64,000 nucleotides of DNA from Halisarca cf. caerulea (taxonomy: Eukaryota; Porifera; Demospongiae; Chondrillida; Halisarcidae), in NCBI GenBank assembly GCA_963170055.1, contig CAUJGJ010000029.1:275701-339700 (forward strand), in the 5' to 3' direction. Under the pieces are notes generated by a model, which had not been told where the DNA came from, searched no databases, and was given only the letters and a program-made list of their open reading frames with translations. Made by a program: the position numbers and the translations under genes. Positions within the stretch are counted from its first letter, which is position 1; the number at the start of each line of letters is the position of its first letter. Below, one piece after another: positions 1-64,000 of the stretch.

Positions 1-189
1 TGTGGCTTTGTCTACTATTTCAACTTGGACAAGTTCTTTAATGTCCTCAGGAATCTTGCCACCAGGAATAGCAATGGTGTACTTCCCAGCTTCAGTCAAA
101 TCAGTGAGTTGACCATATGCAGTCTCTTCAACTGAGCCAAGAGTTCCTTGTATCCTCTTGTACCATTCCAAGCTTTTATTACAAGTTTC
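1..189 (-). CDS. RNF213-like exon (q), runs off left edge
   Basis: After a CACCTGCAG acceptor it reads ETCNKSLEWYKRI, then LGSVEETAYGQLTDLTEAG. This is the LEWLK...GSVE...LTxAxxxGxY landmark of RNF213. The frame is open to base 1, so the exon continues outside the window. Confidence 0.75.
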
Positions 190-3100
190 CTGCAGGTGAA
201 AAAGTATCACTATCAATTCAGTTCACAGTATACTACTCCATAAACATATGTACCATATGTTCAGCAATCTTCTCAAGACCTCCCTCTATATGTTTACATC
301 TATTCATAAGATCAAACATCCCAGCAGATTTTGGGAGATGAAAGATGATAGGAGCCATTTTTGTTCCAACAGTCTCCAAACTTGTAAGGCGGTCTACACT
401 GGATGCATCCTCACATTGCGTGATTAGGGCAATGTTAGTGAAGGTCTGAAGTTGACTGGCATCTGAAGCAGTGATAAAATAAATAAGGGTACTATCAGGG
501 TACTATAGCAAGAATCCATACAGTATATCATTGTGTGATGGAATGAAGTTTCTACCTCCAAGGGTTTTGATCCATTCGATAATATCATGACTTTTCCCAA
601 CTAGAATCAGAGAAGTGTGATATTTATCAAAATGTGCTAAAAAGGCGGCATTCCTAGCAAGATCATCCATGCTCACTGCAGAGAGTGACATTGGGCCCAA
701 CTTTTCCTCAATCTACAGAAACATACAAAAGTAATTGCTGCATGTTTGGTTACTTACTGATCAATTACCATACACATCAAAACAAATACATAACAGGGCC
801 GCATTTAGGGGGTGGGGCATCCCCCCCCCCCCCTTGGAGATCTGCTGCCTCCCTAAACTTGTATCTCAACATATGCACTAAGGGTTCCTGAAAGGTAGAA
901 TTTATTTGAAAATGGATGAAAAACAAGCTTTTAGGCTATTTTTTGAAAATTTTCTCAAGACCACTGTCTCCAATCCCTTAATCCCCTTGAATTGTACATA
1001 CATAGCATTGCTACCTAGTACATAATACCCCCCCTCCCCCCCCCCCCCACACACATTGCATTGTCTCCTATAATAACACCCCTCCCCCTCCCAGTCTCTG
1101 TACACCTATACATTCCCATATTGCATTGCCTCCCCTAAGATTCTAGGAAGCTCAATTTGCCCCCCCCCCCCCCCCCCCCCCAGCCCCGAATCCTGTATGC
1201 AGCCCTACATAATAAGTAGGCCTGGGGCCAAAATAGTTCACATTCTGATACACACTACACCACCCAGCCATGCACATCTTCAATGGTCAAAGTGACTACT
1301 GAATTCTATCAATTCTTAAAAGCCACAGTTTTCAATGATATACTAAAAATTCAATTCATACCGCATAACTATTACCCATCACACCCCTCCCCCCGCCCCC
1401 AGGGTCTACTAAAATTAAGTTTGGTTAAAGAGCTTCTAGTAGAATAAGCTGTTTAATCTATGATTTTAAATTATGCCCACTAATATGCATGGCATATTTG
1501 AAGAATATCAAACATTAATATGTGCCAGTATACCAATAGATCCTGAAATCCTAACATTATTGTATAGTATTATTAAGGGTAAACCCTTTCAGCAAAGCTG
1601 GAGTAAACAGGGGACTATCTGTGCAAATACACATTATATCTGATGTAACAATATACAATGTAATTAAATAATTATATAGGGTTAATAATACAGCAGACTT
1701 ACATATACAAGCTTAAGATCACAATCACATTAATATCTACTGTACATACATACATGAGCAATATTCTTAGCTCCATCAAAATTTCCGGTCAGCTGAAGGG
1801 CTTCCTTCACTTCCAACAGATGTTGAGCCTGCTCTGAAACACGTCTGGCATCACTGTATACTCTAGTCTGATGCATGATCTGTTCAATCCATTTATCACA
1901 GTTACTAGGAGGACGTCCCTCACATTCATCCAAGGCACGAACAAGTTTCTTCAGTTCAGGATCCTTCTTAACACGCCTAGGTGGCAAGAGCCTCAGAGCT
2001 TCTTCACAAGATACATCCATTCTCTTTAGTTTGTCAGCCTTTTCTTTTAGTGAGTCATAGAATGTGGGCCACACATTATTAGCTAAACATTCAAAGCTGT
2101 CAACTTTTATGGCATGCTCCGACCACAATTTTGCTGTCACATCATTTTGCCAAGTTTTGAAGACAATATAGAATTGATAGTATATTGACTGGACAGTTGT
2201 CACTAGTGCTGAAGCACCCAAACGACTCTCCAGAGCAGCAATGGTCAATCTTTCAATGTCCTCGTTACAAAAACGTTGAAGTTCATCACATTCAGCTGCA
2301 TGTAGTACACAAAATGCATTGCAATGTAAGGGTACTATACGTCTAAAACATATAAGTATAGTGACAAACCTGCCCCTTTGCCAGTCATAAATTTTCTACC
2401 TTGTTGACAAAGAAACTCGAGCCTTTGAACATTTTCCTCAAATTTCTTAAGAACTGACTGGCACAATTGAACTGCTTTTGCAATACTCGCACTTTCATCT
2501 CCTTCCCCTTTGATTTGAAACAAGGCCTTTGTCATGTCCTCAAAATTTTGACCATATAAAGTGATTATTCTCAGATTTTCAACAGAAATTCCTTTCTCTG
2601 GAATTGTCTCCACAACACTCTCTAAAATTACTTTTGCATTTTCAACTGCACTACTATGACCAGTCTGTGACACTGTACAATAGAAGTGTATATGTACTAG
2701 TTAAATGAATATATAAATAAGATACAGTATTCGAGACAATAACAATGTTCTTAGGATGTTCTGACATCCAGTCAGATCAGGTCTGGCTGGATGTCAGAAA
2801 AGTCTAGAATGCCATAAGTGGAGCATAGCCTCGGTCACACTGAGGTTAAGCCAAGGTGACAGTCATGGTCACAGTAAGGACTACCAAGACAACTATACTA
2901 TTACCAAGATTAGATTGGCCATCTTTATGATCACAACAAGCAAGATGCAGAAATCACAAGGTTCATGTGACCCATGAATCAGGACCATACTGCGACCACT
3001 ACCACAAAGATATTATGCAAACGTAATTGACAAATTCCCCAGCTATAGCAACAGTTGCATCCTTGCAATTATAAATTTATGAGATGCAAATATGTGCATG

Positions 3101-6023
3101 TAAATATATGCATCTCATGACACAGAAACATAAATTAAATCATAAGAGTTAAAAAGCTTTATGGAACAGAGATCTATACATTAGAACAAATTTGGGCAAT
3201 CCTTACAAGGCACTTTCCAATACTCCAAGTACAGAGGTGCCTTCAGAAAGCTGTGTTAGAATGGTGTGATGACTTGTGAACAAAAAACTTGGGATTTGTA
3301 AGTCAACAACACAACATCCACAATACACTTGCTATATAGCACCAAAGGTACCTAAAAATCAAGATTTACCATTTGAAAATACTTTAAAACAGTGAGGCCA
3401 CAAGCTCCAGCTGCATAGTTCTTCAAATTTTATATTCTCTGGTTGGGAATACTTCCGATTTAAATACTTGTACAGAATACCTCGGATTTTTCTGCTACGT
3501 CCTGTAACCAGGGTTTCCATTGCCTTTTCCTGCAGTAGGCAAGCATACGTATGTACATACACATGTGTGCAAAGCAGAGAATCTATCATGCTCCATTGAA
3601 ACTCATGCAACTACATTGAACCATGTTCCCATTTAAAACGGTACAGTATGCTTCATAAGAAACCTGACAATGATAGCGCTTTTCAATTCACATTTGACAC
3701 ATTCCGTCACATTTAGCTTTTGGCAAGTTTTATTAGCGGTAGGCGTTTGGTGATTGACTAGCGCTAATTCAAGGACCAAGCGTGAAGAGTTTAACACATT
3801 TCAGTTTATGCTTAAACATGGATATTCTTTATGAAGATAACAATTCATTTAGATATGGTGGCAAGACATATCTTGAGGTATACTCGAAGCTTCAAAGAGA
3901 AGATGGCGCATTTGGAAAGTTTCTCAAAGGATGAGCATTTGTTGTGAAGACAAAGTTGCACGCACATAAGGAAATTTTCTGCTTCACATAATAGCAGACA
4001 AGTAACCATCACTCCTTCGAATTTCTTTTGGAATCGATAGAAGTATATACATTCACGTTGCAGCATTTTTATCATGAAGGATAAGTGTGTTGTAGTATCT
4101 ATGGGTGAACCGAGAATAGACAAATTTGGATTAATGCAATGCAGATTACGGTTTTCCATAAATCGCATGGCTAAGCAAAAATTGCCATTTCGTCCCCAGA
4201 AATATGCTCTAATACCTGCTAAAGGATTTTGGTTAGCATCACGATTTTATGAAGTGTACTGTACATCATAATACGTACCACACAATCTCATGCAATTTTA
4301 ACTGGAGTAGTGTGCTATATAGTCATGCAATATGAATCAAAACTAGGGATAGATGTGAACTAAATAAGATAGTACTACCAACTAACTGACAAATGTGACA
4401 GTTGCCAGTAGAAATCAAATATTAGTGGAATTTGATAATTTTGAGATGTTTACACCACTCTATAGCTATGCTTATGTACAGTAGATTACTTTCTGCAAGC
4501 TGCATACCTTTTCATCTTTTGGATATGAAATTACAAGCCAACAATATTCGCATGTTTATACACACGGAATTGACAACGGTACGCAACCATCAGTAATCAT
4601 ATTGAAGCACCTTTCTGGTAGAATGCACCCTGCACATACAATCTTTGTACTTTAAGAATATCAAAAAGCGTTAATTAAAGAAGTCAAAAAATTCCACTTC
4701 AATTTGTTCTTCGTTTGGGCAGTTTCAGGGCAATTTGGGGTCATTTGGAGTCTTTTGCGAATAGTTTCCTTTTTGTACAGCAATTCTTCTAAAAGCACAC
4801 ATGAAGCTTAAAGTTAGCCTGCAAGCTATAGCACAAATCATACTAGCTGGCTTGTAAAGCTATAAATGATTCAGAACTAGCACAAGGATGTTGCTAAGTT
4901 GTCGATACCATCTTCTCTAAACTGACTTGAGCACGTACATTCAATTTCTACTGACAACTGTCACAAATAGAAATTAATAAAACAATTGCATATACAGACC
5001 TAGTCTCGCATGCTAACCCTACCACTGCCATTCATTTATGCCCTTCTTAAGCAGTGTTGCGAGAAGGAAGAACAGAGATAGGTGCTGGCTTGAGAACAAA
5101 TCCAGCCCTACATGTAATTAGCAGCAACTACAAAGCAGAAATGTAATAATGCATCTGAAATAGGGAATAGCAAAGGCTATGTAACATGCAAGTTCTCATT
5201 CAATGTTTTCCCATTTGATCTACATTATCTGTCAACTATGCATAGCTGGCTCAAAGTAATTTGTAACACCATGTACTGTACGTAGCTCAGTTAAGTTGGT
5301 ATATACCTTAAGGTTGCAATTGTTAGCAAGTACTAATTTTAGCATTTTCTGGTGGCCAATATTTAGCGGGTACTTATTTTAGCGATTTGATAGCATTTCG
5401 TACCAAATCTGTAGTTGAAGATTTTGGAAATGTTACCTCCTTTTCCAATTCTTTTGTAAATCACCATTTCTAATCTTTACATACAGTACTACACCGTTGC
5501 AATCGAAAGGTGCAGAAACGAAACACTGAGATCACAAAACTTAAGCTTGTAGATATAATTAGAAGAATCGATCTTGCCAGCGTATACCTTCAAAAAATTG
5601 TCATCGCTTTTAGGTGAATCTAAATCGAAAATGACTAATACGAATGATTCTTTTAAACTTCACATGTATTTGGTTCACTGGTTACCGTTAATTTCGCTGA
5701 CTTGGCGTAGATCTTACTTCTGTTTGGAGCCACCATTTTCTCCTGTACAGTGCACAGTACATCCATACTTTGTACAATACAAAATATTAGCGGATACATT
5801 TATTGGCGGGTATAATCGTTAGCGGACACTTAAGTTAGTGAATTAGAGGCTCCTTGCTAACTTCGCTAAAATTAGTACCCGCTAACATTTGTAGCCTTAA
5901 AGTATTATTGCAGTGTAAGATAGGGGACCTTGAGGTAGTCTTATATACGTAGATAGCTATTATATGAGGCTACTACACAAGCTGGGCATGCACCTGTATT
6001 GTGTGTGTGCATATGTGCATGTG

Positions 6024-6111
<88 letters not shown>

Positions 6112-9100
6112 ATGTGGGTACATGTGTGTGTGTGCATGCGTGCATGCATGCGTGGGAGTGTGTGCACATAGTTCTAGGCAGATTCATACACAGATACATA
6201 GGTTACCTTCGCACAGAGAGACCTCCTGCAGGTCAATGTTTACTTGTGAGGTAAGGAATACATTGAGTTGCACAAATTCCAATGGTGCCAAGAGTTTGTT
6301 TGAAGCAGTTTTCTTTATAATATTTTAGGGAATAGAAAGCCACGCTCAGAAGGGTATGCATGGAGTTACCAAAATATTACACCCTGAAATAGCCAATTGT
6401 AACTAGTAATCATAAACAATACTATGAACAGAGATGCTGTATACTGGTGAATCAAAATAGCGGACCTTTATACATGAGGTAACAAGCACCTACAAAATTA
6501 ACAGAGGTATGCAATCAGCTTACATTCAGGCGTTCAAATGACTCTAATATTTCGTCAAGTAATATTCTTTCTAAATCTTCTGAAACTGTAGATTCATACT
6601 CCAAGATTGACAACTTTCTTTGTACAGAAGGCACCTGCAGCATAAACATATCATACTAAACTGCAGGGGTTGAGTGGACCTCCCCCACGTGTGCAAATTT
6701 CACCAGCTTAAATCTTTGTAGTATACTAGTTGTACACTTTCCAATCCATAAACGTTTGACACTTGCTTCTCCTTTCAAAGACAGCATTCTACTCCAAACC
6801 TGTGTGAAGTAGAATGCAAACACGGTTTCAGTATTGCAAACACTTTATCCTTGTATGTACAAGATATTAGATGTGCCTGGTGAAAAACAGTCCAGATGCA
6901 TTTCACTTAGTACGTTTAATGATGGAAATCATGGTACAGGTGGCCATAAATATTACAAAAAGTGCATTCTCAAAACAATGACATGAGATTCAGGATGGGA
7001 TGAAAGTACAGAGAGGTACAGCATGTACTGTTCATGCATGTACAAGATGAAAACAGTGCTTCACTACCACTACAGCATAGGTAAGATAAACCTGCCAGGA
7101 TGGGATAATTTGAATATATATACTTGATACTATGCGTGGTTCTTATAAGGCCGTGGTCACACTACATCAAATTCGACATTTGCGTTCACGTCCACGTCAC
7201 GTTAAGCTGGTCATACATTAAAATTCAAAACGTGAACATGGAAGTAACAATTGCTGTCACAGTGACATCTACATTTTTTTCTGAAGTGATATTGCCAAGA
7301 AGGTTCTCGTATGATTGTGAAAGTCTTTGGGAACAAATCTGTTCAAAATAGCAGAAATAAGCAAGAAACGGAAACTGAAGTAGGATGTTGAGGCTGCACG
7401 TAAGCTAATTGATACTTGGGCCAATGTTTTGAGTGAGACCAGCGGAAAGATAATGAAAAACCTTATCCAGAGAGGGCTGTTTCACACAAGATAGACTCCC
7501 TCGTAAAGACAGGCAAGCACATGTACAGCCTTTACCCAAATATAGAAGAAACAGGGAAGGAGTGGATGACAAGGACATGATAGATGTGGACAAAGCCAAG
7601 CTATCCTGGCCGAACTTTGCTACTTTCTATGAGTGGTTCAAAAACCATCCTTCTCTAAGTCCAGGTAACGTTAAAGATTCTGGCAAGGTCAGAGAAGACA
7701 AAACAGCCCTGTCAGGGGAAGCACACCGACAAGCTCAAGATGCCCAAGCAGGGCATCCAACAAAGACAGCGAGAGTTTGGTTGACAATGATGAGTGGCAG
7801 GACATCAATGAGGATGTTTAAGTTGACAAAGACGATGATGGAGATGATGACATTCCACTCAACAGAAGAAACATTGTGTCCACCAAAGGAAAGCAACTTG
7901 CTCGAGTTGGTAAAAAAAAGACAGCCACTTCTGTCAGTCAGGTGCATCTACTGTCAGGCCTGACAGAAATGTAACAAAGAATACAGAATCGCCAAAGTGA
8001 GCATGACAAAAAAATGCATCAAGAGGAGATTGCATTTCAGCAACAAATAGAACAGGATAGCATCAAGTTCAAGACTAAATTGATTACTGAGCTGAAGCAA
8101 CAAAGCAGCAAATTTCAGCGGGATCTGATGTAGTCAAATCAAGGGATTGTTTGACAAACAATACAAGTAGTACATTTTGGCCACATTCACATATATTGAA
8201 AAGTATTTTGTAAAACTTGACCCAGTATTATTGTGTTTTGTCACTGTACCTGCATAAGTATACGCATGTGGGACATGTCCGTGAGCTTAAAATTTCAGCG
8301 GAGGTGTCTGAACATTGATGCAAGATTTCAAAACAGCCCTCATGACATTCAAATTGCCAAAGATCGACTCGTTCAAGGTCTTAAGCTTTCGCCTATGAAG
8401 AATCTTAGTTTCACGTCACCAGCTACTTTCCCTTGATCCTCGTGAAGGAGAAACAGAAAGTGCTGGTAATGCAAAACTAAGCAAATCAAAACCAAATTGT
8501 AGTATAAACACGTCAATAAAAGTATGGGTTGCCGCCGCTCGCTTACCAGGTTAGAGGTTCTTCAGGCTTATTTCCTTCAGAAAAAACATCATCTTTAATC
8601 ATTGATAATGATTTAGTGCACATATGAAATTGCAGCACAAAAATTCGAGAATTTTCGTCTTTCTTGGTGAAGTAAGATTGCATACTAGTTGTGAACAAAG
8701 TTAAGAACCTCGCAATTGCTAAAACGAAAAATAACTTTTAAAACAGAAATTAAATTGTGTTCAATTCCATTTTGACTGCTGCTTATATGAATTCAAAACT
8801 GATTTGTGTGCTTATGTTTTGAGTTGTAATGCTAGATTGAGTATTACAATGGCCAGGTGCAAAGTTGGCAGTTTTTGTTGTTTAATCACTTGCCGCATGC
8901 TTGCAAGATGTGTGCGTAGACTATAGTATCAGTCCTCGTGAGACAAGACTGTATGACAGTGCAACGTTTGTAATAAATTTGTGATATTTGGTACTCAATT
9001 TGGTTGAGTAATGGTTGAGGATAATGTAAGGTGTGCGTGGCATATTGGAATATAAGCACCCTGCAATGTTATCGAGACACGAGCTATCGATCTATAGCTG

Positions 9101-12100
9101 GCAATTGATCATGCGGTAAGTTCAGTTTTTGATTCAATGGGTGACCTGTAGAATTTACATCTGCTGTACATGTCATATGTTTGTGCAGAATTGCATTACG
9201 TACTTTTGAATAGAATTTTATATACATAGGTATGTAACTTAAATCTGTATCATTTTGCAATTTTGTGAAAATGTGTAAATGTATACACAACAAGTATCGG
9301 TGAGTATTTATGCACATATACTTGTCATTCATAGTTATATCTGCGGCGAAAGTGGCATACTCGACGACCAAGACTCATAGACAGTGACACTGGTTTGCGT
9401 GCGAAATAAATGATCATTAGTACAAAGTAGACTGAGCCTGCTAACATCTTGACGATTTTAACTAATGTTTCGTTCGTGATCTAGGATATTCTGGATAGAA
9501 GAGTGCAGTTACCTGCCACAGCACTTTTTTACATTGATTCAGCATGTTGCAGTGAGTATTTGAGGTGCGAAGGTCGATCGGCAGAACCTGGGCCTTTTTT
9601 GACGGTATTAGTGTAGCTTGAACATTGCGACTAAGCATTGATGTGTTTTATAAATTTACAAATACCTAAAAAAACTTATTAAAACACAAAACGGCTTTTT
9701 CAAAGTCGATAAGATTCGAAAGATTCTGCTATTGCTAAATCACTGCAAGCGCCCGCTATTGATGACATGTTACGACGTTTACCTTCAGTTAGTAATGACA
9801 TATAGGTAAAATGTGACAAATACCATTCCACAACTTTCTCGCCTTTAATCCCCAACTTCCAAAAAGCACTATAATGCCCCTATGAAGTGCCCCAAATCCT
9901 ACAACCGAGGAAGTATCAACAGAAAAAAGTCATAATTCCTTTGAATCACACTCTTTTATTCATCTAACACATTCAAGTGAAACATACAGACGCATGTGGG
10001 GCATGTCCATTTGTACTTAAATGGCTTCCAAAGTTGGCGATTTTACTCGCTAAAAACTCCCCAGTTTCTTACTTGTACAAATTAAAATGGACAGTTAATG
10101 ATCTTAGGGCAGTATAAACACATCAAAGCTACTTGTTGTGCTACTTTTCAACCAAATATTTTCCTTTGGTGTTCGAATAATTGATGATGTATCCGATAGT
10201 CCAGATCAGCAGCTTTAGGATGTGAGTAAATCAGAACTTAGGCCTACAGACACAAAATATGGACTAAAATGTTCCTATCAGTGATATCTAATATTCAACC
10301 CATGGCAGTTTTGAATACTGAAACAGTTTCAAAAATATTCAAGAAAAACTTACAAAACTCTGAAAAATTCCGCAATAACTCCCTGGAAATACGCCGCATC
10401 AAACCCCTCATGGGTAAAAAGTTGAAGTACCCAACACTGATAACAATAACACAGGGTATCTATATCAGCCCACGGCTGCTTGGGATTTGGGGCGTGCATG
10501 TACAAAATTTATAAACAATGTCACCCCTAACAGTAAACAACATCACCACAAATTGTAAACTACGTCACACTAAAGAGGACGTCACTGAAGGTTCCCCATG
10601 TAAGCAGATACCGATATTAGTGATGTCACAGCCCCGCATCACGATACGTCATCAAAAATGGCCGTTTTACACTAGGCAAACAGAAATCAGCTTTTCCGGA
10701 GGAGAAAATGCCCTACAACTTTCCTGTTTGTTTCACTTTTCGATTTAATGTAGTCTTGACTATAGGATTTTGCTTGTTGAATAATATTATAATAAGGTAA
10801 GCGAAAATAAATGCTGTATTTGTTTCCAGTTTTTGCCGATTTGGGTACCAAAAAAGTGTTTTTTTTCCAAATAAATGGTTTAACAAGGTTATAGTCGTGA
10901 ACAACAAGCAAATTCATATAGTTCAAATATTTTGCTAGCGACTGAAGTAAATTTCGTGAAGGTACAGTGTCATCTTCTCCTCCGGAAATGGCAATTTCTG
11001 TCTTTTACCGAAAGTTTATGGCTCCTTTGTTGTTGCCTCGAAATTCTCTGTTTCGTACTTTTTCTTCTTTGGGTGTTCCTACAAATAACATTTGTTTAAT
11101 TTTACAAAGTGTAATGTATAGGTTTATCCGTATTGAAGGCATAATATGCTATGAAAGTTGGTCAAGTTTCACGACGGCCATTTTACCGTAATATCCGAGG
11201 GCTGAAATAAATACCCTGTGAAAATCTTCGGAAGGCTCCTACGACAATCCGCTGATTTACTCCACGACATGGCAGTTTGCTGACAAGATCCGTTCGCGAA
11301 GAGCTGCCGTCACATGATAGTCATGTGATTTTGATGTGATGTCATCCTGGACTTTACGCAACTCCAAAGTGAGGATGATACCGAAGCTTTGAAGCTAATA
11401 GACAAAGGAGTGATCAATACACAAGCGAATGCAAGCTCGATGGAAATATCCTATCTCAATCCATAAGCCATTATCAACCAGAAAAAAAATGATGGAAATG
11501 AAGCGTTAGCAACAAACACAGTCGAACCACCGCGGATCGGCGACATTCAGGTGTACAATCTTTGTTTAAGCACACTAATCGCTAGTCAGTGTTAACTTGG
11601 TACGCAAGTGGGACATGCCCAAAACCTCCCTAATGTGCTAACAAGCTGGAATTTCAGCGAAAACGTTACTGAAATGGCTTCGAATCATGTGACATACGTG
11701 TGACATTCTATGACCTTTTTTGTTTAGGATTGGATTAGGATTGATTGTGCTGCGTGGCAATTCATCATAGATTTGGTGCTTTTAAGCCTTTATCTGAGGA
11801 GAAACAGTGTCAAGCACATATATTTGCATAAGGACGATCGCGGACTGCAGGAGTTTCGAAATCGAGTGTAATTTTCCAATCAGTGGTAAGTTCAAGGCAT
11901 TAGGAATGCTGCATAAAGTGATACATCTTTTCCTAAGATGTTAGGCTTGTAAAAGAGACTTTTCTATTTAGATTTAAGCCCAACAACAACTACCGTTCGT
12001 ACCTTGTTCTTTGAGATTGCCAACCCGCGCCTCGATGACTCGAACGCTTAAAATTCTCCTCTTTTGCCGTCTTTACACTTTCTTCAGTCATCTGCCTTCT

Positions 12101-15100
12101 TTAAATAATGGTCTGTTTCCTCTGACTTTTTTCGCCTGCAACGCATCCGTCCTTGCCATGCTCCCCCACCTTCAAAGTAGTCTTCACTTTCAAACAGTAT
12201 TAAGAGTTCAATGATGTCACAGCCCTCATCACATGACTATCATGTGAAAACAGGCCCCTTGCGAAAGAAATTTTTTTGCAAAATGCCATGTCGCCGAGTA
12301 AATCAGCGGAGCGACGTAAGAACCTTCTGAGTCTTTCATTGTGATCAGCATTGACTGCTTCAACTTTTCACCGATGGGGGTTTTGATGAACTTGTTTTCA
12401 GAGAAGTTATTGACGAATCTTTTATCGAGCTGTGAGTACTTGCTGAATATCTTTAAAACTATTTCAGTAATCAAAACCCCCATCGATAGAAAGTTAAGAT
12501 ATTTTCATTAGAAACAATTCAGTCTTTATCCTGTGTCTGTAGGCCCATGTTCCGATTTACTCGCGTCGAATAAAAGCCTAACTCAACTACCTGATAAATC
12601 GTCGATTAGTCGAATGCTCAAGAAAGCCACTTGGATGAAAAATAGATCAATGTGTAGCTTAGATATGTTTGTACTGCTTTAGAACCATTCATTGGCCATT
12701 TCACTACATATTGTGAACAAATAAAGCAATTTGTAAAGAGTAAATTCGCCGACTTTGGGAAGCCATTAAAGTGCTAATGGACATGTCCCATATGCGTACT
12801 TCAGAATACATCAACTTGTCTTTGTTCAACCTACTAACTGATTGTATAAAACCTAGGCATCATTCAATCTCGAAAGTATTGCAGTTCGTGCAAACAAATA
12901 CTGATCGTAAATGCGATCCCTTAGTTTCTATAAAAAAGAAACGTGTCTGAGATCAATCGTGCCCAATATAACATTTGCAAAAGTATGAGTGCTGAATAAA
13001 TTCCGCAGCACTAACAAACTTTAGTCTGTGAACAAAATACATTATCACGCGCATGTCACATGACTTGAAGCCTTACATAGGAAATTTTCGGCCAAATTCC
13101 AGCTCATTAGCATCATTGCAAGATTTTGGACATGTCCCACATGCGGAGTCAGATGTAGGCTACAGTAGCTAAAAAGGCCAAACACTTGTTCCTACTAGCT
13201 TACTAGTACTTACTTGAAATTCATACTTTTCATATCCAATACTATTACATCCAAACTGCTTTTCCTCCTCGTCCTTCACATACTTTTTCTTCTTAACATA
13301 GGCTACCAAGCCCCTTACAACATCATGGCACATATTCTGCAGCAAGTTATCAACTTCATCCCTTTTGGTGCCATAGCTGCAAAGCCACAGGCAGAGCTGT
13401 GCAGTTGCTGTCACCACATTCTGGTCAACACAGTCAGCAGAAAGTACTGCACTAGCAATCTTGAAAGCAGACTTGGTTGATGTAGAAACATCTCTCCTGG
13501 AGCTAAATTAATGCAAAACAACATTACTCATCAGTGTTTCATTCAGCAAAATACCAAAAAAAACAGGAGGTGGGCAGGTCGGAAGCAGTAGGAGACAACC
13601 CCTGAAAGAAAGTGTGACTATTGCTTCCATTCATACACAGGCTCATTATAGTGGATTTTAGACAACTAAAAAAAATGGCTGCCATCAAAAAGGGGTGACA
13701 AATACATCACGATTTTGACTCACAGAAAATAAATTCTGGCTCATTTTAAATCATCTACACTCTTTAATGCTTATTTTCGAAACATTAAATCAGAAAAACA
13801 AGCTCATATTGTATGCGAAAATAAGTAAATAAGAATCCAAAAAGTACTGTTTTTGCAGTAAATGTCGATGTCCGCACGTCTAGAAGTGCTTTAATAGGGG
13901 CAAAACTAGTATCAAATAAAAGAGTAAAGTTGACTACATTAGGTATTCCTGAGCGGAAAATATATAACCCTAAATGACATAGATATAACCAAAAATGTCC
14001 TTTTCCGCTGTAAAATAATGAAAATTAAACCATAAAAATGCTAATATCTTTTGCGTACCTAGTTATATTTTCTCCGCTCAGAATAAACAAATGCACAAGG
14101 GTACTTTGAAATAGTTTTTGCAGTCTCCGTCGCAAAGAAAACCATCTAGACATGCGGATTCTACATTCTATTTCTAACAAGTTCAAAGCTGCATTTTAAT
14201 GTGACATCATTGATGACGTTGCGTATCATTCCAAGATGGTCGCGTGCATGAAAATTTGCTATGTTACTGTTATAGTTTTGATATCAAAGTTAGTTTCGTC
14301 ATTTTGTTTAGATTTTCTCAGCGAAGGAAGTTGGACACTAAATCTTTTGATTCTACTTAATCGATCTTTGTTTGCGAACGAGTATGGGTGAGTTACAGTC
14401 ATTTTAACTGATCTTCATATTTTATTGTAAAATCTCTCACCGTCACTACTAATAGGGTAACTCTTGGTACTATCGTATGATTCTGATATTCTTTGGATAC
14501 TTAAGTAAAATGTCTAGGCTTCAGATACCAATTTCGGGGATTTTGTGTGAATACCGTTGCACGAATGGTTCTTGATTGCAACTTTTGTGTACGCAAATTG
14601 TCCATTTGTGGTACTTGATACTTTTGATCACCATATCCGTCTTTTAAAAGCTTTAAAAATGACGGATTTAGTGGCGCAAAAGTTCGAATCGAAACTCTCG
14701 CAATATGCAAACATTTCCCGCTACAGATAGAGATTATGCAACTTGTGATGACACACGTGACGTTTTCCGAAGAGGTAGTCATGAAGTGTACAAAAAAGGT
14801 GACAAATTCCCTACATTCCAATACTTTGTCACCTAAAATCCCCACATTCTAAAATACGCCATAATGCCCCTGTGTAAAGGTTACATAATTCTGAAAACTA
14901 TGCTATCTCATACATTTATTAAAAATGGCCACTAATAAGTGACAACATACTCGTATAGCAGCCCACCCACCCACTCCCCACCACAAGGCTCTATTTTTAG
15001 TCCTGTGGTGGACAGTACAGTACGCTTCATAAAAAAAATTGACAAGAATAGCGCTTTCCAGTTCAAATTTGACACTTTTCATCACGTTTAGTGTTTGGCA

Positions 15101-18100
15101 AGTTTCTATTAGCGGTAGGCGTTTGATGATTGATTAGCGCTAATTTAAGCGCCAAGAGCGAAGCGTTAACACATTTTAGTTTACGTTTAGACTTAGATTT
15201 TTCTTTATGAAGGTAACAGTTCGTTTAGATATGACAACAAGAAGTATCTTGAGGTATATTCGAAGCTTTGAAGAGAAGATGGCATGTCTGGAAAGTTTTG
15301 CAAGGGATAAGCAGTCGTTGTGAAGATAAAGTCGCGCATATGGAATTTAGCTGCTTTATAAAATAGTTGACAAGCATCACTCCTTTGACTTTCTTTGGAA
15401 TCAATAGAAGTATACATTCACATTGCAGCATTTTCAATATAAAGGGCAAGGGTTTTGCAGTATCTATACATCTATGGGTTAACCGAGAAGAGATGAATTC
15501 AGATAAACACTATCAGATTACAGCTTTCCATAAATCACAAACTCAAAGCAATAATTTCACTTTTGCAACCGCTATTCTGTCACCGGAAATGCGCTAAAAC
15601 CTGTTATAGGATTTCGGTTGGTGTCACGATATTTATGAAACGTACTGTAGTTCCTGAATTGCATGCCTAAGTAGTCCGTGTCTTTACTCTTATCACTTCC
15701 TGTATTTTGTCATCTGGGTATCACGCACGTGCTGCACACCCACGTGCCATGTGACTGGCATGTATACCCACACGCACACCACACCACACACACAATTACT
15801 TCTTATTCTTTTGTTTATTCAATGCTTATGCTGTTATTTTAGTTGTGCATGGTGCTTCGATAATTCAGTTGAATGTATATGGCAATTTCAAGTGAACATC
15901 CTGGAACACCTGTCATATTTGGTGACATTTTATGAATCATACTGGTTATTTTTTTTGCTTTTGTAGTCTTTTATCCTCCCACCCTCTTTGTACTTGCCCT
16001 AATGTATCTTTTGTATCATCTTACCGGGTTACTAAAGTAGTAGCTTCTCAACTAAAGGTCTCCTTAGGTTAACCCTCCTACCCTCCACTGGACCCACATT
16101 TGACCCCAAAAGTTTTAATTTTTGTAGGAAGTATGAAAACAGTTATCATAAAGTGTGTGGTATCATAAGGAAGCTTGGTTTATGAAGATTTTGGCCAGCT
16201 AGTAAAATCATGCAATTAAAGTTGCAATCATGCTGTAGCCGCCTTTGAATCAGTGCTTGTAGAACGTTTGCGATTACCACAATAAATCTCTGCATATTTC
16301 CGTAGAATTCTGTATAACTCATATAAAATGGCTTCCGGACGAAAACATTGGCAAACAAATGAAGTTCTATCAAAGAGCTGGCCGACCTAAGAACAAAAAA
16401 GATAGTAGAAAACTACTCATACCTTAGTTATTCACTGCCTACGAGAGAAACAAGGTTAAGAATTCCTAATTCGCAGGGTGCAAATTTTCATATTTTAGTA
16501 GCAAGTGATTATCGACGCATAACTTACTCCCCGTTCGGCGTATGTTTTCACCTCTTAGTTCATCTTGTAGATCGTGAACTCAGCTTTCAGATGATACCAT
16601 TTTCGTTGTAGTACGTGGCTGGAGTCACTCTACGAAAATTGCGCAAGAACGAAAATGTAATTGCGCAATGTCATAGTTGTGGTTTTCGAGCAATTGCGCA
16701 ATACCTAAACGTGATATCAACTATATTTCGCACTCACGAAAATCTCCGCTATTCGAGTGATAAAATGGTATCTTATACGTAGCTATTCTGTATAAGATGA
16801 CTAAGATACAATCCACAAGAAAGGCTTAGGTGAACTGCAAGTCATTGTATGGGGAGGGTAGGAGGGTTAAATAATCTTCCACATACGCGTAACCAAAACC
16901 ACAACACACAGTATGCCACAAGTACCTCTTACAAGTTGAATCACGACGCTGATACAGATCATTCCTAAAATTTGAAGGGCTTACAAACACATTTCCAGTG
17001 GAAACTCAACAAATCCCTGGGGACGCCAAAAATCCTTCATTATATCAGAAATTCACTACAGCCACTTACACTTTCACAGTAGAACATTAACTGGGTCACA
17101 TGAATTTGTTCACTATGTACAGAAATTCACTGTTACAGTAAGAAATTTCTTCATAATGAGTTTCCACTGTATAACCAACTTTTGTTTGTTCAGATTGTGG
17201 GCGGTGCTTGGTTTCAAAGTCATCAATAAGTGACTTATTAAAGTGTTATTGGGTGTCTTCCACAAGGGCGCCCACAGCTAATACGCAAAGTACGCTACTG
17301 CGTACCAATCTTTGCAAGAGGCCTAGTTTAAAGAACCTTTCAATCTGTTACAAACCTAGCTTAAAAGTAATACAATATCCATGAAACACTAAAATACAAG
17401 TTATATATACAGTGGAGTCTCATTATAATGAATCTCAGGGGGAGACTAAAAAATTCTTTATAAAAGAAATTCATTATAAGAGAAATGTATATTTAATACA
17501 CACACTATGCATTTCAAATCAAAATAACACTATTAGTTGTACAGTGAAATGACATATTTGTAACAAATACAATCAAACAACCCAAAATCGATCTTTGTTT
17601 AAAGGAATAAATAAGTTTCACTTTCTCCTTGCGTGTAATTCTTCAATAACGTTGAAAGCACGTTGGGTGGTATGCCGAACTCTGCTGCAGTTGCCTTCCT
17701 TTTCTTATATCGATGGTGGGGACTATCCATAAGGTCCATTTTCTTCTAAAGACTAAGTGATTGTTGCTTGTGTCCCCCCATAATTCACTATAGAGTCACA
17801 AATTCACGATGCGGTCGCACCTTCTCCTTCGTTAAAAACGAATATTCGCTATATGCGTGTTCGTTATATTGTTAACAATTGCGTTATAATGACTGCATTG
17901 GGACTTGGGACTTGACTTTTACCTCGTTATAAAAGAAAATCGTTGTAAGCGTGTTCGTTATAACGAGACTCCACTGTACATGGCTTTCTTTTAGAATAGT
18001 TTCGTTTTGCACAAGATCTCATTTCCACTAATTCAAGTGCAACAGTGCCTAAAAATTCGCCATTTTACTAACGTGCAACAACTTTTGCAAAATTTAATCA

Positions 18101-21100
18101 TGAATAATGTTATTTTCAAAGGACGTAGCCTTGTCAGGGACAAACAAATCTGTTAAACATCTATTGCAAAGTAGTAGCTAGTATGAAATTTGCTTAATTT
18201 GGGGGTACCCAATTACTGCCATCATTCCCGGTTCTATGTATATGTTCAAGGTCACTTCTATCTAATTCTATACACTTCTGATACATAGATATGTTTGAGT
18301 GCAATTTTGCATCAATGCTTTAGTGTCCAAATTTTTGTATGTACCAAATTAAAAAATCCTGCGGGCATCCTTGTTTTGGATGATATTTAACAGTCCACCA
18401 ACACATTTTTAATAAAAATCGATAGTAAAACCTGAACCATGAAGAATGATACCCATCTTGGTGGGATGCGATCTACGATGAGGGAGGAATAACGGTAGAA
18501 AGTTGCCAAAAACATGTATGCGTGGGTGTTTCCTGCCTTCCGGTTTGGAAAGTCGGGAGAAGGTTGTGACGTCACAGTACGCAGATGTAAGTACAGGTGT
18601 GTACGCACGTATAACATGTTCCTTTTCTGGAAAGAAGGGCGTTGTGTGGTTTACAAAGGAATTTGATTAATAAAAACATGATTTACTGATGTACACGCGT
18701 TAATCGCGCATATGTTTTATAAAGTCCCATGAATTATTATAGGCCTTCTTGCTTACACAGGATAAAATAGATTTAACGCATGTGGGACATGTCCATTCGC
18801 ACTTGAATGGCTTCCGAAAGTCGGCGATTTTGTTGCTAACAAATTTGCTTTTTCTCTCTTATGCGTATCAGAAATGGCAAGCAACGACATTTAGACTGTA
18901 TGAACACATTCAAGCTACACATTTAACTATTTTTCAACCAAATTTTCCATCAATCGTTCGGATACTCGCCGCTTTTCCAAGCAGCTGTATTTAGCAGTTA
19001 TTCCTCTCAAGTAAATCCAATCTTAGGCCTAGAGACACAGAATATGGACTAAACTGTCCCTAATAAGGCTACCCAATATTCTACCGATGGGGATTTTGTT
19101 TACTGAAATAGTTTTCAAGATAATCAACAAATACTAAAAATGTACTAAAATAACCAGCAATAACTCTTTGGAAACTCGCGGTATCAAAATCCCCATCGGT
19201 GAAAAGTTGAAGCGTTCGAGATAGAATACAGTAAAACACTCAGAAGCTTTCTACATTGATCCGCTGATTTACTTGACGACATGGCATTTTGCAAGAAGGA
19301 TTCGCTTAGCTAAGGGCCGATTATCACATGACGGTCATGTGATATGAGCTGTGACGTAATCGCATATTGCCCTTACCGAAGTGTTTGAAGTGTTTGATCT
19401 CTGCAATGATCGATGCGTCGCAAGCGAGAGGAACTCAGTGGAGGAAGAATATTAGGCAAAGAAGACAGACGGTTTAACGAAGTATAATATCGGCGGTTTA
19501 AGAGAAGCGAACTGGATATTCAGCGCCTGATCGACGACATCGAAGAACAAGGTGCGTAATCTTTGTTTGATCTTGAATTCAAATAGAAAAGTCGGTTTTA
19601 CTAACTTGAGTTCCTTATAAAAGAACGATCGATCTATGTTTGAGCCTTCAAAACGCGCTTTAAGCCTATCATCAACTGCTAAATAGCAGGGCGATTTCGC
19701 CGTGAATTACGTATATAAGTTTTGCAGTTCACAATACCTACTATCGATCGTGAGTATGATCTTCCAAGTTCCCTTACACAACAATATGTACGTAACATTA
19801 ACTTTTGATGAATAAAGGCTTTAGATGTTGTAAAAGGAGAACAAATGTCAAACAGCGCAATCGCCCTTGCTTCTTCACTAAGACCATAGATATTCTATAC
19901 TACGTACGTAGTATAGAATATCTATACTAAGACTATACGTCAAGAAATGTCACGCGCATATCACATGATCGAAGCCTTACACACGCCCAAATTCCAGCCT
20001 ATTAACACAATAGTGGGACTTTGGACATGTCCCACATGCGAATACCGTGTTGCTGATCAACAAATCCCTCCTAAGACATCATCTGATGCCTTGTCACTGC
20101 AAAACTGACATGGATGTTTCCTTGAGCTTTCTCTTTCTGTTAAGTACACCAATTCTTTCCTCTACAGTGAAATCTTGATTAGAACAGCTTTGTGAAATAA
20201 ATGCAGCAAAATGAAGTTTGTACACCTGCTTCTTGCAAGTGTGTAAGTGCACCTACCAGTAACATCAGACTACTACTTGTTCAGTTGTCAGTATTTAGAG
20301 ATTGGGGTGTGCGAAACAGTATCTACATTAGTCCTACTACATTATTCAACAACGCATCTGCAGTGTATAATGTCAAGCTGTTTAAGGGGGCGGGTTTATC
20401 TTTTGCATACTTTGTAATTGTCCTAAAAATCACCAAAAAAATCATTTATGACAAAGGATGTTGTTCATAACATGAAACAAACGAATAGTTAAGCTCGGTG
20501 TAAAAAGTATTCATAAGTATGTACAACGAGTGGCAGCGTGAAGAATGTGTAAAGTTATGTAGGAGCCTAAGTAGTAACTTAAGTAGCATCAGTAGTCACC
20601 TTCAGTGGGGACCCCGTAAAACCTGGAATGGCAGGAAGGGAATGGGGAACAGGGAATGAGGAATGGGAATGTCCATACTGTGGTTGTATTTCCAGTGAGA
20701 CAGAAACTTGGATGTGTACACCAGTACAAACTTTAAGGCTATTTCATACAAATTTGTGTCTTTTTCTGCATGTGTTGTTCAATAACTATGGCTTACAGAG
20801 TATGTTGTAGTCTACCTTTTTGCTGAACACAACCAATTTTTGGAGCCTTGATTATAATAATCACTTTCTTCACAGTCACTCAATTAGCTTACTTGAAAGG
20901 GGATTGGTGACGGTGACAGCAGGGGGCTGGGAGTGGCAGCCTAGTGTTAACCCTCCAAGACCTGAAAATAACTACTAGTAGGGAGGTACCTAGCATTGTG
21001 TGGGCGAGCCTAACTGAGTACAATCTTTCTTGTGCTGCAGTTTCGTTTAAATATGACATACTTACTGCATGCGATGCAATGAATCATGATGGAAATTAAC

Positions 21101-24013
21101 TATTCACGTATGCATAAATCAATACAAGCAATGCAGGCAGTAGCATGATCACAGTGAAGAATATGAGCCAGATAATGCAATGAGTTACTTCCATATATAG
21201 CTAATGGTGTTTTTTGAGTCTCATGAATGCATTGGACATTGCTATAGCTTGTATTGGTGTCCACATGCAAAGAGCTGTCAAAAGCTTGAATGCATGCAGC
21301 CAAATTTTTACCATCTACACCGTCAATGACCGTGATATTACAGCTGAAAAACTGTACAGTTGCCTCTCCTTTCCTCTGTCACTTGCCTTCTCACTGTATG
21401 CTTATAGAACTTTGTAAAGCACAAGTGTGTCAAATTGGCTAATACCTTTTATTGGTGAACCGGAAGATTTTCAATGGCTGAATGTACACAAACAAATTTT
21501 GGCTACTGAGCGTATGCAGACAAACAGATATTTTCACTGCTCACCTCACTAGGTGGGAGTTGTTCTGGCTCACCCCAATTGGCATGCTAAAGGGTATTGA
21601 TTAATGTGACTGTGAGGGAATTATAATCAAGCCTCCAAAAATTGGTTTCCATTGTGTTCAGCGAAAAGTTAGACTACAGTATTCTCTGTAAGCCATAATG
21701 AACAACACATGCAGAAGATACAAATATGCATAAAATGGTACTTGCACTGGTATACACATCAATGTTTCAATCTCACTGGAAATACAACCACAGTATGGAC
21801 ATTCCCATTCCACATTCCCCGTTCCCTTCCTGCCATTCCAGGTTTTACGGGGGTCCCCCTTCACTGTGTGTGGTCTGTGTCTACATTATTAAGTGATTGT
21901 GTTTGATTACTGTCTGGAACATGTTGTATTCCCATCACAAGCATCTTACTTATGTGCATGTATGTATATTTTAGCCCAGTCAGTGTCAGAGCAAGTTTTG
22001 AATAATAGTGCATGTCATTGAGTGAAGTCGATCGTTAGTTAGTTTAGCAGTTTGAGATAGTTGTGATACCACATTTGGCGACGAGGATAAAGTTCGTCAT
22101 GGCACAGCACGGCTCAGTGGGACCTTTTGACCAAGGCAAAGAAGACTGGACAGCTTACACAGAGCGATTGGAGCAGTATTTTGCCGCCAACGATGTGAAG
22201 GATACTACCAAGCAGCGTGCCATTCTCCTTAGGGCCTGTGGTGCACAGACATACCAGGTAATACATAACTTGACGGCTCCTGGGAAACCCACAGAGCACT
22301 CGTTCGGTGATTTGGTAAAGCTTGTGAAGAATCACTTCAGCCCTTCGCTATCTGTGATCGTCCAGCGATTCACCTTCAATACACGTGCTCAGCGGGAAGG
22401 CGAGACCATTGCTGAATTTGTGGCAGAACTACGCCGGTTGTCAGAGCACTGCAAATTTGGTGACACGCTCGAGGATATGCTACGTGATAGGATTGTCTGC
22501 AGCATACGGGACACCCGCCTCCAGCGCTGACTATTGGCTGAGATAGATTTAACGTACCAGAAGGCGTTTGACATGTGCCAGGCCACGGAGCTTCCACACA
22601 AAAAACTCACAGAGTCTCCAAATGGCTCAGCCGTCTCTCAAGCCCACTCCCCAACCCGTTTTAACACTTCGCCCACTAACCAGATCCAGTGGAAGAAAAC
22701 AAGGTAGCGCCACTCAGTCTAATTGTTATCGTTGTAACAGCAGCCAGCATCTCGCCTCAAATTGTCCTTTCAAGACTGCGGAAGGCCACCACTGTGGTAA
22801 GAAAGGCCACATAGTCAAAGCATGCCGTAGCAAGTCCAAGGGACAAAATGCCCAGCCTCGTTTCTAAGGTAAGAAACCCCAGTCTACTCATCAGCTCCGC
22901 ACAGATGCTGATGATTCTTCAGTGGAGGATGAGGAGGACCAACCTACCTACGATTTGTTCAAGCTTTCGCAGGGGAAGGTCACTCCAATTGTTGTCAATG
23001 TCCAACTGGACAAGGTAACAGTCCCAATGGAAGTGGACACGGGGGCTGCTCGCACAGTCATCAGTGATGCCACCGTTCAAAAAGTTTCGAATGGACGTGG
23101 CCCCCCCCCCGCTACAGCCTACCATGATTCAGCTGAAGACATACACCGGAGAGAACCTGCATGTGCTGGGAGAAATCAACGTTCAAGTGCAGTATGAAGA
23201 CATCTCGTCGCGAAGCCATCTAAAGTCGCAAAATTCTTTCTAATTGGCGCCTCCACTGAGATTTTAAGTTTATGGACATGTCCCACATGCGATTATATGA
23301 AGCCTTGTAACTACACAGGATGGTGTGGAGGTGGACTATGAAGCTGAAGCCACTGACAGCTACGGTATTCTTGGGTGGGACAAGGTTGACACCTTGGCTG
23401 TGGCCCTCATTGAGCCAAAGGGACTGTCTGTGACTGCTGCCCAGGCTCATAGGATCATGGAACTGTATGGGCATCTGTTGGAATATGATAAGCGTCCCAT
23501 TTGATTCCAGCAGACGCTCCAAAAGTACCCCGTGTCACTCAGTGGCGGCACAGAAAGGCTGGCAAGGACAATGATCCAGCAGTGAAGCGCAAGGTGTACT
23601 GTTGTAGTGTGTGTAATTAACCGGTGTCCTCTGAGGGGCGTACGCAGTATCAGGGGTATCGATACTGCCCATATACCCCAGGGCAGCTATCACAGGCAGC
23701 GTGGCTGGCTGAAAAGAAGGCCCGCTTTTTGGCCAAGAAAGTACAACATGGTGGAAATTAACATAGCCTACATGTATTCCATACTATATGTAGCAGTACT
23801 TTGTATTGTTATACATATATACACATGTCACACTTTACACAGTCATGTAATTATTGATTACAATTCCATACTATGCACTAGCTGCATATTTTTGCACAAC
23901 AATTCTCATGTCTGTTGTATAAAATTGCATAATAGTAGTATGTACCCATATACTCTGTCTCAGTTTTCATACATGTATCAAGCAAAAGGTGTATGTATGA
24001 TACAATAATATAT

Positions 24014-24075
<62 letters not shown>

Positions 24076-27000
24076 TCATTTTGCCCTATAAAATTAAATT
24101 AGAATCTGTACAGAATGCTCACAGCAGGCCTATATAGCAGGCTTTTGTACATTACCAAACATTTTAGGGGATTTTGGGGAGAAAGAAGCACTCATTTCTC
24201 AAATTTACAGTGTTATCCATGTGTGTTTCAATCCTTTCATTATCTATTAACACCCTCTTCTTTTTCTCTCCTTTCCCCCCCTTACGGGTGACTATGTACC
24301 CCAGCTTGCGCACTAAGCAGCATCAGTAGTCACCTTCACTGTGTGTGGTCTGTGTCTACATTATTAAGTGATTGTGTTTGATTACTGTCTGGAACATGTT
24401 GTATTCCCATCACAAGCATCTTACTTACGTGCATGTATGTATATTTTAACCCAGTCAGTGTCAGGGCAAGTTTTGAATAATAGTACACGCATGTGGAACA
24501 TGTCCAAATCTGCCCTGCGTGCTAATTAGGTGGAATCCGAGCGAAAATGTTATTCAATGGCTTCAAGTCATGTGACATGTGCATGATAAATCGTGAGGAT
24601 AATATGTGTACGCATTAAGTTTGTTTTTCTGCAGCAATCATTTTGCATTTTCTGTACACTTGCGAACATTCATCCCGATAAAATTCGTTCAATCGTATTC
24701 GTTCTGGGAAGAAGGTTGGCTAAAGTGCGTTGATAATCAGTATTTTAATATCCCGGAAACAGCAAGACGTTCCGAGATGGCATGCTATTTTCTCTCAACG
24801 GGTTCAATTCGAACCCATTGAGGAGAAAAATGAAGATAGGCCATTCTATTCTAAAGTAAAACATTCGTTATTTAGATTCAAAAGCAACGGCTACCGCCGG
24901 ATATTACGCACCTTACTTCGACTCTGATATCCGACGATAAAGTTCTTTGCATCGTCGTCAAAAGTATCCTCCTCCTGTTACAAATGTTCTGACTCCTTTA
25001 AAATGTATTTCGTTCGGCGTATCATTCACTGCCATGCTCGTCGTGTCTTCAGACCGAATTTAGTCCTCACGTCCACTGTAGTACATCACGCGCATGTCAT
25101 GTGACAAAATGGCCTCAACGAGTCATTCGTTAAGGTGTATCTTTAATGGCCGGGAGCCAAAAAGTTAAGGCCGATTAGCCTAGTCTTTTTAGATTTTTCG
25201 AATAATCATAGGCAACTTTAGTCCAGCCAGCTGGACCCACGTTTCGTATTGTAAGCGCCCCCCGCGGGTGCGCAGGGAGAAAAACGTGGGTCCAGCAACA
25301 GTCGCTAATTGAAACCTGGTATGGCTTTGGCTTTGATCTGACCACAGTTGACATAAGCGAATGGCATTGACATAACACACGAGTGTTTGCCGCGCTATAC
25401 GTATACGTTTTCATGGAGCGCGAAAGAGCAGAGCGATGTTGCCGACTTTGCTGTGCCATTCCCGGTTCTTCTACAGTCTATCGTGTTTTCAACAAAATGG
25501 GATCTTATACCCAAGTTGGATGCTTATTGATGCAATATACCCAGACATCGATTGATGACGAGAAGGAAAACAACCCATCCCTTTGTCAGCGCTGCTATAA
25601 GGAGTTGAACGCCTTGTCCAAACGCGAATTCGATTTGAATCGAAGTAAAGAAGATATGAAGGCGAGAATGAAGAAGGCTGATGTGTACTTCAGTCGTCGA
25701 AAGAGATGCAGAGGGATAACAGATAGCAACACAGACTCAATATTCAGTACACCAACAAAAGGGGCGCAAACGCCATCACCAAAGCAGCGTGTTCCACCTG
25801 CATCTTCTAGTCCCATACTCACTATGAGATCTGTTCGACCACTATTTATGTCACGACCAATCGGCACATCTGATCCAGCAAATACTGTACCAGTTTTGGC
25901 ACCATCACCAGCTGCAAGCTCTAGTCTGAGACCCACTAGGTCTGTTCGACCACTACTTGTGTCACTAATGACTACATGTGATCCAACAAATACTGCGCCG
26001 GAGTTGGGACCAGTAAGCATTGCTGAACAGGAAGAACCTTTAGCTACTGAGCTTACCATTTCTGATAGTGAGACTGCATGTGCAAAGTCCACGTCTGGGG
26101 ACCACTGTGATACAGCCTCCCCAGAAGTAGAGGTATGTTGAAAGTTTGACATATTAATTTAAAGGGCTATAGATAAAGGCCCATGTGAATGCAACACAGT
26201 GCCTATGTATAACATTGAAAATTTATTTTGATGCATGCAGGGTATTGTACAACAACTATTGAAAGAAGTGACATCCCTCTGCTCAATCACATCTCCTTCC
26301 CTCTTTCGTCTGTGCACAAAAGAATGCCTAACAAACTTCTCGTTGTTAAAAATGGCAAAAGAAGTGGAATCAAGAGCTCCCCTGATGTACAAGCTCCTGT
26401 CCGTCATGTCACAAGGTGGAAGTTCTCACCAGAGATCTGCTCAATCAACACACAGTCATGAAGCCAGTATTGTTGTGGCTACTGCCATTCTTTTACGGGA
26501 AAGAAATATGCATATGAATGCCCTTCCGTATATTTTGAGTATTCTTCTTTGGCATGGCAATGCATCAAAGGAAGTAAGACTACACGTGCCATGCATTATC
26601 ACAATGTCACAATCATTTTATTCTGCAGACTATGGAGCGTCTTAACCAAGTGCACCTATCCGTCTCCCATACATCCCTTTTAAGAAAGCTTAGTGAACTA
26701 GGGGAAGATTTTGATAGAGTGGTTCATATGTGGAAGAATGGTATGTACATATGTCACAATGATAAGTGTATAATATAATAAATTAAATATATTTTTAAAT
26801 GGAATGATCATATTCACTTTCTCTTTTTCAGATAACATATCATTCCAGATAATAATGGACAATGTTGATAAAAGATGCAAGGCTCGTTACATGACTATGA
26901 ACAACCAGAACAAAGATCACCATTGGTGTAATGCATATGCCCACAGAAACAGAATAACTGCAGGTATGCTGCTGCATGGTACGGTAAAATGCATGCATGT

Positions 27001-27701
27001 ATTAATACCGTGACTGTCATATCAAGCATATTAATTATGCATGCAACATTAATAAACTACCTTGTCAGAGAATCTGGATGACAAGAAGCCACAAGGGAAT
27101 ATTGCCAACACACCACTCCGCACCTTTCTGCCATCTATTGAAGCATGTTGCCAGCTCAGAAATGACTTCACAGCACTGACAGCCAGAGTGATAGTTAATA
27201 CAATCCCAGCATTTCATACTTTAAAAGATGTTGTACCCAACCACATTCCACATGTTTATATGAAGGAAATGTCACAGGCATCAGAAATGGTGAGTTTATG
27301 ATAACTGCTATGTGCATGCAGTGTCAAAATAATCATTCTCATGCATACAATACTTTTGTCATGCACTCAGATTCCACTGGAAGTGCTGCTCAAGTCGGAG
27401 CAAAAAACAGATGAAATGATCGACATATTGGACACCTATCACAAATATGTGAGGAAAATGGGTAGCATATCTGATGTAGTCGGGACAGTGATGCTTGGAG
27501 GTGACCAATTGACAGTTGAGAGGGTGCGTTGTGCTCAACGTGCCAGAAGTCAATCTGAAAGTAGCCATCTACGCTTGGAAGGGTTACACCCCAAAATAGA
27601 GGATTGGCATGCTCTAGTTAACTTCTACCAGGTATATACGTATTAATAATTATGCTGGTCTATATGCCATTGGTTAATTTATTATATAACGTACGGCCAT
27701 A

Positions 27702-27750
<49 letters not shown>

Positions 27751-27793
27751 ATGTGCATGTGTGTGTGTGTGTGTGTGCGTGTGTGTGCGTGTG

Positions 27794-27871
<78 letters not shown>

Positions 27872-30800
27872 TGCACAGAATGTTCATGAATTGCATTAAA
27901 TGCAGTGTTCATTATAATACATGTAGATCATTTGGTCAAAACTGTACAAAGTGGAATCCAGAAGAGATCAGGGTACTCTGTATCAATTGCGAAACATTAT
28001 CCAACGGAGAAACGTAGTGTCTGATCCAATGGATAATTTCAGTGCATGTTCCGACTTTCTGAATTTGGTACTAAATGCACACATTGTTGTGGCCACAGCT
28101 AATGTGTTGGGATGTGATAAGGTCAAGGATATTACACTGAAGCACTTGATTCCAGAAGGCGAGCAGGCCAGCAAAGAACAGCAGTTGCGGTACGTTGAAG
28201 GCCTTGCAAGGAAAGTTGTTGCCTCTTTTGCTATGTACAATGCAGAGGAATGTCAGCTAATAGAAAGTGGACATGGTCCAGATGGAATTTTCAATTATGC
28301 CTGTACACTAATGAATATGGGAATGCTTGCAAGAAACATGCAGGATGCAAGTAGTGAGGGTGATGGCGAGAGAGTCATAAGATGTTGGCGATTCCTCTTT
28401 CTTCACTATAAGGCAGCAGGCCACAGCAAATAAGCCATCGAAGCCTTCCGTTTACTTGCCGATGTTGATGTAATGTTAACAGCAAGGCAGGCACATGAAC
28501 TTATGTGGAATAGAACATGCTCTGTTCGAGGTGGCAAAGGGAATAATGTTCCCCTAGATTTGAAAATGGAGCATTTTAATAGAGAGTTTAAGGGGAATAT
28601 TTCCCGGTTTTCATCCAGCATCAATGAAGCCAACATCAAAAGAACGTCAAGAGTTACCAAGGAGGTTGCTGCTGTAGCAGCATTATTTGATCAAACAGTC
28701 GGTGTTAAACCACAAACTTCGATATCTAAGAAGCCAGATGTGTCAGACGATTTACAAAGAATTATACAAGAACTTGAAGCAGCCAATGTGTTCAACTTTC
28801 AACCCAACCGATACCATGTGGCTTTCAAAGCAATGCCTCGGCATCCTTTTACACCTATTATCAAGGATTTAAATAAGTTTCACAAGTGGGTGAGTGCAAA
28901 GAGAGATGAACTGACTAGAGAAAAGTTATTCAGGGAATTCACCCAAACAAGACCGTTAATGAAAGCCATTCAAGCAGAACACTGTTATGCCAGGTTGTAG
29001 CAATAATTTATGTGGTATATATATACCCTCAGACTATTTAAAGGGCAAGCATGTTTTTGATTTGTGCTGATACAGTAACATGCATGGTCTCACAACAGAT
29101 TTGCATAAATAAAGCAACACGTCAATTGTCAGTTATGAATGCAACTCCATACTTTTCGATGAAATTGACCTTATAAGTTTCATTATGTCATGTTCACTTC
29201 CCCAAACTGGACACAAGGCGGTTAGTTCTTCTACTGTGTTGATATGGTGGGCATTACGAACAATTGTCTCTATTAGTACGTCACTCATACCAGTGATAAG
29301 CTCTTCTTGTAGAGGAAGTTCATCATGACCAGAGTACTCTGCATTGCACATTTCTTTCAGCTTCTTCTTTAACATCCTAGCTTGCTGATCTGTCCACTGA
29401 CTATTAGTGTCATTCAATGATGCCACTGGCCTTTGAATGGCAGGTCTGTCTGGTATGCACTTGGGCCGATCCAAAACACAGGAGCCACATTTGCACATTT
29501 TGGTACAGATATCACAGCAATTGTGCAAAATTGGTATTGATGAATAGGAACCAAGGTAGCCCTTGAATAATTGATATCGGCGACATATTAGACCCTCCTT
29601 ATGAAATTCAGTCTTGCAGTACTGCTTCATACTCTTTGATACATGGCCACGCAGTGCCCCTGGATAAAGATAAATGACTGCGTGGCTTTGCTTGGTGTCT
29701 CTCCCGGCACGTCCCGATTCCTGCACATAGTTGTCTATTGCACTGGATGGACCAAAATGTATTACGTGGCGAACATTAGGGATATTAACACCCATTCCAA
29801 ATGCAATGGTTGAAAATATTACTCGGCACTTCCCATCTGTCTTGGAAAATGATTCCAACAAAATTTCTTTGTCTGAGTCGGTAATTTTTGAATGGAACAT
29901 TCCAAAAATCGCATTTTGCAGGATACATTTTCCTGTTGGAATGTAGCCACATTTCCCAAGTGTTGTTGCAAATGACTGATAAAGCATGGCACAATCATCA
30001 ATTCGTCTACAAAAGATGAGAACCTTTTCACATGCTTTTCCCTTCTCCCGTAATTCATCTAATAGCCAAGAGAACACACTTGGATCTGATTGGGGTATGT
30101 GATGTACAGCAAATCTTATATTAGACCTATTAGGTGATTCCACAATGTACGCTACATCCTGCATTCCAATTATCTTCACAATATGTGCCATTGTTGTTTT
30201 CGTTGCAGTAGCTGTCATTGCAATCATAGGTGTCTCCATCCTTGTGAAGGACCTTATATCCCCTAGGGAAGCATAGGCAGTCCTAAAAGGTGAATCCCCC
30301 ATTCCCCACTGCACAATGCAGTGAGCTTCGTCGACAAAAACAGCACAAACTGACTCCCGAAAGTCGTCCTTCCTCATAATATCCACCCATTTTCTTTCCT
30401 GCATGGCTTCAGGACTCAGAAATACATAATTGGCGTCTCTCAATGGCACCTTCTGCGGGTCCTCTCCCCACGACAATCGCGCGGCTTTTTGTCCTCTTTC
30501 CTGTAAATCTTGGACTTGAGAATCCATAAGTGATATTAGCGGTGATAATATGAGTACCTTTGAAGTTCCAAGTGGAATATTATTCTTTCTGTCAACGCAT
30601 AACGGTGTTAATTCGAATATCAAGCTCTTCCCGAATCCAGTTGGTAGGTTGATGAACGTATCGCGACCAGATAAGATGTACGAAAGTGCCTCTCTTTGTT
30701 GAGGAAGAATTGAGATATCGCTCTTGCCGATAATCTGCAAAGACGAACGAACAACTTCAGAGAAACTATCTTCACCGCAGCCCTGTAACGCCATGTTCGT

Positions 30801-33800
30801 CAGCCCAGAAAACGTGCTTAATTAACGATAATAGGCAAGCGACCACAAGTCGTGAATCTTATTAACCAAAATCTGTATCAATGGGATCTGATAGGTCAAA
30901 TCTTACGCAACCATAGCGACTGTTGCTGGACCCACGTTTTTCTCCCTGCGCACCCGCGGGGGGCGCTTACAATACGAAACGTGGGTCCAGCTGGCTGGAC
31001 TAAGGCAACTTTAGACTTTCCATGTGGGGGATTTTGATTGTTGTCTTCCTACAAAAGTTACAAGCCAAAATGTGAGTGTCTGTTGTGTCAATTTATGGTT
31101 TTCAGTGATTTTCTCAGTAACTGTTCCACGTACAAAAATCCCCCACATGGAAGTTTTAGATATTGCTATAAGGAACCTCTTTACCCTTTTTGGTCTCCAT
31201 AGCTTTCAATCTCCAGTGGCTCCCGGCGTTTTTGTGCCTTTAGATATGACGAAGAAAACTACTTCTAACTTCGTCTTCACATATGCTATTACTTCGATTT
31301 TGGGCTCAAAATGGAGACAATACAACACGCTACACGATGATATTTCTTTCGAAGAGATACAATAGACCTACGAAAAGAAATGGGACCAAAAGCGAACCTA
31401 ATTTTTTTCGCAACCTGAAGACTTACAAGTGCAAATGGACATGTTCCACATGCGCATGTTATTGAGTGAAGTCGATTGTTAGTTAGTTTAGTAGTTTGAG
31501 ATAATTGTGATACCACAAGTTGGAACAGCAAATATACGCTTTAAACCTTCAAGAGGCAACACACCACCTTTAAACACCTTAGAAACACTAAATTAACATG
31601 CATCTACAAATCTAAGTATTAAAAATACCAAACGTAAGAACCATCCAAAAAGGAAACGACAGGTGGCAATCGTCTTCGAAATCTTCACTGTGGTATGCGT
31701 TTGGCTTCAATTCCGGGAACACTAATACGTAGATTTGTTCTTCTGACTTCATAGTGACATGGATAAGAATTTGGCAGCTACAGTACAATTTTTGAGCAAA
31801 TAGGATGCATAATAAAACTTTAGTCCAAGTAAAAAAACCAAAACTTTACTCGTATCACATGATACACACATGATACGAAAATTGCACAATCACACTCTAG
31901 TTTCCATGAATGGTTTCCGTATTGGTTGTTTGCTTGTGTACAGTGGTAAAACAAGTTCAAGAAGGATTATCGAATGATAAAATAGTTCTAGCTTCTCTTT
32001 GTGTTGTCCTGCATGTAGCAGGGTAGTGCTACCATTCAAAAACTTCAGTGTATGTACGATTATAGGTTTATTATGACATGCTAAGCACAAAATTGATGGC
32101 TTCATCTGCGATGTTAAGGGCATACGATAGAGCATTAACAATTAAAAGAAAAAAAGACAAGTTACTAACTTAGTTAAACGTATGGATCACGGCGGCCTAC
32201 CCTGATCATGCATAAAACCAATGGAGATCCTCACAATGCACAAAGGTACGCAGGTTTTCACAAGTCATTGTTGCCAATAATCCGTTGTAAATCGTGAAAA
32301 ATGCCTGGCCCAGTATATTCACTCAACAAGTGAACGTTCTATCTTACGAAGAAGTATACTGCAGTACCACATCACATGCGAACATGTGACAAATGACACC
32401 TTACTGATTTTCACAATGAATTAGGAATACAATAATTATGTCAATGCAAAATGGCAGGTCGACCCGCCACCTTAATAGAAATGCCTATTACTCGAATTTG
32501 GGCTACTTCCTCCCCCCCCCCCCCCCCCCCCCCCGTGTGTAATGCTTGTCCAATATATATTTGGGATTCAAAGGAAGTCTAACAATAGAGAATTTATATA
32601 ATGGTAATAGAGAAGGATAAATTTATACTAGAATGAGTTACAGGAATTGTTTTCAAAACAATGGCCAAATATGGCAATTGTTCTCAAAACAATTGTCCAG
32701 TTACAATAAACAGTATGTTCAATGAATGTTCAGCTGCTCAATGCTTTGCAAATGACTCGAGTGCCTGGGGCGGCAGCCGGCACAAGTTATTAACTCAAAT
32801 TACATGTTTTCCTATACCAATGTATTTTCAGTCGAAAACATTCTTGTAATCATATTCATTGGGTGTAGTTTGCTCACAACCAAACGTTTCCACCTGTTCA
32901 CATGGAAACAATTTTCATACATTTGAAGATGGCCATGAGATACGCACAAACGGTGGGTAAAGAGAATAAATAGGTTAAAGAAGTAACGACGAGGCTTTTG
33001 TAAGTGACCTATGACTATAGTATCTGCTGCTGGCTGGACTAAATGGTCTGAATGGCATTGTAAATTTAGAAAGAGGGTATTATTCGCCATGACGAGTGCA
33101 TACAAGTATCAAATGGCTTAATATAATAATAATGAGCTGTAAGTAGGTTGCAAGACAAGGTAGAGCGAACTTATGAAACTTTTGCCGGCATCTGCCATTT
33201 TGAAAATCCCTGAATGTGGCATTTCCAATTGTTTACACAGTGATGAATCAGAAACGTTTTCATACAAAAACACTGCAAAGGGCTGAAAACGATGGCATTT
33301 TCATCATTTTCATGTAAACGCAAGGTCAAAACGCAACGATTTGGAAACGAATTCGACTGAAAACATCTTCGTGTAAACATAGCCTTAAGTGAGGGCCTAC
33401 TGTGACTTCACAACAAAAATGGCAACTATTTCGAGTGATAATTCCGGAAGTTTCATTCGGTATGGAAGCATTTTAAAAGAGTTTAGGAACCATATATGAG
33501 CATATTGGATAACTTTCTACAGTTTTAAGCCAAGCTATAGAAACAAGTTAGCACACCTTTAAAATTTCAAATATCAACAGAATGGAAAGAGATGGCAACT
33601 TTGGTGAAGTTGCACCTACATATACATGAAACATCAGGAAAATGACTGTTTTTCTAAGGTTGATGTAAAATCAGCTTTGCCGAGGGTCAGAATTCTTTCT
33701 GATCATCTTGCTTTCTGCTTTCATCGGCTTGTCATACGTTAAAATTTCAACAATCATCTGAAGAAAGTGTTATAATCAGGTATGGTTTCCTGCATGTGCA

Positions 33801-35418
33801 TTCATACCTACTTTTGTCATTCGAAGGGCAGAAAAACAGGATTTTTGCATCAATCATAACCTATTCCCCGATGATTTCCAAATGGCTCACTACTTTTGTC
33901 TTCTTTCAACAGCAGTTTCATGAAAATTCCAGGTGATTTTCACCCGCAGCAAAGTGAATCAAAAACAGCTAATTTTCAAAGCTGTTTCCCTTACTCCAAG
34001 AAAAGGCTACCGTTATTGTTAACCCCTCATTGACAGAAGACCACTTAAATGGTTATTACAATAACATTGGCTTTAGAGGCCGATTATCAAAATTTATCGC
34101 AGCGACCTGAAATTTATATCAATTGATAGCCTATCGCGAGTATATTCTTCAAGCCTAGTTTTATTCTATTACGAACTTTAGGGATTAGTATAAAAGACTC
34201 CAAAGTTTTACCAAAACACAAATGTATACCAAGAAACACACGTATACGATACATTTATGTAACTATGCGGAGCTAACCACAAAATAACATGGCTGCTCCT
34301 AGATATGGAAGAATTGAAGGTGCACGATTTTCTCTTTGTGTGAACAGTTTAGCCTTAAAAGGATTGAGAAAGTGTTATAGATGATCGAAAAGTCTTCTGG
34401 TGTAGTTGCAGAAGTGCAAAACGGATTAAAGTTGGGTAGCAAGGCTAGAGCCACTAAAGTGGTCTTCAGTCGATAACGGGCATGAGAAATATCTTGCACG
34501 CAGTCAATAAAATGTTAAAATTCGTAGCAGCTATCGTATGTGTTACTTTAGTCTTGTATATAGACTAAGCCTGCACCCATCCATACTGGGAAGACAACGT
34601 AGAGTATTTGGGGAACATGATAGTGATGGTCATTTTGACGTCTAGCCAATGGTTGGTTATAACCAGGCCTCAAATTTAAGGATTTTTTATGGTTCCCCAC
34701 AGGGCAACCAAATGGAAATATTTGGTTACCCATGAAAATATTTGGTTGCCTGAAATTTTTTGTGTGCAACTGCTATCAAGCAGTTACACACAAGCGTGTG
34801 TACATTTACGCGTGTGCAAGCCAGGAAAATGGTTGTTGATTCAAAAGAGATTGCTGGGACTTTGAAAAAGGTTTGAAACGTTTTAAGCGATCGAATTTAT
34901 CATACGTTCTTTAAATGTAAAGATTAATAAGCCATGGCTGCAAATGATTGCCTATATGGTATGGTTGCCCAGCAGGCAACTAGGTTGGAATTTTTGGTTG
35001 CTCACAAGAACTTTTAGTCGTCTCAGATGACCGGACGACCATTAAATTTGAGCGTTGATAACTATCCTGTAAACGTGTACAGTACATACCACGTATACAG
35101 TAAAAGACAAAAGAAACGTACATTGTTCTGCAAACACTGTTTCATCTTCTGCAGAATATTAGCACATGTGACTGCAAATAAGTGTGGAATGAGTAGAATC
35201 AACTGCAACCAATTGCAGCATAATAAACAATCCAAAGGTCAAGGTTTAATAGCTCTCCATATACCGAACATGTATCCGCATGCACTTGTGGAATCACTGC
35301 AAATGGCCATTCTGCCCCACCGCATGTAATAAAATCTGCATGTGCTGGTGGATTCATGTACATTTCTTTTGTCTTGTACCATACATGCATACCCAAGATA
35401 TTCAAGACACACATGCAT

Positions 35419-35486
<68 letters not shown>

Positions 35487-38400
35487 ACAACACACACACC
35501 TCTCTTTAAAGCTGCCAGCAAGTTTGTGCATACATTGGCCAACATCTTTAATAACCTGCCATGAAAAAAGCATACAGGTTACCCAAAAAATTAGGGCAGA
35601 AAATCAAGCAAGTAACATGTACACACCTTTTCACGATAATTGGGTACTTTCTCCTTTTCAATGAAGGCACACAGGTAGCTTAGAACAGCATTGAGAGGCA
35701 ACCTTGGCAAGAGGTCAAAGTCTAACCAAACCTGCACTGAAACTAATGGCAGCACAAGCTCAGCTAATGCTGGACAAAATGAAGAATCCATCAGAAACAA
35801 GCAATCCGTGAGAGATCGTTTAAATTTGTCTTTCCTAGAATTGTCAGACACCAAACAAAATGTTCACATCTATTGGAAACAATGCACCATAAAAGATTGT
35901 ATCAGAAATGCCCATACCTGGAGGCTATCCTTTCAAGAGTTTGCTTGTCCAGCAATGAAAATACATTTACTGACAATGTCTTGCAAGGTGCAAAGCATCC
36001 CTTAATATGGAATAAGACTGGTAATATGCCAAAGTGCATTTGATCTGCCCCTGCAACATAAAGCCAGAAGTCTTTCAGGCTAGAATAGAGCTGTTCCCTG
36101 TAAAACCTACATAAAAAGAGACATTAAACTTTCAATCTCATATCTCCAGTTACTATGGCAAATGGTAGTTGCATGTTACTTCTTTTGTCACCCAAGAGCC
36201 CAGGACAGTGAACTGGACATAGTTTGCAGGTGTGTTATCTCTCAATCCAGCCAAAAGCGGGACGTTATTTGGCTTTACGCAATAAATTTCATTATAGTAG
36301 GCAAGATGTAGAATTGTCATGCACCTGTAGTTTGCTGATGTTATGTACAAGAGGGAATACGCATACACGAGTTTACAAGAAAGCTGTTCGTGGAAGGTAT
36401 GATGATACGTGACTCAACCTGGAAAGGCAGTTCTGTTCAACAAGGAAATTTCATCAAAAAATGCGGTGGTAGAAATCTCGGCTTCCATCTTTGAAACTGT
36501 AATATGTTGTTACTAAAGGACGAAACTCTTAGAATCAAATCTTGGGGCAATGTGCACTGCTCCTAGGCCTTTCGGTTTATGTCCAACGTGATGTGACATC
36601 TGTTGTAAAATAATCACATATTGCCATTAACGAAGTGTTTGAAGGGATGACTATGTGTTTGATCTCTGCAATGATTGATGCTTCGTAGTGAGGGGCAGGC
36701 CATTATCTAAAGAAGGCAGACAGCTGAACAAAGGATAATATCAGTGATTGAAGAAAAATGAACTTAATATTCAGCACCCAATCCGTGACATCAAAGAACA
36801 AGGTGCGTAATCTTTGTTTGAGCTTAAATTCAAATAGAAAAGTCTGTTTTACTAACTTACGTAGGTAAGTATGATCAGCCTTCAGCCTTCAAAATGCACT
36901 TTAAACCTACCACTAACTGCAAAATTGCAGGGTAAAGGCAAGGTTTATTTAAAACATATTTTTCAGCAATGTTTTTCTTCCTTTGAGAAAGAGCTACCAT
37001 TATTACGCATTATAGCTTCAGATCATAAAACGATAAAGGGTACCCGTTTGGTGTTAACATGAACAGATTTCGAAGAATACTTTTGTTAACTGGTAACTGA
37101 AAATTGCAAGTGATTTGTGTGTGTTAACCATTAATGGTTAACGGTAAATGGTTCTATATAATACAGAGTGCTGCAGGATATTACCGTATGCACTCAAAAC
37201 TTTTGCAGGACGAAACCTTCGTGGATCACCTATTTTCAATATTTTCGCAGTTTATATTTTTGCAGATCCCCCTTTAATCCTTCCTTTATTTAGCCTTTTA
37301 CTGACCTAAACTTTGTTTGTAGATGAAAGTTATTAGAGAAAAGAACGAAGGCGCTGCAGTGCTTCTCCACGACTCCTGCTCTTTTGATGGCCATCTTGGT
37401 CACTGCACAAGAACTCGACCCAAATTTTCGCAGGCTTAAAATATTTACACATGGCTTCCAATCCGCAAAAGTTTAGACACGCGAAAATTTGAGTGCATAC
37501 AGTATGTAACAGACGTATGGAACAGTATCAGAAAAATGCCTTTGTCGCTACATTCCAAGCAGAGAATATTTGAGATATACTCTAGAGAGAAGGTACCGTA
37601 TGGCAAGCTTATTCAAATATTGGCAGAAGCAGTTTGGATGACGATCAAGAAGTACCAGAAGCATGGAACCATCCTTCGCCTTGGATGGACGAATGGATGG
37701 ACTCTTCATGGAAGCCGCTACTGTCAGCAAGGAACAAAGAGAGGAGAGTAAGTTGGGCTTTCGAGAATTTAGGGAATGATTTTGATGACGTTGTTTGGAC
37801 TGACGAATAGATGATTTAGCTGGAAAATCACCAAACATACTCTTACAGGAAGATTGATACTCTACCTAAACCAAAGCCTAAAGCAAAACACCCCTATATA
37901 AGGTTATGGTATGGGCAGGTTATATATATACCTGCCCATACTATAACCTTATAGGGGTGTTTTGCTTAAATTAAGAAGGGAGCAACGAATATCTGCCTTA
38001 TAAACGGATCTGTGGACAGTTGTGCATACCAAGAGATTCGTCAGACCCATCTAATTCCTCTTCTTGAAGATAGTTTACCCAATGGAAAGTTTCAGCAGGA
38101 CAATGCACCTTGCCATACATTCATTCCAACCTTGCAGTTTCTAGAGTTAAACCAAGTGACCCTGTTCCCCACCCCTCACCCCTGAAAGTCCGGATTTAAA
38201 CCCGATTGAAAATGCATGACAAAAATTGAGCCATTTCCTAAGAACATCTGTAAAGCCAAAGAACAAAGAGATCTCATTGGGGGAATCCAGCAGTTCTGGT
38301 TAACTATGACCCCAGAAAGGTGTTGTCGCTACATTAATCACCAGACCTCCATAAAGTCATTCCCAAAGTGATTAAAGTAGGAGGTGAAGCCACTGGTTAT

Positions 38401-41400
38401 TGAAGACATTATGAAAATTTGCCCTATGCAACAGCAGGGGTGAAAATTAACACTGGCCCGCCAGCCCGAGGCGAGTAGATTCTACCACGGGCTAGTAAAA
38501 CTAATAAAGATGGGCGCCCGTGTGACCAGTAAGACTACCCTTCCAACATGGCTGATCTAAGTTCTCCAGCTATAGCTTTGAAAAGAATTCAAGCACAGCT
38601 ACTTAAGTTGCAACGAAGGAAGCTTAGGATTAGTAACCTTCAAAAGTAGGGCTGTAATCAATTTTATCAAAGTAGTTTTTGAATGCGTCCCAAAAATTTC
38701 TATTTTTGCTTCAGAGTAGCCCTGAACGTTTAGCAGGCTTCTGCACTTGTGACATCATAGGTCTTTGGTGTACAGTCTGGGGCTAAGGCTTGCAGGAAAA
38801 CATTCAATTTCACAGTTATTTTTAGAAAGAATACAAATGTGGTTTCTTTTATGGGGGGCAGGGGGGAGGGTTAAAGAGGGTATTTAGCCACACACACACA
38901 CACACATACCGACCTGGGCCCCAGTTGCCCCAACCTCCCCCCTCACTTGAATTCCTGTAACACACATGCACAATTGCAACAGACTAATCTATGTATGTAC
39001 TGTATTTAGAACCTGCTTGAGTGGCACAAAAGAGCCTCAAGAAAACTGTTGAAGGTCCCACCTGCTACCTCACTATGCCACGCTATTGCCCCTCTCCTTT
39101 CTGTGCCTTACCTACATTGATTTGTAGGCAAAACACAAAAAATGTAGGAAAATAAGGGAAGGGTGCATGGTAAAATTATCTAGATAGGTTGGGTGTTTTG
39201 TGAGTATTGGGGTGATACTGTATGATATTGAAGACTCAAAGAACATGGTCTTAGCAAACAACCCAAATGAGCCTGACATTGAAGTCTGAAATTGATCAGT
39301 CCTGAAATCTTGTAGTACGTATTTTTCCGAATAAACCTGATGGTTATCTTAGATCCTGTTTACAGACATACCACCATGCAATAGACCCTAATGTACATGA
39401 AGACATTAGTTGTTATCGAGTACTAAAGTAGCATAATAATGACTATATCAACTGGGCTAGTAAATGAATACTTGGGCTGGTATCTTTTAAGTGTCACTAG
39501 CCCAGGTGGCTAGTGAAGGAAAAAGTTAGTTTACACCCCTGCAACAGTTTTGATATTTTTGATATATTTAGTTTTTGATATCAAGTTGCTATTTTTCCAT
39601 TCTACCTTGGTCTGACACATGGGTGATGTCACTAGTACATGAAAACAGAATGACATTTATACATACCTAGTGTCATCTGATATAGGCACCAATACCCGCA
39701 GATGTTGGTGGCACTTCAATACATAATCATCTTGAGTTGATCTGGAGTATTTGAGCATATTTACCAAGGATTCTCTCATATCTGTAGCCAATAAAGGAAC
39801 AGTCTGTGTTTTGTGCAGAAGAACAACCAAGGCACATCCAGAAACTTTAATCTTTGCAGATATTTCTGGACTTTCTTGAGGAATTGCATTAACAGCCATA
39901 ACAATCCCAATAATCCAGTCAATAAATTCCTAGTTTGGACATAAAGTACAACATAACATGTAATGAATACAAGCAACTGATGCCGTATTTCCACTATAAA
40001 GTCATCCCTCAGTATTGCCACTGCTTTGAAAGTGCCGAAATGTCTCTAATACATGACAAAAATTTTACTCATTAGATATTGTTTACGTCAGAGTCATTTG
40101 TGACCAGTTATAGAATCATATTACCAGACCAATACTACACCCCTGTGTCCTTGAGAACCTGAAGCAAAGTTTCCACTATTGTTGGATGGCAACCCCAGTA
40201 CCCATTCACCAACGCACAGCCATTCGGCATAATCGTCGCTTCTGTAGGAGCTCTAAGGAGCTCTTCAGCTGTTCTACAGCAAAAGTGATCAAATAAGTAA
40301 CCATTTTTTACTCTAATTTTTGTCACCCACCTCTAAACTTTCAACACACAAACAAAGGTAGAGCATATCGCCTCTTAGTCACCAGTCAGATGAAATATAG
40401 TGAATTTGTCACACTTTAGAAGAAATACTGTATATAGAGCAGTAATACAACTAAATACAAAACTAACTTGTGGAACAGCTTCATTTGAATCCCGCTTCCG
40501 ACGCCCTTGACCATAACTAGCATCTCGTAGGTCTAAGTCTTTGATTTGAGTATATACTGCAGAAATCCTGTCAACCATATCCAAAGCATTGGGTTGAGAA
40601 AGGGTCTCAACACATTTGGATCCTTGAAGTTCTTCAGAATAGTCTTTAAGATAATAAAGAAGACTGTGGCAGCGCAAGGCATCTTGAGCCTTTCTTTCAG
40701 ACTGTCCTTGTCCAAACTTGCTAGAAAAGAAGTTGTATGCCCTTGAGAAAATAGATGTCTCAGTAGTGCTGTCTTTTGGCAGAATACACCCATCATAATG
40801 GTGGAAACAATTTTCTGTGTACAAATTGAAAAGAACACTTGAAAGATGTACTGTAATAAACAACTAAGCAGTGCATAGTATGTATGTGAAAAACCTCATC
40901 AGTTACACAAACAAGTATTGGACTACTGTACTGATTAAAAGTAATTGATCTTGCCATACGTGTGTCAACTGCATGTATTCGTGTTGCATGTACAAACCTT
41001 GTGCGAGTGACGAATGCGAGTGATAATTATCACCTAACCCTAACCCTAACCCTAGGGACCGGCCCTATTGTCAGCAAACTAATCCAGCAATGTCTTCAAA
41101 GCTTGAAGCAACTTTCAAAATTTTACGCGAAAGAATTGTTTGCCTTTGGCAAGAAAGATCCAGGCAGTCCAGGAGATCCCCAGTGCTCAGTATCACTTTG
41201 CATTCAACTTGACTGCGACTCCTTCTCCATCAACAATCTCCTCTAAACTTCCAATAAAATGTTTATTCGGTTGTTTTTTAATTTTATCCTTTGATTGCAG
41301 ACAAGTATTTTGTTTGCTTGTCTAGGAATTGTGCAGAAGTGTGTTTCTTCTAAGTCACAGCATTGATACTCTATACCCCACCTTGTGTCATAGTGAGCAG

Positions 41401-44400
41401 GTAGATGAAAGTAAAAAAAGTGGGCTATAAAAGCTCTACGGCACACTTTTGATTTACTATACAGCACACTTGCAATCAAGGTTCAGCTCTACAGCACACT
41501 TGTAATCAAGTCATTAAGAAGTCCTGACAAGCAATTAACTTCATTTCCCTTGACCTCTCACCATTGTGCAAGATCACAGGCCAATGTGGGACCCCGTAAA
41601 ACCTGGAATGGCAGGAAGGGAATGGGGAACAGGGAATGAGGAATGGGAATGTCCATATTGAGGTTGTATTTCCAGTGAAACTGAAACTTGGATGTGTATA
41701 CCAGTGCAAACTTTAAGGCTATTTCATACAAATTTGTGTCTTTTTCTGCATGTGTTCTTCAATAACTATGGCTTACAGAGTATGTTGGAGCCTTGATTAT
41801 AATAATCACTTTCTTCACAGTCACTCAATTAGCTTACTTGAAAGGGGATTGGTGACGGTGACAGCAGGGGGCTGGGAGTGGCAGCCTAGTGTTAACCCTC
41901 CAAGACCTGAAAATAACTACTAGTAGGGAGGTACCTAGCATTGTGTGGGCGAGCCTAACTGAGTACAATCTTTCTTGTGCTGCAGTTTCGTTTAAATATG
42001 ACATACTTACTGCATGCGATGCAATGAATCATGATGGAAATCAACTATTCATGTATGCATAAATCAATACAAGCAATGCAGGCAGTAGCATGATCACAGT
42101 GAAGAATGTGAGCCAGATAATGCAATGAGTTACTTCCATATATAGCTAATGGTGTTTTTTGAGTCTCATGAATGCATTGGCCATTGCTATAGCTTGTATT
42201 GGTGTCCACATGCAAAGAGCTGTCAAAAGCTTGAATGCATGCAGCCAAATTTTTACCATCTACACCGTCAATGACCGTGATATTACAGCTGAAAAACTGT
42301 ACAGTTGCCTCTCCTTTCCTCTGTCACTTGCCTTCTCACTGTATGCTTATAGAACTTTGTAAAGCACAAGTGTGTCAAATTGGCCAATATCTTTTATTGG
42401 TGAACCGGAAGATTTTCAATGGCTGAATGTACACAAACAAATTTTGGCTACTGAGCGTATGCAGACAAACAGATATTTTCACTGTTCACCTCACTAGGTG
42501 GGAGTTGTTCTGGCTCACCCCAATTGGCATGCTAAAGGGTATTGATTAATGTGACTGTGAGGGAATTATAATCAAGCCTCCAAAAATTGGTTTCCATTGT
42601 GTTCAGCGAAAAGTTAGACTACAGTATTCTCTGTAAGCCATAATGAACAACATATGGAGAAGAAGATACAAATATGCATAAAATGGTACTTGCACTGGTA
42701 TACACATCCAAGTTTCAGTCTCACTGGAAATACAACCTCAATATGGACATTCCCATTCCTCATTCCCCGTTCCCCATTCCCTTCCTGCCATTCCAGGTTT
42801 TACGGGGTCCCGGCCAATGTATGGGACAAATTCATTAGTACCATCTCATGACACAAGTTAGTTGTATCCCTCCCAAATGGGATGTGCAGCCATACAATCA
42901 CACTTTTCTTTAACCAGCTCGGGCTGACGCCCTCAGTGATGAAGGAAAAGTGTGATTGTATTAGCTGCACATTCCCACTTGTGAGGGATACAACTAATAC
43001 ATACAGTATCTATGATCACAGTAACATTCGAGTCAATTGTAATGCTCACATCTACAGTAGAAGGCAAAAGTTTGGTCACGTTTGGTTTCAAAAAAATGAA
43101 TACGAAGCGCTATAGCGTTCTGTTCCGTTTTAGTCTTCCTCTTCGTAGTGCACTGCTTCAGTTTTACTGTGTTAATTGCGAAGGAATCCCATGCACATAT
43201 CAGCGATAGCTGACCAACATTGGCCATTAAAGTGAGATCATATTTTTTGATAAGCGAGCTTCAAGGATGTCAGTTCGGCAAGTGCAACAAAAGTAGGTTC
43301 TTGTTCATTCATTTGTGTGAGCTCCAACAATCAGGCATCATCTTTGGAAAGAGAGAATCAGCGCATTAAGGGAGTGCATATTTACAGGGATAAAATAATG
43401 GGTAAAATCCTTAGAAAGCGAGTGTCATCATTGCAGGTTATATACCAGGTTAGTATAGCGAACGAATTCATGGAAGATGACAAAACTACCGTTAACCAGG
43501 TCCACCGAATTAAAGCTCCAAGAGAAAAGCATCAAACTGTAGCTCAGAATAATACTCAGTTGTAGAAAAGTGCTCAGGTAGAATTATTGAGGGAGAAAAC
43601 GCTCTATTCGACACCTTGCGTTATGTCTCGCCATCTTAACATTTTTACGGTTTTTCGCTTATTTCTGTTTCGTTTTATTCCATTCCATTTCTGTACATTC
43701 TTATGTAACAAAAACGATTTACTGTTTTGTAGAAACAAAACGTGACCAAACTTTTGCCTCCTACCGTATACCGTATGAACTCAAATTTTCGCAGGATGAA
43801 ACTTTCGCAGATGGCCGATTTCAATCTTTTCGCGGTTCCTATTTTCATGGATCCCCCTTTAAATCCTTCCTTTATTTAGCCTTTTACTGACCTAAACTTT
43901 GTTAGTTTGTAGATGATTTTTTTTAGAGAAAAGAGTGAAGGCACTGGCAGTGCTTCTCCATGACTCTTGTTCTTTTGACAGCTATCTTGGCCATTGCACA
44001 AGAGCTCAACCCAAATTTTTGCGGGCTTAAAATATTTGCGCATAGCTTCCAATCCGTGAAAACCACGAAAGTTTCATCCCGTAAAAATTTGAGTGCATAC
44101 AGTAGCTACTTATGTATTAAAAGTAAGTGTGAAATTTCACACTCATGCAAGGCACGCACAAGTCTAGCGGGCTATCTGCGTGTTTAATGCTGGTTTAGGG
44201 CAAGTTACTTTTAATCTCCACTGTGAAAAAGTGATTTCCCCTAATGGTATACTTTATAATACTCTGAACACAAACTTACCTTTTGAATCATAGATCAAAT
44301 TAACCCTTCTATCCAATATTCTGTTGTGATAGCCATAGTACAAATCGCCAAAATGTTCATGTTGACCATATTCCTTCCCTTCTTCCCACACATAATACTT

Positions 44401-47400
44401 ATACTGAAATTCGCTTTCCATCTCCTTTTCAGTCATGATCAACTGAACTGTTACATCACAAATTTGCTCATCTACTGGCCTGAGTAAGAAAGCAGTAGAT
44501 GGATCACAGAAATGTAATATTTAACCTGTTAAAAGTACCAGTTAACTATTAAAGGGCAACTAAACCCAAAAAACAAGTTGCTCTCAAAATGTAGGGGCAT
44601 GCACGCATGTGGAACATGTCCACGGACACTTGTATGGCTTCAGTGATCAGAAAATTTATCTTCACTTTTTAGTTTTATTTCTTACTACAAATACGCGCTA
44701 TCTTCTAACAACTAGTACCATTGTGTAGATAGCTGCATTACCTTTCGTTCGATGTCAAACTTGAAAGAATTTTGTACGTTCCTTGAAATGTATGCGCATT
44801 CTCCTTAAACATATAAAAACACGAAAAACGGCTGGGCGGCAGTGCAGCTTCAAAGCTAAGGGCACAAATGTTGGTATACAGGTTCCTTACCTAAGTATCT
44901 AAAACTTCCATGTTGGGGATTTAAATATCTCTAAGAGTTTTAGAGAAAAATGGTAAAAACCACAAATTCAAACCATGGTAGCTCACCTTTTCGCCTGTAA
45001 CGTCTGAATCGGGCAATGAATCAAAATCCCCAACATGGAAGTTATTTATTATCCTATAGTACAGCCAATAAATGTAAAAAAGTATGCCAAAAGCCTTTTT
45101 CCCACTGCCGCCCAGCCATTAAAGTTCTGACTAGCCTAGAACTAGCTGGTAGCCATTTTGTCACATGACCGTCGCATGATATTTAAAGTGACGTCACCTA
45201 AAAGTCGAGTCAAGTAGCAAGTGAAGTGGAATACAGACGAAGTCTCTTTTATTTTTGTACCTTTGATCTTTGATACATAACCTTTCGCCGTCGGATAGCT
45301 CTTTAAATTCTGCTTTGGTCGCACTTGTATACGAACTGAATTGCTTTCGAAGATGTTTTTCGGTAGGAGAAAAGATCGATCGAAGAAACTCAAGCTAGGT
45401 AAGCCAGACCAGAAAGTTACTGACATGTTCAAATTTGATCGAAGGCTTAAGATTCACTTAGTTTCGCATAGCCAGTCTCTTTCTCCTTGATGTTGTTAGA
45501 AATTTTGTAGAATGTTTATGATGTCGTCAACGGAAGGGGCTGGAGACGCGAGACTAGGATTCACTGTAGCCGAAGGCCGTTTGACTGGAATAATTGTCGA
45601 TCTTGCAGTTTTAACATCATGTAAGGCTGTTTTGGAATCTTTACGTGCACAACAACATTTTCCTAAGTCACGGGCTGGTCACATGACATCTCGTCGCGAA
45701 GCCATCTAAAGTCGCAAAATTCTTTCTAATAGGCACCTCCACTGAGATTTCAAGTTTATGGACATGTCCCACATGCGCATGAAAATAACTCAAGAGTTGG
45801 TCATTTTTGCATATATGTTGCTTATTTTGGGAGTTATTTGAGCTCAAACACCCAAAAATAGCCTTGTGACGTCACGTTTTTGAGCACCATGCTTTTTCAT
45901 TGATGCTCCTATGACGTCACAAAGTGACATAGTTGGTAGCGACCTGCCATAGAGAAAGTATGGCGTTCACCTAATCAAGCCATTTTCCTTTGTTTTTTTG
46001 CCTGCAGCACCGACGGAGACAGATTATTTCCATGAGTTAGCCTCCATCATCTCTCAGTGGGGGGGTTAAGACAATTTGAGGAGAAAGTATAGCCTCTCTG
46101 AAGCTCAAAATTTATCATTTCAGCGACTCAAACGTACCGACTTTGTTTCTTATAGCACTTTGCGTCACTTTTTACGAAAGGATGCTTGCACTGAGGCATT
46201 TCGGAGGTCCTCAATTGGCCTCCGGTGCTACTCTGATCAGTTTATCTTTTCTCTGCCGTTTTAAGTGTCGAACGATATTACTACAAGAAGAGATCAGTAG
46301 CAGTCAACTTTAAGCAGGTGCTTAGTGATAGAATCAGTTGCAACCATCGAGTTGTTTCTAGATACCACAGCTTCAAACAACTTTTCATGGGTAATATCTT
46401 CTCCCCTTCCTCTAGGAACTGTGCTTGAATCTCTACCAATGGTTGATCGACAGGAAAAAAAAAAATCCACTTAACTAGGCATGTAAATGTGACTGCGTGA
46501 GCTGGATAGCTCTCTTCAGAACGCTCTGTGCTTCTACAGTAACTGTTCAGTTATTTGTACCCAAATCAGTGTCCTTTGGCACAAGTATTTTTGTGGGTCG
46601 CTAATTATAAGTGCTAAAAGCTCTATTATCCCCATCTACCAAAGCTGCATTTGGTACAGTACAATAAAGAACAACTATGTTTACTTGATTGTGATCTTTT
46701 AGGTTGGTATAAACCAAACTTGCCTTAATTCAGCGAAGTTGATATGGTGTTATAGCCTAGCATAGGCTTTACTGATCGACGTATTTCAGCACAAACATCG
46801 CGGTACGTTCATATTGCTTCTTAAAACCATGGTACTGAGCTAGTTGTCTTTGGTTGTGCCAAAATCGGCTCCTTCGGGCAATTCTCCACTGTTGTAACTT
46901 TGCCCGAACTGTTACACTAGTATCTACGCCATACAAACGATCAGCAAAATCCTACCAACTACATTTTTGACGTCATGACCGCAAAAAACATGGTGCTTGG
47001 GAGGTGTGACTTTGTGGTCACCGTACAACTTGAATGTTGATCGCAAGCAAGCCTTGATACCATTTTTAAGGTTATAGAAGTGTCTATTATCTATTTTTGA
47101 CATAAAATGGGTATCCAATATTTTGGGTTCAGTTGCCCTTTAATTGAAAAAGACTACATGGTAATGAACTCCAAGTGGAAGCTCTAAGTGAAAACTGGGT
47201 GGGAGAAGTGTAGCTCTTTTCATGAGTTAGAATAAATGGATACATTAGGTAATAAAATTACTTTGACCTACCTCAAAGACAGACACTGAACAATCCTTTT
47301 CCAGGCTTTCTCAGTAACAACTCCTACACGAATTCTCTTGGTATCTAACTGCCACATCTGAGGAGCTATCAAACCGTGCAGTTTCACCACCACCTCCCTA

Positions 47401-48361
47401 GCAACCGGCTTGCTCTGGTCCCCTAGTGACATAGAGCCTGCAGAACTAGGGTGCTCGTGCTTTTGTGACATTCTATCTCCAAGTGGTCCGGTACCTTGAC
47501 TAGCTAGTCTTTCTTTACTATTTTCAGCATTAAGTTGTGAGGCATTTCCCCTTGAAGTCTTGGGAGCATTTTTACCAGTAGAGCCCAATACATTCAAGTT
47601 ATCTTGCTTGGCTTCATGGTGAGCACCCTTTTTTCCACCACCTGATTTTTTATCTTTTGTTCTACCTGCTGATTGATTCTTGGAATCACTGCCTTTAACA
47701 CCTTTCAACACCAATATTTGGAAAATAGCATACAAATGAATGAAGAGTAAGTACTCTCATTTTTGAAATCAAAAAGTGATTCATTACCTGTACTTGTAGG
47801 GGTATTAGTGTTGCTGGTTGTACTACTACTTTGAATCTGCAGGCCATTCTGACTACCTTTACCAGCATCAGTTCCAGGAGTCCTTGAACCCAGAACTCTC
47901 TTGGTTCCACCCCTTTCAGAATCACAACTCTTTGATCCAAGAGTTCTCTTTGTGGCATCCTCTACAGAATTAGTATCATTAGGATCTGGAATTTTCTGAC
48001 TGGTACCCTTTTCAGAATCACCACCCTGAGAATTGGAAGCTTTTGTGGTGTCATTCTTTCCAGAAACACTACTCTTCAAATCTTTAGTGGCAGCCTTTTT
48101 GGCACTGATAGTATTTGAATCTTTTGTGGGAGCCTTTTCAGAACCAGACCTTTTCGAATCTGAAGCTTTATTAATAGCAACAATTTGGGAACCACTACTC
48201 TTTGACTCTGTAGCTTGCTTGCTGGTACCCTCTTTAAAATGTTCACCTTCCTTTGTTTCTTTCTTCTGCAATGACGGAGAACCTTTCCTTAAGGCATGAA
48301 ACATCTCACTAGTTGCAGTTTGTACAGTGTCTGGATCAAATTTAGTTCCATGTTCTGTAAC
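1..48361 (-). CDS. RNF213 (mysterin)-like giant protein, N-terminal part, 17 exons, 3' end outside window
   Basis: The exons listed below join into one frame of about 1,446 codons, and every exon-exon phase agrees. In order they give a disordered Ser/Lys-rich stretch, a CBM20-like carbohydrate-binding module split over exons 1-4 of this list, and an alpha-helical arm. Exon-by-exon similarity to human RNF213 is from memory: the CBM20 strands, the YKY and NR motifs, the HxYD motif, and arm motifs near the end. In known members the rest of the protein holds a dynein-like AAA+ core and an E3 RING module; it acts on lipid droplets and in antimicrobial ubiquitylation. Those parts lie left of base 1. 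No initiator exon was found; the first exon seen begins after an acceptor, so a short 5' exon probably lies upstream. Introns are heavily invaded by transposons. It could be a lineage-specific paralogue rather than the single orthologue. Confidence 0.8.
254..462 (-). CDS. RNF213-like exon (p)
   Basis: Encodes ASQLQTFTNIALITQCEDA and continues to LMNRCKHIEGGLEKIAEHM. Acceptor CTTCAG, donor GTACAT, leaves in phase 0. Confidence 0.65.
556..712 (-). CDS. RNF213-like exon (o)
   Basis: Encodes EEKLGPMSLSAVSMDDL and ends near IIEWIKTLGG, parallel to the human stretch with AFMKHLKKLW. Acceptor CTGTAG, donor GTAGAA, leaves in phase 1. Confidence 0.7.
794..1206. mobile_element. hAT-like MITE with C-tracts
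   Basis: The ends AGGGCCGCAT and ATGCAGCCCT are imperfect inverted repeats, flanked by ACATAAC and ACATAAT, an imperfect 7-bp duplication. The interior has three long C runs (near 820, 1,030 and 1,160) and no credible coding. Assignment to hAT rests on the end bases only. It sits in an intron of the RNF213-like gene. Confidence 0.45.
1754..2295 (-). CDS. RNF213-like exon (n): best-conserved arm segment
   Basis: The 181-codon exon contains WIEQIMHQTRVY and EVKEALQLTGNFDGA. These match a diagnostic segment of human RNF213 (WIxxRVEQI, then QVKESLGLNGDF) in spacing and residues, which makes this the strongest single piece of evidence for the family. Donor GTATGT at 1,753, phase 0. Confidence 0.8.
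2370..2672 (-). CDS. RNF213-like exon (m)
   Basis: Helical exon of about 100 codons (SQTGHSSAVENAKVIL to GRKFMTGKGA). It aligns in order with the human arm segment containing VLTKVVGDLLSG and the helices after it. Donor GTTTGT; leaves in phase 1. Confidence 0.7.
2757..2801. repeat. Short hairpin (stem TTCTGACATCCAG)
   Basis: A 13-bp arm and its exact reverse complement are separated by an 11-14 base loop, inside an intron. No wider element was recognised around it. Confidence 0.4.
3370..3529 (-). CDS. RNF213-like exon (l)
   Basis: Starts EKAMETLVTGRSRKIR after a TACTGCAG acceptor and ends before GTAAAT. Leaves in phase 1. The pattern around LCSWSLWPHCFKVF resembles the LxxVITKSWPR region of the human arm. 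Confidence 0.65.
3644..4261. mobile_element. TA-flanked MITE, family of the 15.0-kb copy
   Basis: Ends CAGTATGCTTCATAA and TTATGAAGTGTACTG form terminal inverted repeats and are flanked by TA on both sides, as for Tc1/mariner-type elements. The interior is clearly related to 15,018-15,647, including the GTAGGCGTTTGRTGATTGA stretch. No transposase was seen. Confidence 0.75.
4262..5311. other. Intronic DNA without recognised genes
   Basis: AT-rich sequence between two MITEs. No open frame with splice signals in phase with the host gene and no terminal repeats were found. Confidence 0.4.
5312..5896. mobile_element. TTAA-flanked MITE (585 bp)
   Basis: Ends GGTTGCAATTGTTAGC and GCTAACATTTGTAGCC are inverted repeats, with TTAA on each side (5,308-5,311 and 5,897-5,900). 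A TTAA duplication is typical of piggyBac- or Kolobok-type transposition. Internal GCGGGTACT/TTAGCGG motifs recur. No coding capacity. Confidence 0.75.
6024..6110. repeat. (TG)n microsatellite
   Basis: A nearly pure TG run of more than 40 units, continuing into a GTGTGCATGC variant tract. The poly-Cys/Val and poly-His/Thr frames over it are not genes. Confidence 0.9.
6524..6634 (-). CDS. RNF213-like exon (k)
   Basis: A 37-codon exon (VPSVQRKLSILEYEST onward, ending ESFERLN) with acceptor CTGCAG and donor GTAAGC, phase 0 at both ends. It fits between exons j and l and has a helical acidic composition. Confidence 0.6.
7440..8131 (+). pseudogene. Decayed transposon-associated ORF, SANT/MADF-type adaptor suspected
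   Basis: Several frames must be switched to follow a protein-like sequence: a Pro/Lys segment, an acidic run (DKDDDGDDD), then a Gln/Glu/Lys-rich helical tail with repeated QQxxEQ and SKFQRDL. This plan resembles the C-terminal half of Myb/SANT-like proteins that accompany Harbinger transposases. The DNA-binding domain itself is not readable. It has stops and frameshifts, so it is a relic. Confidence 0.35.
8263..8480. mobile_element. One-ended remnant of the CGCATGTGG MITE family
   Basis: Begins CGCATGTGGGACATGTCC and follows, with divergence, the first ~200 bp of the 55,350 copy (CAGTGGAGG-like and AAACTAAG motifs). No matching opposite end was found within 2 kb, so the element is truncated. 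Confidence 0.55.
8481..9990. other. Intronic DNA; one dispersed repeat fragment
   Basis: No gene seen. Positions 9,808-9,905 share a diverged ~90-bp stretch (TAATGCCCCT and neighbouring bases) with 14,790-14,885, so both carry pieces of an unnamed repeat. Confidence 0.4.
10452..11217. mobile_element. 766-bp insertion with CAGGGTAT ends, inside MITE B1
   Basis: CAGGGTATCTATATCAGCCC at the left is the approximate inverted repeat of the right end (GGGCTGAAATAAATACCCTG). Comparison with the uninterrupted copy at 18,777 shows this block is extra. No convincing target duplication; hAT-like by its first bases only. The open frames across it are incidental. Confidence 0.6.
11603..12796 (-). mobile_element. 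CGCATGTGG-family MITE B2, nested in B1 in reverse orientation
   Basis: Family right end at 11,603 and family left end at 12,796 (read on the minus strand), flanked by TA on both sides. Length 1,194 bp. It holds the family's internal inverted repeat (12,370-12,484) and the CATGTGA palindrome (about 12,230). Confidence 0.85.
13214..13502 (-). CDS. RNF213-like exon (j): helical arm
   Basis: Open across 96 codons (SSRRDVSTSTKSAFKI and on to YEKYEFQ) between an AG at 13,503 and a consensus GTAAGT donor at 13,213. Enters in phase 2 and leaves in phase 0. Content is helical with a Lys-rich patch. Similarity to RNF213 is weak here; the assignment rests on phase and position. Confidence 0.65.
13503..15017. 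other. Intron sequence, no gene recognised
   Basis: Start of the ~22-kb intron. Around 13,935-14,095 the motif GAGCGGAAAATATATAA appears again as its inverted form, suggesting a degenerate foldback element. Positions 14,790-14,885 carry the dispersed repeat also found at 9.8 kb. Confidence 0.4.
15018..15647. mobile_element. TA-flanked MITE, second copy of the 3.6-kb family
   Basis: Ends CAGTACGCTTCATAA and TTTATGAAACGTACTG are inverted repeats flanked by TA. Length 630 bp against 618 for the other copy, and diverged from it throughout, so both are old insertions. Confidence 0.75.
16073..16866. mobile_element. TTAA-flanked MITE (794 bp) with CCCTCCTACCCTCC ends
   Basis: The 14-bp end CCCTCCTACCCTCC is inverted at the other end and TTAA lies outside each end. 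The interior has several GCGCAA/TTGCGC motifs between 16,620 and 16,700, possibly protein-binding repeats. No coding capacity. piggyBac/Kolobok-type by target site. Confidence 0.75.
17410..17976 (-). mobile_element. pogo/Tigger-like element remnant with CENP-B-type HTH fragment
   Basis: CAGTGGAGTCTCATTATAA at one end is inverted at the other (TTATAACGAGACTCCACTG), flanked by TA. This is the classic Tigger/pogo terminus. On the minus strand near 17,590-17,745 the reading KKRKATAAEFGIPPNVLST is the start of a CENP-B/pogo N-terminal helix-turn-helix. The rest of the transposase is deleted. Confidence 0.8.
17977..18776. other. Intron sequence without recognised features
   Basis: No gene, no terminal repeats. 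The minus-strand open frame near 18.4-18.6 kb has no recognisable content. Confidence 0.4.
18777..20040 (+). mobile_element. CGCATGTGG-family MITE C, uninterrupted
   Basis: 1,264 bp, with CGCATGTGGGACATGTCC inverted at the right end and AA on both sides. It has the internal inverted repeat ACCGATGGGGATTTTG / CAAAATCCCCATCGGT at 19,083-19,200 and the palindrome TCACATGACGGTCATGTGA at about 19,325. A 38-bp perfect palindrome lies at 19,887-19,924. It serves as the reference copy for B1 and B2. Confidence 0.85.
19887..19924. repeat. 38-bp perfect palindrome
   Basis: TAGATATTCTATACTACGT followed directly by its reverse complement, with no loop. It lies in MITE C and is not seen in the other copies, so it arose or inserted later. 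Confidence 0.85.
20608..21857. mobile_element. MULE-like MITE (copy 1) inside the 5' LTR
   Basis: Long terminal inverted repeats of about 200-260 bp begin GGGACCCCGTAAAACCTGG at each end. Flanks CCTTCAGTG and CCTTCACTG are a 9-bp target duplication with one change. The 3' LTR shows the empty site CCTTCACTG at the same place, which proves the insertion. Nearly identical to 41,588-42,811. A 9-bp duplication with long inverted repeats suggests the Mutator superfamily. No transposase. Confidence 0.85.
22099..22530 (+). pseudogene. Gypsy gag, N-terminal part
   Basis: Starts at the ATG 26 bases after the LTR end and runs about 143 codons to a stop. The content (GKEDWTAYTERLEQYF, then QREGETIAEFVAELRRL) is the retrotransposon gag helical domain. 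The stop after LQR is premature: the next bases continue the gag sequence (LLAEIDLTYQKAFDMC), so this copy is broken. Confidence 0.8.
22531..22867 (+). pseudogene. Gypsy gag C-terminus with zinc knuckles
   Basis: Continues gag after the stop with one frame change. It contains one intact CX2CX4HX4C knuckle (CYRCNSSQHLASNC). A second knuckle has lost its first Cys (HHCGKKGHIVKAC). Basic nucleocapsid-like sequence surrounds them. Confidence 0.75.
22922..23197 (+). pseudogene. Gypsy protease remnant
   Basis: Contains VTVPMEVDTGAARTVIS, the aspartic protease active site (DTGA) preceded by the usual hydrophobic strand. It is interrupted downstream by a MITE end at about 23,198. Without the later flap and the rest of pol it cannot be functional. 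Confidence 0.75.
23198..23291. mobile_element. 94-bp end of the CGCATGTGG MITE family
   Basis: Almost identical to the right end of the 44,604 copy (45,684-45,777), ending GGACATGTCCCACATGCG. The other end is absent, so it is a truncated insertion inside the protease region. Confidence 0.8.
23300..23762 (+). pseudogene. Unrecognised relic with C-terminal Cys-rich motif
   Basis: Following two frames gives a continuous protein-like sequence: VTTQDGVEVDYEAEATDSYG, a helical segment with AAQAHRIMELYGHLLEYDKRP, then a basic region and YCCSVCNQPV...YRYCPYTPGQ. This looks like a zinc-binding tail of a transposon protein. It sits where pol should be but is not reverse transcriptase or integrase as I know them. 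Stops and a frameshift mark it as inactive. Confidence 0.4.
24012..24072. repeat. (TA)n microsatellite
   Basis: About 27 TA units with minor interruptions, just upstream of the 3' LTR. Confidence 0.9.
25218..25306 (+). repeat. Left 89-bp terminal inverted repeat of the DUF6589 transposon
   Basis: Matches the right end base for base as far as I can read. Within it CTGGACCCACGTTT and AAAACGTGGGTCCAG form an internal stem around a GC-rich loop (CGCCCCCCGCGGGTGCGC), so each terminus can fold on itself. Confidence 0.85.
25413..26132 (+). CDS. DUF6589 gene exon 1: ZAD-like zinc finger and linker
   Basis: The start ATG lies about 107 bases inside the left terminal repeat. Residues CCRLCC and, 50 residues later, LCQRCYKELNAL give the paired CxxC arrangement of ZAD-type fingers. 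The rest is Ser/Thr/Pro-rich with two copies of an LxxxRSVRPL motif. Donor GTATGT. Confidence 0.75.
27704..27868. repeat. (GT)n microsatellite in intron 6 of the DUF6589 gene
   Basis: About 80 GT units with a few GCGT and GCATGT interruptions, between the exon 6 donor and the exon 7 acceptor. The Cys/Val and Thr/His frames over it are not coding. Confidence 0.9.
29133..30794 (-). CDS. RecQ-type DNA helicase of the transposon
   Basis: Intronless, 553 residues. Superfamily 2 motifs in order: PTGFGKS (51-57, motif I), LSPLISLM (83-90), DEAHC (155-159, motif II), the RecQ aromatic-rich loop after it (QWGMGDSPFR), TATAT (194-198), LIFCRR (259-264, motif IV), FSTIAFGMGVN (motif V) and QESGRAGRD (358-366, motif VI). 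A Cys-rich RecQ zinc region follows (LICRRY, then CCDICTKMC). No HRDC domain is visible. The frame is fully intact. It lies between the terminal repeats, convergent with the DUF6589 gene, so it is probably an accessory factor for replication or transposition rather than a host repair gene. Confidence 0.85.
   Translation of the reverse strand: MALQGCGEDSFSEVVRSSLQIIGKSDISILPQQREALSYILSGRDTFINLPTGFGKSLIFELTPLCVDRKNNIPLGTSKVLILSPLISLMDSQVQDLQERGQKAARLSWGEDPQKVPLRDANYVFLSPEAMQERKWVDIMRKDDFRESVCAVFVDEAHCIVQWGMGDSPFRTAYASLGDIRSFTRMETPMIAMTATATKTTMAHIVKIIGMQDVAYIVESPNRSNIRFAVHHIPQSDPSVFSWLLDELREKGKACEKVLIFCRRIDDCAMLYQSFATTLGKCGYIPTGKCILQNAIFGMFHSKITDSDKEILLESFSKTDGKCRVIFSTIAFGMGVNIPNVRHVIHFGPSSAIDNYVQESGRAGRDTKQSHAVIYLYPGALRGHVSKSMKQYCKTEFHKEGLICRRYQLFKGYLGSYSSIPILHNCCDICTKMCKCGSCVLDRPKCIPDRPAIQRPVASLNDTNSQWTDQQARMLKKKLKEMCNAEYSGHDELPLQEELITGMSDVLIETIVRNAHHINTVEELTALCPVWGSEHDIMKLIRSISSKSMELHS
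30915..31003 (-). repeat. Right 89-bp terminal inverted repeat of the DUF6589 transposon
   Basis: Reverse complement of 25,218-25,306, ending GGCTGGACTAA and followed by the duplicated GGCAACT. Confidence 0.85.
31523..35499. other. Rest of the 22-kb intron; poly-C tract and degenerate repeats
   Basis: No genes seen. Contents: a run of about 27 C at 32,508-32,534; CAGTCGAAAACATT near 32,830 and its inverted form near 33,355 with GTAAACATAGCC, probably an eroded Harbinger-type MITE; and 34,660-35,050, where GGTTGCC/GGTTACC motifs recur between inverted CTCAAATTTAA ends, probably an eroded hAT-type repeat. The borders are not secure. Confidence 0.4.
35419..35499. repeat. (CA)n microsatellite abutting a splice donor
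   Basis: About 38 CA units with a few interruptions (CATAC, ACAAC). On the minus strand the first GT after the 56-nt exon is the proposed donor. Confidence 0.9.
35500..35555 (-). CDS. RNF213-like exon (i): 56-nt microexon beside a microsatellite
   Basis: Encodes VIKDVGQCMHKLAGSFKE. The acceptor is the CATGGCAG at 35,556. The donor GT is the first unit of a long GT run on this strand (35,419-35,499). Leaves in phase 2, which joins in frame to the exon ending at 13,502, so the following intron is about 22 kb. Confidence 0.65.
35627..35834 (-). CDS. RNF213-like exon (h): helical arm
   Basis: Contains VWLDFDLLPRLPLNAVL and YLCAFIEKEKVP, matching the FxLLPLxxLxxYxxxFIE landmark of the human protein. 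Enters in phase 2, leaves in phase 0, donor GTGTGT. Confidence 0.75.
35918..36097 (-). CDS. RNF213-like exon (g): helical arm
   Basis: Encodes EQLYSSLKDFWLYVAG followed by GILPVLFHIKGC. The LPVL-hydrophobic-C pattern follows the same order as in human RNF213. It is too short to appear as an independent open frame but has a good acceptor (36,098) and donor (GTATGG, 35,917) in matching phases. Confidence 0.7.
36098..37183. other. Intron sequence; MITE-like fragment
   Basis: No exon fits the host frame. Positions 36,620-36,860 (GTGTTTGATCTCTGCAATGAT, GTGCGTAATCTTTGTTTGA) repeat the interior of MITE C (19,385-19,600) without its ends, so this is an internal fragment of that family. Confidence 0.5.
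37184..37502. mobile_element. TA-flanked 319-bp MITE (copy 1)
   Basis: Ends CCGTATGCACTCAAAA and TTTGAGTGCATACAG are inverted repeats flanked by TA. The second copy is at 43,771-44,102. Interior motif TTTATTTAGCCTTTTACTGA is shared. Confidence 0.8.
37536..38402 (+). pseudogene. Tc1-like transposase, decayed
   Basis: An N-terminal helix-turn-helix (SKQRIFEIYSREKVPYGKL) is open for 71 codons. Afterwards the sequence must be followed across several frames: MVWAG, QDNAPCHTF (second catalytic Asp region) and, near the end, RCCRYINH with EATGY before the stop. It resembles the transposase at 50.3 kb in its last 20 residues. An 87-bp palindrome has inserted into it. Confidence 0.75.
37881..37967. 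repeat. Long imperfect palindrome inside the Tc1 pseudogene
   Basis: Arms of about 40 bases (AAGCAAAACACCCCTATA at the left) meet at a TATATATATA centre with few mismatches. Confidence 0.8.
38435..39541. mobile_element. hAT-like element, 1.1 kb, non-coding
   Basis: CAGGGGTGAAAATTAAC at the left is inverted at the right (GTTAGTTTACACCCCTG). Flanks GCAACAGC/GCAACAGT form an 8-bp duplication with one difference if the element begins at AGGGGTG. CAGGGGTG-type ends and 8-bp duplications are usual for hAT. Inside is only a short CA run (38,888) and C-rich sequence. Confidence 0.65.
39667..39929 (-). CDS. RNF213-like exon (f): helical arm
   Basis: Codes for EFIDWIIGIVMAVNAIP, then a hydrophobic GCALVVLLHK segment. 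This resembles the LIVLF stretch at the same place in human RNF213. Acceptor after 39,929 and donor GTATGT at 39,666. Leaves in phase 2, which joins in frame to the exon ending at 36,097 and skips the open frame at 36.2-36.4 kb. Confidence 0.7.
40141..40260 (-). CDS. RNF213-like exon (e), acceptor uncertain
   Basis: Short helical segment (LLRAPTEATIMPNGC onward) ending at donor GTGTAG. The stronger-looking acceptor at 40,274 puts the exon in the wrong phase. The AG at 40,261 restores phase 0 and was used. Position and frame fit between exons d and f. Confidence 0.5.
40468..40814 (-). CDS. RNF213-like exon (d): after CBM20, start of helical arm
   Basis: Begins ENCFHHYDGCILPKD, which corresponds to the WHxYDD motif that closes the CBM20-like part in human RNF213. 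A polar helical stretch follows. Enters in phase 1 and leaves in phase 0 with donor GTTAGT (40,467). An in-frame read-through of the donor gives extra hydrophobic residues, so the exact 3' end could lie slightly lower. Confidence 0.75.
41033..41057. repeat. Interstitial telomere-like repeat
   Basis: About four units of CCTAAC in a row, ending CCCTAGGG. The unit matches the TTAGGG telomere repeat of most animals. Too short to be a telomere. Confidence 0.7.
41588..42811. mobile_element. MULE-like MITE (copy 2)
   Basis: Same long inverted ends (GGGACCCCGTAAAACC) as the copy in the 5' LTR, flanked by exact 9-bp repeats GGCCAATGT. The two copies are nearly identical over 1.2 kb, so both are young. 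Open frames in it are shared by both copies but are not protein-like. Confidence 0.85.
42857..42996. mobile_element. Foldback element, ~140 bp
   Basis: Two arms of about 48 bases (AGTTGTATCCCTCCCAAATG at the left; inverted at the right, ending GGGATACAACT) are separated by a GC-rich loop of about 38 bases. Pairing is interrupted by a few mismatches and bulges. Confidence 0.7.
43055..43766. mobile_element. Tc1-like element, internally deleted (712 bp)
   Basis: Ends CAGTAGAAGGCAAAAGTTTG and CAAACTTTTGCCTCCTACCG match those of 51,269-52,456, with TA at both sides. A remnant of the transposase N-terminus (about 43,265-43,600) is aligned to that copy but carries frameshifts. Confidence 0.8.
43771..44102. 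mobile_element. TA-flanked 332-bp MITE (copy 2)
   Basis: Same family as 37,184-37,502. Begins directly after the Tc1-like element (only TATA between), showing insertion at adjacent TA sites. Confidence 0.8.
44280..44479 (-). CDS. RNF213-like exon (c): core of CBM20-like domain
   Basis: Encodes QYKYYVWEEG followed by an acidic/aromatic stretch and YHNRILD. A KY(x)V strand, a short E/H-rich loop and an NR motif are the recognisable landmarks of the RNF213 CBM20-like module. Donor GTAAGT at 44,279. The intron after exon b contains a 2.6-kb TTAA-flanked element. Confidence 0.8.
44553..47139. mobile_element. TTAA-flanked element, 2.6 kb including a nested MITE
   Basis: AGGGCAACTAAACCCAAAA and its inverted copy (TTTTGGGTTCAGTTGCCCT) mark the ends, with TTAA outside each. 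It contains MITE E (44,604-45,777); its own sequence is about 1.4 kb. A 60-codon open frame at 46,076 (LSEAQNLSFQRLKRTDF) has no family I recognise. piggyBac- or Kolobok-like by target site. Confidence 0.75.
44604..45777 (+). mobile_element. CGCATGTGG-family MITE E
   Basis: 1,174 bp, CA on both sides, inserted 51 bp inside the TTAA element. Internal inverted repeat AACTTCCATGTTGGGGATTT and its complement at 44,908-45,045. Nearly identical to 55,350-56,520 in the opposite orientation. Confidence 0.9.
47272..47701 (-). CDS. RNF213-like exon (b): end of linker and first CBM20-like strands
   Basis: It opens with another Lys/Ser/Gly-rich stretch, then changes to a structured sequence beginning VVVKLHGLIAP. 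This matches the first beta strand of the CBM20-like domain of RNF213. Acceptor at 47,702 and donor GTAGGT at 47,271. Enters in phase 1 and leaves in phase 2, matching both neighbours. Confidence 0.75.
47788..48361 (-). CDS. RNF213-like exon (a): Ser/Lys/Thr-rich disordered region
   Basis: The exon is open for 191 codons with an acceptor at 48,362 and a GTAATG donor at 47,787, and leaves phase 1. The protein is low-complexity, rich in Ser, Lys, Thr and Gly, with repeated SxKxSxS-type units. This fits the disordered, charged N-terminal region of RNF213 before its CBM20 domain. A Met lies 19 codons in (48,304), but the open frame upstream of it and the good acceptor suggest an earlier start exon. 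Confidence 0.7.
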
Positions 48362-48685
48362 CTACGTATTTAATAGAATGTGATACATACGTATAATTAT
48401 TGATAACATAGATAATAGAAAGGGTAGGGATTCAAAATTTTGCATTTATTTTGATTACAACATGTGGTACACTGTAGCCACCCATAAGACAGAATTATGC
48501 GTGATCACAAGGTGCCCGTGTCAATAGGCTAGTCGATTGTGAAAAACCAAAAGCGAGGACATGCAGGTGGTATTGTTGAACCAAAAATGGCACATTATGG
48601 GCGTTCTTTGGAGGGCCCACTGTCACTTCACTAGATCCTCGAAGGAATGGCCAATTCATTCATGATTGGTGACATTCCATATAGC
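48362..48685. other. Sequence upstream of the first visible RNF213-like exon
   Basis: No start exon or promoter could be recognised. Confidence 0.35.
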
Positions 48686-49475
48686 CAGGGTTTTATCTGG
48701 GGTCAAATTTTTGGGGGGGGCCCCACACATCTATTTATATGTACGTATGTATATACACACATGCATGGCGCGGCGCGGTGTGGCGCAAGCATGATGTTGT
48801 GTATTCAATGATATTAACCCCCCCACTCATGCATGCAGCATGCATATCAGGTTTTCTTTAAGAATGAGGCAATGGCAAAGTATAGTGATGTACGTAACGG
48901 CGGGCAGATATGCATGTGGAATGATAGTGGTCTAAATTAGGGGGGTCTGGGGGTATGCTCCCCCAGGAAAATTTTCAGTTTTCATGCCTATGATGGTGAT
49001 AAATGAGGCTGTTTTACGCCACTCAAGCTGTTTCTGAATACAGTCCACAGATTGGTCTGTTGCAACTGTGCATGTGTGTTATAGCTAGGATAAAATTTCA
49101 AGGGAAAGATACCCCGTGTCCCCTTTCCTCTAAAAGAAACCCTGAACATGTGCAAGCATGCGTAAGCACCTATACATGAATAAATCCTTGCACGAATGTT
49201 TATGCCATGCTGTTTGGAACAGAGTAAAACCCCGTGCAATTTACATTAGAACTCCTAAATTTTGACACATGTATTCATTGACTATGTAACTGCTAAATAA
49301 ACATACATACCAATGGACTCAAGATTGATTAATACAAGCTATTAATAATATAAGCATTTTGGCAAATTCTACCCTTTATAAATGGATTTATGATCAATTC
49401 ATGACAGTGTTCCTTCACAAAAATTAAGCCTGCATGTTCTTATTTTGGGGGGAACCATACCCAGATAAAACCCTG
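48686..49475. mobile_element. hAT-like element, 790 bp, non-coding
   Basis: CAGGGTTTTATCTGGG and its inverted copy CCCAGATAAAACCCTG are flanked by an exact 8-bp duplication CATATAGC. G-rich and C-rich patches lie just inside each end. No transposase. Confidence 0.85.
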
Positions 49476-50055
49476 CATATAGCTTCTGTACTCCTACACA
49501 GCAGTATGTGGCCTGATTTTCCGATTTGCTCTGTATTTGTCTGCAAATTCATCATGATTAGTTTTTGGAGCAAAAAGCAGTATTTAGACCCAAAATCAGT
49601 CGCTTTAAATGCAAATGAGTTAGAAGGCACAGATTAAAATTTCTAATTGTCAGTATTGGTACAGAGGGACACACATGCCCTTGGAATCCAGGTGAAGATT
49701 TTGCCGGAATCGGTAAGTGCATTCTCAAATTCAAGGGTGAAGAATATTATGCTTAGCATTATTCTGGCAGCTACGGTACATGACACAAGTTGCTTACGTT
49801 AATCCGCGAATATCTTCTCACGTAACCGCGGTTAATCCGCAAAAATGACCTGCATGCGCACGCGCATAGACGCGGAAGGCGAGTTCTGCGGACGTTCGCG
49901 TACACACGTGTATTAGAATTGATTTCCGCAAGTGGCCGTGGATAAACAAACACAGAAGTGTGAAAGGGTAATGTCTAAAACCACACAATGCTCACCTCTC
50001 ATTGCAGCGAGATTATTGTACATGATACTATAGAGGGTGATATTACAGTAGAAAA

Positions 50056-50188
50056 ACAAGGCCTATGCTGCATGCATAGGCCTTGTAGCTGCAAGTAGCA
50101 GTAAGTAGTACTGTAGTAAATAGCAGTATTATATATTACAGTAACTGTAACTAGCTTAGGAGCATATGCATGTTCCTAAGCTAGTTAC
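50056..50188. repeat. Two palindromes near the transposon's left end
   Basis: ACAAGGCCTATGC-TGCAT-centred palindrome at 50,056-50,086 and GTAACTAGCTTAGG...CCTAAGCTAGTTAC at 50,147-50,188. Both can form cruciforms downstream of the transposase stop. Confidence 0.75.
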
Positions 50189-50319
50189 TGCTTGGAGAAT
50201 GAAGTAAATTGAATTCCATGAACATACTAATAATTATTATCATGAATACAAAAAACCATGCATACACTTGAGAATAAAACAGTGCTACTTTAACAGTACA
50301 ATTACAGAAAAGAATCAAA

Positions 50320-51266
50320 TTAATGTCCTGAAGGGGCTCCTTCCACTTTAATCACATCAGGTAGAACTTTCTGCAAATGATTAATATATCTTGCGCAAAC
50401 ACTTGGTGTCAACTTCTTCCAGTACTGGCGGATTCCTGCCTTGAGCTCTGCCAGATTTTTGGGCTTCACCTTGTCCTGGAGGAATACCTTCAGATTGCCC
50501 CACACCTTCTCAATCGGATTGAGATCAGGACTCTCAGCAGGACCTTTCCACCAGTTCACACCATTCTCGCTGAAAAAGTTTTGAATGTACCGTGATGTAT
50601 GTTTGGGATCATTGTCCTGGTAAAGCCTGTGACCATCTGGGTAAGCCATCTGGATAAATGGTAACAAGGCAGCAGACAAAATGTCACCATACCGTGTTGC
50701 AGTCATTATGCCATCGAAAATGACTATACCAGTGGCACCACGCTTGGATATTCCTGCCCACACGTGAACTTTCAGTGGGTGTTTGTACTTATACTTCAAC
50801 TTTCTTGGCTGACCTCTCTTACGGAAACTCTTTCGTCGATGTACCTCTAACACAACAGAAGATTCATCTGTAAATATCACATTGTCAAATTTCTCCTCTT
50901 CTTTCAACCGGTCTTGGCACCAAGCAAGCCTCTTCATTTTATTTTGTTCTCTAATTGCTTGACAATATCGAGCTGTGGAATATGTCCAGCCTAAATCTTG
51001 TCTTGCCCAAGCTACAGTCCTTTCAGAATAGGCTAAGGGTCCAAACTCTGCTGTCATGTGCTCCATTAGATCTCCTGCAGTGAGCTCATCATTTCCTGTC
51101 ATGAGCTTATCAATAAAGTGATAATGTTCATCAGGCATTAATTTAGGATGTCCACTCCTAGCACTGTCACGTACACTTCCTGTATTCTCCCATCTAGATA
51201 TAGTGCTCCGAACAGTTTGCCTTGTAGTGATGATTCCTTCCGATGCTAATGACCGCTGAATTGACG
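50320..51266 (-). pseudogene. Tc1-like DDE transposase, split near its N-terminus
   Basis: Open from before 51,138 to the stop at 50,320. Residues upstream of the annotated Met continue the frame (SIQRSLASEGIITTRQTV, then RSTISRWENTGSV), a paired-like HTH. The catalytic core is complete: FTDESSVVLE (first Asp), QDNDPKHTS (second Asp) and SPDLNPIEKVWG (last acidic residue is Glu or Asp by family; here the DLNPIE motif is present). The C-terminus ends EGAPSGH. The N-terminal codons continue beyond 52,456 as KISGKSATY, so the gene is broken only by the nested element. Confidence 0.85.
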
Positions 51267-51268
51267 TA

Positions 51269-52456
51269 CGGTAGGAGGCAAAAGTTTGGTCACGTTTGGT
51301 TTCGAAAAAACGAATACAAAACTCTATAGCGTTTCGTTCCGTTTTAGTCTTGCTTTTCGTTGTACGCTACTTCGTTTTACTGTGTTAATTGCAAAGGAAT
51401 TCCACGCACATAAATACTAAAAACGATAACTTATACCATCGTCGGCATTTAATGTGAGATTTCTTATAAGCGAACTTCAAGCCTTAGGATGTTTTTCAGC
51501 GATTACACCAAACGTAGGATCGTGTTCTTTCATTCACGTGGGCACAAAGCTCCAACAATCAGGCATCGTCTTCGCGAGGAAGGAATCGACGCATCAAGAG
51601 AGTGCATACATAGGTTTATACAGAGATATAAACTTACAGGTTGTATCCAACAAAAGCGAGCGTCTGGGCGGCCATCGAAGGTTACGAGTGAAGTGCGGAA
51701 GCTAGTGGACGATATCATGGAAGAGGATGATGAAACCACGGCTCACCAGATCCACCAAAAGCTGCAAGCGAGAGGCTTTAACCTGTCTCTCAGGACAATA
51801 CTCCGCTGTCAAAAGGCCCTGGGATGGAATTATTGAGGGAGTGCATACTGCCAAATGATACGCCAAGCGAACAAGGCAAAGCGACTCGAGTGGGCGCAAC
51901 AGAATCAAAGCGACAATTTTGAAGATGTCATCTGGACAGATGAATCTACTATACAGATGGAGACACATCGTCGTTTCTGCTGCAGGAAGAAGACACAGAA
52001 GCCCAGATACAAGCCGAGGTAGGTATCTTAACGCAATCTAACGCCATTTTGTCAGTAAAATCGTGTTCGATTAGGCTTAACATCCGTGTCATAGGAAATG
52101 AACTGTTGATTGCGCTGTTTACAATTAAGTATTCACAATCATATACTATAGGGCCAAACATCCTGTCCACTTGGTCATTTTCTTCGTAATCTCTCTCTCT
52201 CTTTCGAATATTCGTAGATTGCTGGGTTGTCAAACTGACTTAATATCGCAAGCATTCGTTCGCTTTTTATAGACAACGCTAGAAGACGCTTTAATAGACA
52301 CCTTGCGTATTTTCCCGCCATTCTAGCGTTTTTACGGTTTTCCGTTTATTTCCGTTTCATTCTACTTTGTTCCGCTTCCGTATTTCCTTGCGTTGGAACG
52401 AAAACGATGTACTGTTTTGTAAAAACGAAACGTGACCAAACTTTTGCCTCCTACCG
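51269..52456 (+). mobile_element. Tc1-like element nested in the transposase above
   Basis: CGGTAGGAGGCAAAAGTTTG and its inverted copy are flanked by TA; 1,188 bp. It has inserted into the host transposon's transposase codons. Same family as 43,055-43,766. Confidence 0.85.
51489..52020 (+). pseudogene. Tc1-like transposase fragment of the nested element
   Basis: N-terminal HTH (TKRRIVFFHSRGHKAPTIRH) and second DNA-binding part are open to a stop at 51,834. A shifted frame then reads RQANKAKRLEWAQQ and VIWTDESTIQME (first catalytic Asp) before the similarity ends. The remaining two thirds of the catalytic domain are deleted. Confidence 0.8.
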
Positions 52457-52823
52457 TATATGTGGCAGACTTTCCACTGATCTTCCATAAGGCAACAACT
52501 CGTTCTCACTGATAAGGTGTAAGGCCCATCTTTCATAGAATGTCAAATTGACTTGAAGTTTCTAAACTATACTGGCCATTTTATAGGGTATATTGGCCCA
52601 CATGATTGCACAGACCTGCTAATTGAGCCTAATTTTCACGTATATGGCGGACTCAGTTGTAATTTTTAACAAAATTTCATTGGCTACTGGAGTTATCCTC
52701 AAATTTCCGCGGATATCTAGTTGTGACCTTTAAAAGGGTAGGTAATTGTGGGTATAGTATCCAGCGCGTCCAAGTGACTGCCTACGAGCGATAGTATACG
52801 TTGAGCGATTGTTAGAATTCAAG
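52457..52823. promoter_or_regulatory. Divergent intergenic region of the BEN-carrying transposon
   Basis: Holds the short 5' codons of the transposase (minus, to about 52,520) and the leader of the BEN gene (plus). Both genes must be transcribed outward from here. No TATA box is convincing; TATAGGGTATATTGG at about 52,581 is the nearest match. Confidence 0.4.
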
Positions 52824-53813
52824 ATGTCTTCCAGCGGTAAAATACAAGTGGAATGGTTAGATGGACGATCCCAAGGGAAAAGATCCTGGATCAAGAGAAA
52901 GGACGTGATAAAAGGAGATGTTCTTGTTGGTCAGGTGGTCGGTGCGATATGGGGAAAGTCGAAAAAGCTGTATAGCTGCAAGGTTATCACACTCCCGGAT
53001 AACGAAGTATCGCCTGAGATTCCCGTACAAGCAGCGACTCGGACGTCGGCCGGAAAGCAGAGTAGAGTGAATTCAGAAAAGCCGTTTACTTTTGAAGTAG
53101 CAAGCCCACCTTCCTTTCGTGAAACGGTCCAGGAAGAATCGGATTTTGTGAGTGATCAGGATTCTATTACCAGTACTTGCAATGAGGTACGACGAAAGCC
53201 TGATGGACTGGCCATAGAGGACATTGCCGAAGTGTTGAGACAAAGTGGCTTATCTGACATTAAGCAGTATTTTGACGATTTGGCAGACAGCATCTCCGGA
53301 TTAAAGGCCAAAATTGCGGTACTGGAGCAAACTCTCCTAACTCGTCTACCAGAACCTTCGCCTACACTAGTTGAAGATGGCCCATTGACATCTACACTGG
53401 TACAGCCTGAAGCAGACGCAGAAGCCACCATTCTGAGGGAGATCGGTAATTTGACTTCTGATAGGTCTAGTGCCCGTGCTGTATGCGATACAGGACTGTC
53501 TGGGAGCGTCTCCTCTGAAGGTCAGAAAGTCTCCGTAGCCCATACAATCCTCCGACAATGCATGAATGGCTGCAAATCAAGAAGAAATCTGGCAGGGAGA
53601 TTAACGCAGACCCTCTTCACAGAGAACGAGAAGAGAATCTCCAACGTTCGCGGCGTAGCAGGGAAGGTGGCCTTGGATGTGTGGAGAGTGGAAGCGATTC
53701 AGGAAGCTTGCTACCAGCAGTTTCCAGCGGATAGAACAGAGTCCAAGATTGCCACAGACAGAGAACTAAGAAATGCTATGGACAAAATTTGTAGAAAATC
53801 CAGGAGCAAATGA
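52824..53813 (+). CDS. BEN-domain protein, intronless, transposon cargo
   Basis: 329 residues from the ATG at 52,824 (an upstream in-frame extension uses a TTG). Residues about 5-50 (KIQVEWLDGRSQGKRSWIKR, then GAIWGKSKKLYSCKVI) form a small basic Tudor/chromo-like fold often found ahead of BEN domains in such animals. The middle is acidic and Ser-rich with a coiled-coil-like segment (YFDDLADSISGLKAKIAVLE). Residues about 240-325 match BEN: SRRNLAGRLTQTLFTENEK, SNVRG, then ALDVWRVEAIQEAC and a basic end. BEN domains bind DNA or chromatin. It lies inside the terminal repeats of a Tc1-type transposon, opposite the transposase, so it may regulate or assist transposition. Confidence 0.75.
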   Translation: MSSSGKIQVEWLDGRSQGKRSWIKRKDVIKGDVLVGQVVGAIWGKSKKLYSCKVITLPDNEVSPEIPVQAATRTSAGKQSRVNSEKPFTFEVASPPSFRETVQEESDFVSDQDSITSTCNEVRRKPDGLAIEDIAEVLRQSGLSDIKQYFDDLADSISGLKAKIAVLEQTLLTRLPEPSPTLVEDGPLTSTLVQPEADAEATILREIGNLTSDRSSARAVCDTGLSGSVSSEGQKVSVAHTILRQCMNGCKSRRNLAGRLTQTLFTENEKRISNVRGVAGKVALDVWRVEAIQEACYQQFPADRTESKIATDRELRNAMDKICRKSRSK

Positions 53814-54186
53814 TTGTTTCTCATTTTTTTTATCTTGATTCTATACTTCGTTATTACTTTTGTCAGTACCTGTATCATGACTGTGATTACTATTCTTTTG
53901 AATATAGTCTTAATATAATATTAAATCTGAAGTTTTCCGTCTGTTTTCGAAGTGTTGCTGAAGTCTTGTTAGAGGGTTTATAGACTAGATACACGCCGCG
54001 TACGTACATGTCATTGTGCACAACAATATAATAATTGCCCAGCTCCGCGGTAGGTGTTTTGCGGAAGTTTTCGCGGAAACCTGGATAGTTTTCCGCAGAA
54101 ACCCAGAACGATTTCCGCATAAACTTGTGAAAAGATCTCTGCGTCTAATTGCGGAAACACGTAAGGAACTTGTGTCATGTACCGTA

Positions 54187-55349
54187 TTTGCTTCAAGATG
54201 AAAGGCTATGTGGATTGTTACAAAACAGAACCTGACCATACTAGAAAAAAATTCTTGGTTTTTGAAATTTGTTCTTCAGTTTGATAGGGTTCTTAATTTC
54301 TACATTGGGACCTACGAATAGGTCAGACATCTTTCATAAAATTGTCACCACTATGTTAACGTGACAATCATGTGCGTACGACGTTGACAACCACAACACA
54401 TTGTTGATAGCCTATCACTTCGATTTTAGCACTGTCTCGCAAGTACTGCACTTTGCGTACATCTAGTTAGAATGCATTCCAAAAAAATACCCAATGGCAG
54501 CCTGTCCAGTCCACATGGGAGTGGATTGTGCTTTGTATAGTTACCATGTCTACAAAAATAGATAAGAGCCATTAATTAGAGAGGTTATTGATTGTTGAGA
54601 GAGAGTTAAACAATGCCCACGACTTGTATTCCGTTACTACAGTTCATCACGCCAGTGACTATTATAGGTTTCATTACTAATTACCCCCAAAAATAAAATT
54701 CCCTGGTCTGGAGACTCATCTTTAGAACAGAATTGGAGCAAGTTCATTATCCTCAGTGGTCTCGTCAGCCCTTTTAAGCAGGGTGGGCCACCCTGCTTAA
54801 TTTTTGGCTTGGACTATTTTCTTTACTTTAAGTAGAGCCCATTCCTCCTTTGTTGAGATGCTTCAAGTGGATAGATTAGGTAAAACTGACACTGTACATA
54901 TCAACCTGAAGCGATTTTAATCCTCTATTTCAAGAAGCGCTCATAGGTAAAAAACATCATGTGGTCTTTGAGCAAATTTCCCACTTCACAAGATTGTTGC
55001 TGCAAATGCAAGAGTTGCTCGATACTAAATAATATATAAGTCATATGGCAACTGTACACTAGACAATTACTGGCCAGGGAATATTTTTAACAGTCGTCCG
55101 CTCATTCGAGGCGACCAGATATCCTTGTGGGCAACCATAAATGTCCAACTGGCTTGCCCCCTGGACAACCTAGTTATAGGACAGTGGCAGATATAAGTAA
55201 GCATAGGAAAAATAAAAGTATCAACAGTGCCTTATTCACAGGATAGTAACAGTGAATCGCTCCAACCGTTCCGCGCTCAATTAAAACAAGGTAAGCCTGC
55301 TTCCAACCGTCGAGATTGTTCGTTGAAGGAAATTGCCATTTTAAGCATG
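54187..55349. other. Intergenic sequence, no genes recognised
   Basis: Contains GTCGTCCGCTC and GGGCAACC/GGACAACC motifs at 55,085-55,180, related to those at 34.7 kb and 58.2 kb, so probably eroded repeats. Confidence 0.35.
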
Positions 55350-56520
55350 CGCATGTGGGACATGTCCATAAACTTGAAATCTCAGTGGAGGCGCCAATTA
55401 GGAAGAATTTCGCGACTTTAGATGGCTTTGCGACGAAATGTCATGTGACCAGCCCGTGACTTAGGAAAATGTTACTGTGCACGTAAAGATTCCAAAGCAG
55501 CCTTACATGATGTTAAAACTGCAAGATCGACAATTATTCCAGTCAAGCGGCCTTTGGCTACAGTGAATTCTAGTCTCGCGTCTCCAGCCCCTTCCGTTGA
55601 CGACATCATAAACATTCTACAAAATTTCTAACAACATCAAGGAGAAAGAGACTGGCTATGCGAAACTAAGTGAATCTTAAGCCTTCGATCAAATTTGAAC
55701 ATGTCAGTAACTTTCTGGTCTGGCTTACCTAGCTTGAGTTTCTTCGATCTTTTCTCCTACCGAAAAACATCTTCGAAAGCAATTCAGTTCGTATACAAGT
55801 GCGACCAAAGCAGAATTTAAAGAGCTATCCGACGGCGAAAGGTTATGTATCAAAGATCAAAGGTACAAAAATAAAAGAGACTTCGTCTGTATTCCACTTC
55901 ACTTGCTACTTGACTCGACTTTTAGGTGACGTCACTTTAAATATCATGCGACGGTCATGTGACAAAATGGCTACCAGCTAGTTCTAGGCTAGTCAGAACT
56001 TTAATGGCTGGGCGGCAGTGGGAAAAAGGCTTTTGGCATACTTTTTTACATTTATTGGCTGTATTATAGGATAATAAAGAACTTCCATGTTGGGGATTTT
56101 GATTCATTGCCCGATTCAGACGTTACAGGCGAAAAGGTGAGCTACCATGGTTTGAATTTGTGGTTTTTACCATTTTTCTCTAAAACTCTTAGAGATATTT
56201 AAATCCCCAACATGGAAGTTTTAGATACTTGGTTATGGAACCTGTATACCAACATTTGTGCCCTTAGCTTTGAAGCTGCACTGCCGCCCAGCCGTTTTTC
56301 GTGTTTTTTATATGTTTAAGGAGAATGCGCATACATTTCAAGGAACGTACAAAATTCTTTCAAGTTTGACATCGAACGAAAGGTAATGCAGCTATCTACA
56401 CAATGGTACTAGTTGTTAGAAGATAGCGCGTATTTGTAGTAAGAAATAAAACTAAAAAGTGAAGATAAATTTTCTGATCACTGAAGCCATACAAGTGTCC
56501 GTGGACATGTTCCACATGTG
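55350..56520 (-). mobile_element. CGCATGTGG-family MITE F
   Basis: 1,171 bp flanked by TG on both sides. The right terminus has one change (CCACATGTG). Almost identical to MITE E in inverted orientation, including the internal inverted repeat. Confidence 0.9.
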
Positions 56521-56568
56521 TGTGATCTAATGTTACATTATTGTGCAATCCCTCTTTCTTAATGCAGC

Positions 56569-57751
56569 CGCATGTGGAACAGGTCCATTTGCACTTGTAA
56601 GTCTTCAGGTTGCAAAAAAATTAGGTTCGCTTTTGGTCCCATTTCTTTTAGTAGGTCTATCGTATCTCTTCGAAAGAAATATCATCGTGTAGCGTGTTGT
56701 ATTGTCTCCATTTTAAGCCCAAAATCGAAGTAATAGCATATGTGAAGATGAAGTTATAACTATTTTTCTTCGCCATGTCTAAAGGCACAAAAACGCCGGG
56801 AGCCACTGAAGATTAAAAGCTATGGACACCAAAAAGGGTAGTAGGTTCCTTATAGCAATATCTAAAACTTCCATGTGGGGGATTTTTGTACTTGAAACAG
56901 TTATTGAGAAAATCACTGAAAACCATTGATTTACACAACAGACACTCACATTTTGGCTTGTAACTTTTGTAGGAAGTCAACAATCAAAATCCCCCACATG
57001 GAAAGTTGCCTATGATAAATCAAAAAATCTAAAAAGACTAGGCTAGGCTAGGCTAATCGGCCCTAACTTTTTGGCCCCCGGCCATTAAAGATACACCTTA
57101 ATGAAAGACTTGCTGAGGCCATTTTGTCACATAACATGCACGTGATGTACTACAGTGGACGTGAGGAATAAATTCGGTCAGAAGACACAACGAGCATGGC
57201 AGTGAATGATACGCCGAACGAAATACATATTAAAAGAGTCAGGGCATTAGTAACAGGAGGAGGATACTTTTGACGACGATTCGAAGGTGCAGAACTTTAA
57301 CGTCGGATATCAGAGTCGAAGTAAGGTGTGTAATATCCGGCAATAGCCGTTACTTTTGAATCTAAATAACAAATGTTTTACTTTAGAACAGAATGGCCTA
57401 TCTTCATTTTTCTCTTCAATGGGTTGGAAATGAACCCGTTGAAAGAAAATAGCATGCCATCTCGGAAGTCTTGTTTTCAGGGATATTAAAATACTGATTA
57501 TTAATGCGCGTTAGCTAATTTTCTTCTTCCCAGAACGAATACGATTGAACGAATTATATCGGGATGAATGTTCGCAAGTGCACAGAAAATGCAAAATGAT
57601 TGCTGCAGCAAAAACAAAGTCAATGCGTACGCATTATAGCCTGACGATTTATCATGCACATGTCACATAACTTGAAGCCATTGAATAACATTTTCGCTCG
57701 GATTCCATCTAAATTAGCATGCAGGGCAGATTCGGACATGTTCCACATGCG
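56569..57751 (+). mobile_element. CGCATGTGG-family MITE G (unoccupied relative of D)
   Basis: 1,183 bp with GC duplicated at both sides, 48 bp after MITE F. Both ends and the interior match MITE D, and its sequence across GAAAGTTGCCTATGATAAATC is uninterrupted where D carries the DUF6589 transposon. Internal inverted repeat at 56,868-57,003. Confidence 0.9.
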
Positions 57752-58367
57752 GCTGCTACGTAGCTCCATTGTTGTCGGTCAATATGGTCGAAATTTCTCT
57801 TTTTGGTTATCCAGCGAGCGCACAAGATATGGAAAACTAATAAATTGTGAATTCGAGGATGAGGTGCTGCTTCAGCTAGCTCACAAGGCAAAAAATATTT
57901 AACCCCTCACAAACCATAGATACTCTAACCATAGTCTATGCTCTAACCTACAGTTGCATAGGTTAGAGTATCCATGCGCTAACCCAAGAGTAGGCATGTA
58001 GGAGATGACCTTGATGACAGCAGTGGAGATTACAATGATAATGACAATTTAATATCCATAGCGATTTGAGTTTAACACTTTGTACTGTATATCCATCCAC
58101 CTTATGTAAATACATACTGTATCCTTGTGTATTACCTACCATATAGCAGGGAAAATTAATTCTGCAAACTGAAATATTCATGAATTTCGCACCAAATTTC
58201 TTTGGACAACCTAAACTCCCCAGGGGCAACCTAGAACAACATCCCGATTGCCTCGTGGGAATCTGAAAATTCCTTAAAATTTTGCCCTGCTGGCTTACAC
58301 AATGCCACTCTCTCTAATTACTGTATCCTGTGTAACCTGAAACTTTACCGAGGGAAGGGATAGTCAT
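57752..58367. other. Intergenic; one imperfect inverted repeat
   Basis: TAGATACTCTAACC and GGTTAGAGTATCCA face each other at 57,917-57,975 with CTCTAACCTA variants between. No gene recognised. Confidence 0.45.
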
Positions 58368-60480
58368 TATGGAGTACTCCATACGTAGGATTGACATGGA
58401 AAAACATGGCTGCCATACATTAGTGCAAATTTGTTTTCGCCCAAAAACTAGCCGCATGGAGCACAGATGGCTTTGGAAAGCAGATTTTGGTGTATTTTGA
58501 CAAACAAGCTACAAGACAAAGTAGTTTAAATCATCGTAAGCCAACCTCTTTAAAGAATTTAAAGTACACTTACCGAGGTATGGGTCCACAACACCAGTAC
58601 CATTTCAAGTTTACTATTCTTTTAGTCATTTTTTCAAACTAAGCTACAGTTCGCCAGGAAGGGTCCAAAGATCTCATCTTTCGTCAGGGAGCTCTGATTG
58701 CTAGCGTGAAGTGGCTTTAGGAGGTTTTGAAGCAGTCCCTACATTTCTAAAGCGAGATAGTTTTAATAGGAAAATCCCATACATTCGCTTATAATTGGCC
58801 ATTTCTGGATCAGCGAAATGGCTATGTGAGACTAGGCATATTAGTACATGCGCAAGGTCAAGCATTCGCTGATCGTCAACATTAGCGTTCTTTCGTTCAA
58901 GCCTTTGCTTCTAGGTGAGTAACACTGATTTAGTCTAGTAGCTGCATAGCTTAGTTTCTCCATCTTACAAGATTCAATGGCAATTCTTCTCAACTGCAGT
59001 GGAAAACTTCTTTCAACAGCCTCAATTCGAACAACTTTGTTTTATAGGAAAAAACACACGAGCAAGGGGTTACACAGACCATTTTAATATGGTAAAGGGA
59101 TGTAGGATTGACACAGGACCGTGCAAAAATGCTGGACTGCATGAGTGCACACTGCAAATTCCTACATCCCGTAGCATATACATATGTGCGAAATGTAGGA
59201 ATTTGCAGTGTGTACACTCAGTCCAACTACAAGCTGTCTAACCCTACACCTATCTAGCCTCATGCATGTATAGCCCTATGCTCATCTAGCCCTATGCCCA
59301 TCTTGCCCTTTGGCAGCCTAGCCCTGTGCCTGTATCACAACTTTCCCTTGTAACAATTGTTTTTGGAGGATCCTTCTCCAAAAAACCTTTTTGTACAGTC
59401 CTGTGTCAATCCCTTTACCATTTTTAAATGGTTTTTATTATGGAGTACGGTAGTACTCCATATGTAGGATTGACACGGAAAAACATTGCCACCATACATT
59501 AGCGAAAATTTTGTTTTCGTCTAAAAACTAACGATGCAGTACAGTTAGTAGCATTTAAAAGTGATATTGGTGCCTTTTGACACACTAGCTATAAGATGAA
59601 GTATTTAAAACCCTTTGTAGGCCAATTTCTTTAAAGAACTTTGAAATTTTAGACGAAAATGTATGGCTATGCAACACCAGTACCATTTTAAGATTATTCT
59701 TATTCTTATTCTTATTCTTCTCGTCGTTTTTTCGAACTGAGCTACAGGTCGCCACGAAGGGTCCAGAGGTCTCATCTTTCGCCAGTGAGCTCCGATTGTT
59801 AGCACGAAGTGTCTTTTGTAGGTTTTGAAGCAACACCTACACTTCTAAAGCGGGAAAAAACTTAATAGGCAAATCCCATACATTTGCCGGATCAGCCATT
59901 TTCGGATCAGCGAAATGGCTACGCGAGACTAGACATACGCGTACGTACACAAGGTCTGCACTTTGATGATCGTCGACTTCAGCACTTTTCTTGTTCGATC
60001 ATTTGTTTCTAGATGGGTACATTGATATTAGTCAGGTAACTGCACAGATTTCTAGTTTCTTTATCTTACAAGATTTGACTGTATCCCTTCTCAATTGCAG
60101 TGGAATCCTATTTAAGCAGCCGTTTCGCTATAAAAGGAGAAACTGCACGAACAAAGGTGTATAAAAACATTTTAAAATGGTAAAAGGATGTAGGATTGAC
60201 ACAGGATCATGCAAAAAGCCATTATCAAAAAAGGATTCTCCAAAAACACTTGGAACAAGGGTAAGTTGCAAAACCGGTACAGGGCTAGGTGGGCAAAGGG
60301 CAAGACAGGCATAGGGCTAGACGAGCATAGGGCTACACATACATGAGGCTAGACGGGTATAGGGCTAGACAAAGTTTAGTTGGACTGAGTGCACACTGTG
60401 CAAATTCCTACATCCCGCATGTGCAGCACATTATACAGTACATATGTGCTGCGGGATGTAGGAATTTGCACAGTGTGGAC
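58368..60480. repeat. Direct and inverted repeat cluster
   Basis: About 0.75 kb at 58,368-59,121 recurs in the same orientation at 59,444-60,214 (GGAGTACTCCATAYGTAGGA at the start, GTAGGATTGACACAGGA at the end), with roughly 15-20% differences by eye. The following ~0.26-kb segments, 59,128-59,430 and 60,216-60,480, are inverted copies of each other. Each contains a hairpin built on GGGATGTAGGAATTTGCA and a short minisatellite with unit close to TAGCCCTATGC. No protein-coding sequence. Confidence 0.7.
59691..59721. repeat. (TTATTC)n short tandem repeat
   Basis: Four to five units of TTATTC inside the second direct repeat. They are absent or reduced in the first copy (58,609). Confidence 0.7.
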
Positions 60481-60500
60481 ACAAAAACCGTGGACAGTCA

Positions 60501-61035
60501 CAGAAAGCCCTAAAGAAAGCCATCAAAGAGTTGATAGTTGAAGAGACACGCAAGTGGAATGAGAAATTATGCAACCTTCAGGTACAGAACAAATTTGCTG
60601 CAGTAATCAGATTGGAAGAAAACACCAAGCTCTCGACCCACATTATGGATGGCCTACCCAAAGGTCAACTCTCCTTCCTCCTGAAAGCAGGCTCAGACAC
60701 CCTTCCCACCCCAATAAATCTCCATTGCTGGCAACTTCGAATCTCCTCATGTTGCCCCCTATGTTTCCAACACACGTACACCACCGGTCATATACTTTCA
60801 GGTTGCCCCACAGCATTGCAGGATGGAAAATACACTTGGCCGGTGACACTATTGGTGCACTTGGTCATCCAAATCCAATTTGCCTTTTGGAACTGGCTGA
60901 CAACTTCCCGATGATTCCGCTCCTTGAATGGAAGAACATCTTGAGGAGAGGAACCATGATTACCATCAGCTGTTCGCAAGCCATCTTCATGGCCAGACCT
61001 AATCGTCAATGGACGGGACCTCCATACACCCAGTA
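60501..61035 (+). pseudogene. 3' end of a LINE-type reverse-transcriptase ORF
   Basis: Reads QKALKKAIKELIVEETRKWN, then LPKGQLSFLLKAGSDTLPTP and a Cys/His motif (CPLCFQ ... TTGHILSGCPTAL). This is the usual C-terminal tail of reverse-transcriptase ORFs of a LINE lineage common in sponges (from memory). One frameshift near 60,835 moves the frame, after which it continues to GPPYTQ and a stop at 61,033. The 5' parts with the catalytic domain are absent, as in a 5'-truncated insertion. Confidence 0.7.
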
Positions 61036-62226
61036 AATCTGCGTTAACTACTACACCAAGTAGACTGCATTAACTACTACACTCACCTTACTAGTTAACT
61101 CACCTGTCAATTTACCTAATATGTGTGTATGTAGTACTGATTACATTGTTCTATTCTGTATACACATACAGTCATTTCAATTAAGTCCATGCACCAGATT
61201 TATGTACCCATATATTATATTATCATCTTATCAGCACAGTTTTCTTGCCAGGACAAAAAGAATACCAGAAACCACTGTTTGCTTCTTTCTTTTTCAATCC
61301 TATGTTCGAGAGCCCTCATGCTCACACACAGTTATGTAACCTACAATCTGTGCGAATCTAAAGCTTTTCTCCCCACTCACAGTATCCTGTTCGTTTTCTT
61401 AATTTGCTTCTTATATTCCATTTTATGAATGATCAATTCGTCCTATATAGCTAGGGTTGACAATGAAAAAAATGATAATCACGGAATTTGTTCAAATTTT
61501 CATCGTAGATGTAGCCTTACTAGATGTAGCTTATGATGTGATTTGTTTGTTAATCCGACATTCCTGGGTCGAATTATTCACCGAAAACCACTAATTTCGC
61601 GTAGCGGAATCAATCGCTGTCTAAAAAACAAGCCCAAATAAAGGTAAATAGACTTGAAAGTTTCTGCACAACAAGCCTACTATAACACCTATAAAACCAT
61701 GCACAGGTCATTAGAAAACTAAGGGGTGCTTCGATATACTACGTCGCTTTCCTGAAGTCATCTTCTTCCTTAAACAAATCTGGCACCATTCCTCAATAGC
61801 GAAGTACCGCAGAGGAATGCTCCTAATATCACCGAATAGAGCACTGAGTGGACTACCTGTTACTAAAATAAAGCGAGCCTCGATGCTCTCGAACCACGTG
61901 AATAGAAGGCATTTCAAATCGGTAAGAACAAGCATTAAACAACCCACACCTAGACGGCAAATGCCATTACATATTAGTATCAAATACCTTTTCCAAGGCA
62001 GTACAAATGGTCGAAGAGTTGAAAAGCGTCCTAATAAGTAGAAGTCGCCGTCGATCCCAACAAAGCCCGAAGAGTTCCGCAAAAATGAATGGCAGACATG
62101 TTGTTTTTAATATAGCACGTGATCCGATGTCAATTTGGCGCTAAATTTGAACGGTGACAGTTATACAGTGATTTAAGGTGTGTTCTGCGCTCTATTTGGT
62201 GTGCGTTCAGGGCGTATTGCACGTGT
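61036..62226. other. Intergenic, no gene recognised
   Basis: Open frames on both strands at 61.7-62.1 kb have no recognisable domain. The stretch just before 62,227 could contain the promoter of the next gene. Confidence 0.35.
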
Positions 62227-62511
62227 ATGATGAGCACTACAACATATAAAATCGTATATCCATTAATTTACATGCAGGATTGGATGATCGATATTGCTGC
62301 ATGGAGAGCAGCCATTGGGTCCTGGTATATAGCTGATTTAGCACATATACCAAGTTGTTCTTACAACTACCAATGCCCATTTGCCCAAATTCTTGAATAT
62401 CGTCTTTCATTTGTTTGTATACTGATTTTACTTATTCTTGGAGGAATTGAGAGCAATCCAGGGCCTGTTCTGCGCAGTCACGAGAAAAAAAGAAGTGAAC
62501 AGCCATCAAGG
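62227..62511 (+). CDS. Exon 1 with NPGP (2A-like) leader
   Basis: A 95-codon frame. RLSFVCILILLILGG is a signal-anchor-like hydrophobic stretch directly before IESNPGP. In viral and LINE 2A peptides the core is D(V/I)ExNPGP; here the Asp is Gly, so ribosome skipping is uncertain. A 2A-like leader of this kind precedes other transposon proteins in marine invertebrates. Confidence 0.5.
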
Positions 62512-64000
62512 TAAAACCTATATAATATACCTTGCTGAATGTATCGTAATTCAATGTGATAGGCTCTACGATTATGTGGAATTTAGGACAACCAACATAC
62601 AAGCAGATGATTAAAATGCTGCATGAGGCTCAAAACGAGGCAATGAAGTCAGGTCTGTACACCGGCAACGTACTCTATGACATATTCAAGAGGAACTTTC
62701 CAACAGCTCAAACAATCACACGGCCCTGTCGCCTATTGAAAGCAGCAGAACGCATAGAAGCTCCTCTCAGGAATGTGCATACTAATCCTGTGGACCAAAG
62801 TTATTTTGACAAAGTTTGGATACCAAAGATTGGGGTCAATAAAAGTAAGCATGCAGCTAGCAATATATATGATGAAAATTATGAGTCAGACATAATTTAA
62901 CATAATAAGTCCATGATACATACACAACTATTTATAAACTGAGAATTTTTTATGGTATGTATATGAACTTGTTACTGTAGGTGATGAATCAATGAGTTTG
63001 CCATTGATTATTAAAAGTGAGGGATACACACTAGAAGAACTTCAAAGATCATTTAGCAATGCACAAAATATGCAGCCTGTCCTAGCCTTGCAAAAGCGAC
63101 CATCAGTAGAATTCTACAAGGAAATACATGCATTTCTAGGACGCTGGGAATATACTCGAAATGCAAGCAAAACCGCAATTGGACGCTTTTATATAGCCAT
63201 TGATCCCTATCTTAGACAGAGAGATTTTCGACCAATCAATGCATACCGCTTTGTTAGTCAACAAAAAACAGAAAGAGAGGGATTTTCAACTGAACCTCTA
63301 ATGCCAGCAGTAAAATTACAAGAGGATGCAGAACAAGATTCTGAATTGCAAATAAGCAATACAAGTGCTATCTATGAAGAACCGACAGGCAAAGAGGACC
63401 TTCCCAAAACAATGGAGGCAATAGAGGCTTTGAAATGCAAGTATGAAAGAAAGATTGGTAGTCTACAGAGACGTGCAGAGATCCGTGAGGAGGAAATTCA
63501 TGCTCTTCAGAATGAATTAGAAATGATTCTACAGACTTCAGTAGCAGATGAAAGTTTGACCGAAGATAACGATTATGAACTTCCAAATACAGATTTTCAC
63601 CAGCAAGAGAAAGAACGGTGTGACAGTCAGTACAGTCTACACACAAAATCAGGAAAATCATATTCTACTAGTACTCGTAAACTGTACTACAATTTACTTG
63701 TAGCTGGCATGCCTCCTGGAAACATATCCCCAACTATAAAGATCATTCTACAGCAGTTTTTACCAGATACTGATATTTCTGCAATAAAATTGCCTAAGCA
63801 AAGTTGTGCACAGTATATGCGAAGGGATGAACTGAAAACAATAAATGATGTTCATAAAGCCATAACACTCACAAAGGATTCTGGCCCCTTTCATCTCAAT
63901 TCAGATGGCACAACACTTAAGCAGCACAAAATAGCCACAGCAACAATCAACAATCTTGTCTTGTCAGTTCATGAATTACCCAGTGGAGCAGCAGAACAAA
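62227..64000 (+). CDS. Large protein of an unnamed, probably transposon-derived family; 3' end outside window
   Basis: Exon 1 (62,227 to about 62,498 or 62,511) encodes DIAAWRAAIGSWY, then a hydrophobic run and ILGGIESNPGP, a 2A-like end with Gly in place of the usual Asp. Exon 2 (62,564-62,844) and exon 3 (62,981 to the edge) join in phase through GTAAGC and TGTAG. The exon 1-2 junction is unresolved: the strong donor at 62,512 gives the wrong phase, a weaker GTGAAC at 62,499 fits. Exon 3 has a coiled coil (EALKCKYERKIGSLQRR onward), then LYYNLLVAGMPPGNI, SCAQYMRRDELKT and HLNSDGTTLKQHKI. The last motifs recur in many uncharacterised sponge and cnidarian proteins, as far as I recall, and resemble the start of a DDE/RNase H-like strand. 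Confidence 0.55.

Follow-up and report, generated by a model that had tools for sequence, protein, structure and literature searches.

The window (the whole stretch of 64,000 nucleotides from Halisarca cf. caerulea that was analysed) contains an element with terminal inverted repeats (TIRs), inserted in a repeat of about 1.17 kb and carrying a gene for a DUF6589 protein and, convergent to it, a gene for a RecQ-family helicase (Table 1). An earlier note on this DNA had described two genes between matching 89-bp inverted termini, and both points were borne out: the genes were identified by domain searches, and the 90-nt termini (25218-25307 and 30914-31003) are 100% complementary, comprising 89 nt when the boundary is placed at 5′-TAG. 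Other copies, with exact flanking duplications of 9 or 10 bp, show that the T/A pair at the very ends of the 90-nt repeat is part of the target site duplication and lies outside the TIR.

Table 1. Features of the element and its insertion site (window coordinates)
Feature	Position	Strand	Remarks
Interrupted ~1.17-kb repeat, left part	24488..25218	+	hit by the insertion
Target site duplication, left copy	25210..25218	+	9 bp, AGGCAACTT
Whole element	25219..31002	.	5,784 bp; delimited by TIR boundaries, duplication and second copy in C412
Left TIR	25219..25307	+	89 bp, 5′-TAGTCCAGCCAGCTGGACCCACG
Two inverted copies of GCTGGACCCACGTTT	25230-25244, 25282-25296 (span 25230..25296)	+	in left TIR; mirrored in right TIR
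DUF6589 gene	25413..29000	+	7 exons, 950 codons before final stop
DUF6589 exons	25413-26132, 26241-26573, 26629-26740, 26832-26963, 27069-27289, 27371-27631, 27927-29000	+	
N-terminal four-cysteine segment	25413..25616	+	CxxC...CxxC; weakly zf-AD-like
D398 codon	26858..26860	+	candidate for first catalytic residue, within DNVDK; on beta1 in a relative's model
D551 codon	27503..27505	+	candidate for second catalytic residue, within GGDQLT; at the end of beta4
Intron 6	27632..27926	+	in large part GT microsatellite
Internal TAA stop	28431..28433	+	last exon, window copy
E808 codon	28569..28571	+	candidate for third catalytic residue, within MEHFN; in the last helix
RecQ-family helicase gene	29133..30794	-	intact, single open frame; 553 aa from first ATG
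Right TIR	30914..31002	-	89 bp, perfect match to left TIR
Target site duplication, right copy	31003..31011	+	9 bp, AGGCAACTT
Interrupted ~1.17-kb repeat, right part	31012..31454	+	

Termini, duplications and other copies

The 90-nt terminus has 41 matches in the genome, including the two of the window itself. A pattern of the terminal 24 bases (two of them N, up to two mismatches allowed) matched 360 times genome-wide and its reversed control once, so chance is no reasonable explanation for the termini. As DNA, the TIR folds better than all of its 200 shuffles (z -4.91), and its paired copies of GCTGGACCCACGTTT are candidate binding sites for the transposase. No Rfam family matched the window at gathering thresholds.

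The direct duplication at the junctions had been reported as an exact one of 7 bp; the duplication stands, but its length does not. Taken by itself, the window locus allows a duplication of 7 bp (for an element TTAG..CTAA) as readily as one of 9 bp (for an element TAG..CTA), and the empty site likewise fits both. The shorter length is nevertheless ruled out by the other copies: the base preceding TAG may be any of the four, and most copies have flanks that agree over exactly 9 bp, two over exactly 10 bp; therefore the duplication at the window locus is 9 bp. In the genome, 30 pairs of element ends gave 20 exact duplications of 9 bp (one of them at C79:1219138-1220049), two of exactly 10 bp, four degraded ones and four cases with none. 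The duplications of 9-10 bp vary in sequence from copy to copy.

A second copy of 5,812 bp, located in C412 and flanked by a different duplication of 10 bp, agrees with the window copy at 99.5% of aligned bases, with 5,753 matches against 31 mismatches and a further 28 gap columns. The linkage of DUF6589 and helicase genes recurs in the genome, in a same-strand variant as well as in the convergent order, and DUF6589 genes lie repeatedly inside mobile elements, as the earlier note had it for this one. Searches for element ends at DUF6589 loci found none for L064 and L066 (the latter with runs of N); seven further loci (L001-L006, L008), covered for about 4 kb each and so too short to expect both ends, gave none either. 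The genome also contains perfect end-to-end palindromic inserts of 46, 50, 68 and 116 bp, in which a terminal repeat is joined to its mirror image and nothing else is present; every one is flanked by an exact duplication of 9 bp.

The DUF6589 protein and its helicase partner

The exon limits of the DUF6589 gene were set by eye from reading frames and splice signals, giving a predicted gene model in which all six introns are GT-AG. The last exon, open throughout in the C412 copy, is interrupted by a stop codon in the window copy; the DUF6589 match on this exon scores 60.9 bits before the stop and 19.5 bits after it (below the cut-off of 27), and 95.3 bits when a genome profile search reads through. 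The window protein is 25-41% identical to its homologues among the matches listed. DUF6589 proteins occur in animals and a fungus and are indeed annotated as uncharacterised in the records examined; a search of one literature collection found no paper naming DUF6589, and PF20231 gave only a match with an unrelated title. DUF6589 is also encoded on viral contigs.

Three acidic residues of the protein are candidate catalytic residues by their conservation: D398 in 15 of 15 sequences covering the position (the window's included), D551 in 31 of 31 and E808 in 29 of 30. Together with the predicted topology, they are as expected of a DDE transposase, which supports the earlier suggestion that DUF6589 is a candidate transposase. 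The N-terminal four-cysteine segment is a candidate DNA-binding domain; its match to zf-AD (E 0.0077, 16.9 bits) falls under the Pfam cut-off of 28, and similarly weak zf-AD matches were found in 3 of 38 aligned homologues. When the model of a relative was re-aligned by VIA, Hermes was the best fold match among the transposase families in the VIA list. Foldseek returned no PDB match for the DUF6589 model at E 0.001 or better, and a PDB sequence search with the DUF6589 profile returned a single chance-level match.

The helicase frame (29133-30821) has 562 codons, and its DEAD and Helicase_C domains score over their Pfam cut-offs. Its best PDB matches are 1oyw ('ATP-dependent DNA helicase', 3.3e-38) and 4tmu ('RecQ', 4.3e-38), followed by RECQ1. 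A RecQ-type helicase core is thus present, and it is divergent, its score with TIGR00614 recQ_fam (192.9 bits) lying under the cut-off of 219.8.

Classification of the element

The element is very probably an AcademH-type DNA transposon of the Academ superfamily, with the DUF6589 protein as its DDE transposase; the name AcademH is inferred from published descriptions of features. Kojima 2020 (Mob DNA 11:15) reportedly described this lineage, in animals and fungi according to the title. PMC10045372 gives the helicase-bearing AcademH lineage duplications of 9 or 10 bp and links the AcademX lineage with a nuclease and duplications of 3-4 bp, and a RecQ helicase in Academ was mentioned already in 2013 (PMC3627910). 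The TIRs expected of AcademH are present, 89 bp long and perfect. The earlier argument from duplication length against Academ used the figure for AcademX and is not supported, and in place of a poorly described superfamily the element best fits a group already described. The same literature collection yielded no paper in searches for the Academ transposase, including XPG or sponge contexts. The alternative within Academ, an AcademX element, is disfavoured: the copies do not have duplications of 3-4 bp, and Pfam matched no nuclease domain in those of its frames that were screened. XPG_I, the only nuclease domain searched for genome-wide, gave two matches, neither inside a delimited element; one (C241:1374761) is beside a DUF6589 element and was rejected as its partner, being outside the element's ends (1368247-1374237).

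For 38 DUF6589 proteins, no transposase family is among the 25 of 31 Pfam families listed, in a screen whose HMMER filters drop weak matches. This would suit a separate, unnamed DDE superfamily that acquired a RecQ helicase independently of Academ, but two specific published features of AcademH, the RecQ-type helicase and the 9-10 bp duplication, both hold, and the occurrence of DUF6589 in animals and in a fungus is in line with AcademH too, so that such a superfamily is improbable. Much less probable still is an element of hAT or MuDR type that captured a helicase. Hermes, the best fold match, is a hAT element, and MuDR elements commonly have duplications of about 9 bp and long TIRs, but family membership does not follow from a common fold, neither hAT nor MULE families are among those 25 listed, and the hAT duplication is 8 bp, against 9-10 bp here. 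Kolobok elements duplicate TTAA, whereas the duplications here differ in length and vary in sequence. KolobokH, moreover, is reported from fungi only (PMC9587614). A helicase-bearing Kolobok element is accordingly the least credible reading, although KolobokH and Kolobok-1_CCri share a DDE transposase and a RecQ helicase with this element, the latter with its RecQ gene on the complementary strand (PMC9587614).

Proposed mechanism and comparison with known systems

If the AcademH reading is correct, the DUF6589 transposase would bind the ends of about 89 bp, presumably at the two inverted 15-bp motif copies in each, cut at 5′-TAG..CTA-3′ and join the ends to the target with a stagger of 9 bp (in some cases 10 bp), and repair of the staggered joints would leave the duplication behind. 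For the RecQ-like helicase, the likeliest role is that of an accessory factor of transposition, which might open DNA at the element's ends or within the strand-transfer complex, or else help with gap processing; the replicative mechanism that its presence had suggested was not indicated by anything in the analysis. A broader and rather doubtful proposal is that PF20231 as a whole represents the catalytic portion of DDE transposases of the AcademH type, laid out like Hermes, and that transposon and helicase generate and move the end-to-end palindromes. In that event, either mobility would need no more than about 23 bp of each end, or the machinery with the helicase would form such palindromes through strand snap-back.

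DUF6589 proteins gain a probable function as DDE transposases from this analysis, along with candidate residues for catalysis. A likely mis-call, in which 7 bp was held against Academ, is corrected. The element, with its near-identical second copy, is testable and could be used to study the part that a RecQ helicase plays in DDE transposition.

The DUF6589 model shares with Hermes a predicted insertion of helices ahead of the last catalytic helix, and the end offsets of the alignment would pair model residues D125 and E555 with the catalytic residues D180 and E572 of Hermes. Hermes differs in its 8-bp duplication, in having no helicase partner and in sequence (8% identity over aligned residues). 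If the AcademH reading is right, AcademX would be a lineage of this superfamily too, but it differs in its nuclease partner and in its shorter duplications (PMC10045372). AcademH, compared by published description only, has the same RecQ-type helicase within the element and the same duplication length, and its occurrence in animals and fungi, as the title of Kojima 2020 has it, also matches the DUF6589 records.

Ends, target site and movement of the element

At the window locus alone, the junctions fit a 7-bp duplication (ends TTAG..CTAA) and a 9-bp duplication (TAG..CTA) equally. The inverted termini described in the earlier note are confirmed, 25218-25307 and 30914-31003 being complementary at 100% over 90 nt, and the 7-bp duplication claimed with them is replaced by one of 9 bp. 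Other copies, found in genome-wide searches of an assembly of 454 contigs (194 Mb), decided the matter: the base preceding TAGTCCAGCC is variable among genome copies of the terminus, and at end pairs elsewhere the flanks match over 9 bp. The element therefore spans 25219-31002, with perfect 89-bp terminal inverted repeats (TIRs). Fifteen end pairs were drawn from stretches taken around TIR and DUF6589 matches, the remaining single ends being left unpaired; 11 have an exact 9-bp duplication, one an exact 10-bp duplication, one a degraded duplication (7/9) and two none. A further 15 short inserts, defined as inward-facing pairs of exact matches to the tips (the outermost TIR bases) at most 600 bp apart among the matches listed, carry exact duplications of 9 bp (nine) or 10 bp (one), degraded ones (three, 7/9 or 8/9) or none (two).

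The element is a clean insertion within another repeat, because uninterrupted copies of that repeat span the junction. The empty site (joined flanks with a single duplication copy, 113 nt) was matched at 40 places, all spanning the junction, with full length at 36 and identity at five. The target is a repeat of about 1.17 kb with inverted termini (CGCATGTGGAACATGTCC..), parts of which lie at 24488-25218 and 31012-31454; the interrupted repeat has 97.8-98.7% identity to the four other copies compared. A second copy of the element, 5,812 bp long and located on contig C412, shares 99.5% of its aligned bases with the first and has a different duplication (GTGCTCGCTT), from which we infer that the family has moved, recently on an evolutionary scale.

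Four of the 15 short inserts (46, 50, 68 and 116 bp) are perfect palindromes, copies of one terminus mirrored, and all four are flanked by exact duplications of 9 bp; of the rest, eight are 81-99% self-complementary and three 32-77%. Such minimal elements may themselves transpose, or longer palindromes may have lost central bases after insertion. The 912-bp short relative L046 (C79:1219138-1220049), with an exact 9-bp duplication (CGTGGGTCC), is a nested insertion just within the outer end of a tip-bounded stretch (1219072-1224045) that has no duplication. At C369:4420975-4441192, tips and an exact duplication of 9 bp (GGGTGGCGG) bound a stretch of about 20 kb in which 7 kb separate the DUF6589 and helicase matches; this is therefore probably a copy that later insertions have interrupted.

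Short tip-bounded inserts, and open frames elsewhere in the window
Feature	Position	Strand	Match
Tiny tip-bounded inserts, 46-134 bp (L067-L080), including the four perfect palindromes	e.g. C290:7038480-7038529, C352:304221-304266, C150:3205918-3206033		
Open frame of a Tc1/mariner-like transposase	50320-51366	-	Pfam DDE_3, 68.1 bits
Open frame, 351 aa	52758-53813	+	BEN domain, weak (18.5 bits, under cut-off)

Genes of the element and their linkage across the genome

Both genes attributed to the element are present. The plus-strand gene can be read as seven exons with GT-AG introns and 950 codons, with a single internal TAA (28431-28433) in an exon that is open throughout in the C412 copy. The introns, together with named relatives from sponges and bivalves, point to an animal genome, possibly that of a sponge. 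Its last exon matches DUF6589 with 60.9 bits upstream of the stop and 19.5 bits (below the cut-off) downstream; with the stop read through, the genome profile search gave 95.3 bits. The N-terminus has a CxxC...CxxC segment with a weak likeness, under the cut-off, to zf-AD. The minus-strand gene encodes an intact RecQ-family helicase (DEAD, 75.7 bits; Helicase_C, 66.4 bits; TIGR00614, 192.9 bits, below its cut-off of 219.8), with best PDB matches to 1oyw (3.3e-38), 4tmu RecQ (4.3e-38) and RECQ1. In some DUF6589 proteins the second D and the E are separated by an insertion resembling a C2H2 zinc finger, which scored 17.9 bits with Pfam, under the cut-off, in P0018 and was judged by eye in P0017, P0019 and P0047.

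At least 124 DUF6589 matches (102 of 187 candidates scored) merged into 90 clusters, and at least 88 helicase matches (77 of 357 scored) into 72. A helicase cluster lies within 8 kb of 57 DUF6589 clusters and is lacking from 33; when helicases were shifted along contigs in 500 trials, with contig extents approximated from matches, linked clusters averaged 2.7 and never exceeded 8. The pairs are convergent (43) or on the same strand (14), never divergent. Diverged elements on C242 (5,536 bp, duplication CAAATACTC) and C241 (5,991 bp, TGTTGACTG) begin with TAGTC and contain convergent DUF6589 and helicase genes. A second gene order occurs in L066 (C369:5472555-5480552), where the helicase has a frame of its own downstream of DUF6589 and in the same orientation; ends were sought in L066, which contains N runs, and in L064, and none were found. 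The placement of DUF6589 within a mobile element thus extends beyond the window: it is a recurrent component of mobile elements, in two gene arrangements.

Mechanism and classification

Movement is most likely by DDE transposition, with cut-and-paste and copy-type modes equally compatible. The ends would be recognized through the 89-bp TIR, in which a 15-bp motif is present twice as inverted copies, with cleavage at TAG and strand transfer staggered by 9 nt. The helicase may have a role in transposition.

One description (PMC10045372) gives duplications of 9 or 10 bp for AcademH and 3 or 4 bp for AcademX, and relates these lengths to the encoded helicase or nuclease; the 3-4 bp that the earlier note ascribed to Academ is thus the AcademX figure. 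A RecQ helicase in Academ was mentioned in 2013 (PMC3627910). The literature searched, which left out most subscription papers, yielded no link between DUF6589 and AcademH-type transposases, and with such incomplete coverage priority for it cannot be claimed. Kolobok also includes RecQ lineages, according to PMC9587614, but does not fit the duplication of the window element. The element displays the AcademH traits of an internal RecQ-type helicase, a 9- or 10-bp duplication, terminal inverted repeats and conserved D, D and E residues, and is of a type already known, very probably AcademH, an assignment made by published trait descriptions.
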